A stretch of DNA of 53,226 nt from a virus. Made by a program: the position numbers and the translations under genes. Below the pieces are notes generated by a model that made no database searches, was not told where the DNA came from, and saw only the letters and a list, made by a program, of their open reading frames with translations. Below are positions 1 through 53,226 of the stretch, one piece after another. Position 1 is the first letter of the stretch; every line of letters starts with the position of its first letter. The stretch is taken from IMG/VR virus record IMGVR_UViG_3300003322_000337, positions 1 to 53,226 of that record; one strand, given 5' to 3'.

Positions 1-15
1 TTGGTAGGCGCGATT
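1..15. repeat. attL core (tRNA 3' end)
   Basis: The 15 bases TTGGTAGGCGCGATT are identical to the last 15 bases of the window, which marks the two prophage ends. Read on the minus strand they form the 3' end of a tRNA (CGCGCCTACCA), and the next bases give a T-loop (TTCGAAT). The T-stem just beyond the repeat is imperfect, as expected where phage DNA replaces the tRNA body. Integration into a tRNA 3' end is typical for tyrosine integrases. The assignment to tRNA-Val is recall only. Confidence 0.85.
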
Positions 16-107
16 GGATTCGAACTAATTTGCCAGGGGCGCGCTGTCGTGCTTGGTCGCATCGTTCATGGTGGCAGAGTCGCCAAGCGTCGACTGAAAT
101 CCCCGCG

Positions 108-130
108 AACTCCCCCGGAAACTTCCCCAG
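108..130 (+). repeat. Putative integrase arm-type sites (left arm)
   Basis: Two tandem 11-mers with a 12-bp period: AACTCCCCCGG, then AACTTCCCCAG. The second is identical and in the same orientation to two exactly adjacent copies at 53110-53131. Both pairs lie about 80-100 bp inside the att core, as expected for P and P' arm sites bound by the N-terminal domain of the integrase. Functional assignment is inference. Confidence 0.6.
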
Positions 131-176
131 GAATGAGCTCACCCCACGAGCCACCGCCAGGCGCACACTTGGCCGC

Positions 177-389
177 ATGAAGCAGATCACCGTTTATAAC
201 TGGCGCCTGAAGGCCCAGACCCACGGCGGCGCCGTCTACCGGACCCGCCACAAGCTCACCGAGGACGAAGCGAAGGCGCGTGATCCAGAGGCCGTGGCCT
301 GCGAAGGAACGGGTGAGGTCCGGACGGTCTACGAGCCGGGCGACGAGATGCCGCCTTCACACACGTCGCCGCCGCGCCGCCGCGAATGA
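177..389 (+). CDS. Small hypothetical protein near attL
   Basis: Seventy residues, starting MKQITVYNWRLKAQ, with a basic and proline-rich C-terminus. It is the only plus-strand gene in the left 15 kb. It converges on the end of the late operon and sits next to the attachment site, a common place for genes expressed from the prophage. No strong Shine-Dalgarno is visible before the ATG. The amino acid pattern (W, Y, regular charge) looks coded rather than random, and from memory similar small proteins occur in Burkholderiales prophages. Function unknown. Confidence 0.5.
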   Translation: MKQITVYNWRLKAQTHGGAVYRTRHKLTEDEAKARDPEAVACEGTGEVRTVYEPGDEMPPSHTSPPRRRE

Positions 390-408
390 GGTACCGACGC
401 GCGCCGGG

Positions 409-708
409 CTAATCGACCGCCACAGTGTCCGCCCAGGCCCTGGCAGGGTCGATGGTGGACGCCTTGCGCTTGTGGTCCCACTCGACGGATGTGACACCCC
501 ACGCGCTGCGCAGCAGCCGCACCAGATCGCGCCATGCGCCGGCCGGCGTGCCTCCGTCGATACGGCTCATCGTCGCGTGCACGTAGGCCTTGCCGTCAGC
601 CGTCAGGTCGACCTGGGCGATGACGTCGGGCGGGTCGCGCTCGGCGAAGCTCTTGCTGGCCGAGAACAGGCGGGCCGTCAGGCGTGTTGGCTGCAGGTTC
701 CAGGGCAT
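409..708 (-). CDS. Hypothetical protein, last gene of the late operon
   Basis: Ninety-nine residues. The ATG at 708 is chosen because GAGGTGA precedes it by a few bases and because the frame upstream overlaps the Rz1 frame with low-complexity sequence. It lies 4 bp downstream of Rz1, so it is co-transcribed with the lysis genes. There is no signal peptide or membrane segment and no recognised motif. It is a soluble acidic-basic mix ending in a W-rich segment (SVEWDHKRK). Role unknown. Confidence 0.65.
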   Translation of the reverse strand: MPWNLQPTRLTARLFSASKSFAERDPPDVIAQVDLTADGKAYVHATMSRIDGGTPAGAWRDLVRLLRSAWGVTSVEWDHKRKASTIDPARAWADTVAVD

Positions 709-712
709 CGCA

Positions 713-1009
713 TCACCTCGGCCAGGCGCTGACCAGCGCCGCGTGACGCGCCCGGCAGTCAGCCGCGGCGCCCTCCCGGGCCTCCACGACCTTGAGCACG
801 TCGGCCAGGGGCGCAGAAGCCCCCTGCGGGTAGTCCGGGCCGGCTGAGCATGGCATGGCAAGCGCGGCAGGCGGCGGGTCGTGAGGCCTAGTAATCCGCG
901 CCGGCACCCCGCAGCCGATCAAGCCAAACAGCAGGAATAGGCACATCGCCCAGCTCAAGCCCCTTCCCAAGGGCGCCGGCAGGCGGGCAAATCGTCGCGT
1001 GGAGCGCAT
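713..1009 (-). CDS. Rz1: Rz1-like spanin outer-membrane lipoprotein
   Basis: Ninety-eight residues, beginning inside Rz in a different frame. The N-terminus is basic (MRSTRRF), followed by a hydrophobic stretch ending in the lipobox LIGC, so the mature protein starts at a lipidated Cys near residue 33 and is proline-rich just after it (HDPPPAA). This is the usual Rz1 layout: a lipoprotein that pairs with Rz across the periplasm to fuse the membranes at lysis. The start is supported by GGAG 7 nt upstream. A later ATG at 946 would leave a signal with no basic region. Confidence 0.75.
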   Translation of the reverse strand: MRSTRRFARLPAPLGRGLSWAMCLFLLFGLIGCGVPARITRPHDPPPAALAMPCSAGPDYPQGASAPLADVLKVVEAREGAAADCRARHAALVSAWPR

Positions 1010-1256
1010 AGACAGACTCCGGTGAGGGGTTGGTGGCCCGGCGGGCGATTGCCGCACGCTGGGCCTCGTATTCGATGCCGGCGTTGCTGGCCCGCAGAAG
1101 GTCGGCATTGCGAAGGTCCAGGGCGGCGCGCTGGTCGATGACCTTTTGCGCGTCCCACTTGCGCTGGACCGACTGCGCGCCGTGACGGTAGCCGTAGCCT
1201 GCGGCGGCAGCGACAAGCGCCATCCCGCCGACGGCTTTGGCCCAGAGCGGGATCAC
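888..1256 (-). CDS. Rz: Rz-like spanin, inner-membrane subunit
   Basis: 122 residues. It has an N-terminal transmembrane segment (KAVGGMALVAAAAGYGY) followed by a periplasmic helical region rich in A, R, Q and E. Its start overlaps the endolysin stop by 4 bp (ATGA), and its 3' part overlaps the Rz1 frame by about 120 bp, the arrangement known from lambdoid lysis cassettes. Spanins disrupt the outer membrane after holin and endolysin action. Confidence 0.75.
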   Translation of the reverse strand: MIPLWAKAVGGMALVAAAAGYGYRHGAQSVQRKWDAQKVIDQRAALDLRNADLLRASNAGIEYEAQRAAIARRATNPSPESVYALHATICPPAGALGKGLELGDVPIPAVWLDRLRGAGADY

Positions 1257-1759
1257 GCCGCCGCCTCCATGGCCGCGGCGTAGTTGGCTGGCCAGCGGTC
1301 AGGATGAGGCTTGCCTGGCCGCCAGCACCGCTCGTAGTAGGCCCAACCGCCTTGCACGTCCCCCACGGCCGGTAGGCGCTGCTTGTCGGTCAGCAGCAGA
1401 AGACGGCCGAAGGCGAACGCCAGCACGTCGTCCGTCTCCAGGTCTTCCCAGACCACAGAAGACAGCGTCGACGGCACGCGGCGTGCGACGCAGACCTGCA
1501 GGGCCATGTCGCGGGTGGCCGGGTGGTTCATTACGCCGACGACACCGCCGCCACGCTCGAATTGCAGCAGGCCGCGCGCGGGGCCCTTGCCGCCGCCGGC
1601 CACGCGCTGCACGCGCGCCGTGAGACCCGACTCCTGCAGGCCGATGGCCAGCAGCAGGACCCGTGCCTCGCGCAGATCCAGCCGCGGCGGCAACAGCGCC
1701 AGCGCCTGGTTCAACGCACCGTCGTTGAAGCCGCGGGCAAGGTCGACCGCCGCGCTCAC
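1253..1759 (-). CDS. Endolysin (lysozyme/transglycosylase-like)
   Basis: 168 residues. An early Q-E-S-G segment (about residues 42-45) with the downstream GPARGLLQFE motif matches the catalytic Glu and GLLQ/GxxQ signature of lysozyme-like transglycosylases. The C-terminal W-rich region (YYERCWRPGKPHPDRW) also fits cell-wall hydrolases of Burkholderiales phages. No signal peptide is seen, so release should need the holin. It overlaps holin and Rz by 4 bp on either side. The family is called from motif pattern only. Confidence 0.75.
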   Translation of the reverse strand: MSAAVDLARGFNDGALNQALALLPPRLDLREARVLLLAIGLQESGLTARVQRVAGGGKGPARGLLQFERGGGVVGVMNHPATRDMALQVCVARRVPSTLSSVVWEDLETDDVLAFAFGRLLLLTDKQRLPAVGDVQGGWAYYERCWRPGKPHPDRWPANYAAAMEAAA

Positions 1760-2100
1760 GGTTCACCCTTCACAGCCCGACGGATCTGGTCTGCGGTCTT
1801 CAGCGGCTGTCGCTTGAACCGCTTCGCCAGCACCGACACACCCCCAGCCAGGAAGTAGCCCAGCGCCCCGAGAGCGCCGTCCACCGCTCGCGCGCTGATC
1901 TGCGGCACCCACTGCTGAAGGATCGCCAGCGCCACATCGCCGAAGAGATGGGAGCACGAGAACGCCACGAAGAATCGGGCGAACAGCTCGCCGCGGGTCT
2001 TGGGCATGTCGACGGCGACCATGATCGCCGCCCCGAGCCCGGCCGGCGCCAGCTTCGAGAGTGCAATCCCTGCAGCGGCGCTCGTCGCCGGTTCGCTCAT
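1756..2100 (-). CDS. Putative holin
   Basis: 114 residues from the ATG at 2100, which has a good ribosome binding site (AGGGTCAGG). Hydrophobic segments span about residues 15-30, 38-60 and 80-98, followed by a basic tail (AKRFKRQP). Small size, several membrane segments, a positive C-terminus and an immediate overlap with the endolysin start identify it as the likely holin. In-frame ATGs exist upstream at 2115 (adding MKGQV) and 2148, so longer forms are possible. Confidence 0.7.
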   Translation of the reverse strand: MSEPATSAAAGIALSKLAPAGLGAAIMVAVDMPKTRGELFARFFVAFSCSHLFGDVALAILQQWVPQISARAVDGALGALGYFLAGGVSVLAKRFKRQPLKTADQIRRAVKGEP

Positions 2101-2157
2101 GACCTGACCCTTCATGGTGTGCCCGGCGTCCGATATGTGCAGGTGCATGGAGTTGGC

Positions 2158-2168
2158 ATGCTAGGGAG
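2158..2168 (-). promoter_or_regulatory. CTNCCTAGCAT motif, copy 1
   Basis: Coding-strand sequence CTCCCTAGCAT. It contains the TAG stop of the DUF4376 gene and lies 9 nt before an in-frame ATG (2148) upstream of the holin. Confidence 0.5.
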
Positions 2169-2715
2169 CGGTCGGCCAGACGATTGCCTCCACTTCGGCC
2201 CGGGTTTCAGCGTCCGACAACTGCGCCTTCAACGCCTGCGACGTGGCGAAGTTGGCCGCTCCCTGCGCCACCATGGCTGAGTAGAAGGCCTGCCAGGTCG
2301 CCAAATCCGTGATCGGGACATAGCTGTTGTCGTCGGCCTTCCAGACGCCAGGCCAGCCATCTGGAAAGGCACCCGTCAGCGCGACGAATCCGTTGGTGCC
2401 GTCGATGTCGCTCCGGCTCAGTTCGTCGGTGCTGATCAGCTTGCCGGCGAACATGAACCCGGCCCGGTTAGCCGCGAGGCGCGCAGCGTTGATCTCAGCG
2501 TTCTTGGCGGCCTTGAGCTCGTCAAGCGAGCGAGGGTCAACGATAGCCAGTGCGCCGTCCACGACGCGCACCTCGCAGCCTGCAGGGCATGCCGGGAAGC
2601 CATCAAATGTCCCCAGCAGAACCGCGCCAGGCGGCGCGTCATCCGCCGATTCGATGTGCAGCACCGAATCGACTCGCTGCGTGCCAGGGGAAAGGATCGC
2701 AAAATCAACGGTCAT
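2161..2715 (-). CDS. DUF4376-type tail fibre-associated protein
   Basis: 184 residues, starting with the ATG that overlaps the J stop codon (ATGA). The central and C-terminal part carries the DUF4376 pattern: an A/N-rich helix (LKAAKNAEINAAR), then GFMFAGKLISTDELSRSDI, and a closing W-rich helix (TDLATWQAFYSAM). These proteins usually follow the tail tip or fibre gene and are thought to help fibre assembly or decorate it. The exact role is unproven. Confidence 0.75.
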   Translation of the reverse strand: MTVDFAILSPGTQRVDSVLHIESADDAPPGAVLLGTFDGFPACPAGCEVRVVDGALAIVDPRSLDELKAAKNAEINAARLAANRAGFMFAGKLISTDELSRSDIDGTNGFVALTGAFPDGWPGVWKADDNSYVPITDLATWQAFYSAMVAQGAANFATSQALKAQLSDAETRAEVEAIVWPTAP

Positions 2716-5700
2716 GGCGCGCCACCGTTCCAGTAATAGGTGATCGTTCCCCGGCCAAGAGCGACTCGGCCGTTGACGTCGGTCACTACGCACACCAAGG
2801 AGATGTACTGCGTGTCCGGCGCCGATGAACCAGCGCTCGACCGGGCGTACAGGTCGCACTTGTCGTCATCGGATGCAATATCTCGCCACGCTGTTTTCGA
2901 CTCCGGAAGCACGTCGGCATCGGAGAAGACGGCCCAGCTGTAGGTGTACGGCGAGACCCCGCCGCTCGGTGTTACCGTCACGTTGCCGAGGTGCTTGGTG
3001 CCGTTGCCGCTGGTGGAAGCGGTGCTGCTGTTGTTCAGGCTGGCCGTGAAGCTGTTCAGCTTGATCAGCAGGCCGCTGGACGGCTTGTACCTAAGGTAGG
3101 CGTTCGCGTCGCCGATGTCGATGGCAGGCTCGCCGCCATTCCAGCCGAGGAAGAATCCGGCCGTGGTGTGTCCATAGCTCGGCTTGTCCGACCGGAGATA
3201 TCCGCCGGCCGCAATGTCGACCGTACCCAGGTAGTTCGTCAGCGCGGACAGCGTGCCGATGCTGGCCAAGTTGATGTTGGCCAGGTTGATGATGGCGCCG
3301 CTGATGTAGGTCGATGCGTTGGCGGCCGTGATCGCGTTGATGGTCGCCATCGCGCCGGCACCGAGGCCGGACAACGTCACTGCGCCGCTGACACTGGGGC
3401 CGCCGCTCGCGCTCAGCGTGCCGCCCGCGCCGATGCTGATGCTGATGTCGCCGTTCTTGATGGCTTCGCTGCCCGCCAGCGCCGCGAGGTTGGCCGGCCG
3501 GCCGGAAAGCGTACTGCCCCACACCGCGCCATAGGTCGCGTTCAGGTCGCCCGAGTAGCCCAGGCCGCCGATGGTGACGGCGCCGCTCGCGGCGGGCCCC
3601 CCCGACACAGACAGCGTGCCGTTTGAGTTGACGGTCAGGCTGATCGCACTGTTCTTGACCGCCGTGTCGCCGAGCACCGAGCCGCCGGAGTCCTTCAGGT
3701 TGGTGCCGAGCTGGGCGCCGACCGTTGCGTTGTCCTGAGGCTTGCCGCCGCCAGACACGCCAGTCCAAGTTGCGGTGGTAGCTGCCGTGTCGATGCGAGC
3801 CTGAGTCCACTTGCCCGCACCTGTAGGACCCCACGGACCAGGGTCACTTGCGTTCCCTGCGACCTTCTCTGCTTGGGCGCGGCACGCAAAGAGCCAACTA
3901 TCCGACTGCCCTGCGACCGTGCCGTACTTGCGAATGGCTACGAGAATCGTATGGGCGCCGGTTGGGATGGTGCCGGCGACATACACGCGTTTGTAGCCGG
4001 CGAGCGTGATGCCGCCTGACGCCTCTTGGTTGTTTGCGCCTTGGGACTCACCGGCACCGATGTTGGCGATGATCGTTCCGGAGGTGTCCAGCACCCACGC
4101 GAAGACCATGCTGTTGCAGCGGTGGACAGCGACGTAGGCGCTGATGACATACCGATCGCCTGGAGCGACAGTAATCGGGTCCGATACGACCTCGGCATAG
4201 CCGGTCTGAGTGTTGTTGTTTTGGTAGATGACCAGAGTGCCCTCACCCTGTCCGCGATTCAAACACCAGGTGTTCGGGTCAGTTAGGCCGTTGACGGCCC
4301 ATTGAGCGCCGAAAGAGTTGTTGCCCATCCCCCAGTTGGACTGGCCCGCTCCGAAATCGCTGTTCGGGCACATGTTGGCGCCGGCCGCGAGGTAGCTGTT
4401 GTCCACCTGCACGCCTGCCGTGCCGATGCCAGTGAGCACGCCACCGCTGACGCCGATGTTGCTGTTCAGCCAGCCGGAGGCCGGCGTGACGTAGCTGCTG
4501 GGCACGCTCGAGGCCGAACCGGTCCTCGTCGACAGGATGACGTTGCCGAACTCATCCTGGATCTGGATGCCCTTGGCGACCAGATAGCCCGAGGTCGAGA
4601 TCTGGAAGTTGCCGCCTCCGATGTTCATCTCGCCGGCGGTGATCGACCCCATGTTGGCCGTGATGGCGCTCAGCGAGCCGACGCGCCACGTCGACAGGTA
4701 CGGCGAGCCCCAGACGGTATTGCCGGTGGCCGGGTCATAGATGCCGTCCGTCTGCATGATGGACTCGTCGGCCGCGATGGTCGGCACGGTGCCGCTCCAC
4801 GTCTCGCCGCGGCCCCATGCGTTGGTGGCCGGAAAGCTGGTCGGGCCGGCCGTCGTCACGGTACCGCTGCCGATGGTCGAACCGCTGACCTTGGCGTAGG
4901 CGATGCGCGCGCTGGCGCCGGCTTGGCCAGTATCGCCGTTGCTGCCCGCATAGCCGTTGGCCGCAATGCTGGCGGAGGTCCAGTTGATCGCCGTCGTGGC
5001 TGAGGTGGTCGCGTCCTGCAGGCGCACCGAGGCCTTGAACAGCGTCTGCCCCGCCGTCGGCGACGTGCCCGGCGTGCTGCTCCAGCCCGACGGCACCGAG
5101 CTGACCGCCTGGGTCGACCAGGTGTAGGTCGCAGAGCCGGTGAGCGCCGGCAGCGACACGAGGTTCACGGCCCAGGCGTAGATCGCCACCTCGACCGACT
5201 GCACGCCGGCCCCGTTCTGGCCGACCGCGACCACGGACGCGCCAGTCCAGTAGGCGATGGTCGTCGTGTCGCCGCCCGCGGCGGCGATCTGCACCGTGGT
5301 CTGCCAGAGTTTCATCCCCGCGGTGCCAGGGTTTGCCGGGACGCCGATCTGCCACCCATTAGCGCCCGTGTAAGAGGTCTGCGCGCCCGTCGCCCAGGTG
5401 TAGGTCGTCTGCCCCGTGGGCCCGCTCGGCTGGGTCGGCGACCATTGGTAGAGGGACACCTGGGCGTACTTGGGACCGGGGGCGCCGTCATCTCCAGGCG
5501 CGCCATCCTCGCCGTCGTAGACCTTGGAGATGGTCATCGTGTCGGCATAGGTGTCGCCACCTTCCACGATGGAAGCCCGCACCGTCACGGTGTCCGACCC
5601 CATGTTCGCGAAGGTGAGCGTGCGGGAAGGGCCAGAGCCGGTCAGCGTCGCTGTGCCGGATGTCACCGTCCAGGTGAGGTCGTCTTCTTCCAGCGACCCG

Positions 5701-7973
5701 ACGTTGGCCAGCAGCGTGATGGCCGACGGCGAGCTGCTGCCGCCGGCGCCGACCTTGAAGGTGATCGCGTTCGACTTCAGCGTCACGGCCTTGATGCCGG
5801 CTTTGCCACCCACCAGCGTGATCGAGTTGGTGATCGCCGCCGAAGATACGCCGAGCGCGTTGAACGACTTCACCGAGACCTCGTAGAACCCTGCGTCGAT
5901 GCCCTGCAGGTCGATGGTCTGCTCCGACGTCTCCGGCAGGTCCACCCACCAGCCGTGATCGACGCGGTAGCTGAACTTGTGCCGCTTGCCCGTGGAGCTC
6001 GGCACGACGGACATCGTCAAGCTGGTCTTGTTGATGGTCTTGTCGGTGTAGACCGTCTCCAGCAGACTCAAGCTCTGGGGCGGCAGTGAGTCGGTCGACA
6101 GCCGCGTGACGACGGGCTCATCCAGCACCAAGCCCAGTTCGACAGCATCGAACTTGCTCGGGTTGTGGGCCACGCCCGTGATCTGGTACTGGTTCTTGCC
6201 CTGCTGCTCTTCGACACCCATGCAGCGCCACAGCGTGGGCTCCAGGCCGGCGCTCTGCAGCACCCACACCGTCCCCGTCACAGGAACCGCGGAGAAGGCC
6301 GGTGTGACGTTGATCACTGACGCGGCCGGGTCCGCGCTGTTGGTGACGGTGCGCTCCTCAACCACGTAGCCCATGTGGCTACCGGGAGCCGGCTGCAGGA
6401 CGCTGATGGTGTAGTCCTCGCCCGCTGCCAGGTTGGCGGGCGCGTCGAGCTGGACCTGCGTCAGGGTGGCGGTGACGATCCGGCCGCCCTGGCGCTCGCC
6501 CGCCACCGATGGATCGGCGATCTTGAAGATCTTGCCCGGCGCAGCGACAGCGCCGTCGCTGCCCACCGTGAACGTGACGCTCTCGCCCTCCATCTGCTCC
6601 GTGTAGCGGGCCCATCGGCACAGGCGCGCGGCCATCGCCCGACTGGTGCAGCCCAGCGGCTTGATCTCCAGCTCGCGCATGCCGTAGCGTGCGATGAGGT
6701 CGGACGGCGCGTAGACCTCCGGCACCGACTTCCCCATCTGGGTCATGTCCGTCCAGTAGGCGATGAAGACGGAGTGCATGCCCCGCTCACTGCTGTCCTG
6801 GTAGGCGAAGTTCCCGTCCACGACGTTGGCCGGCGTGTAGAGCAGGCTAGGCTCCTCCGGCGCATCCTGGAAGGTGTCGAGCGTCGAGCCGGTCCAGTAG
6901 GCCATGCCTCGGAACACTTCGGCCAGCAGCTGCATCAGCTTGAAGGCCTCTTGCCGGTCCATGATCTGCACGTTGATCGTGAACCGCGGCTCCATCCCGC
7001 CCTTGCCATCTGGCACGAGGCCATCTGAGTACTGGCCGATCTTGTAGAGCGACCACTTGTTGATCTGCGACTCGTCCAGGAACGCGCCGAGGCCATAGCG
7101 CTCGGACGTGGCCATGTCGTAGAACACCCAGGCTGGGTTGTTCGTGTAGGCGATCTTGAAGGTGCCGTCCCAGGTCCCCGTATAGGCCCGCGTCACCGGG
7201 TTGTAGTTCGTCGGCACTCGCACACGCAGGCCGCGCCAGTGGAAAGCACGCGACGCCACCGAACTGAACTGCTCCGCGTCAATGCTGGTCAGCGCGTAGC
7301 CCGTGTTGGGGTATCGCAGCTTCACCGACTGGATGGCCGTGTAGCTGTACCAGCTGAACGCGTTGACGATGGCGCTGCTGGTCGAATCTGGGGTCGTGCG
7401 ACGGACGCGGATGTCCCACGGCGCCGAGCCGGGCAAGTCGAACTCGACGGTGCGCGTGTACTCCGCCATCGTCTTGCCGTACAGGGTCTGGACGTTCACG
7501 GCCACGAAGCCGCCCCCGTTTGACTGCACGTCGATGGCCCAGCCGAACGACGAGCCGCTGAGGTTGCCGTTCGTGGTGTCCTGCTGAGACAACTGCGGCA
7601 CGGTGATGGTGACGCGGGCCTTGTCGTAGTCCGGGTTCGTGATCGTGCGAACCACTGGCGTCGCATAGGTCACATCGGTACCGACCGAGAACTCCGTCTT
7701 GACGCCGTCGAAACCCGGCAGCGCCGGCTGGCCCTGGGTGCCCACCTGCCAGGCGGCATTGACGCCCGTGAAGTTGTAGCTGCCGTCGGCGTTCTGGATC
7801 GGCACGCCGTCCAGGTAGATCGACTTGAGCCCGTCGACCAGGCCCTCGCACTCGCCTTCCGAGATGACGTCCATTACCTCGGCGATCTGTGTCGAGCGCA
7901 GCGTGTCCCGGCTCTCCGTGGCGCCGGAGCCGCCGCTCTTGCCGCCGCGGCCAGCGATGTCCGGCGCCGTCAT
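2712..7973 (-). CDS. J: Tail tip / host specificity protein J
   Basis: 1753 residues, taking the ATG that overlaps the gene I stop. The N-terminal half has the lambda gpJ pattern (RDTLRSTQIAEVMDVISEGE and later tail-tip modules). Around residue 820 comes a short collagen-like stretch (DGEDGAPGDDGAPGP), then two related W-rich modules with a TYTW core, then two G/S-rich repeats with ISxxxxGTLSxSGGP, and a C-terminal Ig-like domain (VTPSGGVSPYTYSW). It is much longer than lambda J (1132 residues). The extra C-terminal repeats probably hold the receptor-binding part. It forms the tail tip and selects the host receptor. Confidence 0.9.
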   Translation of the reverse strand: MTAPDIAGRGGKSGGSGATESRDTLRSTQIAEVMDVISEGECEGLVDGLKSIYLDGVPIQNADGSYNFTGVNAAWQVGTQGQPALPGFDGVKTEFSVGTDVTYATPVVRTITNPDYDKARVTITVPQLSQQDTTNGNLSGSSFGWAIDVQSNGGGFVAVNVQTLYGKTMAEYTRTVEFDLPGSAPWDIRVRRTTPDSTSSAIVNAFSWYSYTAIQSVKLRYPNTGYALTSIDAEQFSSVASRAFHWRGLRVRVPTNYNPVTRAYTGTWDGTFKIAYTNNPAWVFYDMATSERYGLGAFLDESQINKWSLYKIGQYSDGLVPDGKGGMEPRFTINVQIMDRQEAFKLMQLLAEVFRGMAYWTGSTLDTFQDAPEEPSLLYTPANVVDGNFAYQDSSERGMHSVFIAYWTDMTQMGKSVPEVYAPSDLIARYGMRELEIKPLGCTSRAMAARLCRWARYTEQMEGESVTFTVGSDGAVAAPGKIFKIADPSVAGERQGGRIVTATLTQVQLDAPANLAAGEDYTISVLQPAPGSHMGYVVEERTVTNSADPAASVINVTPAFSAVPVTGTVWVLQSAGLEPTLWRCMGVEEQQGKNQYQITGVAHNPSKFDAVELGLVLDEPVVTRLSTDSLPPQSLSLLETVYTDKTINKTSLTMSVVPSSTGKRHKFSYRVDHGWWVDLPETSEQTIDLQGIDAGFYEVSVKSFNALGVSSAAITNSITLVGGKAGIKAVTLKSNAITFKVGAGGSSSPSAITLLANVGSLEEDDLTWTVTSGTATLTGSGPSRTLTFANMGSDTVTVRASIVEGGDTYADTMTISKVYDGEDGAPGDDGAPGPKYAQVSLYQWSPTQPSGPTGQTTYTWATGAQTSYTGANGWQIGVPANPGTAGMKLWQTTVQIAAAGGDTTTIAYWTGASVVAVGQNGAGVQSVEVAIYAWAVNLVSLPALTGSATYTWSTQAVSSVPSGWSSTPGTSPTAGQTLFKASVRLQDATTSATTAINWTSASIAANGYAGSNGDTGQAGASARIAYAKVSGSTIGSGTVTTAGPTSFPATNAWGRGETWSGTVPTIAADESIMQTDGIYDPATGNTVWGSPYLSTWRVGSLSAITANMGSITAGEMNIGGGNFQISTSGYLVAKGIQIQDEFGNVILSTRTGSASSVPSSYVTPASGWLNSNIGVSGGVLTGIGTAGVQVDNSYLAAGANMCPNSDFGAGQSNWGMGNNSFGAQWAVNGLTDPNTWCLNRGQGEGTLVIYQNNNTQTGYAEVVSDPITVAPGDRYVISAYVAVHRCNSMVFAWVLDTSGTIIANIGAGESQGANNQEASGGITLAGYKRVYVAGTIPTGAHTILVAIRKYGTVAGQSDSWLFACRAQAEKVAGNASDPGPWGPTGAGKWTQARIDTAATTATWTGVSGGGKPQDNATVGAQLGTNLKDSGGSVLGDTAVKNSAISLTVNSNGTLSVSGGPAASGAVTIGGLGYSGDLNATYGAVWGSTLSGRPANLAALAGSEAIKNGDISISIGAGGTLSASGGPSVSGAVTLSGLGAGAMATINAITAANASTYISGAIINLANINLASIGTLSALTNYLGTVDIAAGGYLRSDKPSYGHTTAGFFLGWNGGEPAIDIGDANAYLRYKPSSGLLIKLNSFTASLNNSSTASTSGNGTKHLGNVTVTPSGGVSPYTYSWAVFSDADVLPESKTAWRDIASDDDKCDLYARSSAGSSAPDTQYISLVCVVTDVNGRVALGRGTITYYWNGGAP

Positions 7974-8578
7974 GCCAGAGCCTTCTCGACGGCCTTCAGG
8001 CCTTGCGACGCGACGACCGATCCGCACATCACCTCGCCATAGACGACGGGCACCGCGACGCCCTGCCGGGTGACATTCACCGGGCCGCTGAAGCGGTACG
8101 AGTTCTGGCGGGCATCCTCGGCCGCACTGGCTGCGGTCTTCGCGGCGTTCATCTGCATGATGCCGCCGACGGCCAGGCCGATGCCGGCGCCGATCATGGC
8201 CATGCCGGTCGACGTCGTCGAGCCGTAGCTGAAGAAGCCGACGATGATCAGGATGACGCCGATGACGATGCTGAGCACGCCCTGCTGCTTGCGGCCCTCC
8301 ACGACAGGCACGATGAACACCGGCTCACCGCGGCCGATGGGCGCGTCCAGTGCTTCGGCGCTGATGTTGCCTTCCACGTCCTTGGTGCCAGCGAAGATGT
8401 GGAATCCCGGCTCATGCCCGATGACGTCGCGGCGAAAGCCAGGGATCATCTCCGCCAGGGCCTGGGCCGCCTCGCGGCAGGTCCTGACGGCCAGGCGGTG
8501 CACGCGGCCGTACTTCTTGCCCAGCGAGCCGTACAGCCGCACGTCGCGCAGGTTCTCGGGGCCAAGGGACTGGCTCAT
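7970..8578 (-). CDS. I: Tail assembly protein I
   Basis: 202 residues, starting MSQSLGPENLRDVRLYGSLG, the start typical of lambda gpI homologues; the ATG overlaps the K stop (ATGA). A long hydrophobic and glycine-rich segment (about residues 100-145) is characteristic of the family. It acts in assembly of the tail tip with K, L and J. Confidence 0.88.
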   Translation of the reverse strand: MSQSLGPENLRDVRLYGSLGKKYGRVHRLAVRTCREAAQALAEMIPGFRRDVIGHEPGFHIFAGTKDVEGNISAEALDAPIGRGEPVFIVPVVEGRKQQGVLSIVIGVILIIVGFFSYGSTTSTGMAMIGAGIGLAVGGIMQMNAAKTAASAAEDARQNSYRFSGPVNVTRQGVAVPVVYGEVMCGSVVASQGLKAVEKALA

Positions 8579-9357
8579 TCGTCGCTCTCCATGAGGCTCC
8601 GGTGCCGCAGGACCGTCGTTGTGTGCCGGCGCCAGTAGCCGACCCAGACGTCCTCGCAGCTCAGGCGCCCGTACAGGTGGTGATAGATCAGCGCGGCGCT
8701 CGCGTCGACGACCACGGCGGCGTGGTTCTCGACGTCGGACTTGACCTGCATCAGCAGCGCGTCGTGCTTGCGGATCTGGACCTTGTCCGGGTGGCCCACC
8801 TCGACGAAACCGGCCGCCGCGAAGTTGTCGCGGTACAGGTTGGCGATGGCCTTGCCGCCCTCGCCAGAGTTCCACCAGCCGTCGGGCCGCTCGAAGTCGG
8901 GGAGCGCGATGGCCAGGCGCTGCGCGAAGTAGTCGCGGATCAAGCCGTAGCAGTCCACCGAGCCATGCCAGAAGGTGCGCCCCAGCAGCGGCAGGCCTTC
9001 GCCGGTCGGGTGGCATTGCAGGATGACGCCCGAGGGCTCGCTGATGATCAGCCACGGCACATCGCCACGCTCACACATCATGCGGTCGGCGTCGGACGCA
9101 TGGGCGCTGGCGTCGGGGTGGCTGTGCACGACGGCGACGACCTCGCCAGCGTCCTCGGCCTGAGCGTAATCGGCGGGGTGGATCTTGAAGGCGTCGCGCT
9201 GGTCGCCCGCGGCGATGTTGCGGCAGCGCCAGTAGGTGTCGCCGGCCGCGGTGCGCACTACCAGCCCGCAGGCCTCGCGCCGGCCGTCGTGGTATTGCTC
9301 CAGCGCGTGCGCGTGGATCACGTCGCCCAGCTCAGAAGAGATCGGGAGCTTGCTCAT
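8575..9357 (-). CDS. K: Tail assembly protein K (JAMM + NlpC/P60)
   Basis: 260 residues. The N-terminal domain has the JAMM metalloprotease pattern: Glu28, HSH at 78-80 and a downstream SxxxxxD/AD stretch. The C-terminal domain starts with VDCYGLIRDYF, whose Cys136 is the NlpC/P60 nucleophile, followed by a partner His in ENHAAVV. This two-domain layout is the lambda gpK type, used in tail tip maturation and possibly in cell-wall digestion at entry. The ATG at 9357 overlaps the L stop. Confidence 0.88.
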   Translation of the reverse strand: MSKLPISSELGDVIHAHALEQYHDGRREACGLVVRTAAGDTYWRCRNIAAGDQRDAFKIHPADYAQAEDAGEVVAVVHSHPDASAHASDADRMMCERGDVPWLIISEPSGVILQCHPTGEGLPLLGRTFWHGSVDCYGLIRDYFAQRLAIALPDFERPDGWWNSGEGGKAIANLYRDNFAAAGFVEVGHPDKVQIRKHDALLMQVKSDVENHAAVVVDASAALIYHHLYGRLSCEDVWVGYWRRHTTTVLRHRSLMESDE

Positions 9358-10052
9358 GATCCCAGCGCTCCCGCGCCCGGGAAGCCGCCGAACGCCAGCT
9401 CCTTGTTGGGCCACTGGCGCAGACGGCACGAGCTCAGCCGACGGCCGCAGTCGTCCAGCGCGCTGTCGCTGGTCGGCGTGTCATCCGCCTTTGCGACGGC
9501 CGGCCCGGTGTAGCCGCACTCGCCGCCGCGGTACTCCCAGGTGCACGACATGGCCAGCACCTGGCGGCGCGGCAACTGCGTGTTCTGCACGTCCATCGGC
9601 GAGCCGAGCTCGAGCTCCACCAGGTACTTGTCACGCCTGGCCGTGCGGTCGATCAGCCAGCGCTCATCTGCATAGCCCGCCGTCGGGTCCGCGCTGGCGT
9701 TGCCCGCGGCGAAGTTGACGGCGTCCAGGTACTTGCGCAGCACACGCTTCCGGATGACCGTCGCACCCTTGATGCCGCCGCCGAGCACCAGCAGGCCAAC
9801 CAGCCCGAAGACGTTGGACACCCGAAGGATCGGACGCGGGAGCGAGCCCTGCACCGAACGGCTGAAGCCCGAGGCCTCGACCGGCATCGGGTCGTAGGTG
9901 TTGCCCTGCCACACCACGGGCTGGCGCAGCTCGTTGGTGCCCGCGTGGAAGCGGTAGACCGCGCCGCCCACCGCCGTCGCATCCAGCACGAACAACTCGA
10001 TGATGGCGTCGTGCCGGAGCTGCGCGAGTTGGATGGCGACGTTGTCGGTCAT
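9354..10052 (-). CDS. L: Minor tail protein L
   Basis: 232 residues. It has the lambda gpL pattern: an N-terminal beta domain (VYRFHAGTNELRQPVVWQG) and a C-terminal cysteine-containing region (MSCTWEYRGGECGY ... DDCGRRLSSCRLR), whose four Cys match the iron-sulfur binding cysteines reported for gpL. It joins M below and the tip complex above. Confidence 0.9.
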   Translation of the reverse strand: MTDNVAIQLAQLRHDAIIELFVLDATAVGGAVYRFHAGTNELRQPVVWQGNTYDPMPVEASGFSRSVQGSLPRPILRVSNVFGLVGLLVLGGGIKGATVIRKRVLRKYLDAVNFAAGNASADPTAGYADERWLIDRTARRDKYLVELELGSPMDVQNTQLPRRQVLAMSCTWEYRGGECGYTGPAVAKADDTPTSDSALDDCGRRLSSCRLRQWPNKELAFGGFPGAGALGS

Positions 10053-10381
10053 GGCGAGAAGTCTTGGGTGAAGGTCACACTGAGCCTGAAGACCCCGTTA
10101 CCCAGGGAAGTCAGCGAGTACTTGGATGCTAGGAAGCGACCAGCAGCACCCATCGGCGGCGTCCATCCGAACGGCGTCACGCCACCCATCGAGTCCAAGA
10201 ACGCTTTGATGGGCGAGATCTCCGCCGTCGTGCCGGTGAACTCCAGCGGCCAGCTGTCGACCTTGCTGTTGATGCCGTCCGGCGCGCGCTGCGCGTAGCC
10301 GTCGCCGAACTTGGTTTCGATGACGCGGAACTCGGTGTCACCCGTCGGCTCCTTGTCGTGCTTCCAGACGAAATCGCTCAT
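10049..10381 (-). CDS. M: Minor tail protein M
   Basis: 110 residues, with the conserved opening W-K-H-D and the FGDGYAQRAPDGIN motif typical of lambda gpM homologues. It overlaps L by 4 bp and follows the tape measure gene with no real gap. It is a tail tip component linking the tape measure end to L. Confidence 0.9.
   Translation of the reverse strand: MSDFVWKHDKEPTGDTEFRVIETKFGDGYAQRAPDGINSKVDSWPLEFTGTTAEISPIKAFLDSMGGVTPFGWTPPMGAAGRFLASKYSLTSLGNGVFRLSVTFTQDFSP
10126..10136 (-). promoter_or_regulatory. CTNCCTAGCAT motif, copy 2
   Basis: Coding-strand CTTCCTAGCAT, inside gene M (codes ..FLASK..), 73 nt before the L start. One of two copies inside a coding region. Confidence 0.4.
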
Positions 10382-10382
10382 G

Positions 10383-13148
10383 TCACGCCTGCCCGTGCTT
10401 CATGCGCCACAGCAGGCCGCCGGGGCGCAGTTCTTCTTGCATGGTCTGCTTGGTGACAGCAGCCATGCGCTCGCCCAGCGCACGCGCAGTGGCCTGGTCG
10501 GCGCCGCTTGTGCCGGTCTGGGTCTTGGCCGAGCCGTCGGCCTGCACCGAGACGGCGACGCTGATGCTGATGTTCGTGTCGCCGCCCTGCCCAGCGCCGC
10601 CAGCGCTCGGCATGGCCTTGTCCGCCGGCGTGATCTGCCCGCCGCGCGTCGGAAGGAAGTACTGCTGGCCGTTGCTGGCCGTGTACATCTCCGACTCGCC
10701 GGTCTCGTTGACGCGGTAGAGCTTGCCGGCGTTCACGCCGCCGCCGTACTGGCGGCCGCCGCCATAGTTCGTGTTCTGGATGGTCGAGATGATGCTGGCC
10801 GTCGCGGCAGCGACCGATGCCATCGCCGCCAAGTTCGAAGGCCACGGCAGAGATGCTGCATTGGCAATGCCCGTCTGGATCGCCACGATGGACTGGGCGA
10901 TGCTGAAGGCCTTCTGAGCAGCGAACACCGCCTGGAATACGCCAGACTGCTCCTTGCCGGCTTTCTGCATGACGTTGAGGATTGACCCGAAGGCGTCTGC
11001 CGTGGCGCCGAGCGCTGCACTGTTTGCACTCGCCCGCATGTCTGCGATGCGGCGGTTCATGTCAGCCTCGATGGCGACTTTCTGGTCCGCGTAGATCTGG
11101 CTCGATTGCAGGTCGCGCTGGCGCGCCTCCTCCGTGGCTTTCAGCGCCACCGCTGCTTGCTGTCGGATCAGCGCTTCCTGGACATCCGTGCCGCCGGTTG
11201 ACGCTTTGTATTGAAGCGTTGTGACGACGGCTGAATCGCGCTGCTGCGTCAGAGCCTTGCGGGCATCGATGGCGTCTTGCAAGGCCTTGGTCTTTGCCGC
11301 CTCGGCTTCATCGAAGGAGATCTTGCCGCGGTCCAACTGATCCTTGGTGTGTCGCAGGGACTCCTCGTAGATCATGTCAATCTGGGCTGACTGATCCCTG
11401 GTGATCGCAAGCTCTCGCGCAGCGCGGGCCTGGGCATCACGCTCGGACCTCTCATCGAAGCTCTCTCGGGCCGCGATCATGGCCGCCACCTTTGCACGCT
11501 CGGCCTGTGCAGCGGTGATGATGCCCTTCTGCTCGAGCGAATCTGCGCGTCGGAAGGCTTCATCACGCAAGGCGGCGATGCGCTCGACTTCGTCCGTCAT
11601 GCTGGCGATGCGCAGTTCAGCGATCTGCTGGGCTTCCTGCTCCTCCACCACGCCGCGCTCACGCGCGTACTTCTTCTTGATCTCCACCCTGGCCTGTTCG
11701 TAGACCGCGGCGTTGTTCTTGTCCTCGGCCCGCCGGCGCAGGTTCTCTGCCAGCGCCTTTTTTTCTTCGGCGTCGATCTTCTCCAGCGCGAGGGAGTTTT
11801 CAGCGACAAGGCCCTGGTAGTAGGCTTGGGCCGCTTCTGCCTTCGCCTTCAGCTTGCGCGCGGCGTCATCGTCCGGGGCGCTCTTGAGCTTGGACGGCTG
11901 CCCGCCAATTTCTGGATTTACGAAGCCACGCCCGCCGCCCGCGCCCTGCTCCCACGCTTCACGCATCGCCTGGCCAGCCAACTTGGCCCGCCCCAGCGTT
12001 TTCTTGTCCGCCGCATCAAGCTCGGCGCGGCGCTGGTCGGCGTCGCGCATCATCTCTTCATGGATGGCCTTGGCGCCGGCGAAATCCCCACTCAACACCG
12101 CCCTGATCTGGGCGCCGATGCCGCCGATTTCCGTGCCGATGCCTTTGAAGACGAACGCCACGTTGCGGCCTAGCACGCTCAGCGTTTGCCACACCAGATC
12201 CGCAGCGTCCGCGACATAGGATAGGACGTTGCGCGTCGACTCTCCCCACTGCTTTATCGCTTCGTTTCGTCCGAGAGCGGTCGCGCCGTCATTCGCAGCG
12301 GCGAACTGCTTTGCCAATTCCTCCAGCACGTCGGCCAGGCCCTTCGATGCGCCTGTGACCATGGCGCTGCCGCCGCTCAGCTTGTCGTACTCGAGAGCCA
12401 GCAGCGCCGCCGCGTCTTGCGCCACTTGCATGGCACCAGAGATGGTCTGCGGGAACTTCTTGAAGTCGGCGTCGATCTTGGCGGCCGACTTGGCCAGTGC
12501 GTTCGCGACGACATCGGCCGTCAACTTGCCTTCGCTGCCGAGGTTCTTGAGCGCACCGATGGGAACGCCGATGCCATCGGCGAGCTGCTTCATCAGGTAA
12601 GGCGCGCTCTCCATCAGCGAGCGAAGTTCATCGCCCTGTAACTTCCCAGACCCCAGCGCCTGGCCAAACTGCACCATCGCGTTCTTGGCCTCGACGGCGG
12701 ATGCGCCAGACACCTTGATCGCCTTCGCCAGCAACTCAGTGATCTGCAGCGTGTCGTTCTGGGTGCCGCCCATCTGCAAGATGGACTGATTCAGTCGGTT
12801 GAAGACCTCGATGTTGCCGGCCACGCTGGTCTGCGTCCGCCGGCTGATATCCACCAGCCGGCCGAACGCGTCAGCGCCCTGCTCGACGCTGCCGGCAGCG
12901 ACTTCGACCCGCGCTTGCAGCAGGCGGATCTCGTCAGCCAGTTCGGCAACCTTGAGCCTGGCAATGGCGGCCACCAGCACGCCGACCGCCCCGGCAACGG
13001 CCGTGAGCTTGGTCCCGAACTCGGCGAGGCTGCCCGAGGTCTTCTTCAGCTCGCGGTCGACGGCGCGCTGACCATCGATCATCGCCCTCGTGTCGAGTGC
13101 GACCTCGTAGTAGATCCCGCCGACGTTGGTGCCCTTGTTGTCAGCCAT
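10383..13148 (-). CDS. H: Tail tape measure protein
   Basis: 921 residues. The N-terminal third has the tape measure signature (LRSLMESAPYLMKQLADGIG and GKLTADVVANAL). The middle is long, helical and A/E/K/R-rich with coiled coils, then comes a hydrophobic segment (IAQSIVAIQTGIANAAS region) and a C-terminal part with the YGGGRQYGGGV and TRGGQITPADKAMPS motifs. Using the known rule of about 0.15 nm per residue, the tail would be near 140 nm, a normal siphovirus length. It overlaps the upstream gene by 8 bp. Confidence 0.92.
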   Translation of the reverse strand: MADNKGTNVGGIYYEVALDTRAMIDGQRAVDRELKKTSGSLAEFGTKLTAVAGAVGVLVAAIARLKVAELADEIRLLQARVEVAAGSVEQGADAFGRLVDISRRTQTSVAGNIEVFNRLNQSILQMGGTQNDTLQITELLAKAIKVSGASAVEAKNAMVQFGQALGSGKLQGDELRSLMESAPYLMKQLADGIGVPIGALKNLGSEGKLTADVVANALAKSAAKIDADFKKFPQTISGAMQVAQDAAALLALEYDKLSGGSAMVTGASKGLADVLEELAKQFAAANDGATALGRNEAIKQWGESTRNVLSYVADAADLVWQTLSVLGRNVAFVFKGIGTEIGGIGAQIRAVLSGDFAGAKAIHEEMMRDADQRRAELDAADKKTLGRAKLAGQAMREAWEQGAGGGRGFVNPEIGGQPSKLKSAPDDDAARKLKAKAEAAQAYYQGLVAENSLALEKIDAEEKKALAENLRRRAEDKNNAAVYEQARVEIKKKYARERGVVEEQEAQQIAELRIASMTDEVERIAALRDEAFRRADSLEQKGIITAAQAERAKVAAMIAARESFDERSERDAQARAARELAITRDQSAQIDMIYEESLRHTKDQLDRGKISFDEAEAAKTKALQDAIDARKALTQQRDSAVVTTLQYKASTGGTDVQEALIRQQAAVALKATEEARQRDLQSSQIYADQKVAIEADMNRRIADMRASANSAALGATADAFGSILNVMQKAGKEQSGVFQAVFAAQKAFSIAQSIVAIQTGIANAASLPWPSNLAAMASVAAATASIISTIQNTNYGGGRQYGGGVNAGKLYRVNETGESEMYTASNGQQYFLPTRGGQITPADKAMPSAGGAGQGGDTNISISVAVSVQADGSAKTQTGTSGADQATARALGERMAAVTKQTMQEELRPGGLLWRMKHGQA

Positions 13149-13686
13149 GGCGCGCCTCGTGTGCCTTCATGGTGGCCTCGTACTCCTCGCGGGTCGGCAC
13201 GTCGCGCTTCTTGTTGGCACGGTCCGGGAACTTCATCTCGAACATCGTCTGAAACTCGGTCATCGACAGGGCCGCGGCGTCCTCGCTGGACAGGCCCAGG
13301 TGCACGCGCGCCGCGCTGACGTACTCGGCGGCGTGGAACTCGGCGGAGAACTTCCCGTCACCCTCGCCTGAGTCCGGCCTGGCTTTGCCCACGATCCCGT
13401 GCCGCATGAGGTGCTGCGCCACGATGACCTGTTCGGACTCCGGCATGGCGCCGGGGTGCCAGCCCTCCTCGTCTCGCCAGCCGATCAGGCCGGACGCATC
13501 CTCCTGATCGCACAGACAAGCCAGGACATAGGCCGCTTCCTGCGCGGCGTTCTGCCCATGCAGGGCGGCGAACAGGCGAACGATCTCACCGGGGCTCCCG
13601 AGCGAGGCGATGCGGCCGAGCGACGGCCGGAAAGTGAAAACGGCCTCGCCCGCCATGACGCGAACGAGGCCGGACTCGACAAGCAT
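13141..13686 (-). CDS. Putative tail assembly chaperone
   Basis: 181 residues. It sits exactly between the tail tube genes and the tape measure, where lambda has G/GT, and overlaps the tape measure gene by 8 bp. The C-terminus (EEYEATMKAHEARHG) is helical and charged; the middle has MTEFQTMFEMKFPDRANKK. No obvious slippery sequence for a frameshifted longer product was found by eye. The role is inferred from position; the sequence itself is not diagnostic. Confidence 0.6.
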   Translation of the reverse strand: MLVESGLVRVMAGEAVFTFRPSLGRIASLGSPGEIVRLFAALHGQNAAQEAAYVLACLCDQEDASGLIGWRDEEGWHPGAMPESEQVIVAQHLMRHGIVGKARPDSGEGDGKFSAEFHAAEYVSAARVHLGLSSEDAAALSMTEFQTMFEMKFPDRANKKRDVPTREEYEATMKAHEARHG

Positions 13687-14030
13687 CAGATGTCGAAGAT
13701 CGAGATCTTCAGACCGGTGCCACCGGTGACGTGCACGTTGCCCTTGGTGTACGCGCTGATTGTGCTCAGCACGACGGCGACGCTGAGGCCGGCGCCGACG
13801 ACGATGGCCTTGCCGGCCGAGACGTCGACGGGGCCCAGGCCGGGCACCGTGACCGTCGTGCCGCCATCGCCGTCCACGGTCGCGGTGAGCGAGCCGCCGG
13901 TCGGATTGCGCAGCAGCATCAGCTGCTTCTTGCTCGCCTTGACGGTGATGGTGTCGTCGGCGCTCAGCGTCTGCTCGTTGGCCGCGAAGGCACCGGACTG
14001 GCCGGCGTCGATAGAGGTGATGGCTGCCAT
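13686..14030 (-). CDS. Hypothetical structural protein in tail module
   Basis: 114 residues, rich in T, V, G and S with alternating hydrophobic residues, so probably all-beta. Its stop shares one base with the next start (TGATG). Placed between the tail tube and the chaperone-like gene, it may be a small tail decoration or Ig-like protein. No family recognised. Confidence 0.65.
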   Translation of the reverse strand: MAAITSIDAGQSGAFAANEQTLSADDTITVKASKKQLMLLRNPTGGSLTATVDGDGGTTVTVPGLGPVDVSAGKAIVVGAGLSVAVVLSTISAYTKGNVHVTGGTGLKISIFDI

Positions 14031-14047
14031 GGGTCAGGCTCCTTGAT

Positions 14048-14509
14048 TTAGCTGGCGCGGGTGTAGACGACGTTGCCGTTGCTCATGGCAGTGAGGCTCC
14101 ACGTCGCGACGTCGGAATACGGGCGGTCGTCGGACCACTCGCTGACGATGAAGGGGCCTTCCCACTTGTCGCCGTCGGGGTCGGTGATGCGCAGCCAGAC
14201 CTTCGGCTGGTTGTTCGTGCCGGCGCCCGGGCTGATGGCCTGGACCTTCATGTTCTTCTGGTTGGAGACGTCCTCGCCATAACTGACGCCGTCGCCGCTG
14301 AACTCGACGGACTTGAACGTCACCAGGTTCTCCTTGGTGAAGCTCGGCGAGTCGTCAGCTGTGGCGTCCACGGTGTCCCAGGACGCTTTGATGCTCTTGC
14401 CGCGCATGGCGCCCAGGCGGGCATAGCTGAGCGAGTTCGGATCGGCGTTTTCGAGCGCGATGGCGAACTCGACAACGACGTCACGACCGGTAAATTTCGG
14501 AGAGGGCAT
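14048..14509 (-). CDS. Major tail tube protein
   Basis: 153 residues. Features of siphovirus tail tube proteins are visible: MRGKSIKASWDTVDATADDS, an internal EFSGDGV strand, and a closing WSLTAMSNGNVVYTR strand. Its position before the chaperone and tape measure genes and after the terminator-like gene supports the call. It should be the most abundant tail subunit. Confidence 0.75.
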   Translation of the reverse strand: MPSPKFTGRDVVVEFAIALENADPNSLSYARLGAMRGKSIKASWDTVDATADDSPSFTKENLVTFKSVEFSGDGVSYGEDVSNQKNMKVQAISPGAGTNNQPKVWLRITDPDGDKWEGPFIVSEWSDDRPYSDVATWSLTAMSNGNVVYTRAS

Positions 14510-14521
14510 GGTGTGCGTTCC

Positions 14522-14866
14522 TCAGTTGGAGATTGCCGAGACGGCGATTTCAAAGACGTGCCGCCCGTCGGCGGTCGGGTTGTAGGCCGGCTCGCCCGGC
14601 TGGATGGAGATCAGGTCGCCGGCACTCTGCTGCGCGGCCTCAATGACGGAGTTGGCCGCGGCCTCGACGTCCTCGAAAGCCTGGTTCGCATGGCCGATCA
14701 GGAACAGGGTGAACTGCGGGTAGCGCACGACGTCACCCTTGGGGCCGCCGGCGGGCTTGATGACAGCGAAGCGGTCACTCTTCGCGCCATCGGTCCACAC
14801 GCCAAGCTGCACCCGCCAGTCGGGCAGCAGGGGCTCGATGAAAGACGCGATGGCCGAAGCAGACAT
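14522..14866 (-). CDS. Tail terminator-like protein
   Basis: 114 residues from the ATG at 14866. The order connector, this gene, tail tube matches the place of lambda U-type terminators, and the size and predicted alpha/beta mix fit (FTLFLIGHANQAFEDVEAAANSVIEAA). The start has no Shine-Dalgarno; instead a CTTCCTAGCAT motif ends 8 nt before the ATG. Confidence 0.6.
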   Translation of the reverse strand: MSASAIASFIEPLLPDWRVQLGVWTDGAKSDRFAVIKPAGGPKGDVVRYPQFTLFLIGHANQAFEDVEAAANSVIEAAQQSAGDLISIQPGEPAYNPTADGRHVFEIAVSAISN

Positions 14867-14874
14867 GCCATCGC

Positions 14875-14885
14875 ATGCTAGGAAG
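14875..14885 (-). promoter_or_regulatory. CTNCCTAGCAT motif, copy 3
   Basis: Coding-strand CTTCCTAGCAT, 8 nt upstream of the tail terminator-like gene start, in a 25-bp intergenic gap with no Shine-Dalgarno. Confidence 0.5.
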
Positions 14886-14891
14886 ACCGTT

Positions 14892-15242
14892 TCAGGTCTT
14901 GATCGCGCCAGTGAGGACGGCCCTGATGTTGGCCTCGGCGTTCTTGAAGCCCTTCGACAGGAATAACTTCTCCGCACTGGCCCTGCGGAAGTTCTGCGGG
15001 TGCTTCGGGTCGTGCACCGGCAGCGCATAGGCGGCCGTGTAGCCGACGGTGCCGAAGATGCGCGTGCCTTCCTGGGTCACCTGCTTGAACTGCGAGTTCA
15101 GGAGCGTGGACGTGTCAATGGGCGTCAGCACGCTGGCCTCGCTGGCTCCCAGCACAAGGGCCTTTGTCATCGCCGCGGCGGCCTTGCGCTGGCGGTCCTC
15201 GATGAACTCGGGCAGGCGGTTGACGACGCGCACCCCGGCCAT
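14892..15242 (-). CDS. HK97 gp10-like head-tail joining protein
   Basis: 116 residues. The pattern VTPIDTSTLLNSQF ... GTVGYTAAYALPVHDP is typical of HK97 gp10-like tail completion proteins (a T/S-rich turn, then GxxxYAxxVH). It overlaps the upstream gene by one base. It probably helps attach tails to filled heads. Confidence 0.7.
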   Translation of the reverse strand: MAGVRVVNRLPEFIEDRQRKAAAAMTKALVLGASEASVLTPIDTSTLLNSQFKQVTQEGTRIFGTVGYTAAYALPVHDPKHPQNFRRASAEKLFLSKGFKNAEANIRAVLTGAIKT

Positions 15243-15586
15243 CAGGTGCTTACCTCGAAGTCATCGGCCAGGCCGTCGAAGGTGTCGGCATAGCGCTGCA
15301 CGCCCCGCACCTCCAGCGCGCCGGCGGCGACCGGGTCCGCCTGGCCGGCGTGATCGCCGATCAGGACCCGGTCCTGCTGCTTGATGTCGGCCCGCTCCGT
15401 GTAGATCATCTGGCGCGTCACGAACTCGACGCCGCGGCCATCGGTGCGCCGCTCAGCCTTCGCGGCGTAGTCGCAGGCAAAGGTGACCGGAGGCCCGAAC
15501 ACTTCCACCCCTGATCGGTCATTGCGGCCCAGCCAGGGCCAAAGCGTGGCGGTCGACGTGTAGGACCAAGCGGCGGAAGCGGACAT
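15242..15586 (-). CDS. Head-tail connector / head completion protein
   Basis: 114 residues, all-beta by pattern (FACDYAAKAERRTDGRGVEFVTRQMIYT). Small beta connectors of this kind cap the portal in siphophages. The gene lies between gp10-like and the interrupted region. The start has no Shine-Dalgarno but has a CTACCTAGCAT motif 7 nt upstream. Confidence 0.6.
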   Translation of the reverse strand: MSASAAWSYTSTATLWPWLGRNDRSGVEVFGPPVTFACDYAAKAERRTDGRGVEFVTRQMIYTERADIKQQDRVLIGDHAGQADPVAAGALEVRGVQRYADTFDGLADDFEVST

Positions 15587-15593
15587 GCAGGCG

Positions 15594-15604
15594 ATGCTAG
15601 GTAG
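15594..15604 (-). promoter_or_regulatory. CTNCCTAGCAT motif, copy 4
   Basis: Coding-strand CTACCTAGCAT. It contains the TAG stop of the integrase remnant and lies 7 nt before the connector start. Confidence 0.5.
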
Positions 15605-15836
15605 CCTCGGCCACCTCGACCGTCTTCCATTCCGCTTCGGTCAGCCCGCGGTCGTTGAGATAGATGGCGGTCATCTCGGCGTGCGCGTGGCCCAGCAGCG
15701 TCTGCACGGTGGCGGGCGGCATGCCCTCGGCGATGTAAGTGCGGGCCGACAGGCTGCGCACCTCGTGGAGCGATGGCCACTCGAATTGCTTGTAGGCGGC
15801 CGGGCCGACGACCGGGCCAGTTGTTGCACCGCGCAA
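15597..15836 (-). pseudogene. Remnant of a lambda-type integrase (C-terminus)
   Basis: Seventy-nine codons that match the C-terminal end of lambda-type tyrosine recombinases: HEVRSLSAR (box II H-x-x-R; lambda has HELRSLSAR), QTLLGH, then the nucleophile Tyr in AIYLNDRG and the closing EW..VEV. The N-terminal arm, core-binding domain and catalytic Arg I are missing; upstream DNA is unrelated and leads to a plus-strand gene. It is not related closely to the full integrase at the right end. It is best read as a scar of an older recombination event that delivered the adjoining cassette. Confidence 0.75.
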
Positions 15837-16000
15837 AGCGGGGGTGATTACCCCAGATTTCCTGCTGTCTACTAGGCACCGTTTTCAGCTGCGAAGACGA
15901 TCCAGTTTCGTGCTGCGAATAGGCGGGGCCGTTCCGCATAAGCGAATGATGACCGTCAACGGCCTGGCGGTCGTCCACAAGCACCTCAGGGAAACATCAG

Positions 16001-17011
16001 ATGACGACCAAGAAATCAACTCAACAGGCCGGCAAATCACCAAGCAAAATCAAAGAGTTAGTAGCTAAATCCACTCCTCAACAGGCCACCCCGCAGCAGG
16101 CGCCGCTCGACCTTGGCATCGAGGTGCAGCGGGACGTCAACGGCATTGAGATGGGAGTGTTGGAGAACGGCATTCCCTACCTGACGCAGCGTGGGCTATC
16201 CGACGTGACGGGCATCGCACGAAACGTCATCCAGACCATCACCAAGGAATGGGAAGAGCACTTCGACGACGAGATTCTTGGCAAGGACCGGATCTCGTTC
16301 TTCAAGGACTACCTGTTCCGAAACGGCTACCGCGAGCGCAAGCTCCACCTCGAGACGATCCAGAACAGCACCATCCACTATGCGTACCCCGACGTGGTCT
16401 GCATGGCCTTTCTGGAGTACTACACGTTCGAATCAAAGGCGGACAGCCCAAGAGCAGTCGAGAACTATCGGAAGTTCGCCGGCTACGGGCTTCGCAAGTT
16501 CATCTATGACGCGCTCGACTACACGCCAGCAGACAAGTGGAAGTACTACCACGATCGCGTTTCGCTGCTCAAGGACAGTTCGCCGACGGGCTACTTCACC
16601 ATCTTCCAAGAAGTGACCGGTCTTACTGTTGACTTGATCACGGCCGATCTGCCGGTGAACAGCAAGACCATCGTTGACGGGAGCGTCGGCATCTGCTGGG
16701 CAGCCCACTGGAAAGAAAACGATCTAGAGAGTCAATTCGGAGCGCGCATCCCGTATCAGCACAACTACCCAGAGTATTTTCCTCAGGCCCGGAGCAACCC
16801 GCAGCCCGCGAACGCCTATCCCGACGCTGCTCTCGCGGAGTTCCGGCGCTGGTTCAAACAGGTGTATTTGTTGACGAAGTTCCCGGCCTACATGCTCACC
16901 AAGGCGAAGTTGCTGCCTGGCGGCAAGGACGAGGCCCTCCAGATTGGCGGCATGTACCAGAACAAGGCGCTAGCAGCTCCAGCGGGTAGCCCGCGAAGTC
17001 CGGCCAAGTAA
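16001..17011 (+). CDS. BstA-like prophage abortive-infection protein (candidate)
   Basis: 336 residues on the strand opposite to the structural genes, with a ribosome binding site (CAGGGA) before the ATG. The N-terminal 35 residues are K/Q-rich and look disordered; then comes GIPYLTQRGLSDVTGIARN, a helix-turn-helix-like start, and a conserved-looking C-terminus (YFPQARSNPQPANAYPDAAL, RRWFKQVYLLTKFPAYM). The length, the LTQRGL and the NPQ..AYPD..L..FRRW patterns resemble BstA-type proteins from memory; those are expressed from prophages and abort infection by other phages. Base composition looks less GC-rich than the flanking genes, consistent with transfer. No search was possible. Confidence 0.5.
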   Translation: MTTKKSTQQAGKSPSKIKELVAKSTPQQATPQQAPLDLGIEVQRDVNGIEMGVLENGIPYLTQRGLSDVTGIARNVIQTITKEWEEHFDDEILGKDRISFFKDYLFRNGYRERKLHLETIQNSTIHYAYPDVVCMAFLEYYTFESKADSPRAVENYRKFAGYGLRKFIYDALDYTPADKWKYYHDRVSLLKDSSPTGYFTIFQEVTGLTVDLITADLPVNSKTIVDGSVGICWAAHWKENDLESQFGARIPYQHNYPEYFPQARSNPQPANAYPDAALAEFRRWFKQVYLLTKFPAYMLTKAKLLPGGKDEALQIGGMYQNKALAAPAGSPRSPAK

Positions 17012-17052
17012 GCGGGCCGGGTCCTCGCGGAGGGGCTGGGAAAGTCAGGTGC

Positions 17053-17068
17053 CGCTACCCATTCGGGT
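17053..17068 (+). terminator. Hairpin after the BstA-like gene
   Basis: CTACCC-ATTC-GGGTAG, a perfect 6-bp stem with a 4-nt loop, 41 bp after the stop codon. There is no clear T-run, so termination is possible but weakly supported. Confidence 0.3.
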
Positions 17069-17126
17069 AGTAGGCAACCCCCTAGAAATGTGTAACATCA
17101 GGTCACAAACTAGGGAGAGATAGAAC

Positions 17127-17264
17127 ATGGCCGAGTGGCAGCAGTGGTGCCTGGTGGGCGTCAGCATGATTTCCGCTGGACTGGGCATCCTTTGGGCGAT
17201 CCGCAAGGAACCCAGCAAGACGCCAGAGCAGAGGGAGCAGCAGGCCAAAGACGACGCATGGTGA
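17127..17264 (+). CDS. 45-residue single-span membrane protein
   Basis: Begins MAEWQQWCLVGV, with one transmembrane segment (about residues 8-25) followed by a charged tail rich in K, E and Q. A strong ribosome binding site (AGGGAGAG) precedes the ATG. It follows the BstA-like gene on the same strand and ends one base before the convergent SGNH gene, so both belong to one plus-strand cassette within the late operon. Small membrane proteins in such cassettes often act in superinfection exclusion; here that is inference. Confidence 0.6.
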   Translation: MAEWQQWCLVGVSMISAGLGILWAIRKEPSKTPEQREQQAKDDAW

Positions 17265-17265
17265 G

Positions 17266-18675
17266 TTAGGCCACCAGCGACCGAAGCCACGGAGCGAAAG
17301 CGCTGCTTGCCTGGAGGCCGTAGTTCGGCTTCGTACCGTGGCGGTCGTCGTACATGTAGCCTGCAGCCACTGCGGCGGCGTAGCTACCGAACAGCGTGTC
17401 GACGGGCAGGAACTTTGCGTTGTACGTCTTGGCGAGCCTGATCAACTCAGTCCGCAGGCCGCCATACGTGCCATTGGTGTAGTTCGCGAATCCGCACATG
17501 CACGAGGTCGCGATGGCCAGATCGCCGTACAGCTTGAGCTTGTCCAGGATTGTGACCAACGTAGAGTTGTAGGTTGCAGCTGCCAGGCCGTCGCCGGTGT
17601 CATTGATGATGAGCGCCATGATCGTGGCGTCCGGCTGGATGCTGGAATGGAAGTTGACGCCGCTGTACACCTGGGTGTTGCTCGCCAGGTTTGCCACGCG
17701 ACCCGAGGCCCAAGCACCGCTGACAACGACTGCAACCTTCTTGTTTGTCGGGTAACCGATGACCAGGAACGCCTGGCCAGGCTGCCCAACGGCGTTGTTC
17801 ATGACGGTAACGATGCCGTCATTGAACTTCGCACTTGTCCGGGTCTCCCGCACCAGCGCATCAGCGCCGGCCGTCTGCTGGCTGTAGTCAGCCCCGATGA
17901 CGGTACCGTCAGAGGCCTTGATCTGCATTGCGCTGCTCAGCCCGGTGGCTACCGACCGCTGAATCGAATAGACCTCAACGGTGTCGATGCGCTGACCGAA
18001 ATTGATCGTGATCCCGTCTCCCTGCGCGGGCATGACCAATCGCCGGCCGCCAAGAAATTCCGGCGTTGCGTTGTAGGCGGCAGTGCCGATGAGCGTGACG
18101 CGAGGGTCATAGCCGCTCGCAGTGAAGCCGGCGTTGACAGACATGTTGCCGTCGCAGGCCCAGGCAGTGTTGATCAGCTCACATCCGCCAAGTGACGGCA
18201 AGGAGTCCTTGATCTGCTGCATCGGCGCGTTGGCCCATGCGCCGATGTACGCACCAGTGCCGCCTGTGCCGGCACCTTGCCCGGCGCCATTGCTGTCGAA
18301 GATGCCCATGACGATCGGGGGGCGGCTGCGGACGCCAAGCGTCGCGTAGGCCTCAACGGCGGCCTTGAGCGCTGAAGGGGGGCTCCCAGCCCCTGACACC
18401 GCACCCGGGGGCAGCACGGTGTTCGTCGACTGGTCGACCGTCACGGGTACCTGGGTGGGCTGCGCGTAGTTGGCTGTGCCCGACACCGCGGTCACGCGCA
18501 GCTTCGCCGGCACCTGGTACGGGCCGAAGGTTTGCGAGGACGCATTGATCGTCGTCGTGCCCGTCGGCGCGCCATAGGCGCTCGTGACGGTGGCCTGACC
18601 GGTCGTGCTGACACGCACGCTTTCACCGGCATTGAGGACGACATTGGCCGAGTAGCCTTGGGCGAGATCTGGCAT
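17266..18675 (-). CDS. SGNH/GDSL-like hydrolase domain virion protein
   Basis: 469 residues. The first 90 residues form a T/V/S-rich beta domain (about 1-85). The rest resembles an SGNH hydrolase: block I is GIFDSNG with Ser128, and block V is DDRH with Asp443 and His446 near the end. Such enzymes are esterases acting on sugar acetyl groups. It lies between the connector genes and the capsid genes on the late strand, so it is probably a virion or capsid-surface component. The odd position next to the plus-strand cassette suggests it may be an accessory gene. Confidence 0.65.
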   Translation of the reverse strand: MPDLAQGYSANVVLNAGESVRVSTTGQATVTSAYGAPTGTTTINASSQTFGPYQVPAKLRVTAVSGTANYAQPTQVPVTVDQSTNTVLPPGAVSGAGSPPSALKAAVEAYATLGVRSRPPIVMGIFDSNGAGQGAGTGGTGAYIGAWANAPMQQIKDSLPSLGGCELINTAWACDGNMSVNAGFTASGYDPRVTLIGTAAYNATPEFLGGRRLVMPAQGDGITINFGQRIDTVEVYSIQRSVATGLSSAMQIKASDGTVIGADYSQQTAGADALVRETRTSAKFNDGIVTVMNNAVGQPGQAFLVIGYPTNKKVAVVVSGAWASGRVANLASNTQVYSGVNFHSSIQPDATIMALIINDTGDGLAAATYNSTLVTILDKLKLYGDLAIATSCMCGFANYTNGTYGGLRTELIRLAKTYNAKFLPVDTLFGSYAAAVAAGYMYDDRHGTKPNYGLQASSAFAPWLRSLVA

Positions 18676-18687
18676 GCGGGTCTCCGG

Positions 18688-19056
18688 TCAGCAGACGACC
18701 ATGAAGAGGGTGTTGGATGCGGGGTCGGGCCCGACGATGGCCGTGACCGTCCCTGCGGTATCGAGTGCGGCAAGCTCGCGACGCATGAGCGTCAGCGCCT
18801 TGTCGTCGTTCTTGAACGAACGGGATGCGCCGCTGGGGGCGCCCTGCGACTGGATGCGGCGCGCGCCGCCGGCGCTGCTCTTGATGGCGACGGCCATGCT
18901 CTGGACCAGCACCTTCTTGGTGGCGCTGTAGCCCGCCGCATCCATCGCAGCTTCAGCCGCGGCGACCTCGGCCACCGCGGCGTCGACGATGAAGGATGGG
19001 ACCGAAACCCCCAGCGCCTGGTCCAGGTACTGCTGGGCCTGTGCGCTGGTGATCAC
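18688..19056 (-). CDS. Putative head-tail adaptor protein
   Basis: 122 residues, mostly helical in the N-terminal half (QAQQYLDQALGVSVPSFIVDAAVAEVAAAEAAM), with a DPASNTLFMVVC end. Size, helicity and position after the capsid genes fit an adaptor that binds the portal. No family recognised. Confidence 0.55.
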   Translation of the reverse strand: MITSAQAQQYLDQALGVSVPSFIVDAAVAEVAAAEAAMDAAGYSATKKVLVQSMAVAIKSSAGGARRIQSQGAPSGASRSFKNDDKALTLMRRELAALDTAGTVTAIVGPDPASNTLFMVVC

Positions 19057-19059
19057 CGG

Positions 19060-19458
19060 TCAGGCCTTCTTCGTCTTGGTGCCGGCCGCGTCGAGCTTGG
19101 CCTGCAGCTCGGCCTTGGCAGCGTTGGCCGCGTCCAGGTCCGCGCTCAGCTGCTTGTTTGCCAACTCCAGGCCAGCGACCTTCGAGTCGGCCGCGTCGAG
19201 CTTGGCCTGCAGCTCGGCAACCTGCTGGGCATGCTCCGCGCGCTGGCGGTCGATGAACGCGGTCGCCTCAGCGCGTAGCGCTTCCAGCGGGTCGGCCAGC
19301 GGCGGCGCCTCGCCGGCAGCCACGGTGACCTCGTCGTCATCAGCCGCAGGCTTGCACTTACCGACCGCCCAGACGGGCACGGCCGGCAACTCGATGACGT
19401 CACCGACCTTCGCGCCGGCAGGCCATGGGGCCTTCAGGTGTGTGATGGTCAGCTTCAT
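19060..19458 (-). CDS. Coiled-coil head-region protein
   Basis: 132 residues. A small N-terminal beta part (PWPAGAKVGDVIELP) is followed from about residue 60 by a continuous coiled coil made of two copies of AELQAKLDAA, 35 residues apart, encoded by a perfect 30-bp DNA repeat. It ends in a K-rich tail. Found just after the major capsid gene; it could be a head fibre or assembly factor. Unknown function. Confidence 0.6.
   Translation of the reverse strand: MKLTITHLKAPWPAGAKVGDVIELPAVPVWAVGKCKPAADDDEVTVAAGEAPPLADPLEALRAEATAFIDRQRAEHAQQVAELQAKLDAADSKVAGLELANKQLSADLDAANAAKAELQAKLDAAGTKTKKA
19084..19218. repeat. Two 30-bp direct repeats 105 bp apart
   Basis: Identical 30-mers at 19084-19113 and 19189-19218, in frame (35 codons apart), encoding the repeated coiled-coil heptads. 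A recent duplication or a site of in-frame length change. Confidence 0.75.
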
Positions 19459-19460
19459 GA

Positions 19461-20459
19461 TCAGGCGGTCGTGCCGTGCAGGAACGGAGACTGGCCGTTG
19501 AAGTCGCTGCGGAACTGCGGGACGACGGCGGCCATGGAGCCGAACACATAGTCATCCTCGGGTTCCATGCGGTTCTTGGGGCGCGTGACCAGCGGCATTG
19601 CCGACTGGATGCCGCCCCATTCGCCGCTCTCCAGGTCGACCACGCCGAGGATCTCGTTCACCGGCACCGACGACGCCGGGATGATGTCCGCGATCTGGCC
19701 GATGGCCTTCAGGCGCTGCAGGATCGTGCCGGAGTAGTTCGCCGCGTAGTCGGTCGTGTCGGCCTTCATGTAGTCGCCGATGTTGATCATCAGCGTGATG
19801 CGGCCGTACTGGTTGTCGCCCATGGCGGCCGTGATGGCCTGCTGGACCGCAGCCAGCCACTGGGCGCCGGTGGCGCTGGCCAGCGTCAAGCCGTGGGCGA
19901 AGGTGTTGCGCTGGGGAAGCGTGCGCAGGCCGTAGATCGTGTCGCCGCCGACGACGATGCTGGACAGGCCGTTGATGACCATGTCTTCCATCTTCTCGGC
20001 GATCTTGCGTTGACCGTTGCCGATGGACACGGTGTCGATCTGGCTGCCACCCTTGCGGATGACCTCCATCTGGCGCCAGCCGATACGGGTGTTGGTCGTC
20101 ATGATCGGCAGCGGCACGCCGACGAACTTCGTCACCGCCTGATCAGCCTTGGCGCCGTTGCGGCCGTCCATGTTGATCTGGACTTCATTCGAGTCCGAGA
20201 CCTGCGGGTAGTAGTTCACCAGGTCGGCGATGCTGACCGGGATCGTGCTGGCCTTGGCCAGGACGTTGAACACGGCCAGCTTGCTGCGGGCGAGCTGCTG
20301 CGAGCGGCCGTCGATGCGGCGCCACGCGTCCAGCGGGATGGCCAGGGAGTTGCCCTCCAGGCCGGAGACGACGCCAGCCGCCATGGCGGTAGCGCGTTGG
20401 TTGAAGGCGGCGCGGGCGGTGTTGATCGCCAGGCGCTGTTCGTCGGTGAAGATCAGCAT
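19461..20459 (-). CDS. Major capsid protein (HK97-fold, inferred)
   Basis: 332 residues from the ATG at 20459, preceded by AAGGGAG. It opens with TDEQRLAINTARAAF and has a central helix (QRKIAEKMEDMVINGLSSIVVGG) and a long beta/helix tail (ITLMINIGDYMKADTTDY). The AEKMEDMVINGL helix and DTIYGLRT loop resemble the encapsulin-like branch of HK97-fold capsids. Position between decoration protein and connectors supports this. It should be the most abundant virion protein. Confidence 0.8.
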   Translation of the reverse strand: MLIFTDEQRLAINTARAAFNQRATAMAAGVVSGLEGNSLAIPLDAWRRIDGRSQQLARSKLAVFNVLAKASTIPVSIADLVNYYPQVSDSNEVQINMDGRNGAKADQAVTKFVGVPLPIMTTNTRIGWRQMEVIRKGGSQIDTVSIGNGQRKIAEKMEDMVINGLSSIVVGGDTIYGLRTLPQRNTFAHGLTLASATGAQWLAAVQQAITAAMGDNQYGRITLMINIGDYMKADTTDYAANYSGTILQRLKAIGQIADIIPASSVPVNEILGVVDLESGEWGGIQSAMPLVTRPKNRMEPEDDYVFGSMAAVVPQFRSDFNGQSPFLHGTTA

Positions 20460-20469
20460 GGGTTCTCCC

Positions 20470-20919
20470 TTAAGCCTTGGTGTAGCTGGCGGCCCAGACG
20501 ACATCGCAGAGCTCGCCGGCCGAGACGGCCTTGCCTGCTTGGTCGTAGTGAGCAACGACGACGTTGCCGCTCGCCGCGGCGGCGAGGCGCCCCGATGCGG
20601 CGACGGTCAGTTCCTGGCCGTAGGTGTAGGTCGCGGCGGCCAGAGCGACGGTGAACTCTTCGTCGGGCGTAGGCAGGTAGGCGATGCCCGAGTCGCCAGA
20701 CGCGTAGGGCGTCATCAGCGGGTCCGTCGCGAGGCCGATGCCGCCGGCGTAGTACTCGCGGTCACCCAGGATTGCCAGCCGGCCGCCGGTCGGGGCGGCG
20801 GCCTGGGTCAGCTGCGTGGCGCCGACGAAGACCATCGTGCCCGGCAGGTAGGCGCCGGCAACGGTCTTGTCGGAGATCGTGCGGCAGGTGCCGCTGTTGC
20901 TGCGGTGGATGCGGTTCAT
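20470..20919 (-). CDS. Head decoration protein (putative)
   Basis: 149 residues, glycine, alanine and threonine-rich, likely beta. The ATG at 20919 follows AAGGAGG at ideal spacing, so it is preferred to the GTG one codon earlier. It lies between the protease/scaffold gene and the capsid gene, the lambda D position (C, Nu3, D, E). A strong ribosome binding site fits a highly made protein. Confidence 0.7.
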   Translation of the reverse strand: MNRIHRSNSGTCRTISDKTVAGAYLPGTMVFVGATQLTQAAAPTGGRLAILGDREYYAGGIGLATDPLMTPYASGDSGIAYLPTPDEEFTVALAAATYTYGQELTVAASGRLAAAASGNVVVAHYDQAGKAVSAGELCDVVWAASYTKA

Positions 20920-20928
20920 CACCCCTCC

Positions 20929-21312
20929 TTAGAGCTTGTTGATGTCGTAGTCGGCGAACTCGTCGCCCTGCTTGGCGGCGCCGTTGCCGACGACGACCGG
21001 AGCGGCCTTGGCCTTCAGCTCCTTCAGGCGGGGCAGGCCCATTGCCTTGAAGTCGTCGGCCGTCAGCACGCTGTTCGTGGCGAGTTCGGTGGCCAGCGCG
21101 GTCAGCTCGGCGTTCTGTGCAGCCTGGGCGGCGGCTTCGTGCTCGGCGATCTTGCTGTTGGCCGCGGCCAGCTTGGTGTTCGCCTCGTTCAGCGCAGCGA
21201 TGTGCGGCTGAGCCTTCAGCGCGTTGAAGGCGTCGAGCAGCTGCGCATCGGTCATCGCCGCGACGCCGCTGATGCCGGCTGCATTGAGCGCGGCGATGAT
21301 GGTTTCTTTCAC
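20929..21312 (-). CDS. Candidate nested scaffold protein (internal GTG start)
   Basis: In the same frame as the protease, a GTG codon (reading VKETIIAALNAAG) is preceded by AAAAGGACGACCAA, a good ribosome binding site with 7-nt spacing. It would give a 127-residue helical protein identical to the protease C-terminus, like lambda Nu3 inside gene C. The internal start is inference. Confidence 0.5.
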   Translation of the reverse strand: MKETIIAALNAAGISGVAAMTDAQLLDAFNALKAQPHIAALNEANTKLAAANSKIAEHEAAAQAAQNAELTALATELATNSVLTADDFKAMGLPRLKELKAKAAPVVVGNGAAKQGDEFADYDINKL

Positions 21313-22230
21313 TTGGTCGTCCTTTTGACGGTTGGTGATGGGGACATAGGACACCTCGCGCTTGACTGCTTGAGGGTCTGACGAAAATGCTAGGGAGCCG
21401 TCAGAACCAACCGAGTAGTCCTGGCGGAAGTGGTTGCCCTGGCCGTCAGACCAGATGCAATAGCGGTCGTAGACCTCGCGAATCCATGCATCTCGGGGCA
21501 GCAGCGCGTAGAGGCCAGAGCTGATCTGATCGAAGGACAGCTCCACGGAGCCATTGCCGATCAGGCGCATCAGCCAGGCCTTCAGGCCCTTGCTGCGGGC
21601 GTCCTCGGGCTCTGCGTTGATTTGGACGGTTTCCACCGCCTCTTCCTCGCCCAGGGCGTTGAGGAACATGCCGACGCCCTCTTCCGGCGTGCCGGCGCCC
21701 CTCTCATTCAGCAGGATTGCCAGGTGGTCGTACTGGATGTCCGTTATGACAGTCGAGTACTTCTTGCCCATGCTTTCGCCGTTGGCGGAGACGGCAGAGA
21801 AGAACAGGCCGGTGCTGACGTGGATCGGGTCGGCGTTCGTGCCCGAGATTGCGGCGTCCAGTCGGTCGGCCAGTTGCACGCCAAGAGGGTGGGCGCGCGC
21901 CTGCGCTTCGTTTACGACGATGTCAACCAGCGTCCGGCCGCCCTCGTGGCGCGCGTTGACGCAATAGGAGCCGATCCAGGCCGATGCCAGGGCCTCGCCG
22001 TTCAGCGCGCTGATGAACTTACCCTCGGCGTTCTTCGGGTGGCCAGCCGGGGCGGGCTTCTTGTCCAGGGACGAAACGCCCTTGGCCAGCACCTCGCCAG
22101 GGTAGAGCCGGCCGTTCATGACGATGTCATTTACCGCGCCGCAGACGCCCTTGATGGTGTACTTCCCATCAGACTTGCTCACTGCCGAGGCGTTGACGGC
22201 AGAGAGGATGTGCGCACGCTTTTGAGCCAT
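20929..22230 (-). CDS. Head maturation protease (DUF2213-like) with scaffold tail
   Basis: 433 residues. Residues 1-190 look like the DUF2213 prohead protease type (AVNDIVMNGRLYPGEVLAKG, KPAPAGHP, STGLFFSAVS, YDHLAILLNERGAGTPEEG). From about residue 300 the sequence becomes A/E/L-rich and helical, like a scaffold. Protease and scaffold in one long gene is the lambda C/Nu3 plan. The start at 22230 has no Shine-Dalgarno but carries the CTTCCTAGCAT motif 8 nt upstream. Confidence 0.8.
   Translation of the reverse strand: MAQKRAHILSAVNASAVSKSDGKYTIKGVCGAVNDIVMNGRLYPGEVLAKGVSSLDKKPAPAGHPKNAEGKFISALNGEALASAWIGSYCVNARHEGGRTLVDIVVNEAQARAHPLGVQLADRLDAAISGTNADPIHVSTGLFFSAVSANGESMGKKYSTVITDIQYDHLAILLNERGAGTPEEGVGMFLNALGEEEAVETVQINAEPEDARSKGLKAWLMRLIGNGSVELSFDQISSGLYALLPRDAWIREVYDRYCIWSDGQGNHFRQDYSVGSDGSLAFSSDPQAVKREVSYVPITNRQKDDQVKETIIAALNAAGISGVAAMTDAQLLDAFNALKAQPHIAALNEANTKLAAANSKIAEHEAAAQAAQNAELTALATELATNSVLTADDFKAMGLPRLKELKAKAAPVVVGNGAAKQGDEFADYDINKL
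21387..21397 (-). promoter_or_regulatory. CTNCCTAGCAT motif, copy 5
   Basis: Coding-strand CTCCCTAGCAT inside the protease gene, 74 nt upstream of the candidate internal GTG start of the scaffold. Confidence 0.4.
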
Positions 22231-22238
22231 GCCAGCGC

Positions 22239-22249
22239 ATGCTAGGAAG
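22239..22249 (-). promoter_or_regulatory. CTNCCTAGCAT motif, copy 6
   Basis: Coding-strand CTTCCTAGCAT in the 22-bp gap between MuF and protease genes, 8 nt before the protease ATG. Confidence 0.5.
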
Positions 22250-22252
22250 GCT

Positions 22253-23176
22253 CTATTTCTTCCCGTGCGCCTTGGTCCAGGCGTCCTTCTCGGCCTTCAT
22301 CTTCGCCTTGAGGCCGTCCGTCAGGATGGGCTGGCCTTCCGTGTCCAGCAGGCATTCCGTCGTCGCGCAGTGGCAGCGGTAGCGGTTGCCGCCGGTCTCA
22401 TAGAACTTGCGCACCTCGTCGGAGGTGTAGACCTTGCCGTTGCGGCTGGCGTGCCACGGGCGCGTCGTCGGAATGAGCGCCGAAGTCCACAGCAGGCCCA
22501 GGTTCAGCCCCAGGCTCTCCGTCGCATAGTCCGCCTCGGCCATGCGCGCCTGGCGCAGCGTGTCGGTGATGTCCGTCTGCGCGTAGCTGGCGGCGCGCGA
22601 GCGGCTGACGTCCAGACGCTCCATGATCTCGGTGCGCACGGCCTTCGGGTTCTTTCCATCCACCACAGCGCGGCCGATGATCTGCGACAGCTCGGCGCGC
22701 GCCTCGGCGGCCAGGCCGGTCCAGTGCTCATAGCTCTTGATCTGGGCCATGGCGACGCGGTTGCGGTAGGCGTCGCTGAAGACGACCTGCTGCAGGCTGC
22801 GCGCCGCGGCGTAGCTCTCCGACAGGCGCGTCAGGTTGGCCACGCTCTGCGCGCTGCCGAGCTGGCTCGCATCCTCGTCATAGACGCCGTACCAGAAGGA
22901 ATAGCTGGCCTCCCTGCCCTCCAACAGCCAGCGGTCGAGCGCGTCCTGAAGAGCCTGGCTCGTGGCGGCGAGCTCCTCGGGCGTCAGACCGTACAGCGTG
23001 CGCGCCATCGCGTCGTTGCCGCCATAGATGCGGATGCCGTCGAAGATCGCCAGCACGTCGACCTGCAGGCCTGCATACCGCCGACGGATCTCGCGCACCG
23101 CGCGCCGCAAGATGGGCATGGAGCCCGTGCGCTCTTCCGCAGTGCCGACAATCGTCGGGTTCGGGATGCGCTTCAC
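22253..23176 (-). CDS. Minor head protein, Mu gpF/SPP1 gp7 type
   Basis: 307 residues, GTG start overlapping the portal stop. The C-terminal domain has the MuF pattern: RAASYAQTDITDTLRQARM, LLWTSALIPTTRPWHASRNGKVY, and the closing YRCHCATTECLL. These proteins bind the portal, sit inside the head and assist in head assembly or are ejected with DNA. Confidence 0.85.
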   Translation of the reverse strand: MKRIPNPTIVGTAEERTGSMPILRRAVREIRRRYAGLQVDVLAIFDGIRIYGGNDAMARTLYGLTPEELAATSQALQDALDRWLLEGREASYSFWYGVYDEDASQLGSAQSVANLTRLSESYAAARSLQQVVFSDAYRNRVAMAQIKSYEHWTGLAAEARAELSQIIGRAVVDGKNPKAVRTEIMERLDVSRSRAASYAQTDITDTLRQARMAEADYATESLGLNLGLLWTSALIPTTRPWHASRNGKVYTSDEVRKFYETGGNRYRCHCATTECLLDTEGQPILTDGLKAKMKAEKDAWTKAHGKK

Positions 23177-24585
23177 TTCGCTGCCGGCTTCGCCCCGGGC
23201 TTGCCGCCGGTCTTGGCGGCAGGATCACCCGGCAGCGGCTCGGGGTCGTCTTCCTTGAACTCGTCGCCCTCGCCTGCCGCGCGCTCTTCATAGCCGGCAG
23301 CCTTGCGGATCTCGTTGGCGTCGAAGATCGGATCGGTGGCGCCGCCGTCGAAGGCGGTCTTGTTCGTCGTGGCCATCTTCGAGGCCTTGTCGATCTTCTG
23401 CTCGTCGGTTGGGGCGCCAAGGTCAGGCCACTCGATTTCGAACTCGCCCGCCTCGAAGATGCCGCAGGCTTGCATGCGCATGACGAACTCGGTGAGCATG
23501 GGCGTCAGCGTGTCGTCCTGCCGGGCCGCAGCGCGAGCGTTCATCTCCTTCTGGTCCTCATCGCTCGCCAGGCGGCCAGTCTGCTGGCCGAACAGGATGG
23601 TGAAGGGCATGCCGACGGAGGCAGCGAAGATGTTCGCAGAGATCTCGAACTGCGGCGACAGGTCGGCCACCGCCGTTTGCAGCGTCGTGGCTTCGCCGCC
23701 CTGCAGAACCATGCTGGCGTCCTGGTTGCGGTTCAGTGCCTTGGTTTGCGCCTCAACGACCTCGCGCACGGTCTTGGTGGACGTGCTGCCGTCCGGGTTC
23801 TGGGTCAGCACCTGAGGCGCGGCGTTGGCATCGAACTTGACGACGATGGTCCGCGCGCTGTTCTTCAGGGCTGATTCGGCGCCGCCGCCGCTCAGCTTTT
23901 CGATGTCCACCAGCGCATTGAAGCCGGCGCGCAGCAGCGGCACGCCTTCGAAGAAATCGGAGCCCTCGGAGCCCTCGGCAAGGATCTGCACGCGGCTGTG
24001 ATGCACGTCAACCCACTGCTCGGGCTTGGCCTGCGTGTCGCCGGCCGACGACGGGCTGCGGCTGCGGTACTGGTAGGTGATCGGAGTGCCGTAGGTCTCA
24101 GAGGCCGTGTCCTCATCCCATTTGGTAACCTTGATCTGGTCCTCGAAGAGCGGAACGATGTCAACCAGCTTCTGCGCCTGGCCCAACGGCTCGCTCAAGG
24201 CTTTGCCATCGGCCACGCGGTAGATCAGCGCAGCGAATCGCCCGACGAGGTTTCGGCGGTCGAAGCCCATGAGCTTCTGCCAGCCATTGATCGCCGTGAT
24301 GGCTTGGGCGAGCTTCGTCTCCCATGGAGTTTCTTTGTCGGCTTCAGGCTGCTTGATGCGTGGCTTCTGTTTCCAGCACCGGCCCAGCAGCTTGTGCACA
24401 GCTCCGTGGCCCGAGCCACCGCGCTCGTAGGCCCGGCGGTAATCTTCGATGGTCAGGTCGGCCTTGTAGCCGTACTGCGTCCATGCGGTCGGCCGCTTGG
24501 CGTCCAGCCCGCCGAACACCGACAGCAACTCGGTGCGCGCCCGCGCGATGTCGTCCAGGTTGACGGTGATCTGATCTTCGGCCAT
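23173..24585 (-). CDS. Portal protein (DUF1073-like)
   Basis: 470 residues. Features of the DUF1073/anti-CBASS-type portal group: the opening LTIEDYRRAYERGGSGHGAVHKLLG, VHHSRVQIL, SARTIVVKFD and IFAASVGMPFTILFGQQTGRLASDEDQKEMNA. The last 60 residues are acidic, then K/P/A-rich, and look disordered. It forms the dodecameric DNA gate, docked by terminase. No Shine-Dalgarno is seen; a CTCCCTAGCAT motif is 8 nt before the ATG. Confidence 0.85.
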   Translation of the reverse strand: MAEDQITVNLDDIARARTELLSVFGGLDAKRPTAWTQYGYKADLTIEDYRRAYERGGSGHGAVHKLLGRCWKQKPRIKQPEADKETPWETKLAQAITAINGWQKLMGFDRRNLVGRFAALIYRVADGKALSEPLGQAQKLVDIVPLFEDQIKVTKWDEDTASETYGTPITYQYRSRSPSSAGDTQAKPEQWVDVHHSRVQILAEGSEGSDFFEGVPLLRAGFNALVDIEKLSGGGAESALKNSARTIVVKFDANAAPQVLTQNPDGSTSTKTVREVVEAQTKALNRNQDASMVLQGGEATTLQTAVADLSPQFEISANIFAASVGMPFTILFGQQTGRLASDEDQKEMNARAAARQDDTLTPMLTEFVMRMQACGIFEAGEFEIEWPDLGAPTDEQKIDKASKMATTNKTAFDGGATDPIFDANEIRKAAGYEERAAGEGDEFKEDDPEPLPGDPAAKTGGKPGAKPAAK

Positions 24586-24593
24586 GCGGCCGG

Positions 24594-24604
24594 ATGCTAG
24601 GGAG
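24594..24604 (-). promoter_or_regulatory. CTNCCTAGCAT motif, copy 7
   Basis: Coding-strand CTCCCTAGCAT in the 23-bp gap between terminase large subunit and portal genes, 8 nt before the portal ATG. Confidence 0.5.
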
Positions 24605-24608
24605 CAGG

Positions 24609-26024
24609 TCAGGCGAAGATGCCAGCGTTCGCGCCGATCAGGCTGTTGAAGCCTCGGGCCGACGCATCCACCTGGTCATCGTGCAAGCCGTTCGGGAACA
24701 GCCGCAGCTCCTCTTTGAACGTCTCATTCCAGGCGCCTCGCAGCAGAAGCACGTTCCCGGCGTTGACCTGGCTGGCCAGCGGCCTGGCGCGCACAACCTT
24801 GTCGCCGCTCTCCAGACTGGTGTGCACGTCGTGGCCGGCCAGCATGCTGACAAAAGCTGAGGCCTGCCCCTTGCCGGCCTGGCCAGGGTCTTGCGGCAGG
24901 GACTGCTTGACGGCCCAGGCGTCGGCGCTGGCCGTGGCCTTGATGAGCTGGTCGCGCTTGTGCGTGCCGAACTGCTCGCGCACCACGCCGGCCACGATGT
25001 AGCGGCCATCAGCCAGCGCGCCGACCTTCGCGCCGACGGTGTAGTCCCCTGCCCCTTCGGTGGCTGCCAAGTCCCAGCCTCGGCACCAGCGCACCGGGCC
25101 GGCCGGGATGGCATCGACGATCTGCAGCATGTCCGGCTGGAACTCGCCGCCCTGGGCAGGGCTGGGCCGCTGTTGGAGCTGGCCGGCTGTGGCATACGGC
25201 CCCATGATTTTCTTGTCCCGCTCGACGACCTCGCGCGGGAAACGCTCCGGGAACAGCAACTCGCCGACCTCCTTGCGCGGGTCAGCGAAGCCGATGCTGG
25301 TGATCTTGCGCGGCCCTTCGTACTCCATCGGCAGGCACAGGTGTTCATAGCCCATGTCTTCAGACAGGATTACGCCAGACACGTCCTTGACGCTCAGGCG
25401 CTGCATCACGATCAGGATGGCCGAGTCCTTCGGGTTGTTCAGGCGCGTCGGCAGCGTCTCCCTGAAGATCCGGTTCGCCTCTTCGAGCGCGGCGTCGCTA
25501 TGCGCGTCCTCGACGCTATGCGGGTCGTCCCACAGCACGCGGTCGCCGCGGCGGCCGGTCATCGAGCCCACAGGACAGGCCTGACGCCAGCCGGTCTGGT
25601 CGTTCTCGAAGTAGGTCTTCGCGTTCTGGTCGCCGGCCATCGTGATCGGCCACAGCGCCCTGTACCAGTCTGACTGGATCAGCCGGCGCATCTTCACGTT
25701 GTCGCGGATCGCCAGCTTCTCTTCGTGCGACGCGCCGATGAAGCGCATCGAGGGCATGCCACACGGCCCCCATTCCCAGGCCGGCCAGAACACCGCCGTC
25801 GACATCGACTTCATCGTGCCCGGCGGGATGTTGATCAGCAGGCGCTTGATCTGGCCCTTCGTGATCGCCTCCAGGTGCTCGCTGATGGCGTCCATGTGCC
25901 AGCCATGCACGTACGGCTGGCCAGGCTCCAGCACTGACCACGCGCGCCGCGTGAAGTTGATCAGCCGGCGGCGGCAGTGCTCGCGCTCTACGGCGAGCCA
26001 GTCCGCATCAGAAAGACGGAGCAC
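24609..26024 (-). CDS. terL: Terminase large subunit
   Basis: 471 residues, GTG start within the end of the small subunit gene (17-bp overlap). The ATPase domain has Walker A NIPPGTMKS (Lys72) and Walker B RVLWDDP (Asp166-Asp167), followed by the motif III region (SAILIVMQRLSVKD). A nuclease-domain Asp is expected in CRGWDLAATEG (GWD). The C-terminal DDQVDASARGFN is also typical. It cuts and pumps DNA into the prohead. Confidence 0.92.
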   Translation of the reverse strand: MLRLSDADWLAVEREHCRRRLINFTRRAWSVLEPGQPYVHGWHMDAISEHLEAITKGQIKRLLINIPPGTMKSMSTAVFWPAWEWGPCGMPSMRFIGASHEEKLAIRDNVKMRRLIQSDWYRALWPITMAGDQNAKTYFENDQTGWRQACPVGSMTGRRGDRVLWDDPHSVEDAHSDAALEEANRIFRETLPTRLNNPKDSAILIVMQRLSVKDVSGVILSEDMGYEHLCLPMEYEGPRKITSIGFADPRKEVGELLFPERFPREVVERDKKIMGPYATAGQLQQRPSPAQGGEFQPDMLQIVDAIPAGPVRWCRGWDLAATEGAGDYTVGAKVGALADGRYIVAGVVREQFGTHKRDQLIKATASADAWAVKQSLPQDPGQAGKGQASAFVSMLAGHDVHTSLESGDKVVRARPLASQVNAGNVLLLRGAWNETFKEELRLFPNGLHDDQVDASARGFNSLIGANAGIFA

Positions 26025-26592
26025 GGGCGTCCAGCAGTTCGGCCAGCGCCTTGTCTGAGAGCTTGGTCGCGTCGATGGCAGGCGCCTCGGGCTCTTCCTC
26101 GTTGAGCCGCTGCACCGTGTCCTTGTTGGCGGCGATGAGGTTCAGCGCGGGCGCAAGCGACTCGTTGGCCAGCTTGGTCAGCACGCCGACGCTCTTCAAC
26201 ACTTCGATGCTCTCCAGCGGGTTAGCGTCATCGACCTTGGACACCTCTGAGTTTGCCAGGGCATGCAGCCGGTGCCCCGTGCGGGCGCCTAGCTCGGCCG
26301 CGCTTGCGACGCTGGCCGAAATGCTGCGCAGCTTCTCAGCGAGCGACACAGCGATGGCACGCTGCGACGGCGGCAGGGCCGTGAGCGCAATGTTCGCCTC
26401 GGCCAGTTTTTCGGCCACGGTGCGCACTTGCGTACTTTGCGCACTTACTTTTTGGTGCGCACCAAACCGCTTGCGGATCGCACCCTCGCTCACGTCGAAC
26501 TCGCGGCCCAGCGCACGAGCCGTCTCACCGCTCAGCAGCCGGCGCTCGACTTCGCCCCACTGGGCATCGGTCAGCTTGGATGGCCGGCCCAC
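26008..26592 (-). CDS. terS: Terminase small subunit
   Basis: 194 residues, GTG start directly after the upstream TAA. The N-terminal helix-turn-helix (TDAQWGEVERRLLSGETARALGREFDVSEGAIRKRF) would bind the packaging site. The middle is helical for oligomerisation. It overlaps and precedes the large subunit gene. Confidence 0.82.
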   Translation of the reverse strand: MGRPSKLTDAQWGEVERRLLSGETARALGREFDVSEGAIRKRFGAHQKVSAQSTQVRTVAEKLAEANIALTALPPSQRAIAVSLAEKLRSISASVASAAELGARTGHRLHALANSEVSKVDDANPLESIEVLKSVGVLTKLANESLAPALNLIAANKDTVQRLNEEEPEAPAIDATKLSDKALAELLDARAPSF

Positions 26593-27120
26593 TTACGCAG
26601 CCTCCCGCTTCAGCCGGAACGTCTGCTTCGGCGGCTTGGGCAGCTTCTGCTTGGCGCGGCGGATGCGTTCCTTCTCTGCCCACTCCTCGGTTTCCTGAAC
26701 GCGCATGGGCGTGTAGCGGGTGACGCCGGCCTCACGGACGATGCGGGCGTGACGGGCCGGGAAGGTCTCCGGGCTGTCGGGCTTGCTGCGGTGGCGGCCC
26801 TTCAGGGTGAATTCCGAAATGACGCTCTCCGCGGAGCAGCGCAGGCCCAGGTCGAAGATGCTCGCGGCGGCGAAGGTTTCCACCGGCGCGCAGTCGCGCG
26901 CGCTGACGACGATATGGCTCGGGTAGTCGCCATCCTCCGGGATGTCGTCAGGGTCCACCCACACCGGCGCGCGCGGCTGCAGGTCGATGACGATCTGCAC
27001 GGGCGCCGCGACCGCGAGCGGCGCCGAGCGCAGGCGACGGCGCGGTGTGTAGGCGGCAATGAACCCGGCGAACAGCCCAAGCTGTGCCGCCAGTTCCTCC
27101 GCCGTCAGGTCGCGCCGCAT
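26593..27120 (-). CDS. Hypothetical protein upstream of terminase
   Basis: 175 residues. An N-terminal helical part, a P/V-rich middle (DLQPRAPVWVDPDDIPEDGDYPSH broken by acidic turns) and a strongly basic C-terminus (KERIRRAKQKLPKPPKQTF). The basic end suggests nucleic acid contact. The gene directly precedes terS, so a packaging or late regulatory role is possible, but no family is recognised. Confidence 0.6.
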   Translation of the reverse strand: MRRDLTAEELAAQLGLFAGFIAAYTPRRRLRSAPLAVAAPVQIVIDLQPRAPVWVDPDDIPEDGDYPSHIVVSARDCAPVETFAAASIFDLGLRCSAESVISEFTLKGRHRSKPDSPETFPARHARIVREAGVTRYTPMRVQETEEWAEKERIRRAKQKLPKPPKQTFRLKREAA

Positions 27121-27142
27121 GTTCTCGCCCTATCGAACCGCA

Positions 27143-27163
27143 TCGCTAGGAGATGCTAGGGAG
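27143..27163 (-). promoter_or_regulatory. CTNCCTAGCAT motif, copy 8 plus degenerate copy
   Basis: A full copy at 27153-27163 (CTCCCTAGCAT on the coding strand, containing the TAG stop of the RusA-like gene) is followed at once by a degenerate copy (CTCCTAGCGA). The next start, at 27120, is 22-32 nt away. Confidence 0.45.
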
Positions 27164-27533
27164 ACGCATGCGCGGCCTCTCGCGGCACGAACGCCGCATC
27201 CGCCGTCGGCTCGCCGAACTCGATCTCGACGCACCACTGGCCGCGACGCTGGGCGCAGAGATAGCGGACCATCTCCCGGTCCTTGTCGTCCACGCCAAGC
27301 CACTCGGCGATCTGGTCCCGCACGCCCTTCAGCGCGCCGGGCAGGTTGTCGTCGTCCAGGCCGTTGGACGGCGCGACGCGAGTCAGGCGCACGGTGCACG
27401 GCAGCGCAGGCTTCGGCTTGCCGCGCAGAAGCCAGGCGGTCGCGTGGCGTTCGGCCTTCACCCGCCGGGCCCGGGCGCGGAAGTGCTCGCGGACGTTCAG
27501 GCCGGGCACGGTGCGGATAGGAACGACGATCAT
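27156..27533 (-). CDS. rusA: RusA-like Holliday junction resolvase
   Basis: 125 residues. The signature LDDDNLPGALKGVRDQIAEWLGVDD carries the acidic residues of RusA catalytic sites (three consecutive Asp, then a later Asp and DD). It would resolve branched DNA before packaging. Neighbours NinB and the Ref-like nuclease form a nin-type recombination group, overlapping by 4 bp. Confidence 0.85.
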   Translation of the reverse strand: MIVVPIRTVPGLNVREHFRARARRVKAERHATAWLLRGKPKPALPCTVRLTRVAPSNGLDDDNLPGALKGVRDQIAEWLGVDDKDREMVRYLCAQRRGQWCVEIEFGEPTADAAFVPREAAHASP

Positions 27534-27982
27534 GCCGCCCTTCCCTTCGCCTGCTCAACCAGCTGTTGGGTCAGCTCGAGCAGCTCCATCTCGGTGCCGT
27601 AGGCGGCCTCGAAGCGCGCCTTGAAGGGATGCCGGCTCACCTTGCCGAACTGCTGGCCGTTCTGGTGATGGCCGGGGTCGCACAGGCAGATGGTGAACAT
27701 GTGCCCCAGCCGCTGGCCACCGCGCAGGATGTGATGCACGGCGCCAGGCGTCTCCGGGTGCCCCTCGGTCAGGCAGGCGATGCAGCCCAGCGCGGTGATA
27801 GCGTTCATCCAAGCCGCTTCGGCGACGGTCGGCGCGTGCTTGCCGGGCTTGGCCTTCGGGCCCTTGGGCATCGCGACGACGACTTCGCTGACGGCCGCAG
27901 TGACGCACGCGCGAGTGAGGCGGTACGCCGGCACCGGCGCGCGCTCGGGGCGCTGGCGCTGCTTGAATCCGGAGCGCTTCAC
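27530..27982 (-). CDS. Ref-like (RecA-dependent) HNH-type nuclease
   Basis: 150 residues. The basic N-terminus (MKRSGFKQRQRPER) is followed by GCIAC, AVHHIL and LCDPGHHQNG, the zinc- and metal-binding pattern of phage P1 Ref and related nucleases that cut DNA at RecA-made D-loops. The K-rich disordered N-terminus also fits Ref. Located between RusA and NinB genes. Confidence 0.8.
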   Translation of the reverse strand: MKRSGFKQRQRPERAPVPAYRLTRACVTAAVSEVVVAMPKGPKAKPGKHAPTVAEAAWMNAITALGCIACLTEGHPETPGAVHHILRGGQRLGHMFTICLCDPGHHQNGQQFGKVSRHPFKARFEAAYGTEMELLELTQQLVEQAKGRAA

Positions 27983-28491
27983 GCCGGCACCGCCTCTCTC
28001 TGCTGAGCCGCAACGAACTCCTCTGGCACGTCGCGGCCCAGCGATGTCCTGGACCAGCGCACGCCGCGCAGGTCGCCGGTCGCATGCACGAAGCTGATGA
28101 AGCCGCTGGCCAGGTTCTTGGTGAAGCGCTTGGACTCGATGTTGACCAGCAGCATCCCTTCGCCGTCGAGCTCGGGAACGAGGCGCGGCTTGCGACTCAC
28201 CCAGTCGTCGCGGAACTGCGGGTCATCGCGCGTCGCCTCATAGAAAGCCTGGATCAGCGCACGCTTCCACGCCTCTTCGTCGTGCTTGGCGCCGCCCAGC
28301 AGGCAGTCGCGCGCCAGGTCGTGGAAGCACGAGTGATAGAGCCGCTCTTGCTCTCGGCTCTTGGCGAGGAAGATCTCGACGCCAAGCTCGTGCCCGAGCT
28401 TGAGCATTGCCTTGCACCAGCGCCAAGCCTCCACCCACTGCGCGTGGCCGCCAATCGCCGTCTCCATAACGAAGCTGCGGCGCTCGGTCAT
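27979..28491 (-). CDS. ninB: NinB/Orf-type recombination mediator
   Basis: 170 residues, with KSREQERLYHSCFHDLARDC, the conserved NinB stretch (RxxxQNrxyHxlixdIA in other phages), and later IESKRFTKNLASGFISFVHATG. NinB/Orf helps load recombinase onto SSB-coated DNA. It overlaps both neighbours by 4 bp. Confidence 0.8.
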   Translation of the reverse strand: MTERRSFVMETAIGGHAQWVEAWRWCKAMLKLGHELGVEIFLAKSREQERLYHSCFHDLARDCLLGGAKHDEEAWKRALIQAFYEATRDDPQFRDDWVSRKPRLVPELDGEGMLLVNIESKRFTKNLASGFISFVHATGDLRGVRWSRTSLGRDVPEEFVAAQQREAVPA

Positions 28492-28970
28492 ACCGCTTCC
28501 AGCACGCGCACGCCGGGCGCCGGCTTGCCGCGAAGCACGGCGCGAACCTTCCGCCGGACCCGGTCCTCGGCTGCAGTGAGCTGCCGGACAGTGACCTCGG
28601 CCAGCGCCTCAGCCCACACGCCGGCCAGGTCGCGCAACGTGCTGCACTCGATGGGCCGCAACACGTTGGAGCCGGTCTCCTTGTGGCGGTCCATCACGTC
28701 GACGAGGTTCTGCTTCTGGCCGTCGACGAACTCGCGCGCATGGCGGAACAGACCTTCAGCAGCCAGCGCTTCGATCATGTTCACCGTGTCGAAGACGTCG
28801 GCCCAAGCGTCCATGCCGCCGCGGCTGGCGCAGAGGTCTTCCACCGAGCAGCGCACGCGAGCCGCCTTGGCCAGCTGCTCGGACGCGGTGAGCTTCGATG
28901 CGCCGTGCATCGCCAGGAGCACCGAATTCAAGTGCACCGGCTTGGGCCGGTAGGCTTTGCGCTTGCTCAT
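28488..28970 (-). CDS. Hypothetical protein in nin-like group
   Basis: 160 residues from the ATG at 28970, preceded by GGGAGG. A basic start (MSKRKAYRPKPVHLN) and then helices (EDLCASRGGMDAWADVFDTVNMIEAL broken by loops), ending basic. Comparable proteins occur beside replication genes in Burkholderiales phages from memory. Function unknown. Confidence 0.65.
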   Translation of the reverse strand: MSKRKAYRPKPVHLNSVLLAMHGASKLTASEQLAKAARVRCSVEDLCASRGGMDAWADVFDTVNMIEALAAEGLFRHAREFVDGQKQNLVDVMDRHKETGSNVLRPIECSTLRDLAGVWAEALAEVTVRQLTAAEDRVRRKVRAVLRGKPAPGVRVLEAV

Positions 28971-29614
28971 GCGGCCCACCTCCCTGCAAGACCGAAAGCG
29001 GCCGACTGCAGACGCACAGCGGTGGCTGAGGCCTGGCGCTTCTGCCAGTACCTGGCGTTGATGACCTTCCGCGAAGTGCGCGGCGGCTTTGGCGCGTCTG
29101 GTCGACGGCCATAGGCGTAGGCCGCGCGGAGCGAGTTCGGCTCACGCTCCCACGCGGCGATGTGCACCAGCTTCGCGGCATGCAGCACTCGCAGCATGGC
29201 GCGGATCGGCGCGATGCCGTAGGCGGCAGCCTCTGCCAGATCGGCCGCGTTGTATCGGTCAGACTCCAGAGCTCGCAGCACGTACTCGAATGCCACCAGC
29301 GCAGGCGAGCAGCGACCAGCGCGCATCGGTGGTCCATCCCGCTTCGAGAGCCGGCCTTTCGGCGTTCGCGCTGGCGGCGGCACATCGACGCCCAGCCCGA
29401 CTGCGTACACGGGCACTGGCGTCCTGCCGGGGTCCTGTTCCCAACCGACGATCCGCAACCGCCTGAGCTTGTGCAGCCCGATGATGAATGCATAGGCTCC
29501 GGTCCTGCTCAGTCCGTTGCGTTCCCTGAACGCGGTGGCCGTGGCCGGAGCTGCGACGAGGTCGACGTACAGCCGGGCATAGCCAGCCAGGCCAGATGCG
29601 TTGCCGCGGCTCAT
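28967..29614 (-). CDS. Putative DNA-binding phage protein
   Basis: 215 residues from the ATG at 29614, preceded by GGGAGAGG. Two winged-helix-like stretches are visible: FRERNGLSRTGAYAFIIGLHKLRRLRI near residue 30 and YNAADLAEAAAYGIAPIRAMLRVLHAAKLV near residue 120. Basic overall. Part of the replication/nin block; may be a replication or regulatory factor. No family recognised. Confidence 0.6.
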   Translation of the reverse strand: MSRGNASGLAGYARLYVDLVAAPATATAFRERNGLSRTGAYAFIIGLHKLRRLRIVGWEQDPGRTPVPVYAVGLGVDVPPPARTPKGRLSKRDGPPMRAGRCSPALVAFEYVLRALESDRYNAADLAEAAAYGIAPIRAMLRVLHAAKLVHIAAWEREPNSLRAAYAYGRRPDAPKPPRTSRKVINARYWQKRQASATAVRLQSAAFGLAGRWAA

Positions 29615-30252
29615 GCTGCCTCTCCCTGCATGGCTGGAGGCAGCGCCGCGACAACCTGGGCCGCCAGCCGGCGCGGCGCGGCGCCACCCTGCAGCACCAG
29701 CAGCGCCGCCGCCTTGTCGCCGACAAGCCGTGGCTCGGGCGGCAGCAGCCCGCGCTTCGCCCAGTCGTCCGCGCCGCTTCCGGCGCCGGTCAGGCGGGCC
29801 GGGTATTCCGCCGGCACGCCGCGCGCCGCGTAGGCCCGGTAGGACTCGCAGAAACGGTGCTGCAGGTAGCTCTGCTCCTCGTACGGCGTGCGGCAGAACT
29901 TCGGCCAGCCGCCGTGGTCGACGATGCACAGGTGGATGACCGGATCGTCGAAGACGACGTCGGTGTAGGCGCCGACGTCGCTGAGCGCGGCCGAGACCTT
30001 GCCCCAGGCGATGAGCGCGCGGTCGGTCTGCGTGCCCTGCAGGTGCTTGACGAGGTCGGCGACCTTCGGTGGGAATCGGCCCTGCTCCGGGTCCTTGGCA
30101 TGGGCCTCGAAGGCGCGACGCACCTGCTCGAAGTCCACGCCCTTGCAGGCATTCCAGAAAAGATCCTGCGTGAAGCTGGACACGTCCTTTCCGTAGTACG
30201 CCATCACGTCGGATAGCAGTTGCCCGAAGGCGGGTAGGTCACTGGGGCGCAT
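29611..30252 (-). CDS. Putative helicase-loader-like replication protein
   Basis: 213 residues from the ATG at 30252. The N-terminal part (LLSDVMAYYGKDVSSFTQDLFWNACKGVDFEQVRRAF) resembles the DUF6475 proteins found after phage replication initiators. The overlap with the initiator gene (14 bp) suggests they act together, as lambda O and P do. The loader role is inference. Confidence 0.6.
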   Translation of the reverse strand: MRPSDLPAFGQLLSDVMAYYGKDVSSFTQDLFWNACKGVDFEQVRRAFEAHAKDPEQGRFPPKVADLVKHLQGTQTDRALIAWGKVSAALSDVGAYTDVVFDDPVIHLCIVDHGGWPKFCRTPYEEQSYLQHRFCESYRAYAARGVPAEYPARLTGAGSGADDWAKRGLLPPEPRLVGDKAAALLVLQGGAAPRRLAAQVVAALPPAMQGEAA

Positions 30253-31093
30253 CGGCGTCCTCCATCTCGCGTTGCTTGCTCTTGACCCATTCGTCGGCCG
30301 CGGCGCGGTTGCGCAGCTCGAGGGCCTCTTGGCGGTTCGGCGGCGCCGCTCCCGGTGGGCCGGCCGCGCGCTTGCCTGGCCAGTCCCAGGTCGAATCGAA
30401 GCCGCGCCATGACTTGGCCGCGCAGATCTCGACCGCACGGGCCGGCGTGATGCCGGCTTTGTCGGCCTCGTCTTTGAGCAGGTCCCACGCGGTCGGCGTC
30501 AGCGGATGCTTGCCGCGAGCCTTGAGCCAGTCCCGAGCGTGTGCCGGATCAACGCCTTCAGCGACCATTACCTCGACGGTGACGACCATGGAAGGGGCGG
30601 AGGCGCTGCGTTTGCGCGGCGCTTTCTCTGAGCGAAGCGAAGAGTTCTCTTTCTTCTCTTCTCTTCTCTTCTCTAGCTCCGCATCACGTCCGGAATCCGG
30701 CGAATCCTGTCCCTCGTACGTCTGCATGTTGTCCGCATCGGATGCGGACGCGTTGCGCGCATTGGCCTTCCGCTGAGCCTCCATGCAGCGCCGTTTGGCG
30801 GACGCGCCGTTATGCTCTTCGAACTTAACGATGAGCAGCCCTTCCGGGTGATCGGCTATCCAGCCAACATTGGCTAGGGCATCGCCGAAGCCAGCCACAC
30901 CTGTTTTGCGGTCGATCTGGCGACGAGACAGGCCAGGCATCACGCCGTCTTCGGTGTGCTGATCTGCCGTGGCCCAGAGCCAGTACAGCGCGCCGATGAC
31001 GGCGGCCTCGCCAACGTCGCAAGCGTCCGCCAGCGACCCAACCCGGGGGTCGTCCCACAGGTTGCCGCGCATCTTGATCCACTCGCCGGCCAC
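30239..31093 (-). CDS. Replication initiator (lambda O-like)
   Basis: 284 residues, GTG start right after the upstream TGA. The N-terminus has a winged-helix pattern common in phage initiators (EWIKMRGNLWDDPRVGSLAD, LSRRQIDRKTGVAGFGDAL). A low-complexity E/K/R linker (LEKRREEKKENSS) follows at about residues 135-150. The C-terminal helical region holds the W-rich end (SWRGFDSTWDWPG). Origin-like repeats lie within the gene, as in lambda O. Confidence 0.7.
   Translation of the reverse strand: MAGEWIKMRGNLWDDPRVGSLADACDVGEAAVIGALYWLWATADQHTEDGVMPGLSRRQIDRKTGVAGFGDALANVGWIADHPEGLLIVKFEEHNGASAKRRCMEAQRKANARNASASDADNMQTYEGQDSPDSGRDAELEKRREEKKENSSLRSEKAPRKRSASAPSMVVTVEVMVAEGVDPAHARDWLKARGKHPLTPTAWDLLKDEADKAGITPARAVEICAAKSWRGFDSTWDWPGKRAAGPPGAAPPNRQEALELRNRAAADEWVKSKQREMEDADAPQ
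30645..30749. other. Candidate replication origin inside the initiator gene
   Basis: The non-coding strand reads TTCTC repeats (a polypyrimidine run at about 30645-30673), then a direct TCCGG-AA-TCCGG at 30689-30700, then a perfect inverted repeat GTCCGCATC-G-GATGCGGAC (30731-30749). A strand-biased tract next to dyads within the initiator gene is like lambda ori. Inference. Confidence 0.35.
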
Positions 31094-31435
31094 TCAGCAG
31101 CGCTCCCAGATGTGGCCACCGCTGGTGCCGTGGCCATGCCGCCGCGCGCACTCGCCCGCGATGCGGATCAGCCCGCGCCGGCGCAGGGAGGCGTAGACCG
31201 AACCCATGGCCCGGCCGTCCTTCATCGTGATGCCGCAGGCCTTGACGTATTCGGTCAGGTCTTCGGCGGTCGCCGGGCCCGTAGCAAGCCTGGCCAGCAC
31301 CGCGGCCTCCGCGCGGGCGACGAACCTAGGTGACGCGCGCTCAGCAGCGTCGGTGGCGGCTTGGCTGGCCACCTCGCCGACGGCGCGAGCGGTGGCCAGG
31401 TCTGGAGGACGGACGTCGAGTGCAAGTTGTGTCAT
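31094..31435 (-). CDS. Small winged-helix-like phage protein
   Basis: 113 residues from the ATG at 31435, preceded by GAGGA. The C-terminal half (VLARLATGPATAEDLTEYVKACGITMKDGRAMGSVYASLRRRGLIRI split by loops) has a winged-helix layout and ends in GHGTSGGHIWERC. Probably DNA-binding; sits just before the replication initiator. Confidence 0.65.
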   Translation of the reverse strand: MTQLALDVRPPDLATARAVGEVASQAATDAAERASPRFVARAEAAVLARLATGPATAEDLTEYVKACGITMKDGRAMGSVYASLRRRGLIRIAGECARRHGHGTSGGHIWERC

Positions 31436-31650
31436 GCGTGTCCTCGGGTTTCCCATGTGACCCACGGCGATGGGTCAAGTGGGTCGTGTTGGGGCACCGG
31501 CTTCTCGGCCAGCCCCTTCGGCAGCGTCTTGGCCCAGTCGCCAATCTCGAAGCCCTGGGCGGGAGATGGCGCTGGCGCCGGCGCGGAAGGCCTGATCGGG
31601 CCGCCGAGGGAGCCCAGCGGGTCGATTGGGTTGTCGGGGGTGGACTTCAT
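31432..31650 (-). CDS. Small proline-rich hypothetical protein
   Basis: Seventy-two residues, P/G/S-rich (PSAPAPAPSPAQGF), with GGAGG ahead of its ATG and 4-bp overlaps with both neighbours, which supports it as a real gene. Disordered, no family. Confidence 0.6.
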   Translation of the reverse strand: MKSTPDNPIDPLGSLGGPIRPSAPAPAPSPAQGFEIGDWAKTLPKGLAEKPVPQHDPLDPSPWVTWETRGHA

Positions 31651-32537
31651 GCTGCCTCCGCTTCCGTGAACAGGTCTTGTGCTCGGTTGGCCAGCACGCC
31701 GGCCAAGTTGCGGCAGGCCTGCTCGTAGTAGCTGCGCTTGAGCTCGACGCCGACGAAGCGCCGGTCCATCTCCAGCGAAACGAAGCCCTCAGACCCGATG
31801 CCCATGAAAGGGCTCAGCACGATGTCGCTGGGGTTGCTCCAAAGCAGCACGCCGCGGCGGATGACGCTGAGTTGCAACGGGCATATGTGCTTCTCGTCAT
31901 CGTGCTCGCGCGCCGACTGGAACTGCAGCGTGTCGCTCGGGTTGATGTCCATCCACACTGGGCTGGCGATCTGCTGCCACAGGTGGACGGGGAATTCCTC
32001 GGTCGTGTGAGTGACGTGCTCGGCGCACTCGCCCGGCGCGCGCATCGTGATGAGGTAGTCAGGAATGCCCTGGCGGCACATCTCGGAGCGCTCGCGGATG
32101 CTCTTGTGCAGCAGGCCCAGCGCCTTGGTGCGCGTCATGGCCGTCACAGGGTCTTTCCAGATGGTGACCTTGCTGTGGAAGATGAAGCCATGCCGCTGGA
32201 ATGAGCGGATCAGGTCGCCAGGGAAGTCCTTCAAGCCAATGACGCCGTCGCGCTCCTTGCTGCTCGGCAGGTCCATGCAGTGGAACGACACGTTGCGGCC
32301 CGGCTGCATCACGCGGCGCAGCTCGGCGATCAGGAAGTCGAAGTGCTCGAAGAATTCGGCATCGCTACGCACGTTGCCCATGTCGCGCGGGCTGTTGCTG
32401 TAGGTATACAAACTGGCAAAGGGCGGGCTGAAGATCGAGTAGCCGATGCAGTGGTCCGGCAGGCCCTTCAGTGCTTCCACGCAATCACCGTTGATTGCGG
32501 TGTAGCGGTCGGTCACGACTTGATCAATGCAGTTCAT
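31647..32537 (-). CDS. DNA adenine-N6/cytosine-N4 methyltransferase
   Basis: 296 residues. The catalytic motif IV is SPPF (residues 37-40) close to the N-terminus, and the AdoMet-binding motif I (SPFMGIGSEGF) is near the C-terminus, the beta-class order. The start overlaps the helicase gene stop by 4 bp, so the two are translated together. Likely roles: protecting phage DNA from host restriction or marking DNA for replication control. Target sequence cannot be read from the protein. Confidence 0.88.
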   Translation of the reverse strand: MNCIDQVVTDRYTAINGDCVEALKGLPDHCIGYSIFSPPFASLYTYSNSPRDMGNVRSDAEFFEHFDFLIAELRRVMQPGRNVSFHCMDLPSSKERDGVIGLKDFPGDLIRSFQRHGFIFHSKVTIWKDPVTAMTRTKALGLLHKSIRERSEMCRQGIPDYLITMRAPGECAEHVTHTTEEFPVHLWQQIASPVWMDINPSDTLQFQSAREHDDEKHICPLQLSVIRRGVLLWSNPSDIVLSPFMGIGSEGFVSLEMDRRFVGVELKRSYYEQACRNLAGVLANRAQDLFTEAEAA

Positions 32538-33922
32538 GCGGCGGCTTTCAGGAAGGCCGGCACCGCCACACGGCGGCCGGCGTTGTAGTCGTTGGTCTGG
32601 CGTGTCAGGCCCTTCACTTCGGCCATGACCGCCTCGCGGGTCTCATCCGACAAGCTGGCTGCCATCGCCGCGGCGTCGTGCTCCTTGCGGCGCAGGTTCG
32701 CCACGACGGCGCCCTCGGCTTTGCTGGCGAAGATGTGCACGTCGACCGGCCGGGTCTGGCCGAAGCGCCAAGACCGGCGCACGGCTTGGTAATAGGCCTC
32801 GTAGCTGTCCGTCACGCCGACGAACGCCATGCGGGCGACGTGCTGCCAGTTCAGGCCCCAGCCGCAGATGCTGGGCTTGCTGACCAGCACGCGGAAGCGG
32901 CCGGCAGCGAAGTCAAGCAGCCGCTGCTCCTTTACGTCGAGCGAGTCAGCGCCAGCAATCTGGACCGCGCCCGGGATGGCCTTCTCCAGCGCGTCGCCCT
33001 CGGCGTTCAGGTCGCACCAGACGACCCAGGGCTCGGCCGCGTCCGCGTTCACGCGGTCGGCGCAGGCGGTCACCCGGTCCTGCAAACTCAGCTTGCGAGC
33101 CTCGCGGCGCTCGCTCAGCGTCTGCGCCTCCATGGCGAACAGCGCGCCGTTCAGCGGCATCTCGGTGCCGACCGAGTGCTCATGCAGGCGCAGCGGCGGC
33201 AGGTTGTAGGCGCCGTCATCGAAGCCCAGGTCGGACGGCTTGCGGATCATGGCGCCCCAGCTCGACACCCAACGCCAGAAGGCTGTGCGAGCGTGGCCCT
33301 TCAGGCGCCAGGTGGACGTGTCGCCGCCGTCGTGGACGAAGAACTCGGCCAGCATTTCGGCCTCTGTGCAGATGCCGAGAAACTCGGCATGCGTGCCCAG
33401 CTCGGTCCAGTCGTTCGGCGCAGGGGTGGCGGTGGCCGGCAGCTTGAAAGGCGTGTCCCGGTAGGCGTCGGTCAGCGCCTTGAATGCCCGGCTCTCGGCG
33501 TGCTTGATGCAGCTCGACTCGTCCAGCACCACGCCCGCGAAGTCGGCCGGGTTGATGCGGTGCAGACGCTCATAGTTGATGACGTTGATGCCGTCCCGCA
33601 CGTCGCCACCGTCGCGGCAGACGTTGACGGCGATGCCGATGCGCGCGCCCTCGGCGGCGATCTGCTGCGCCACGGCCAGCGGCGTGTGAATCATCACGGG
33701 CCGGCCGGTGTGCTTGCGAACCGCGTCGGCCCACACCAGTTCCATCCGCATCTTGCCGAGGCCGGTGTCAGCAAAGATGGCGGCGCGGCCGCGCTTGAGC
33801 GCCCAGCGCGTCAGCACCCGTTGATGGTCGAACAGCTGGCCGGGCAGATCCACGACGCCAGCGATGCCGGTCGCCTGGACCGTGCTGAGCTTGCGCTCGA
33901 CGAACGCGCTGTAGTCGGTCAC
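32534..33922 (-). CDS. SNF2-type DNA helicase/ATPase
   Basis: 462 residues, GTG start overlapping the upstream stop. Walker A is ADTGLGKM (residues 51-58), the DEXX box is LDES (133-136), motif III is ATATPAPND, and motif VI is RRSWRFGQTRPV. This is the superfamily 2, SNF2-like helicase seen in phage replication blocks, usually beside a methyltransferase as here. It may remodel or unwind DNA at replication. Confidence 0.88.
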   Translation of the reverse strand: MTDYSAFVERKLSTVQATGIAGVVDLPGQLFDHQRVLTRWALKRGRAAIFADTGLGKMRMELVWADAVRKHTGRPVMIHTPLAVAQQIAAEGARIGIAVNVCRDGGDVRDGINVINYERLHRINPADFAGVVLDESSCIKHAESRAFKALTDAYRDTPFKLPATATPAPNDWTELGTHAEFLGICTEAEMLAEFFVHDGGDTSTWRLKGHARTAFWRWVSSWGAMIRKPSDLGFDDGAYNLPPLRLHEHSVGTEMPLNGALFAMEAQTLSERREARKLSLQDRVTACADRVNADAAEPWVVWCDLNAEGDALEKAIPGAVQIAGADSLDVKEQRLLDFAAGRFRVLVSKPSICGWGLNWQHVARMAFVGVTDSYEAYYQAVRRSWRFGQTRPVDVHIFASKAEGAVVANLRRKEHDAAAMAASLSDETREAVMAEVKGLTRQTNDYNAGRRVAVPAFLKAAA

Positions 33923-34077
33923 GCCACTGCCTCAGCCGCCACGATGCCCTCAACCGTCTCGATGGCCTGGCCGGTCTTGGCGGCAACGCGGCGCAACGCC
34001 TCATCGTGCTCGAAGTGCTCGAGCTCTTCGTAGTAGGAGAGCAGCAGGAACTCGCGGTTCATAATCTGTTCAGGCAT
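33919..34077 (-). CDS. Small acidic helical protein
   Basis: Fifty-two residues (MPEQIMNREFLLLSYYEELE, then an acidic/His-rich part), starting at the ATG with GGGGAA upstream and ending in a GTGA overlap with the helicase start. Entirely helical by pattern. Translational coupling with the helicase suggests it is a real gene. Function unknown. Confidence 0.6.
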   Translation of the reverse strand: MPEQIMNREFLLLSYYEELEHFEHDEALRRVAAKTGQAIETVEGIVAAEAVA

Positions 34078-34109
34078 TCGATTCCCCAGAGGTTTTGGTG
34101 CTCAGAAGG

Positions 34110-34134
34110 CCCAGCGCGTTCCCGCGCGCTTGGG
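34110..34134. terminator. Hairpin between CII-like gene and next gene
   Basis: CCCA-GCGCG stem, loop TTCCCG, CGCGC-T-TGGG with one bulged T. No clear T-run on the minus side. Comparable in place to lambda tR1 (between cro/cII and O), so it may modulate leftward transcription. Confidence 0.35.
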
Positions 34135-34144
34135 TCTTCGCTCT

Positions 34145-34588
34145 TTAGGCCGTGGCTCGGCCCTGAAGTTCTCGTAGGCGCTGCTGCAGCGCGGCCACCT
34201 CGGCGGCCCGGCTGTCGCGCACGACGACATCGCAGCCCATCTGTTCGGCCAGCCACTGCAGCGGCGCGAGCGACTTGGTCGCGCGCATGAACGTCACCAG
34301 CCGATTGCCGTAGAGGCCCGCGGTGCCCTTGAGCACCTTGCACATGTAGCTGTGGCTGATGCCGACCTGGTCGGCGATCTCGTAGTCGTCCTCGCCGCAG
34401 CGCTGCACGGCGTAGCGCAGCGCGCCGACGTGCGTGCTGACGGCTATGAAGGACTGATCTGCCAGGACAGGCGCCGCGCTGGGCACCTCCCCGATCAGGG
34501 CCAAATCACCCTGATCTGTCGAATCCTTTCCCGGTCTTTCTCGATCTTTCCATTGGCTCTCGCCAAAACTTCGTCCCATGGACTTCAT
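34145..34588 (-). CDS. CII-like / phage HTH transcription regulator
   Basis: 147 residues from the ATG at 34588, chosen because GGGGA precedes it at good spacing. A helix-turn-helix is seen at about residues 65-90 (DDYEIADQVGISHSYMCKVLKG), then ALAPLQWLAEQMGCDVV-like sequence and a C-terminal coiled coil (VAALQQRLRELQG), the layout of CII-type proteins (PF06892-like) that act as tetramers. Its ribosome binding site lies within one arm of a 12-bp inverted repeat. Expected to control early gene choice. Confidence 0.65.
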   Translation of the reverse strand: MKSMGRSFGESQWKDRERPGKDSTDQGDLALIGEVPSAAPVLADQSFIAVSTHVGALRYAVQRCGEDDYEIADQVGISHSYMCKVLKGTAGLYGNRLVTFMRATKSLAPLQWLAEQMGCDVVVRDSRAAEVAALQQRLRELQGRATA

Positions 34589-34593
34589 CGCGA

Positions 34594-34718
34594 TCCCCAT
34601 CGCAGTTACGGAAACGGCAGGCGCTACGGCCTTTGGGAGCCGACCAGTCCGCCTCGCCCACGCAAGCTGCGATGGGGACGGCCCTTGCGAGGGCTCAACG
34701 AATGGACGGCTCCCAAAG
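34594..34718. repeat. Two interleaved 12-bp inverted repeats
   Basis: TCCCCATCGCAG (34594-34605) pairs with CTGCGATGGGGA (34667-34678), and CTTTGGGAGCCG (34631-34642) pairs with CGGCTCCCAAAG (34707-34718). All matches are perfect. The order is A-B-A'-B' with 36-40 bp steps, filling the gap between divergent genes. A transcript could fold as a pseudoknot; alternatively the four arms are protein-binding half-sites. Confidence 0.8.
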
Positions 34719-34736
34719 AGCGCAGAAGGAGAGGAA

Positions 34737-34931
34737 GTGACCGATACACACGCCTGGGCCGAGCAGGCCCTGCGCAGGACCATTGCGCGCTGCGTGCGCT
34801 CGCTGATCGCCGAGCTGGACCGCAAGGGCCGGGCGTCGATGCGCATCGCGGCTCTGCGTGGCGAAGGACGCGAGCAGGTCGAGCTGGCGAAGTCGCTGCG
34901 CGAGGACGCGAAGAGGGCGGGCCTGGGATGA
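34737..34931 (+). CDS. Small hypothetical protein, antisense to early operon
   Basis: Sixty-four residues from a GTG with AAGGAGAGGAA upstream (very strong site). Helical and basic (LRRTIARCVRSLIAELDRKG, then REDAKRAG). It is divergent from the CII-like gene and lies opposite the expected leftward early transcript. No family recognised. Confidence 0.55.
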   Translation: MTDTHAWAEQALRRTIARCVRSLIAELDRKGRASMRIAALRGEGREQVELAKSLREDAKRAGLG

Positions 34932-35009
34932 CTTGGCCGGCGAAAAGGCGGCTGCCCACTCCCATGGGATGCTTCGGCTTCCACACTGAAGCCACGGGAG
35001 GGGCGAGCC

Positions 35010-35228
35010 ATGGAAGAGTCGGAACAGCACATGCTGCAGCGGCTGGCGATGCTGGAGGCAGCCGTCAACGGACTGATGGCACTGCATCCAGAGCATTGCG
35101 CTGCACTCATCAGCGGCCTGCACGCCTTGCGCGACAGTTGCGTCAAGGCTGGCATGTCGCCTCCGCGCACGTCGCTTCTGCACCTGATGCTGGCCGAACA
35201 GGACGACGCTGCCCAAACTCGGCAATAG
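35010..35228 (+). CDS. Small helical hypothetical protein
   Basis: Seventy-two residues, MEESEQHMLQRLAMLEAAVN, then helices with Cys and His, and a polar end. GGGAGGGGCGAGCC precedes the ATG. Follows the previous plus-strand gene by 78 bp, with a 6-bp hairpin between (34976-34993). Its end overlaps, tail to tail, the minus-strand gene 35143-35415. Function unknown. Confidence 0.55.
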   Translation: MEESEQHMLQRLAMLEAAVNGLMALHPEHCAALISGLHALRDSCVKAGMSPPRTSLLHLMLAEQDDAAQTRQ

Positions 35229-35415
35229 TGGCCACCGCTGCCGCTATAGCGATGCGGCTCAGCACAGCAGCGACGGCCGTCTTTTTGGCGCGGACGCGCC
35301 ATGCCAGCACGACCTTACGCTTCGGCGCGCTGCGCCTGGTGGTCTTGCGCGCCAGCTTCGCGCGTCGCTGGCGCTCTTGCTCGGCCCAAGCATCGAAGGC
35401 GCTGCGCTCAACCAT
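35143..35415 (-). CDS. Putative basic membrane protein after the Cro-like gene
   Basis: Ninety residues from the ATG at 35415 (8-bp overlap with the Cro-like gene). A highly basic N-terminal half (RQRRAKLARKTTRRSAPKRK) is followed by one hydrophobic segment (AAVLSRIAIAAAVATIAEF). It overlaps 86 bp with a plus-strand gene at its end; only one of the two may be real, though both have gene-like composition. Confidence 0.4.
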   Translation of the reverse strand: MVERSAFDAWAEQERQRRAKLARKTTRRSAPKRKVVLAWRVRAKKTAVAAVLSRIAIAAAVATIAEFGQRRPVRPASGAEATCAEATCQP

Positions 35416-35680
35416 GGCCGACCTCCGCCTCGGCCACCGGTGCCGCCACGTCGATGCAGGGCCGGCCTCCCGGGTGGGGCCAGTCGGGGTCGGGGATGCG
35501 GCGCCAGACAACGTCGTCGCGCATGCTCTCGACCGTGTGGGCGCCGTCGGTGGCGCGCTCGAGGTCGGGGCAACGCTCCTTCGGGATGCGGCCCTTCCAG
35601 CCGATGACGCTCGGCGGCTTGATGTTCAGCATTCGGGCTACTGCGGCCGGTCCGCCGAGCTCGTCGATAAGGGTAGGCAT
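35408..35680 (-). CDS. Cro/YdaS-like regulator
   Basis: Ninety residues. The helix-turn-helix is at residues 5-30 (LIDELGGPAAVARMLNIKPPSVIGW), of the YdaS/Cro type; the C-terminal half is P/D-rich with no further motif. It is divergent from the repressor gene and its start codon lies within an operator-like half-site (TAGGCATGC). First gene of the leftward operon, so expected to act as Cro in the switch. Confidence 0.75.
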   Translation of the reverse strand: MPTLIDELGGPAAVARMLNIKPPSVIGWKGRIPKERCPDLERATDGAHTVESMRDDVVWRRIPDPDWPHPGGRPCIDVAAPVAEAEVGHG

Positions 35681-35752
35681 GCGGGCAATCGTAAGGCATG
35701 CCTAGCACTTTCGCAAGCCATGCCTAGCTCGCATTTCGTTAGGCTTGCCTAA
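35674..35752. promoter_or_regulatory. Left operator cluster (divergent promoters)
   Basis: Three dyads: TAAGGCATGCCTAG (35692-35705), AAGCCATGCCTAG (35715-35727) and the perfect TTAGGCTTGCCTAA-like dyad (35739-35752), plus a half-site TAGGCATGC (35674-35682) over the Cro-like start. The third dyad ends on the first base of the repressor ATG, so the repressor mRNA is probably leaderless or nearly so, and blocked when this site is bound. Confidence 0.75.
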
Positions 35753-36177
35753 TGACACTCGCCGAGCGAATCAACACCCTGCTCGCGCGCACGCCAGGGA
35801 CGATTCCGGCCGATTTGGCGCGCATCGCAGGCGTCAGCACCGCCAGCGTCTCCGGCTGGACGACGGGCGACACGAAGTCGATGAAGCCCGATCCGGCGCG
35901 CCGCCTGAGCGTCCACTTCGGGTGCGATCAGAACTGGCTGATGACGGGGCTTGGCGCTCCGAATTGGCGGGAAGGCGACGGGCCCAATGAAGCACCTACA
36001 CCTCCTCCCGAACCAGTCACCATTCGGCAGGCCGTCACCGTCATCCAAAAGATTCTTATGAACGGCAACGATGCTCAGAATGAGAAAATCGGCGAAGCCT
36101 TGAAGTTGCTGGCCCAGTTGCCCGACAGCCCGCGCGCACTTGAGCAGGTCGTCGCGCAGCTTAGCGCGTTGAAATAG
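35752..36177 (+). CDS. CI-like repressor without cleavage domain
   Basis: 141 residues. The N-terminal HTH (DLARIAGVSTASVSGWTTGDTKSM) and the CDQNWLMTGLG segment are typical of phage repressors of this class. A short P/E-rich linker and a 50-residue helical end (probably dimerisation) follow; the S24 peptidase with its Ser/Lys pair is absent. So RecA-driven self-cleavage cannot be the induction route. No ribosome binding site; operators overlap the start. First gene of the lysogeny operon. Confidence 0.8.
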   Translation: MTLAERINTLLARTPGTIPADLARIAGVSTASVSGWTTGDTKSMKPDPARRLSVHFGCDQNWLMTGLGAPNWREGDGPNEAPTPPPEPVTIRQAVTVIQKILMNGNDAQNEKIGEALKLLAQLPDSPRALEQVVAQLSALK

Positions 36178-36189
36178 GGAGAGGACCCC

Positions 36190-36645
36190 ATGAAATGGTT
36201 AGCCGCGTCCTTGCTGGCACTTTCCATGGGCGCCGCGACGGCCCAGGATGCACCTCTTTCCGTCGTCAAGGTTCACGAAGTGGCTGATCGCACGCAGGTC
36301 CAGCTATGCACCTCGGCGCGCGACTGGGTAGCCAAGACGTTCCGAGATTCCAAGGCGGTCATTGAGGTGTACGACCCCGCTGCCGGTCGCATCATCGGCA
36401 AAGGTGCCGCGACGCTTAGCGGCTGGGCCGGAACCTCGTTCACTGTGCTCTTCACATTGCAGATTGACTGCAAAGATGGAAAGTACCGGACCACTTTCGA
36501 CGCCTTTCAGACTCAGACCGAGTACGGTACGCACCCTCTCAAGGAAGACAGCTTGAACAAGCTGCGCACCAAGGCTGAGGCCAGAGCCCTGGAGCTGGAC
36601 ACCTCGCTGCGCACGCATCTGAACTCCAAGCCTGACGACTTCTAA
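36190..36645 (+). CDS. Secreted DUF4468-like protein
   Basis: 151 residues with a clear signal peptide (MKWLAASLLALSMGAATAQ, cleavage after AQ or close). The mature part carries the DUF4468 pattern: W-x-x-K-T-F-R-D-S-K-A-V-I-E, then GRIIGKG and a beta-rich middle. It follows the repressor by 12 bp with AGGGAGAGG ahead, so it is probably made in lysogens and exported to the periplasm. A lysogenic conversion gene; exact role unknown. Confidence 0.7.
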   Translation: MKWLAASLLALSMGAATAQDAPLSVVKVHEVADRTQVQLCTSARDWVAKTFRDSKAVIEVYDPAAGRIIGKGAATLSGWAGTSFTVLFTLQIDCKDGKYRTTFDAFQTQTEYGTHPLKEDSLNKLRTKAEARALELDTSLRTHLNSKPDDF

Positions 36646-36660
36646 TCGCCACGGCTGTCA

Positions 36661-37371
36661 ATGCTCCGATATCAGGACCTCCTCGACATTGGGCTCTCGC
36701 CTGATGCGGAGACGCTGCAGGCGCGGCTCATTGCCGCCGTTGGCCAACTTGGCTTCGGCCTGTGCAGCGGCATGCTGATTCGCGGACGCATCGCCAAGAA
36801 CAACATCCACTCCTTCGGCAACCCGCCAGACGGCTTCCAAGACGTCTTCATCTCGACGGACCTGTGCGCCCGAGACCCATTCGTCGCAGCGTTGCAGGCG
36901 CAGCCAGGGTGCCACGTCTATGACCAGGCGTTCTACGTCCAAGCTGGCGTCGGCGAGCTGTGGGAGCACTACTCCGCCTTCGGCTATCGCCATGGGATGG
37001 CCATCTCCGCCCACGAGTTCAGCCACGCCGAGAGCTTCTGCTTTGGCGTCGACAGCCATGACCCGCTACCCAATGACAAGGCTGCGCTATTCCGCTTGCA
37101 AGGCTACCTCCAGCTGCTGGCGCAGCACGCACATGCCGCCTCGAAGCGGCTCCACACGCCCGCGCCGGCCGTCGACCTGAACACGGTCAGCAGGGAGGAG
37201 GCCGACGCCCTGCAATGGGCTGCCGACGCTCAATCGGTGTGGCTGACCAGGGGCAAGGTCGTCATCTCCAAGCACGGGGCCGCTCAGCACCGGGCAATGG
37301 CCAAGGTTGGCGCGACGTCGGCGCCCATAGCCATATTGCGAGCCATCGAGGGTGGCCTGATAGATCGTTGA
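36661..37371 (+). CDS. LuxR-type receptor/regulator 1
   Basis: 236 residues. Residues 20-165 fit the autoinducer-binding domain: a DPFVAAL segment (Asp72-Pro73, matching TraR D70-P71), and WEHYSAFGYRHGMAISAH with the conserved Gly. Residues normally Trp57 and Tyr61 in TraR are Phe here, so the ligand may differ. Residues 173-236 form a LuxR HTH (TVSREEADALQWAADAQS ... KVGATSAPIAILRA) lacking the usual GKS glycine. Third gene after the repressor; no clear Shine-Dalgarno, 15 bp after the DUF4468 stop. Confidence 0.72.
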   Translation: MLRYQDLLDIGLSPDAETLQARLIAAVGQLGFGLCSGMLIRGRIAKNNIHSFGNPPDGFQDVFISTDLCARDPFVAALQAQPGCHVYDQAFYVQAGVGELWEHYSAFGYRHGMAISAHEFSHAESFCFGVDSHDPLPNDKAALFRLQGYLQLLAQHAHAASKRLHTPAPAVDLNTVSREEADALQWAADAQSVWLTRGKVVISKHGAAQHRAMAKVGATSAPIAILRAIEGGLIDR

Positions 37372-37403
37372 GGCTCGCGCAACTGGAAATACTGACAGCT
37401 AGT

Positions 37404-37418
37404 AGATTTACCCGAGTA
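37404..37418 (+). promoter_or_regulatory. 15-bp shared element, copy 1
   Basis: AGATTTACCCGAGTA, identical to the minus-strand sequence at 38225-38239 before the second LuxR gene. A CTAG lies a few bases upstream in both. Candidate binding site common to the peptide and LuxR2 transcripts. Confidence 0.55.
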
Positions 37419-37424
37419 TTGCCA

Positions 37425-37462
37425 CAGTGAGTTCAGGCCGTTTTTGGCCTGCCAACTCACTG
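37425..37462 (+). promoter_or_regulatory. Strong stem-loop upstream of the 19-codon ORF
   Basis: CAGTGAGTT and CAGGCC pair with GGCCTG and AACTCACTG: 15 bp of stem with a two-base bulge (CC) and loop GTTTTT. It ends one base into the ribosome binding site GGAGGG. No T-run follows, so it is more like a translation-control structure or operator dyad than a terminator. Confidence 0.7.
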
Positions 37463-37470
37463 GAGGGAAT

Positions 37471-37530
37471 ATGCGCTTTTTCGAAATCCTGGCTGAGCTG
37501 TTCGGCATCCCCGTCGTCGGCGGAGGTTGA
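37471..37530 (+). CDS. Candidate 19-residue peptide gene
   Basis: MRFFEILAELFGIPVVGGG, stop TGA. The ribosome binding site GGAGGGAAT-ATG is excellent and directly follows the strong hairpin. The peptide is amphipathic then hydrophobic with a Gly-rich end, reminiscent of short secreted or imported signalling peptides (for example the GG-ending SHP class in Gram-positive bacteria) or of a type I toxin. It lies between two LuxR-type genes, 1 bp from the stop of the convergent second one. Coding status is unproven. Confidence 0.45.
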   Translation: MRFFEILAELFGIPVVGGG

Positions 37531-37531
37531 A

Positions 37532-38212
37532 TTACCCGGCGGCCTGTAGCCGCCGGACTTCGGAGGGCTGAATCCAGCCCTCGTCGATGGCCATCATCGC
37601 TGCAGCCAAGGTGTTCTCCACACCGCAGCGAATCCGCGCCCGTTCAAGATGGCCCTCGACAGTGCGGGCGCTGATCCCCAGCGCTCCCGCCGCTTCCTTG
37701 GTGCTTGAACTGGCCAGGTAGTACAGCAGGCACTGCAGCTCGCGCTCGCTCAGCGGGCAGGCCTTTGCCGGTGCCAACGCGAACCAAGGCAGCATGCTTT
37801 GGGCGGAGGCGCTCGCGGCCATCATCAACTCCATGATCGATGTCGGCGGCTGATCGGTCGCAAAGACCACCAGACAACCGCTCTTCGCGCCGCGCATGTA
37901 GATCGCGCAGCCATGGTCATACCCCGTGATCGCCAGCATGCCGGGCTTCAGCTCGACCGACGGCACGGGCGTCTGCGTCACCGCCACCAACAGCCGATCC
38001 ACAGCCAAGCGCCCTCGGGGCGCCTTGAGCATCTCTTCCACGCCAGGCCCGCCACTGTGGAAGTACTCCGCCACTCGTCGCTGCGAAACGCCGATGAGTC
38101 TCAGCACCAAAAAGCGCTGCGCTCCTGTCTCCTCACAAATGGTCCCCATTGACCTGGCAAAGCGCTCGGGACTTTCCGGCGCCGAGAGCTCATCGTAGTG
38201 GCTCGAAAACAT
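37532..38212 (-). CDS. LuxR-type regulator 2
   Basis: 226 residues from the ATG at 38212, chosen because AGGGGAAGAG precedes it; a longer frame to 38281 lacks such a site. The C-terminal HTH (residues about 152-214: PLSERELQCLLYYLASSSTKEAAGALGISARTVEGHL) is a canonical LuxR/GerE domain. The N-terminal 140 residues are a probable ligand-binding alpha/beta domain (FLVLRLIG, GYDHGCAIYMRGAKSGCLVVFA). Convergent with LuxR 1 and the peptide ORF. The coding end forms a perfect GC hairpin (CCGGCGGC/GCCGCCGG). Confidence 0.75.
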   Translation of the reverse strand: MFSSHYDELSAPESPERFARSMGTICEETGAQRFLVLRLIGVSQRRVAEYFHSGGPGVEEMLKAPRGRLAVDRLLVAVTQTPVPSVELKPGMLAITGYDHGCAIYMRGAKSGCLVVFATDQPPTSIMELMMAASASAQSMLPWFALAPAKACPLSERELQCLLYYLASSSTKEAAGALGISARTVEGHLERARIRCGVENTLAAAMMAIDEGWIQPSEVRRLQAAG

Positions 38213-38224
38213 CTCTTCCCCTGC

Positions 38225-38239
38225 TACTCGGGTAAATCT
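38225..38239 (-). promoter_or_regulatory. 15-bp shared element, copy 2
   Basis: On the minus strand AGATTTACCCGAGTA, 12 nt before the LuxR 2 ATG. A TGCCTAGC, like the repressor operator half-site, lies just upstream (minus strand, around 38244-38251). Confidence 0.55.
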
Positions 38240-38412
38240 GCCAGCTAGGCAGCTTGAGGCCAACCCGTCAAACTCGCTCATCGCTGCATCTTGATTGTGC
38301 TGGCCGCAACCCCTAGAAGCTCTTCATTAGAGGCCGTTAGGCCCACTGCTTCACGGGATTGTTGCGCCGGTCAATATTCACATTCCGGGGCGCTATAGGA
38401 GAGGTCGAACCA

Positions 38413-38718
38413 GTGCCGTTCACAGAACAGAAAGTGGCCCAACAGAGGGCCGCTGTCCAAAGCATCGCGGGCTTTGCCGCTGACGAGCTGGAGCGCATCG
38501 CCGCCATGTCCCAGACGCTTCTTGAGCTCATGAAGCAGCCGCGCTTCTACAGATCGCCGACCCTCGCGGCGGCGCAGTTGTCCGCCATATCCGACCTGGC
38601 CGAGACAGCCATGGCCAGCATTGACCAGATGGCGGAGGCCGCCGGCGTTGTCCGCGACAGATCTTCTGCGCAAGCCATAGTGGCTGCCGAGCAAGCAGCG
38701 CACGGCGCCTCGCACTAA
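38413..38718 (+). CDS. Hypothetical helical protein before the right operators
   Basis: 101 residues from a GTG at 38413 (TAGGAGAGG upstream). Almost entirely helical, alanine-rich (FAADELERIAAMSQTLLELM ... AETAMASIDQMAEAAGVV), phasin-like in composition only. It lies upstream of the right operator set on the plus strand. Function unknown. Confidence 0.6.
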   Translation: MPFTEQKVAQQRAAVQSIAGFAADELERIAAMSQTLLELMKQPRFYRSPTLAAAQLSAISDLAETAMASIDQMAEAAGVVRDRSSAQAIVAAEQAAHGASH

Positions 38719-38726
38719 GCAAATCG

Positions 38727-38796
38727 CTAGGTGTTTACACCTAGTTAGCAATTCCGCTAGGCATACCTATTGACCAAAACGCTAGGTATGCCTAGC
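38727..38796. promoter_or_regulatory. Right operator cluster
   Basis: Three dyads: CTAGGTGT-TT-ACACCTAG (38727-38744, perfect), CTAGGCATACCTA (38757-38769) and GCTAGGTATGCCTAGC (38781-38796). They share the CTAGG half-site with the left cluster. They lie just upstream of the rightward early/recombination operon, so the same repressor probably shuts it in the lysogen. Confidence 0.75.
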
Positions 38797-38845
38797 ATTC
38801 GTTCCGTGCCCAAGAAAACGCCATCCGGCGGGGCAGGGAGCAGGG

Positions 38846-39220
38846 ATGCAAGCACAGGTCGAAGAAGCGGCACGGGCGGAAGCTCTGCCACTCGCCAGGG
38901 TCGCCGCGGTTGAGCTGCAGTTGCAGGACGCGCGCCGCGACCTGCAGGAGTTGGTCGACGAGCGGAGCGAGCTGTTCCGCCGCGCTGATGTGGCCTCAGC
39001 CCTGGCGTGCGACCCGGACCAGCCGACCATCCAGCGCAACACCGAGGCGACGCGGCACCGCCTGTCGGCTTTCCTGCTGTCGGGTCAGATCGACTCGCTG
39101 ACGAAGCGCATCGCCCGGCTCGAATCTGCCCTCAAGTCTGCGCCGACGCAGGCTGCGGCCGTCGCGCTGAGCCGCGACCAGATCGAGGGCATGGACGACA
39201 TGGCAGGGGCGCTGGCATGA
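38846..39220 (+). CDS. Coiled-coil hypothetical protein, first of right operon
   Basis: 124 residues with E/R/L/A-rich helices (LQLQDARRDLQELVDERSELF, SLTKRIARLESALK). First gene after the right operators, so likely immediate early. GGGAGCAGGG precedes the ATG. Function unknown. Confidence 0.65.
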   Translation: MQAQVEEAARAEALPLARVAAVELQLQDARRDLQELVDERSELFRRADVASALACDPDQPTIQRNTEATRHRLSAFLLSGQIDSLTKRIARLESALKSAPTQAAAVALSRDQIEGMDDMAGALA

Positions 39221-39591
39221 GCGCCGCCGCCCTCCCCCTCTGGACCTGGAAGGCGCTGGACAACGGCGCCATCATCCTGGTCGATGCCGAAGGCCACACC
39301 GTCATGGACTGCGTGCGCCGGAGCATGCAGGCGTGCGTGCCGCGCTTCCCGACGTGGCCCGGTATCGAGCTGGGCCAGCCTCGCGCCGGCCGGCCGGGTG
39401 TCATGGCGATGGCGCATTCCTGGATGGACGCCGACGGCGCGCTGACGCACCCCTATGCGCTGCAGCTCGCCGCGGCCCCGGCGCTGCACGAAGCGCTGAG
39501 CTTCGCCGTGCGCTTCCATGACCAACTGACCCCGGCCGACGCCGCGCGCATGCGCTCCGCGCTGGACCTGGCCGGCGGGAGCGTGTCATGA
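39217..39591 (+). CDS. Hypothetical early protein
   Basis: 124 residues from an ATG overlapping the upstream stop. A W/D-containing start (PLWTWKALDNGAIILVDAEG) and a C-terminal helix (LHEALSFAVRFHDQL). Resembles small phage proteins encoded near ERF genes. Unknown role. Confidence 0.6.
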   Translation: MSAAALPLWTWKALDNGAIILVDAEGHTVMDCVRRSMQACVPRFPTWPGIELGQPRAGRPGVMAMAHSWMDADGALTHPYALQLAAAPALHEALSFAVRFHDQLTPADAARMRSALDLAGGSVS

Positions 39592-39815
39592 GCATCGTCA
39601 GCCTCACCCAGTGGGAAGACGACGCGGGCACTTGCAACCCCTGCCCTGGCGAGCTGGGGCCGGCCGAGGCCCTGCAGTGCGAGCCCGCCAGCGTGCCGCC
39701 GCCCGTTCCGTGGCGCGCCCTCGGCGCCGGCTGTGCGGTCCTGCTGATGGTGCCGCTGGTCGCCCACCTCGTGCTGCGCGCCCTCCCCTACGTCGCCCAG
39801 GTGGCCGCGCGATGA
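39588..39815 (+). CDS. Small single-span membrane protein
   Basis: Seventy-five residues; one membrane segment (CAVLLMVPLVAHLVLRALPYV, about 49-69) after a Cys/Pro-rich soluble part. Four-base overlaps at both ends. Unknown. Confidence 0.55.
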   Translation: MSIVSLTQWEDDAGTCNPCPGELGPAEALQCEPASVPPPVPWRALGAGCAVLLMVPLVAHLVLRALPYVAQVAAR

Positions 39816-39925
39816 ACCTCGACCAGACCGCCGAAGAGGCGCTGAGCCTCATCACCGCCGGCGGCGCCCTGGCCGCCTGCCTCCTGTTCGTTGCCGCACT
39901 CGCGGCGCCATTCGTATTGATCTGA
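39812..39925 (+). CDS. 37-residue membrane peptide
   Basis: MNLDQTAEEALSLITAGG, then a hydrophobic span (ALAACLLFVAALAAPFVLI) to the end. The ATG overlaps the previous stop (ATGA). The size suits an inner-membrane small protein; unknown role. Confidence 0.5.
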   Translation: MNLDQTAEEALSLITAGGALAACLLFVAALAAPFVLI

Positions 39926-39932
39926 GGAAACC

Positions 39933-40757
39933 ATGGACCACGCTGAACAAGTCGCGCTGGCTGAAGACCACCGCGAAGGATTTCGCCCCGGGTCGCTGAC
40001 CCTCGATATGGAGCCGACGCCGCGCAGTGTGCCCGTCGTGCAGCATGGAGGTGCTCTGTCCGAAGCGAGCCCGGCCGGGATCATGCTCGCTGCGCTGGCG
40101 AAGGGCGTCAGCCCGGCCGATCTGCGCGAGATGCTGGCGCTGCAGCGCGAGTGGGAGGCCGGTGAGGCGCGGAAGATCGCCAACGAGGCCCTGGCCGCCT
40201 TCAAGGCCGAGTTCATCGAGATCATCAAGCGCAAGCGCGTCGAGTTCACGACGCGCGACGGCGACATCACCAGCTACAAGCACGCCGAACTCGCCGACGT
40301 GGTTGAGGCCGTTGGCCCGGCGCTGGCACGACACGGCTTCAGCTACCGCTGGGACGTGCAGCAGACCAAAGGCGAGATCACCGTCACCTGCATCCTGAAG
40401 CATGCCAAGGGTCACAGCGAGTCCGTGACGATGAGCGCGCCGCCCGATGCAAGCGGCAAGAAAAACAGCATCCAGCAGATCGCCAGCACGGTCAGCTATC
40501 TGCAGCGGTACACGCTGAAGGCGATCACCGGCGTTGCCGAGAAGGGCGAAGACAACGACGGCCATGGCAGCACCGACGACGGCACGCCGCCGACCGCGGA
40601 CAGCTATCCGCCCGAACGCTTCGCCGCAAACCTGCCGAAGTGGAGCGAAGCCATGTTGTCCGGCCGCATGACGGCCGAGCAGGTCATCGCCCGCGCCGAG
40701 TCGCAGCACCCACTCACGCAGCAGCAGAAGGCCGACATCCAGGCCGTGCTGCGCTGA
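39933..40757 (+). CDS. erf: ERF-family ssDNA annealing protein
   Basis: 274 residues. The ERF core is visible at about residues 105-205: YKHAELADVVEAVGPALARHGFSYRW, ILKHAKGHSESVTM and IASTVSYLQRYTLKAITGVA, with KGEDNDG closing the domain. The C-terminal part is a helical tail. It anneals single strands in phage recombination and should work with the exonuclease encoded next. Confidence 0.9.
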   Translation: MDHAEQVALAEDHREGFRPGSLTLDMEPTPRSVPVVQHGGALSEASPAGIMLAALAKGVSPADLREMLALQREWEAGEARKIANEALAAFKAEFIEIIKRKRVEFTTRDGDITSYKHAELADVVEAVGPALARHGFSYRWDVQQTKGEITVTCILKHAKGHSESVTMSAPPDASGKKNSIQQIASTVSYLQRYTLKAITGVAEKGEDNDGHGSTDDGTPPTADSYPPERFAANLPKWSEAMLSGRMTAEQVIARAESQHPLTQQQKADIQAVLR

Positions 40758-40782
40758 TCCCGCCCACCACGGAGAAAGATCG

Positions 40783-42594
40783 ATGCAGATCCTGAATGCC
40801 AAGCAGGGCACGCCGGAATGGCTGGCCCACCGCCTCAAGCACCACAACGCGAGCGACGCACCCGCGATGATGGGTTGCTCGAAGTACAAGACCCGTTCGC
40901 AGCTGGTGCAGGAATGCGCGACCGGCCTGGGCGATGACGTGTCGCCCGAGACCCAGCGCCTCTATGACGCCGGCCACGCCTACGAGGCCCTGGCCCGCCC
41001 TCTGGCCGAGAAGATCGTCGGCGAAGACCTCTACCCGGTCACCGGCTACGACGGCAACCTCAGCGCCAGCTTCGACGGCCTGACCCTGGACGACCGCATC
41101 GCATGGGAGCACAAGAGCCTCAACGACGCGCTGCGCGCCATCTTGCCTGTGGATGGGGTTGGCGCCGATGGCGTCGGCGCGGCATTGCCGCTCATGTACC
41201 GCGTGCAGATGGAGCAGCAGGCGCTCGTCTCCGGCTGCGAGCGCGTGCTTTTCACGGCGTCGAAGTGGCATGGCGAGGACTGCATCGACGCGCGGCACTG
41301 CTGGTACCGGCCCGACCATGTGCTGCGCGCTCAGCTTGTGGCCGGCTGGCTCCAGTTCGAGGCCGACGTCGCCGCCTACCAACCTGGCGAGGTCGCGCCC
41401 GTCGTCGTCGCGGAGCCTGTGCAGGCGCTGCCGGCCGTCGTCGTGAAGGTCACCGGCGAGATCGCCATCACGGCGAACTTCAGCGTCTTCGAAACCGCCT
41501 TCCGCGATTTCGTCGCTGACCGGCTGATCACTGAGCCCAAGACCGACCAGGACTTCGCCGACCTGGACCTGCAGATCAAAGCTATGAAGGGCGCCGAGGC
41601 AGCGCTCGACTCGGCCGAGTCACAGATGCTGGCTCAGATCACCAGCGTCGACGCGGCGAAGAAGACGAAGGACATGCTCTACGAGCTGGTGCGGAAGCAC
41701 CGCCTGGCGTCGGAGAAGCTGCTCGAGAGCGAGAAGCAGCGCCGCAAGGCCGAAATCGTCGCGGATGGCCAGGCCAAGCTGCGTGAGCACATCGCCGCCC
41801 TGTCCAAGCGCCTGGGCCTGCAGATGCCGCTGATCTCCGCCGACATTGCCGGCGTCATCAAGGGCAAGAAGTCGCTTGCCAGCATGGAAGATGCCATCGG
41901 CGCCGAGCTGGCGCGCGCCAAGATCGAGGCGAACCGCGTCGCCGACCTGATCGACGCCAACCGCGCTGCGATGGACGCGGCCGATGCCGCCGGCCTGTTC
42001 CCCGACTTCGCCCAGGTCTGCACCAAGCCGGCGGACGACTTCACCGCCCTGATCGCGGCGCGGCGCGCGGCAGCACAGGAGCGGTTGGAGCGGGAGCGCG
42101 AGCGCATCCGCGCCGAGGAAGCTGCCCGCCTGGAGCGCGAGCAGCGCGAAGCGGCCGAAGCGAAGGCGCGCGAGGAAGCGGCGGCGCAGGCCCGCGCCGA
42201 AGCGGAAGCCAAGGCGAAGGCCGACGCCGAAGCCCGCGCTGCGCAGCGGGAAGAAGCGATGCGCATCGAGCGCGAGAACGACAGCGCCGCAGCCAAGCGC
42301 ACGTCGCTGGTGGACTACGTGCCGCCGCCGGCACCGGCGCCCGAGGTCCGCACTTTCACGCGCACCGCTGCGCCGGCCGTCCTGCAAACCGAGCAGTACA
42401 CCGTCCTGCTGGGCCACATCCAGAAGCGCCTGGCGCCAATCCAGGTGACCGCCGAAGGCCTCGCGCAGCTGGGCTTCCCCTACCGCTCAGAACGCGGCCT
42501 GAAGCTCTACCTGCCCAGCGACTTCGCCGAGATCTGCGAGCGCATCTCGCAGCACGTCCTGAAGCTGGCGGCGGAAGCGAAGCAGGCGGCCTAA
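40783..42594 (+). CDS. YqaJ-like exonuclease with long coiled-coil extension
   Basis: 603 residues. The N-terminal 210 residues are a YqaJ/lambda Exo-type nuclease: SFDGL with Asp98, then WEHKS giving Glu109 and Lys111 (D...ExK). After residue 215 comes a second region (about 220-410) of DUF1351-like helices, a very long A/E/R-rich coiled coil (about 425-500) and a C-terminal helical domain. The partner ERF gene is 25 bp upstream. Such fused exonucleases are common in Burkholderiales phages. Confidence 0.85.
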   Translation: MQILNAKQGTPEWLAHRLKHHNASDAPAMMGCSKYKTRSQLVQECATGLGDDVSPETQRLYDAGHAYEALARPLAEKIVGEDLYPVTGYDGNLSASFDGLTLDDRIAWEHKSLNDALRAILPVDGVGADGVGAALPLMYRVQMEQQALVSGCERVLFTASKWHGEDCIDARHCWYRPDHVLRAQLVAGWLQFEADVAAYQPGEVAPVVVAEPVQALPAVVVKVTGEIAITANFSVFETAFRDFVADRLITEPKTDQDFADLDLQIKAMKGAEAALDSAESQMLAQITSVDAAKKTKDMLYELVRKHRLASEKLLESEKQRRKAEIVADGQAKLREHIAALSKRLGLQMPLISADIAGVIKGKKSLASMEDAIGAELARAKIEANRVADLIDANRAAMDAADAAGLFPDFAQVCTKPADDFTALIAARRAAAQERLERERERIRAEEAARLEREQREAAEAKAREEAAAQARAEAEAKAKADAEARAAQREEAMRIERENDSAAAKRTSLVDYVPPPAPAPEVRTFTRTAAPAVLQTEQYTVLLGHIQKRLAPIQVTAEGLAQLGFPYRSERGLKLYLPSDFAEICERISQHVLKLAAEAKQAA

Positions 42595-42737
42595 CCACTC
42601 AACGGGGGTGAATGCGCAGGCTGATGCGCAGTCCTGATGTCCAGCTTGTGATCCCGAGGCTGGATTGAGGTTGACACGGATCGAAGCCTGAGATCAGCAC
42701 AGGCCCCCCACCACCTCACCCACCACAGGAGAGAACC

Positions 42738-43052
42738 ATGTCGAAGAAGGAATGGAAAGACCCGCAGGCCTTCGAAGAAGGCGACGCGCCCGAGATCCCG
42801 ATGCTGCAGGTGAACAGCAGCCAGGTCGCCTCCATCGGCTATGACCCGGCAACCAAGACCCTGGCCTGCCAGTTCACGCGCGGCACCGGCGCGATCTACC
42901 ACTACCCCGACGTGAGCCCCGAGCAGCACGCGGCGTTCATCGGCGCCGAGTCCATCGGCACGCACTTCGGCCAGCACATCAAGTCGCTTCCGTTCAAGAA
43001 GTACCGCGCGCCGGCCGGCGACGGCCTGACGAAGCAGCCCGAGCCGGCCTGA
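42738..43052 (+). CDS. KTSC-domain protein
   Basis: 104 residues. The KTSC fold pattern spans about residues 27-90 (VNSSQVASIGYDPATKTLAC, YHYPDVSPEQHAAF, GTHFGQHIK). The domain occurs in phage and bacterial proteins, often with nucleotide-related enzymes; no clear function. Preceded by a 143-bp gap containing TTGACA at about 42672 that may be a promoter, and AGGAGAG before the ATG. Confidence 0.8.
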   Translation: MSKKEWKDPQAFEEGDAPEIPMLQVNSSQVASIGYDPATKTLACQFTRGTGAIYHYPDVSPEQHAAFIGAESIGTHFGQHIKSLPFKKYRAPAGDGLTKQPEPA

Positions 43053-43053
43053 C

Positions 43054-43131
43054 ATGCGCGCCCTCCGCATCACCGTCACCGTCGCGCTGCTGGCTGTCTT
43101 GGTCATCGTTGCACTTGGAGCCCATCAATGA
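43054..43131 (+). CDS. 25-residue membrane peptide
   Basis: MRALRITVTVALLAVLVIVA followed by LGAHQ: a basic start and one hydrophobic span. It ends in an ATGA overlap with the next gene, which argues for coding. Unknown function. Confidence 0.5.
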   Translation: MRALRITVTVALLAVLVIVALGAHQ

Positions 43132-43769
43132 GCGCCGTTCTCACCCCCATCAAGCTGGAGCGCTATTGCGCCACCGTTGACGACACGCGCGAGCACCTCA
43201 AGAAGCCGTTCCGAGTCGGTGACTGGGTCTACGCAACCAACGGGCACATTTGCATCCGCGTCCCTTCAGCCGACTTCGAGGCTGATGTGCTGGACGAGAG
43301 CCAGCGCATCAACCAGACCGCTCCGGCCCTGTTCGACAAGTGGCTGACCGAAGCGACCTATAGCCCACTCCCGGAGCTGGCGGCGCTTGAGAGCTGCTAC
43401 AGCTGCAGCGGCAAGGGCTGGCACTGGGCCTACCGCTGCGAAGGCTGCACCGATGGCGAGTTCGTCCACCGCGGCCACACCTACGCCTGCCAGGAGTGCG
43501 AGAACGAGCCTTGCTTCATGGCCGGCTGGATCACCCGCTACCGCGAGGCCGATCGCCAGCCAACCGATGTGAAGAGGGAATGCGCGATGTGCGGGGGCCG
43601 CGGCTTCGCCGAAGGCAGCGTCGAGCTGAATGGCATCCCTTTCGAGCTGGGCTACGTGCACTGGGCGGCGCGCCTCCCCGGTGCACTGTTCAAGACCGCC
43701 GGCAAAGAAGACCCCGCCGCTTTCCGCTGGGACGGCGGTGAGGCGCTGTTGATGCCGCTGAGGTTCTGA
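43128..43769 (+). CDS. Cysteine-rich (zinc ribbon-like) phage protein
   Basis: 213 residues. The middle has DnaJ-like zinc-knuckle repeats: CYSCSGKGW, CEGC, CQECENEPC and CAMCGGRG. The N-terminal part is an unknown fold. Such proteins are common in phage early operons of pseudomonads and Burkholderiales. Function unknown. Confidence 0.7.
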   Translation: MSAVLTPIKLERYCATVDDTREHLKKPFRVGDWVYATNGHICIRVPSADFEADVLDESQRINQTAPALFDKWLTEATYSPLPELAALESCYSCSGKGWHWAYRCEGCTDGEFVHRGHTYACQECENEPCFMAGWITRYREADRQPTDVKRECAMCGGRGFAEGSVELNGIPFELGYVHWAARLPGALFKTAGKEDPAAFRWDGGEALLMPLRF

Positions 43770-43771
43770 AG

Positions 43772-43912
43772 GTGTCGCGCCGCGCCCGCCAGCGCCAGGC
43801 CGCTAGGCCGTGGCAACAACCACTCCCCGAGCCCGCCATTGACTGGCAAGCCCTCGCAGCTGATCGCGCGAAGCGCGAGCAGCAGCCCGTCCAACCGAAA
43901 GCCCCGCAATGA
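43772..43912 (+). CDS. Small basic proline-rich protein
   Basis: Forty-six residues from a GTG (MSRRARQRQAARPWQQP), Q/P/R-rich, ending in an ATGA overlap with the next gene. Disordered; likely real by its overlaps. Confidence 0.5.
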   Translation: MSRRARQRQAARPWQQPLPEPAIDWQALAADRAKREQQPVQPKAPQ

Positions 43913-44601
43913 GCAACCACACCACGGCACAGCTTGTCGCCGACATCAAGGCCGCGCTCACCGAGCTCTCCCACGGCGCCAGCTACCCGGACCTCATCGC
44001 AGCCGTGGACACCCTGGGTGCCCGCGCAGGGGATGGAAAAACCCTGACGCTGCCGTACAGCATGGATCTGGACCCGGCCGGCATCCGCGCGCTGGTGTCC
44101 GACGCCATCAGCGGCGCCCTGGCGCTGGGCGCGCAGAACGAGAGCCCGGCGCCCGAGGGCCACTGGCTCGGCCACTTCTGGCAGCTTGGCCGGCAGCACG
44201 ACGAGTGGCGCGCGGTGGCCCGCGCGCTCAACTGCCTGCCGTCAACCTTCAGCGACGCCAACGGCCATGTCCTGCGCGCCGCCGAGCGGCTGATGGCGGA
44301 GCGAGCCGCAGCCCCTGCCGTGTCGGCGCCGGCCTGGCAGCCAATCGAGACGGCTCCGACGGATGGCAGCACCATCATGTACTGGGTCAGCGCCGTCCGG
44401 TACGAGGAAGACGAGATTGGCGGGATTCGCAGCATTGACGTATCTGCGCCTGATTTCGGGTGCTGGGTGAATGTCGCCGCCGACGCCGGTTATCACGAGC
44501 CGTTTGCGGGCATCCCTGGCGACAACGGCTCACCGACGCACTGGATGCCGCTGCCGGCCGCCCCGACTTTCGCAGCCCCTGTCACTGGAGATGCGGCATG
44601 A
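43909..44601 (+). CDS. DUF551-like phage protein
   Basis: 230 residues. The last 90 hold the DUF551 signature (WQPIETAPTDGS ... YWVSA ... THWMPLPAAP). The N-terminal half is a separate alpha/beta region with a WLGHFWQLGRQHDEW stretch. A P/A linker joins the two, typical of the modular small proteins in this operon. Confidence 0.75.
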   Translation: MSNHTTAQLVADIKAALTELSHGASYPDLIAAVDTLGARAGDGKTLTLPYSMDLDPAGIRALVSDAISGALALGAQNESPAPEGHWLGHFWQLGRQHDEWRAVARALNCLPSTFSDANGHVLRAAERLMAERAAAPAVSAPAWQPIETAPTDGSTIMYWVSAVRYEEDEIGGIRSIDVSAPDFGCWVNVAADAGYHEPFAGIPGDNGSPTHWMPLPAAPTFAAPVTGDAA

Positions 44602-44948
44602 AAAAGGAAATAGCCGATCAGTGGCTCGCCGCGCTGCGCTCGGGCCAGTACACCCAGGGCCGCGGAGCCCTGCGCGACTGCAAAGACGGTCAAGAGGCTT
44701 TCTGCTGCTTGGGTGTGCTCTGCGAACTGGCCGTGCTTGAGGGCAAGGCTGAGCGCTTCGGCAACTCGTATTCCGACTGCAAGGTTTTCCTGCCTCGCAG
44801 CGTCGCCGAATGGTCTGGCATGTCGCAGATCGACGGAAGCCTGCCAGAGACGATGGCCAAGCCCGCGCTTTTTCAGCTGAACGACGACAAGGGCTGGAGC
44901 TTCGAGCAGCTCGCCGAGCACATCGAGAAGCACTGGAGGCACCTGTGA
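44598..44948 (+). CDS. Conserved phage hypothetical protein
   Basis: 116 residues, ATG overlapping the upstream stop. The pattern ADQWLAALRSGQYTQGRGALR ... FCCLGVLCELAV and GWSFEQLAEHIEKHW is typical of a widespread phage/prophage family without assigned function. Two adjoining Cys (FCCLG) are conserved in it from memory. Confidence 0.75.
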   Translation: MKKEIADQWLAALRSGQYTQGRGALRDCKDGQEAFCCLGVLCELAVLEGKAERFGNSYSDCKVFLPRSVAEWSGMSQIDGSLPETMAKPALFQLNDDKGWSFEQLAEHIEKHWRHL

Positions 44949-45250
44949 GCCAGGACCTGATCCAGAAGCTGCGCGAGCTTCAGGGGGTGATCGCCAGGGG
45001 CGGCATCACGCGTCTGCCCGATAGCGAGACCCTTCGGCAAGCCGCCGACGCTCTGCAAGTCGCCAGCGCCGACAACCTGCGCGAGCCGAAGAACGGCACC
45101 GCTTGGCGCGTGGAGTGGTGGAACGAGTCGGCCCGCTTGATGCTGCCGGCCGGCTCCAAGCTCGACAACTTCACCTCCTACAAGAACGGCACGCTGATGT
45201 TCACCATCAAACGAATCCCAGCCCCTGGCGCCGCACCTGGCGAAGCCTGA
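44945..45250 (+). CDS. Hypothetical protein
   Basis: 101 residues from a GTG overlapping the previous stop. N-terminal helix ([16 protein letters not shown]), then a W-rich middle ([20 protein letters not shown]), a P/A end. Unknown. Confidence 0.6.
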
Positions 45251-45254
45251 CCGA

Positions 45255-46268
45255 ATGGCCGCCTACTACAACGAGATCGACCCCTATGCAGCTCAGTGGC
45301 TTCGAAACCTCATCGATGCTGGACACATTGCGCCCGGCGTCGTCGATGAGCGAAGCATCGAGGACGTGCTACCCGGCGACCTTGCCGGCTTCACCCAGTG
45401 CCACTTCTTCGCCGGCATTGGCGTCTGGAGCCTGGCCTTGCGGCGCGCCTGCTGGCCCGACGACCGACCTGTTTGGACCGGTTCCTGTCCGTGCCAACCT
45501 TTCAGCGCGGCAGGCCAAGGCGCTGGGTTTGATGACGAGCGGCACCTTTGGCCGGCCTTCTTCCACCTCATCCAAGAGCGTCGCCCTGCAGTCGTCTTTG
45601 GAGAACAAGTTGCAAGCAGCAACGTCGACCCTTGGCTCGACCTTGTTCAGGCTGACCTGGAAGCGCTGGGTCACGCCTTCGGGTGTGTCGCGTTCCCGTC
45701 TGCGGGCGTCGGTGCGCCGCACATCCGAGACCGCGCTTTCTGGGTGGGGATCGCCAACGGCGTCCGAACCGGGCGGCACAGGCGAGCAGTACCTGGCCAG
45801 GTGCGAGGGCAAGACCGGCAACACGTTCCCTTCGATGCTGGCGCACCAGGTCGCGTTCGCCAGTTGGCCGACGCCGACCACGACGACGGGTCAAGGCGGC
45901 CAAGCGAAGCGCATGGAGACGGGCCGGTCCAACCTGATCGATGCGGTGATGCTGGCCGGGTGGAACACGCCGACCACGGCGGTGATCGACCACAAGAGCC
46001 GACCTCCGGTCATCGGCAACCGAAAGCCGACAGACCCTCAGATTTCGCTGGCCGATCAGGCGTTTCACCTGTCGCGAGGCCCGGCCCGACTAACGGCCTC
46101 TGGAGCTCTGCTGACTGGCTCGCATGCACAGATGGACGGTGGCGGCCAGTTGAACCCGGCACATCCCCGCTGGCTCATGGGGCTCCCGCCCGAGTGGGAC
46201 GCCTGCGCGCCTACGGCAACGCGATCAACGCCGAAGCGGCGCGGATCTTCATCGAAGCAACCATGTGA
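45255..46268 (+). CDS. DNA cytosine-C5 methyltransferase
   Basis: 337 residues. Motif I is [10 protein letters not shown] (residues 50-59); motif [11 protein letters not shown] has the catalytic Cys80; motif VI is FGEQVAS (Glu for the ENV motif); motif VIII is [11 protein letters not shown]; motif X is [14 protein letters not shown]. The section between (about 165-290, target recognition) is A/D/G/R-rich. It overlaps another long frame over almost all its length. It would methylate cytosine to block host restriction. Confidence 0.85.
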
Positions 46269-46275
46269 GGCATGA
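45286..46275 (+). CDS. Overlapping second frame within the C5 methyltransferase gene
   Basis: 329 residues in the +1 frame from the ATG at 45286, open across the whole methyltransferase. The product is S/T/P/R-rich and has ordered motifs: [35 protein letters not shown], repeated WPTPTT-like units, [15 protein letters not shown], and [29 protein letters not shown]. The LNPxxxxWLMGxPxxW motif is found in many methyltransferase-linked proteins, so this frame is probably translated. No Shine-Dalgarno seen at its ATG. Confidence 0.5.
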
Positions 46276-46279
46276 CCCC

Positions 46280-47707
46280 ATGACCGAATTCCAAGCCCCT
46301 CCTGGCGCAGATGCGCAGCCCGTCAACAAGTCGCCCATCGGCGACGAGGGCTGGACCCATTCCGAACAGATCGGACCGCCCGGCAGCTGCTACCTGGCCC
46401 AGGTTTTCGACCCTGAGGGAAACTGCGCGCTGACCGTCGAGCCCAGCGGCGACCCGGCCATTGCGACGCGCGTCGCGCAGATCTGCGCCGAGGCGCTGGA
46501 GGCGAAAGCCACCCCATCCCCTGTTCCTGCACCTGAGCCCTTCGACTCGCGAGGCCCGACCACGCTGGAAGGCTGGCGCAGCGCCGCCCTTGCCGGCGAG
46601 AAGGAGCGGGACTACCTGCGCGAGCGACTGAAGACCGTGGATCGCCACCAGGGCAAGGACTGCTGGTACTGGCAGAACGACGGCGAGGACCACCTGGAAA
46701 GCATGACCAACGCGCTTCCCGTCGTCATCCGTGCGGACCATCTGCGCGAACTGCTGAAGGGCGCCCAAGCCCCAGCAGAGGGGGATGAGTTCGGCGAGTT
46801 CGAGGACTTTGCCAGCGAGGAAGGCGAGCTGATGGCTCTGCCAAACGCATGGGCAAAAGATCGCCTGAGCGGCGAGTACGTCCATGCCTCAATGCGCATG
46901 GCTTGGCGCGCGTGGAAGGCCCGCGCAGCCCGGGCCAATGTGCAGCCCAAGGGGAAGGCGAATGAAGAGGCGCTGATCGACCTCATCAACTCGCACCTGA
47001 CGGGCTTCTATTGGTGCGGCCGCGTTTGGGAGGCCTGGAACGTCGGCACCATGGGCGAAGACGACTTCACCCCGGCCGAAGAAACCGAGTTCGCGAGCGG
47101 CCTGGCTGCTGATGTTCTGAAGCTGCTCGGGACCGCAGCCCAATCCCCCGCGCCTGCACCCGCAGGGCCGGACTATCGCCCGCTCAAGACCAGCGCCGAA
47201 GGCCGTCAGGCCGTGGAACGTTTCTTCGTTGAGCGCCTGAAGCGCCACGACTTCACCGACTACATCCGCACCGCGCTGGCGGCTGACTTTGCCTGCGTGC
47301 TGGGCGGCTACCTGACCAATCAAATCGAAGCCCCCGCAGTACAGGCTGGGAAGGAGCAGCCGACCTATGCGCAGATTCGCATGCGTGCGGAGCTGCTGGG
47401 CCGCCAGCACCTGCGCACGGATGCCGAGGTGCATTGCCTCGCGGAGCGCGCCGGCTTCAAGTGGATCGAACCTGACGGCGATGAAGACGGGTTCCCTGGC
47501 GGCTTCGACATGAGCGACTTCAAGCACATGCGTCGGCTGGTGGATTCGCTCACGGTCGATTGCCAGTCGTGTGACGGCAGCGGTATGGAGGAGTGCGGCG
47601 ACCCTGAGACGGGCTCAGTCATCGAGAACTGTGGGAGTTGCAACGGCACCGGCCGCGCAGCCCTGGGCGAAGCCCAGCCCCCGGTACAAGGTACGGGGCA
47701 GCCATGA
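46280..47707 (+). CDS. Large composite phage hypothetical protein
   Basis: 475 residues from the ATG at 46280. P/A-rich linkers divide it: an N-terminal region (WTHSEQIGPPGSCYLAQVFD), a helical part with DCWYWQNDGEDHLESM, a W-rich ASMRMAWRAWKARAA segment, another with FYWCGRVWEAWNVGTMGEDDF, and a C-terminal zinc-ribbon-like CQSCDGSGMEECGDPETG ... CGSCNGTG. It looks assembled from several small-protein modules common in this operon. Function unknown. Confidence 0.65.
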   Translation: MTEFQAPPGADAQPVNKSPIGDEGWTHSEQIGPPGSCYLAQVFDPEGNCALTVEPSGDPAIATRVAQICAEALEAKATPSPVPAPEPFDSRGPTTLEGWRSAALAGEKERDYLRERLKTVDRHQGKDCWYWQNDGEDHLESMTNALPVVIRADHLRELLKGAQAPAEGDEFGEFEDFASEEGELMALPNAWAKDRLSGEYVHASMRMAWRAWKARAARANVQPKGKANEEALIDLINSHLTGFYWCGRVWEAWNVGTMGEDDFTPAEETEFASGLAADVLKLLGTAAQSPAPAPAGPDYRPLKTSAEGRQAVERFFVERLKRHDFTDYIRTALAADFACVLGGYLTNQIEAPAVQAGKEQPTYAQIRMRAELLGRQHLRTDAEVHCLAERAGFKWIEPDGDEDGFPGGFDMSDFKHMRRLVDSLTVDCQSCDGSGMEECGDPETGSVIENCGSCNGTGRAALGEAQPPVQGTGQP

Positions 47708-48006
47708 CCGCTCGCTGCAATCACAAGCGGTTCACGTTCGAGACCGAGGACTGGAGCAAGGCCGAGTGCTGGAACTGCCGCGCCAAGGGCAGCATCCGGT
47801 TCGTTGCCGATGCCGAGCCGGCGCGGGGCGAGATCGAGGCAGCGCTGCTCCGCTCGGTGGAAGACCTGCTGGCCTACGCAGAAGACGTGCTGTCCAACAA
47901 AGAACAACTCGCGTGCTTCAAGCCTGGCGTCGTGCAGGCCCATGTGAAGGCCGCTCACGCTGCCATTGAGGCCGCCACCTCATTGGTCACTACCGACCAT
48001 GGCTGA
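47704..48006 (+). CDS. Small hypothetical protein
   Basis: 100 residues from the ATG overlapping the previous stop. Cys pairs (MTARCNHKRF, CWNCRAKG) at the N-terminus suggest zinc binding; the C-terminal half is helical. Unknown. Confidence 0.6.
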   Translation: MTARCNHKRFTFETEDWSKAECWNCRAKGSIRFVADAEPARGEIEAALLRSVEDLLAYAEDVLSNKEQLACFKPGVVQAHVKAAHAAIEAATSLVTTDHG

Positions 48007-48283
48007 CGCGAACCGCAAACTCGCCCCTGGAGCAGATCGGCGCCGGCCGGTGCTGATGGGCGCCTTTGTCGAGTCCTACCCTGTCTCGGCCTGGACCCGC
48101 ATCCCCAAGGACGTGTCGCTCGACGACCTGTGGCAAATCATCGGCCCGCAGGTGGACAGGCACCTGAACAGCCTGCCGCTCTGGAAGGTGTTCTGCGTCG
48201 TCTATTTCGAGGGCCTCATGCACGGCGCTGCCGTTGCCAAAGCCAATCCCATCCCCTCACAGGGCACATCGCCCACAACTTAA
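47999..48283 (+). CDS. Small hypothetical protein
   Basis: Ninety-four residues, starting 8 bp before the end of the previous gene. Contains SAWTRIPKDVSLDDLWQIIG and a mixed hydrophobic end (LWKVFCVVYFEGLMHG). Unknown. Confidence 0.55.
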   Translation: MADANRKLAPGADRRRPVLMGAFVESYPVSAWTRIPKDVSLDDLWQIIGPQVDRHLNSLPLWKVFCVVYFEGLMHGAAVAKANPIPSQGTSPTT

Positions 48284-48294
48284 AGGAAATAACC

Positions 48295-48864
48295 ATGAAG
48301 ACGGAAATCATTGCCATTCTGGACCGCAGCGGCTCGATGGCGAGCATCGTTGCTGACGCCATCGGCGGCTTCAACACCTTCCTCGCTGACCAGAAGGCGG
48401 CGCCCGGCGAAGCGCGCATGACGCTGGCGCTGTTCGATGACCGCTATGACGTTCTCTACGCCGGCAAGCCCATTCAAGAAGCCGACCCGCTGACCGACAA
48501 GACTTTCGTCCCGCGCGGCGGCACTGCGCTGCTCGATGCAATCGGCAAGACCATGAACCTGCAAGGCGCGCGCATCAAGGCCGAAGGCTGGGCCGAGAAG
48601 GTGATCGTCTGCATCCTGACGGACGGCGGCGAGAACCAAAGCCGCGAGTTCACTCGCGACCAGATCAAGACCATGGTCACGCACGCCGAAGGCCACGGCT
48701 GGAGTTTCGTTTTTCTGGCCGCCAATCAAGACGCCTTCGCGGCCGGCGCGAGCTACGGCATCAGCGCAGCCCACACGATGGCCTTCGCAGCCAACGCCAC
48801 CGGGACACAGACCGCCTATGCGTCCATGAGCGCGACCACACGAAGCCTGCGCGGCGCCCCCTGA
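48295..48864 (+). CDS. Von Willebrand factor A domain protein
   Basis: 189 residues, essentially one VWA domain. The metal site (MIDAS) has DRSGSM (DxSxS, residues 9-13) and later TDGGE; a GGTALLDAIG segment gives the third ligand. AAAGGA precedes the ATG. There is no signal peptide, so it acts in the cytoplasm. VWA proteins in phages are uncommon and often partner with AAA ATPases; no such partner is next to it. Confidence 0.85.
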   Translation: MKTEIIAILDRSGSMASIVADAIGGFNTFLADQKAAPGEARMTLALFDDRYDVLYAGKPIQEADPLTDKTFVPRGGTALLDAIGKTMNLQGARIKAEGWAEKVIVCILTDGGENQSREFTRDQIKTMVTHAEGHGWSFVFLAANQDAFAAGASYGISAAHTMAFAANATGTQTAYASMSATTRSLRGAP

Positions 48865-48900
48865 TCCCCATCTGCGCCGGTCGCACATAGGAAAGCTGCA

Positions 48901-49107
48901 ATGACAGACCTACGCAAGATTGAAGCCGCCCGCATCCGGGCTGCCGAGGAAGCAGTTGTCGCGAGCATCCCTGCTGAGCTGCTGGAGAACATGCGGCGCG
49001 CCAATGAGCGCTTCGAGGCGGCCGGCGGCTGCCCCGGGTGCAAATGCATGCGCGTCGGCGTCCACCTCTTCGACTGTCCAGAACTCGACAAACCCGACTT
49101 CTACTGA
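48901..49107 (+). CDS. Small Cys-containing protein
   Basis: Sixty-eight residues: an N-terminal helix (MTDLRKIEAARIRAAEEAVV), then CPGCKC and a final C; possible zinc site. Unknown. Confidence 0.55.
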   Translation: MTDLRKIEAARIRAAEEAVVASIPAELLENMRRANERFEAAGGCPGCKCMRVGVHLFDCPELDKPDFY

Positions 49108-49111
49108 GGCC

Positions 49112-49786
49112 ATGACCATGACCGAACAACAGAAATCAGCCTGTGACTGCACCAACCCCTGGGCGCACGATCAATGCCACGACGCGCGAGGCTGCAAGGT
49201 CAAGCACAAGCTGTCGCAGGCACCGGCCGACCCACTGGACACGCCGCTGCCTTGCGACGTAACGGTGGGCCACGGCACCCACAAGAAGGGCACCAAGCTG
49301 CGCAGCCTCGTGGCGCGCATGCAGTTGCTCTACGACGACGCGCAGCGGTACTACCAGCTTGCCGCCGCGACGACCGGGCCGAACGATCCGCAGCACATCG
49401 TCAGCGCGCCAGACGAGGGCATGGAGCTGGCTCGACACCTTGTGGCGATGGCAATGCAGGAGTTCGTGGCGCACCACGCCAGCACCATCCGGGCCGCTCA
49501 GAAGATGCTGAACGACTGGAACCATTGGTACGGCGAGCACGGCGCCGCCATGCCAGTGCCGCCCGCCGGCATCGTCCGCACTCAGGAACTGCTGGAGGAG
49601 GCGCAGGCGGCCCTCGTCACCGACGAGATGGTCAACCGCTTCCTTGCTTGGCCCCTGCCGCCGACTTTCGCGCCTGACGGCGGCGTGTCGTTCGCGCCAA
49701 CGGCGGGGACGCCCTGGCCCATTGGCACGAACCTCCTGACCGCAGAGCAGGCGAAGGCCATGCTGCGGCACGTACTGGGCGCCTGA
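49112..49786 (+). CDS. Hypothetical phage protein
   Basis: 224 residues from ATG 49112 (a second ATG lies two codons on). Cys/His-rich start (ACDCTNPWAHDQCHDARGC) may bind metal; then helices and a P-rich C-terminus. Unknown. Confidence 0.6.
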   Translation: MTMTEQQKSACDCTNPWAHDQCHDARGCKVKHKLSQAPADPLDTPLPCDVTVGHGTHKKGTKLRSLVARMQLLYDDAQRYYQLAAATTGPNDPQHIVSAPDEGMELARHLVAMAMQEFVAHHASTIRAAQKMLNDWNHWYGEHGAAMPVPPAGIVRTQELLEEAQAALVTDEMVNRFLAWPLPPTFAPDGGVSFAPTAGTPWPIGTNLLTAEQAKAMLRHVLGA

Positions 49787-49813
49787 TCCCATCCCCCATT
49801 GCCAAGGATGACC

Positions 49814-50302
49814 ATGAATGAACTCGACCCCAACGAATCGAACCCGGCCGTTCTGTGGGCGGAAATCGCCCGGCTGCGTGCGGCCGTCCAAGGGCCTGAC
49901 GGCTACGCGACGTGGCAGGAAGCGGCCACGGCCGAGCGGCTGCGACGCGTGCGTGCTGAGCAGAACCTCGTTCACGCTGAGGCCGTCGTGCCTCGCAGCG
50001 GCATCATGGTCGCGCAGGACGAGGCCCTGAAGCATCGCGCAGATCACGACTACCTGCCGCAGGACCGGCGAGATGCGGTCCGCTGGGTGCCGCACGCCTG
50101 GGTTCTCAGCGCGATCTACGCCTATGCCGCCCAGTTCAATAAGCCCGACAACGCGGGCGACACGCGCCGCCTCGAATGGCTCGCGACCCACTGGGGCGGC
50201 AAGCGTCGCGACTTCTCGCTGCATGTGCTGACCCGGGGCGGCACCGGCGACCTGAGCGACATCCGCACGTTCGTCGATGACGAGATGCGCGTTGAAGCCT
50301 GA
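49814..50302 (+). CDS. Hypothetical phage protein
   Basis: 162 residues from the ATG at 49814 (AAGG six bases upstream). An AEIARLRAAVQ helix, HDYLPQDRRDAVRWV and NAGDTRRLEWLATHW segments resemble small proteins of Burkholderiales phage early regions. Unknown. Confidence 0.6.
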   Translation: MNELDPNESNPAVLWAEIARLRAAVQGPDGYATWQEAATAERLRRVRAEQNLVHAEAVVPRSGIMVAQDEALKHRADHDYLPQDRRDAVRWVPHAWVLSAIYAYAAQFNKPDNAGDTRRLEWLATHWGGKRRDFSLHVLTRGGTGDLSDIRTFVDDEMRVEA

Positions 50303-50331
50303 CGGCTTCCCATCCCCTGCACCCAAACACC

Positions 50332-50547
50332 ATGAAGAAGCTAATCCCCACCCTCGCGGCCCTCGCCGCCCTGTCCGGCTGCGATGTCGAGTCGTGGCAC
50401 GCCACCCCTGAGCAGTACGAGCAGGCCAAGCTCGACTGCGCGCCTCACGGTGGCCTGATGAGCGTGGAGCAAGTCCACGTCTTCATCCGGCCCAACCGCG
50501 TGGATGCGGTGTGCAAGGGCGGCCCGCGCATCTCGCGGGAAATCTAA
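50332..50547 (+). CDS. Small lipoprotein
   Basis: Seventy-one residues: MKKLIPTLAALAALSGC is a typical lipoprotein signal with lipobox LSGC. The mature part is 55 residues with two more Cys. Expected at the periplasmic side of the membrane. May alter the envelope of the host; unproven. Confidence 0.7.
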   Translation: MKKLIPTLAALAALSGCDVESWHATPEQYEQAKLDCAPHGGLMSVEQVHVFIRPNRVDAVCKGGPRISREI

Positions 50548-50567
50548 GCCCCTGCCGACGTACAACC

Positions 50568-50780
50568 ATGCCGCTCACCCTCCACCTGATGACCCAGCGC
50601 GGCCAGCCCTACGGCAGCGAGCGCCGCTGCTGCGAGCAGTGCGGCCTGATGCTGGTCAACCGCCCCGATTCGTTCTGGAGGTCGCACGCTTGGACCGACC
50701 AGCCCGACCAGTACCGGCGCTGGGAGGCCGGCACCGCCAACGTGCCCCACGAACTGGTGCCGTGCCAGCCCGCCGCCTGA
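50568..50780 (+). CDS. Small Cys-containing protein
   Basis: Seventy residues from the ATG at 50568 (MPLTLHLMTQRG) with CCEQCG and a final C; probable zinc knuckle. W-rich second half. Unknown. Confidence 0.55.
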   Translation: MPLTLHLMTQRGQPYGSERRCCEQCGLMLVNRPDSFWRSHAWTDQPDQYRRWEAGTANVPHELVPCQPAA

Positions 50781-50811
50781 CCCATTCTCATCCCCCTGCC
50801 GAGAGGACACC

Positions 50812-51135
50812 ATGACCACCACAACGACTGAAGCGCTGGCCCAAGAGCCGACACCCGAAATGCTGAAGGCAGGCGTGGCCGCCGTCACCTGGGCCGAGCT
50901 GCAGGACGCGTCGAAGGCGTTCGACAACATGCGCAAGATCTGGCTCGCCATGTCGGCCGCCCAGCCCAAGCCCCAGGATGCAGACATAGCGCGCGACGCG
51001 GCTCGGTACCGGTGGCTTGCCAAGGAGCACGGCTGGTGGCTGCTGCAGCACTTCCCAGCGCAGTCGCCCTACAGCGAACCCAGCGAAGTGATCGACGCCG
51101 CAATCGACGCCGCACGAGGCGAGGTGCAGCCATGA
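50812..51135 (+). CDS. Hypothetical phage protein
   Basis: 107 residues, helical (PEMLKAGVAAVTWAELQDAS; DIARDAARYRWLAKEHGWW). GAGAGGAC precedes the ATG. Small proteins with an RDAARYRWL segment are common in phage early operons from memory. Unknown. Confidence 0.65.
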   Translation: MTTTTTEALAQEPTPEMLKAGVAAVTWAELQDASKAFDNMRKIWLAMSAAQPKPQDADIARDAARYRWLAKEHGWWLLQHFPAQSPYSEPSEVIDAAIDAARGEVQP

Positions 51136-51260
51136 TTCGCGCGCTCATCATCTCCGGCTGCCTCGTCATCGTGTCCGATGCGCTCGGCCTGTGGCCGGCC
51201 GTCATAGCGGCGGCAGCCTACATCGCGGGCTATGCCCACGGCCTTTTCACGGGCAGCTAG
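51132..51260 (+). CDS. 42-residue membrane protein
   Basis: MIRALIISGCLVIVSDALG, then a second hydrophobic span (WPAVIAAAAYIAGYAHGLF): two membrane segments. ATGA overlap with the previous gene. Unknown. Confidence 0.55.
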   Translation: MIRALIISGCLVIVSDALGLWPAVIAAAAYIAGYAHGLFTGS

Positions 51261-51296
51261 CCCCTAACCCCATCCCCCGCGAGGGAACATCCGACT

Positions 51297-51701
51297 ATGA
51301 ACACCGACGACAAGAATCTGCTGGAGAAGGCGGCAAAGGCTGCAGGGGTCTTTCTGACGCCAAAGACGATGGCCGCTGGATGGGCCGAGTGCACATGGGA
51401 CGACACCGACGAACCTGAACACATCAAGGGTGGCGGTATGCGTGGAACGGTGTTTTGGTATTCGGAATCAGGGGAGCTTGGAGGGACAGAAAAGCTCGAA
51501 TGGAACCCGCTCGCCGACGACGGCGACGCGCTGCGGCTAGCGGTGAAGCTGGGCATCGACGTGCAGCAATTTGTTGACAGCCGCATGGTCGAGGCATGGA
51601 AGCACCCTCACCAAGCCTGCGGCGAAGACTACGGCGACGACCCGTGCGCGGCCACTCGCCGAGCCATCGTCCGAGCCGCCGCAGCTCTCGCTTCGGCCTG
51701 A
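51297..51701 (+). CDS. Conserved phage hypothetical protein
   Basis: 134 residues. The WNPLADDGDALRLAVKLG segment is found in many small phage/prophage proteins, here after a beta-rich part and before a C-terminal helix with two Cys. Unknown. Confidence 0.7.
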   Translation: MNTDDKNLLEKAAKAAGVFLTPKTMAAGWAECTWDDTDEPEHIKGGGMRGTVFWYSESGELGGTEKLEWNPLADDGDALRLAVKLGIDVQQFVDSRMVEAWKHPHQACGEDYGDDPCAATRRAIVRAAAALASA

Positions 51702-51767
51702 ATCTCAGCCCCTGCCGGTGCACCCTATGACCACTTTCACACAACGACCACACTCGGGAGATCAGCC

Positions 51768-51974
51768 ATGGCTGAAGCAGGTCCGGTGATCGCGCCCGCG
51801 CGCTTCGTCACCATCGCTCTCTACGCCACCATGTGCGGCAAGTCTGAAGGCGCCCTTCGAAAGTACATCGAACGCGGCATCTGGCTGGAAGGCCGGGAGT
51901 ACAAGCGCGACAAGATGAATATGGTCTGGATTGACACGAAGGGAGTCGAGCGATGGGTCGCGGAGACGGCGTAG
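51768..51974 (+). CDS. xis: Excisionase
   Basis: Sixty-eight residues: ARFVTIALYATMCGKSEGALRKYI, GIWLEGREYKRD and a final W helix, the winged-helix pattern of Xis-type directionality factors. GGGAG precedes the ATG. It overlaps the integrase start by 22 bp, a common xis-int arrangement. Confidence 0.82.
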   Translation: MAEAGPVIAPARFVTIALYATMCGKSEGALRKYIERGIWLEGREYKRDKMNMVWIDTKGVERWVAETA

Positions 51975-53146
51975 AGAAGAGACCGAGCAGCATCCGGCTG
52001 TTCTTTGTGGACCAGCACGGCCGCGAGTTCAAGGAGACGCTGAAGCTCAACGGCGTGCCACTGAAGCCGACGGCTGCCAACTTGGCGCATGCGAGCCGAG
52101 TCGCCGCGCAGATCCGCAAAGAGGTGAAGCTCGGCACGTTCAACCTGGCGGAGCACTTCCCAGACTCCAAGCACGCGCTGGCCGGCCCGGCCAGCACCTT
52201 CGGCGCGCTCGGTGACAACTGGCTCGCCACCCAGAGCGACAAGGCCGAGGCGACCCGCAGTCAGTACAGGCTGGCACTGGAGTTCTGGAAGGCCAAGTTC
52301 GGCGCGGACACGCCTATCGACAAGCTACCTCATGAGCGCCTGGCCAGCGTCGTCGGCCGGCACCCGTGGCCATCGGCCAAGCTGCGGAACAACTACCTCA
52401 TCGTGCTGCGCGGAACCTTCGGCCTGCACTTCCACGGCCGCAAGGCGCTGGACAACCCGATGGCCGGGATCAAGAACGCCCGCACGCAGAAGAAGGTGCC
52501 AGACCCCCTCACGGCGGCCGAGCGAGACGCCGTGCTTGCCGACATGCGCAAGCACTACGACGTGCGCGTCTGGGCGTACTTCGTCATCGCCTTTTTCACC
52601 GGCATGCGGCCTGAAGAGATCATCGCCCTGCGGTGGGAAGACGTCGACCGGCGCAAGGGCACGATTCGCGTCCAGCGGGTTCGCACCTTCAAGGGCGGCG
52701 AGCGCGACGAGACGAAGACATACGTCAGCCGCGACGTTGACCTGATGCCTATCGTGCTGGACGCGTTGAAGGCAGTGAAGCACTTCACCTTCGTCAAGCG
52801 GGACGATGCCGGCGTCGAGGTGGACATGCTGGAGAACCCGGTCACGAAGCGCCCGTGGCATGACGAGCGAAGCCAGCGCGATCACTACTGGAAACCGACG
52901 CTGAAGCGCCTGGGCATCCGCGCGCGACGCGCCTACTGCACAAGGCACACGTTCTGCACCGTCGCGCTCATGGGCGGCGTGCGGCCGGCGTACATCGCGC
53001 AGCAGGCCGGCCATTCGGTGAAGATGCTGCTGGAGACCTACGCGCGGTGGATACCTGACGCTGATGGCGGCATCGAGCGAGCGCGGCTCGCGGCGGCCCT
53101 CACGGCATCAACTTCCCCAGAACTTCCCCAGCTCAAACAGGGATAG
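51953..53146 (+). CDS. int: Tyrosine integrase
   Basis: 397 residues. The N-terminal arm-binding domain (RPSSIRLFFVDQHGREFKETL) is DUF3596-like. The catalytic domain has Arg219 (TGMR), box II with Tyr328 at the usual His position followed by Arg331 (YCTRHTF), His354 (GHS) and the nucleophile Tyr363 (ETYARW). The C-terminus encodes two arm-type repeats. It integrates the phage at the tRNA 3' end and, with Xis, excises it. GGGAG precedes its ATG. Confidence 0.95.
   Translation: MGRGDGVEKRPSSIRLFFVDQHGREFKETLKLNGVPLKPTAANLAHASRVAAQIRKEVKLGTFNLAEHFPDSKHALAGPASTFGALGDNWLATQSDKAEATRSQYRLALEFWKAKFGADTPIDKLPHERLASVVGRHPWPSAKLRNNYLIVLRGTFGLHFHGRKALDNPMAGIKNARTQKKVPDPLTAAERDAVLADMRKHYDVRVWAYFVIAFFTGMRPEEIIALRWEDVDRRKGTIRVQRVRTFKGGERDETKTYVSRDVDLMPIVLDALKAVKHFTFVKRDDAGVEVDMLENPVTKRPWHDERSQRDHYWKPTLKRLGIRARRAYCTRHTFCTVALMGGVRPAYIAQQAGHSVKMLLETYARWIPDADGGIERARLAAALTASTSPELPQLKQG
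53110..53131 (+). repeat. Putative integrase arm-type sites (right arm)
   Basis: Two exactly adjacent copies of AACTTCCCCAG, inside the 3' end of int, about 80 bp from the right core. Same orientation as the copy at 120-130. Confidence 0.6.
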
Positions 53147-53160
53147 AACCGCAGAAAAGA

Positions 53161-53198
53161 AAAAAGCCCAGCAAGTTCAAGAACTTACCGGGCATTTT
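53161..53198 (+). terminator. Terminator after integrase
   Basis: GCCC and AAGTTC pair with GAACTT and GGGC (53166-53193), loop AA, with A-run before and ATTTT after. A likely bidirectional intrinsic terminator closing the rightward operon. Confidence 0.7.
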
Positions 53199-53201
53199 CA
53201 T

Positions 53202-53219
53202 CCTACCAAATTTGGTAGG
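53202..53219. repeat. Palindrome at the right att core
   Basis: CCTACCAAATTTGGTAGG, a perfect 18-bp palindrome whose right half is the start of the attR core. It places an inverted copy of the core next to the recombination site. Confidence 0.7.
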
Positions 53220-53226
53220 CGCGATT
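53212..53226. repeat. attR core
   Basis: TTGGTAGGCGCGATT, identical to positions 1-15. The repeat may extend past the window end. Together with attL it bounds the prophage. Confidence 0.85.

Follow-up and report, generated by a model that had tools for sequence, protein, structure and literature searches.

A LuxR/peptide module shared among phages and prophages and associated with lysogeny, with a probable origin in betaproteobacteria

A module composed of two LuxR-type genes and a short peptide ORF is conserved in phages and prophages, and its link to lysogeny is well supported at the level of sequence because six phages or prophages carry the trio and its origin is explained by a host gene family. 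It is probable that the module represents a transferable, lysogeny-linked regulatory cassette derived from a betaproteobacterial LuxR-solo/peptide pair. The stretch of DNA analysed (the window) is an IMG/VR virus record of 53,226 nucleotides, in which the module spans positions 36661-38212 and LuxR-A is a member of the repressor operon (Table 1).

Layout and recurrence of the module

The elements described in an earlier note on this DNA, namely a repressor operon that includes a LuxR-type gene, a hairpin, a 19-codon ORF and a convergent second LuxR-type gene, were all confirmed to be present. The DUF4468 gene belongs to the window operon but lies outside the conserved trio and is missing from the matching site in L001, L221 and L222. 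No defence system was matched by PADLOC.

Table 1. Features of the lysogeny module and its surroundings in the window
Feature	Position	Strand	Evidence and remarks
CI-type repressor	35752..36177	+	141 aa, HTH; Pfam and PHROG repressor matches, phrog_2328 8.8e-10; first in operon
DUF4468 protein, signal-peptide-like (PHROG 4002)	36190..36645	+	Pfam 4.3e-11, PHROG 6e-22
LuxR-A	36661..37371	+	autoinducer-binding-like domain (Autoind_bind 1.3e-11) and degenerate GerE
Lux-box-like dyad CTGGAAATACTGACAG	37383..37398	+	2 mismatches against host consensus CTGTAAGNNCTGACAG
22-nt box AGCTAGTAGATTTACCCGAGTA, common to the LuxR-B 5' region	37397..37418	+	repeat comparison
5'UTR hairpin abutting the Shine-Dalgarno of the peptide ORF	about 37425..37462	+	z -3.9
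19-codon ORF MRFFEILAELFGIPVVGGG	37471..37530	+	strong SD (GGAGGG); homologous ORFs at the matching site of the five other modules
LuxR-B	37532..38212	-	GerE 9.7e-10; convergent with the peptide ORF
22-nt box, second copy	38225..38246	-	12 nt upstream of the probable LuxR-B start

The trio was found again at three IMG/VR loci (L001, L051 and L237) and in two bacterial genomes, within prophages (L221 and L222), and prophage context was found for the trio loci in bacterial genomes. The gene order, with LuxR-A followed by the peptide and a convergent LuxR-B, is constant in 6/6 phages or prophages, window included. Thus the three-gene set that the earlier note had proposed to look for in other prophages does recur, the pair and the peptide together. 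LuxR-A homologues were recovered from all five additional loci, as a tail in L051. In addition, a CI-type repressor lies beside the module in all five cases with visible context (window, L001, L221, L222 and L237). These repressors carry an HTH and have no S24 match; for the window, whose repressor the earlier note took to be uncleavable by RecA, no S24 peptidase match was found in Pfam. In L001, the window's TerL is absent and the module stands beside its repressor in flipped orientation, and therefore the trio, rather than the phage, looks like the unit.

Scans for close relatives of LuxR-A and LuxR-B gave L001 as the sole IMG/VR find and nothing of use among 50,697 phage records, plasmids and genome contigs; they were outperformed by the peptide-pattern scan and by a wider-alignment scan. 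The C-terminal pattern of the peptide returned 11 stretches from IMG/VR, among which short-ORF endings occurred only in L001, an already known locus, and in L051, where the match lies between a LuxR-A tail and a LuxR-B gene, which is more than chance would give. Used blindly, the peptide pattern alone led to new LuxR loci in two collections. A DNA pattern of the hairpin base retrieved only L001, besides unrelated DNA.

Two unequal LuxR-type proteins and a short peptide

The earlier note had placed two LuxR-type regulators around a peptide-like ORF. Both are present and form with it the conserved module, but the two are unequal: a LuxR DNA-binding domain is recognisable in LuxR-B only, while that of LuxR-A is degenerate and the protein is predicted to be without DNA binding. 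The Autoind_bind domain of LuxR-A was also matched in L001, L221, L222 and L237 (Pfam). No Pfam match to GerE was obtained in these four copies or in that of the window, key residues being lost, and the helix-turn-helix is gone from every copy. Within LuxR-A, C-terminal domain included, pN is lower than pS; the domain that replaces the HTH is, as judged from its codons, under purifying selection. At the position of TraR W57, Tyr or Phe is found in 5/5 phage LuxR-A copies compared and in 50/52 host proteins. Since the AHL-contacting Trp is replaced in all five phage copies, AHLs are unlikely to be the ligands of LuxR-A. In parallel, no AHL synthase (PF00765) was detected in G000, G001, G078 and G080, the same method detecting one in G002. 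The structure model of LuxR-A (pLDDT 48) is too poor for judging a pocket.

LuxR-B, which likely starts at the ATG at 38212 rather than at 38281, combines a putative sensor-like N-terminus of the LuxR fold with a GerE DNA-binding domain. It has no sequence match to Autoind_bind, and the best PDB matches of its model (pLDDT 70.8) in Foldseek were receptors of the TraR/RhlR type, at E 1e-7 and with a TM of about 0.3 over the whole chain. No LuxR-B was found at E 1e-14 in 81 genomes of the host genus.

The phage peptides are 19-21 residues long, and the comparison of the window ORF with that of L051 gave a pN of 0.13 for a pS of 0.44. As in the host loci described below, the small ORF of the window has a P-x(1-2)-G core and lies 3' of LuxR-A on the same strand. 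An Arg-Thr-Gly core is kept in prophages L221, L222 and L237; that Arg and the Trp of the host peptides are lost in the window, L001 and L051, whose peptides align by a retained P..GG frame. This suggests that the phage peptides may not all have one function. No leader or export signal was seen in the phage peptide. A reading of the 19-codon ORF as a leader peptide or attenuator was rejected because the next downstream gene lies on the opposite strand. A RiPP reading was unsupported beyond a single sub-threshold XyeA match, and no modifying enzyme was noticed nearby.

Upstream of the peptide, the hairpin of the window reaches z -4.9 when the start codon is included, and structure in this 5'UTR was also found in L001, L051, L221 and L222 (z -3.2 to -4.0). 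The two copies of the 22-nt box, which agree at 20/22 positions, lie directly upstream of the peptide ORF and of the LuxR-B gene. The L001 box is different from that of the window and internally shared, a shared box being clear in these two loci only. Per-locus box searches between LuxR and peptide promoters mostly remained at noise level, and the position-anchored lux-box test was the decisive one: the lux-box-like dyad is located 88 nt before the peptide ATG, and most host loci have the consensus at -90 to -94. Both the pair of boxes and the dyad had been overlooked in the earlier note.

A family of LuxR-peptide loci in betaproteobacteria

In the sampled betaproteobacterial genus, a small ORF with an xPxGxW-type core comes after the LuxR gene in most members of one LuxR-solo clade. 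The strict peptide motif was found at 23 of 52 host LuxR genes, whereas the reverse strand gave 3 and shuffles gave 0.6, and most of the remaining loci have precursors with a GG leader and tandem cores. A lux-box with at most 2 mismatches was present at 26/42 host loci and at none in shuffles. Class i peptides have double-glycine leaders, often tandem cores and a lux-box at about -92. In 10/10 class i loci checked, the same strand encodes a C39-peptidase exporter 1.3-2.5 kb further downstream, and no class ii locus has one beside it; by Pfam, the exporter genes are HlyD and C39 ABC exporter. Class ii is the short-peptide class, without leader and without exporter, and no C39 exporter was found in phage records G000 and G001 either. 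LuxI is absent in 19/20 genomes with these host loci. A divergent DUF4902-like gene accompanies the host LuxR solos, and the chromosomal LuxR-peptide loci stand alone with no repressor adjoining. The peptide pattern gave one further match over 401 genomes of the family; at the level of the order, 2/150 genomes were positive at E 1e-40, and the L067 genome itself is one of the two.

From these sequences, class i loci look like a secreted pheromone system. No literature on it was found, and the host system of LuxR receptor and small peptide is apparently undescribed. In the tree, phage LuxR-A, whose host counterparts are full LuxR proteins, groups inside the clade of host class ii receptors with a support of 94/98, and the phage module looks borrowed from this short-peptide class.

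Proposed switch, alternatives and known systems

That a ligand is bound, that the module controls lysogeny and that the peptide leaves the cell are inferences. In a lysogen, LuxR-A would be made from the repressor operon and would bind the peptide, as ligand or protein partner of its sensor domain, and/or pair with LuxR-B, thereby coupling peptide level to LuxR-B output. LuxR-B would be the DNA-binding arm, with the boxes in front of its own gene and of the peptide gene as its targets, while the 5'UTR hairpin would keep peptide translation low. Peptide or LuxR-B above a threshold, through a rise in phage genome number or through import from other lysogens, might then shift the balance of repressor and lytic promoters with no need for RecA cleavage. 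A broader reading is put forward only tentatively, namely that a betaproteobacterial peptide quorum sensing, with LuxR-family receptors and C39-exported xPxGxW peptides from often multi-copy precursors, was split and adopted by temperate phages as a private RecA-independent lysogeny switch, a counterpart of arbitrium assembled from unrelated parts in Gram-negative hosts.

In Vibrio and Aeromonas phage modules, some of which have LuxR-type factors with a counter-oriented smORF, the smORF product inactivates CI (Silpe et al. 2023, PMC10432266). The same logic, in which a transcription factor gene and a small ORF lie side by side next to CI, could apply here, LuxR-B activating the peptide gene and the 19-residue product inactivating the neighbouring repressor directly, all the more as repressors without S24 need another inactivation route. 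This is nevertheless unlikely, given that the peptide is far shorter than the 156-nt smORF of that study, shares its motif with the chromosomal LuxR-associated peptides and is conserved next to repressors that vary between loci in length and best family match.

Similarly doubtful is an interference with the host, in which HTH-less LuxR-A would be a dominant-negative form or decoy titrating host pheromone or host LuxR, the peptide a competitor or antagonist, and LuxR-B a regulator of the cassette only. TrlR is an HTH-less LuxR protein that antagonises a full LuxR. CerN is a further one (PMC11655674). The altered P..GG peptides of the window, L001 and L051 and the host-type lux-box retained before the phage peptide gene would fit such a role. 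Simple mimicry was however not seen in two lysogen genomes, where the host pheromone cores APKSGW and APKSTW face the prophage core LPRTGGGW, and self-regulation agrees better with the presence of the phage's own LuxR-B and with the position in the repressor operon. Finally, a mobile host cassette that merely hitch-hikes, acting on host targets without any part in lysogeny, would suit the unrelated packaging genes of the carrier phages and the solitary host versions, yet is quite improbable beside a CI-type repressor in every module with context.

The usual view is that LuxR-type receptors respond to acyl-homoserine lactones or other small molecules, and for many solos no ligand is known. Should the pairing of the preferred cassette reading be real, one LuxR-solo clade gains a genetically encoded candidate ligand next door, and short synthetic peptides would allow a direct test of the question of solo ligands. 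In phages, the pairing would mean a Gram-negative peptide-linked lysogeny switch based on the LuxR fold and on repressors without a RecA-cleavage domain.

The module differs from AHL quorum sensing of the LuxI/LuxR type by its lack of a synthase in the four genomes named above and by the loss of TraR W57 in LuxR-A. The host loci resemble a LuxR-solo system of a review, with a LuxR solo and a divergent DUF4902-like gene, but peptides are not mentioned there, whereas here the region downstream of LuxR encodes peptide precursors and a C39 exporter. Host class i loci have a double-glycine leader and this exporter; the phage peptides are class ii-like, with neither. With arbitrium (AimR/AimP/AimX) of SPbeta-group phages, the module shares a short, lysogeny-linked phage peptide gene adjoining that of an intracellular receptor. 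In arbitrium, the receptor AimR belongs to the TPR/RRNPP proteins of Gram-positive hosts, and AimP undergoes export and maturation into a hexapeptide; here, both receptors match LuxR-family models rather than TPR-type ones and no export signal was seen. CerN-type proteins (PMC11655674) similarly have an autoinducer-binding domain without HTH and work alongside a full LuxR, but LuxR-A has a C-terminal domain that is conserved though not an HTH, and it is accompanied by a peptide gene. The Aeromonas phages Apop and ARM81ld (PMC10432266) also have a LuxR-type factor and a counter-oriented small ORF near a CI repressor. They rely on one LuxR with an XRE partner, a C4-HSL (AHL) ligand, a 156-nt smORF and a RecA-cleavable CI, whereas the present module combines two LuxR-type proteins, one of them HTH-less, the loss of the AHL-site Trp, a host-related peptide of 19-21 residues and non-S24 repressors.

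Recurrence and layout of the phage module

The earlier note had proposed that the same three-gene set be sought in other prophages: a LuxR-type gene (LuxR-A), a peptide ORF and a convergent second LuxR-type gene (LuxR-B). This trio does recur. A 54.7 kb phage (L001) carries LuxR-A (66%), LuxR-B (44%) and the peptide MHSFFDAFLELLGIPYGGG. Scanning IMG/VR with the C-terminal pattern of the peptide returned 11 stretches, among which the only other short-ORF ending was that of L051 (MQAFFDVLAELFGIPITGGGR), which has the end of a LuxR-A gene on one side and LuxR-B on the other; L051 is truncated within LuxR-A and adjoins apparent terminase genes. Two prophages with phage genes nearby (L221, MSFFAAFLEVFSLPRTGGGW; L222, MSFISILSFIALALPRTGGGW) came from a family-level genome search, and another IMG/VR locus (L237, MSIFAALAELFSLPRTGGGGF) from an alignment search. 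The order LuxR-A, peptide, convergent LuxR-B is kept in all six modules. The repressor lies 5' of LuxR-A in the window, L221, L222 and L237; in L001 the module is flipped and the repressor lies 5' of LuxR-B instead. None of these five repressors matched S24 peptidase, and the window's TerL had no counterpart in the L001 phage.

Integrase and packaging genes are present in the window, a 53,226-base virus record from IMG/VR. The DUF4468 protein of its repressor operon is signal-peptide-like and possibly a lysogenic-conversion gene. Repeated palindromic TAGGCATGCCTA-like sites, likely repressor operators, flank the operon (35687-35739 and 38756-38797). Elsewhere, a phage ORF containing MKTEIIAILDRSGSM (48130-48864) seems to encode a protein with a von Willebrand-type domain.

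Features of the lysogeny region of the window
Feature	Position	Placement	Remarks
CI-type repressor	35752-36177	first in repressor operon	141 aa, HTH
DUF4468 protein	36190-36645	second in repressor operon	
LuxR-A	36661-37371	third in repressor operon	
lux-box-like dyad	37383-37398	3' of LuxR-A	
22-nt box	37397-37418	between LuxR-A and peptide ORF	
hairpin	about 37425-37462	5' of peptide ORF	
peptide ORF MRFFEILAELFGIPVVGGG	37471-37530		SD GGAGGG
LuxR-B	start ATG 38212	convergent with peptide ORF	start set by homology to L001

Receptors, boxes and hairpins

LuxR-A can be aligned with full LuxR proteins along its whole length; the HTH signature is lost from every copy, with no GerE match. Between the window and L001, the C-terminal 66 codons give pN 0.28 and pS 0.61 (0.21 and 0.58 overall), figures that are a bound and not an estimate because synonymous sites are near saturation. 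Judged on these sequences, the domain replacing the HTH is not decaying. At the AHL site, the contacting Trp is replaced by Phe or Tyr, the Asp is retained and the second Trp has become Tyr.

LuxR-B consists of a GerE domain and an N-terminal region unrecognised by Pfam. Its three-sequence AlphaFold model (pLDDT 70.8) had TraR and RhlR as top Foldseek matches (E 1e-7). With a whole-chain TM of about 0.3, a LuxR-type sensor fold is no more than probable.

A second copy of the window's 22-nt box (20/22) lies 12 nt 5' of the LuxR-B start and faces LuxR-B as the first copy faces the peptide ORF; the 15-nt core did not occur again in the window with 3 mismatches allowed. In L001 the two boxes are 19/22 alike, while the peptide-side boxes of L001 and the window agree at 14/22 (counted by eye), the pattern to be expected if a box changes along with the protein that binds it. 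Each of the five modules tested has a stable hairpin at the ribosome-binding site (z between -3.2 and -4.9), with differing sequences; in L221 and L222 the start codon is inside the stem.

Related loci in bacterial chromosomes

Among 56 stretches returned by the peptide pattern from about 85,000 genomes, one, in the beta-proteobacterial MAG L067, has a relative of LuxR-A next to it; there a full LuxR (GerE intact) is followed by MLDFILELLGIPRGGGW, 5' of mnmG. This LuxR type was found in 43 of 60 genomes of the genus. A small ORF with the strict P..GGW/GDW motif lies at most 600 nt after 23 of 52 distinct LuxR genes. Shuffles gave 0.6 and the reverse strand 3; of these 3, L159, if not others, is the genuine peptide of a convergent partner LuxR. 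A looser motif gives 42/52, a figure with no null behind it. Most genes lacking the strict motif have double-glycine precursors with variant and often repeated cores (4x LPRGTW, 2x SPKGTW, 2x SPNGTW, 2x APRSGW); a 5x GPNGGW precursor occurs elsewhere in the bacterial family. A lux-box (at most 2 mismatches to CTGTAAGNNCTGACAG) was found in 26 of 42 host loci, usually 90 to 94 nt 5' of the peptide start, and never in shuffles.

In all ten leader-bearing loci checked, LuxR is followed after 1.3-2.5 kb, on the same strand, by an ABC exporter with a C39 peptidase (Pfam confirmed C39, ABC and HlyD in L150 and L166); none of the short-peptide loci has one beside it. LuxI was absent from 19 of 20 host genomes checked. 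The divergent neighbour of LuxR is DUF4902/RsaM-like, weakly in some loci (compare PMC10710839). Chromosomal LuxR-solo loci with xPxGxW precursors, many with leader, tandem cores and C39 exporter, are widespread (L118-L187, L208-L230) and represent a candidate secreted-pheromone system of betaproteobacteria.

In two chromosomal loci (L159, 7353-9167; L160, 7119-9165) the peptide ORF sits between convergent full LuxR genes, a phage-like layout. In L155 (about 8015-8155), two tandem near-identical ORFs, MLELILSYF[FY]DLPRGGGGWA, follow one LuxR gene, a recent duplication of the signal gene.

Origin and relation to known signalling systems

Phage LuxR-A falls inside the short-peptide receptor clade (support 94/98) on a long branch. 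G078 and G080, the two lysogen genomes, also carry leader-bearing pheromone loci of their own. The cores of these loci (APKSGW and APKSTW) differ from the LPRTGGGW of the prophage, which argues that the prophage peptide would be a separate channel rather than a mimic of the host pheromone. Peptide-LuxR binding, lysogeny control and any extracellular step are what we infer. Pairing of LuxR with a ribosomal peptide signal was found neither in two reviews (PMC10134790, PMC10710839) nor elsewhere in the literature searched, a scope outside which bioRxiv preprints and most subscription journals fell, and an earlier description may exist. If confirmed, the host LuxR-peptide pairing would form a class of its own; the phage module follows known phage signalling logic, as a variant of it.
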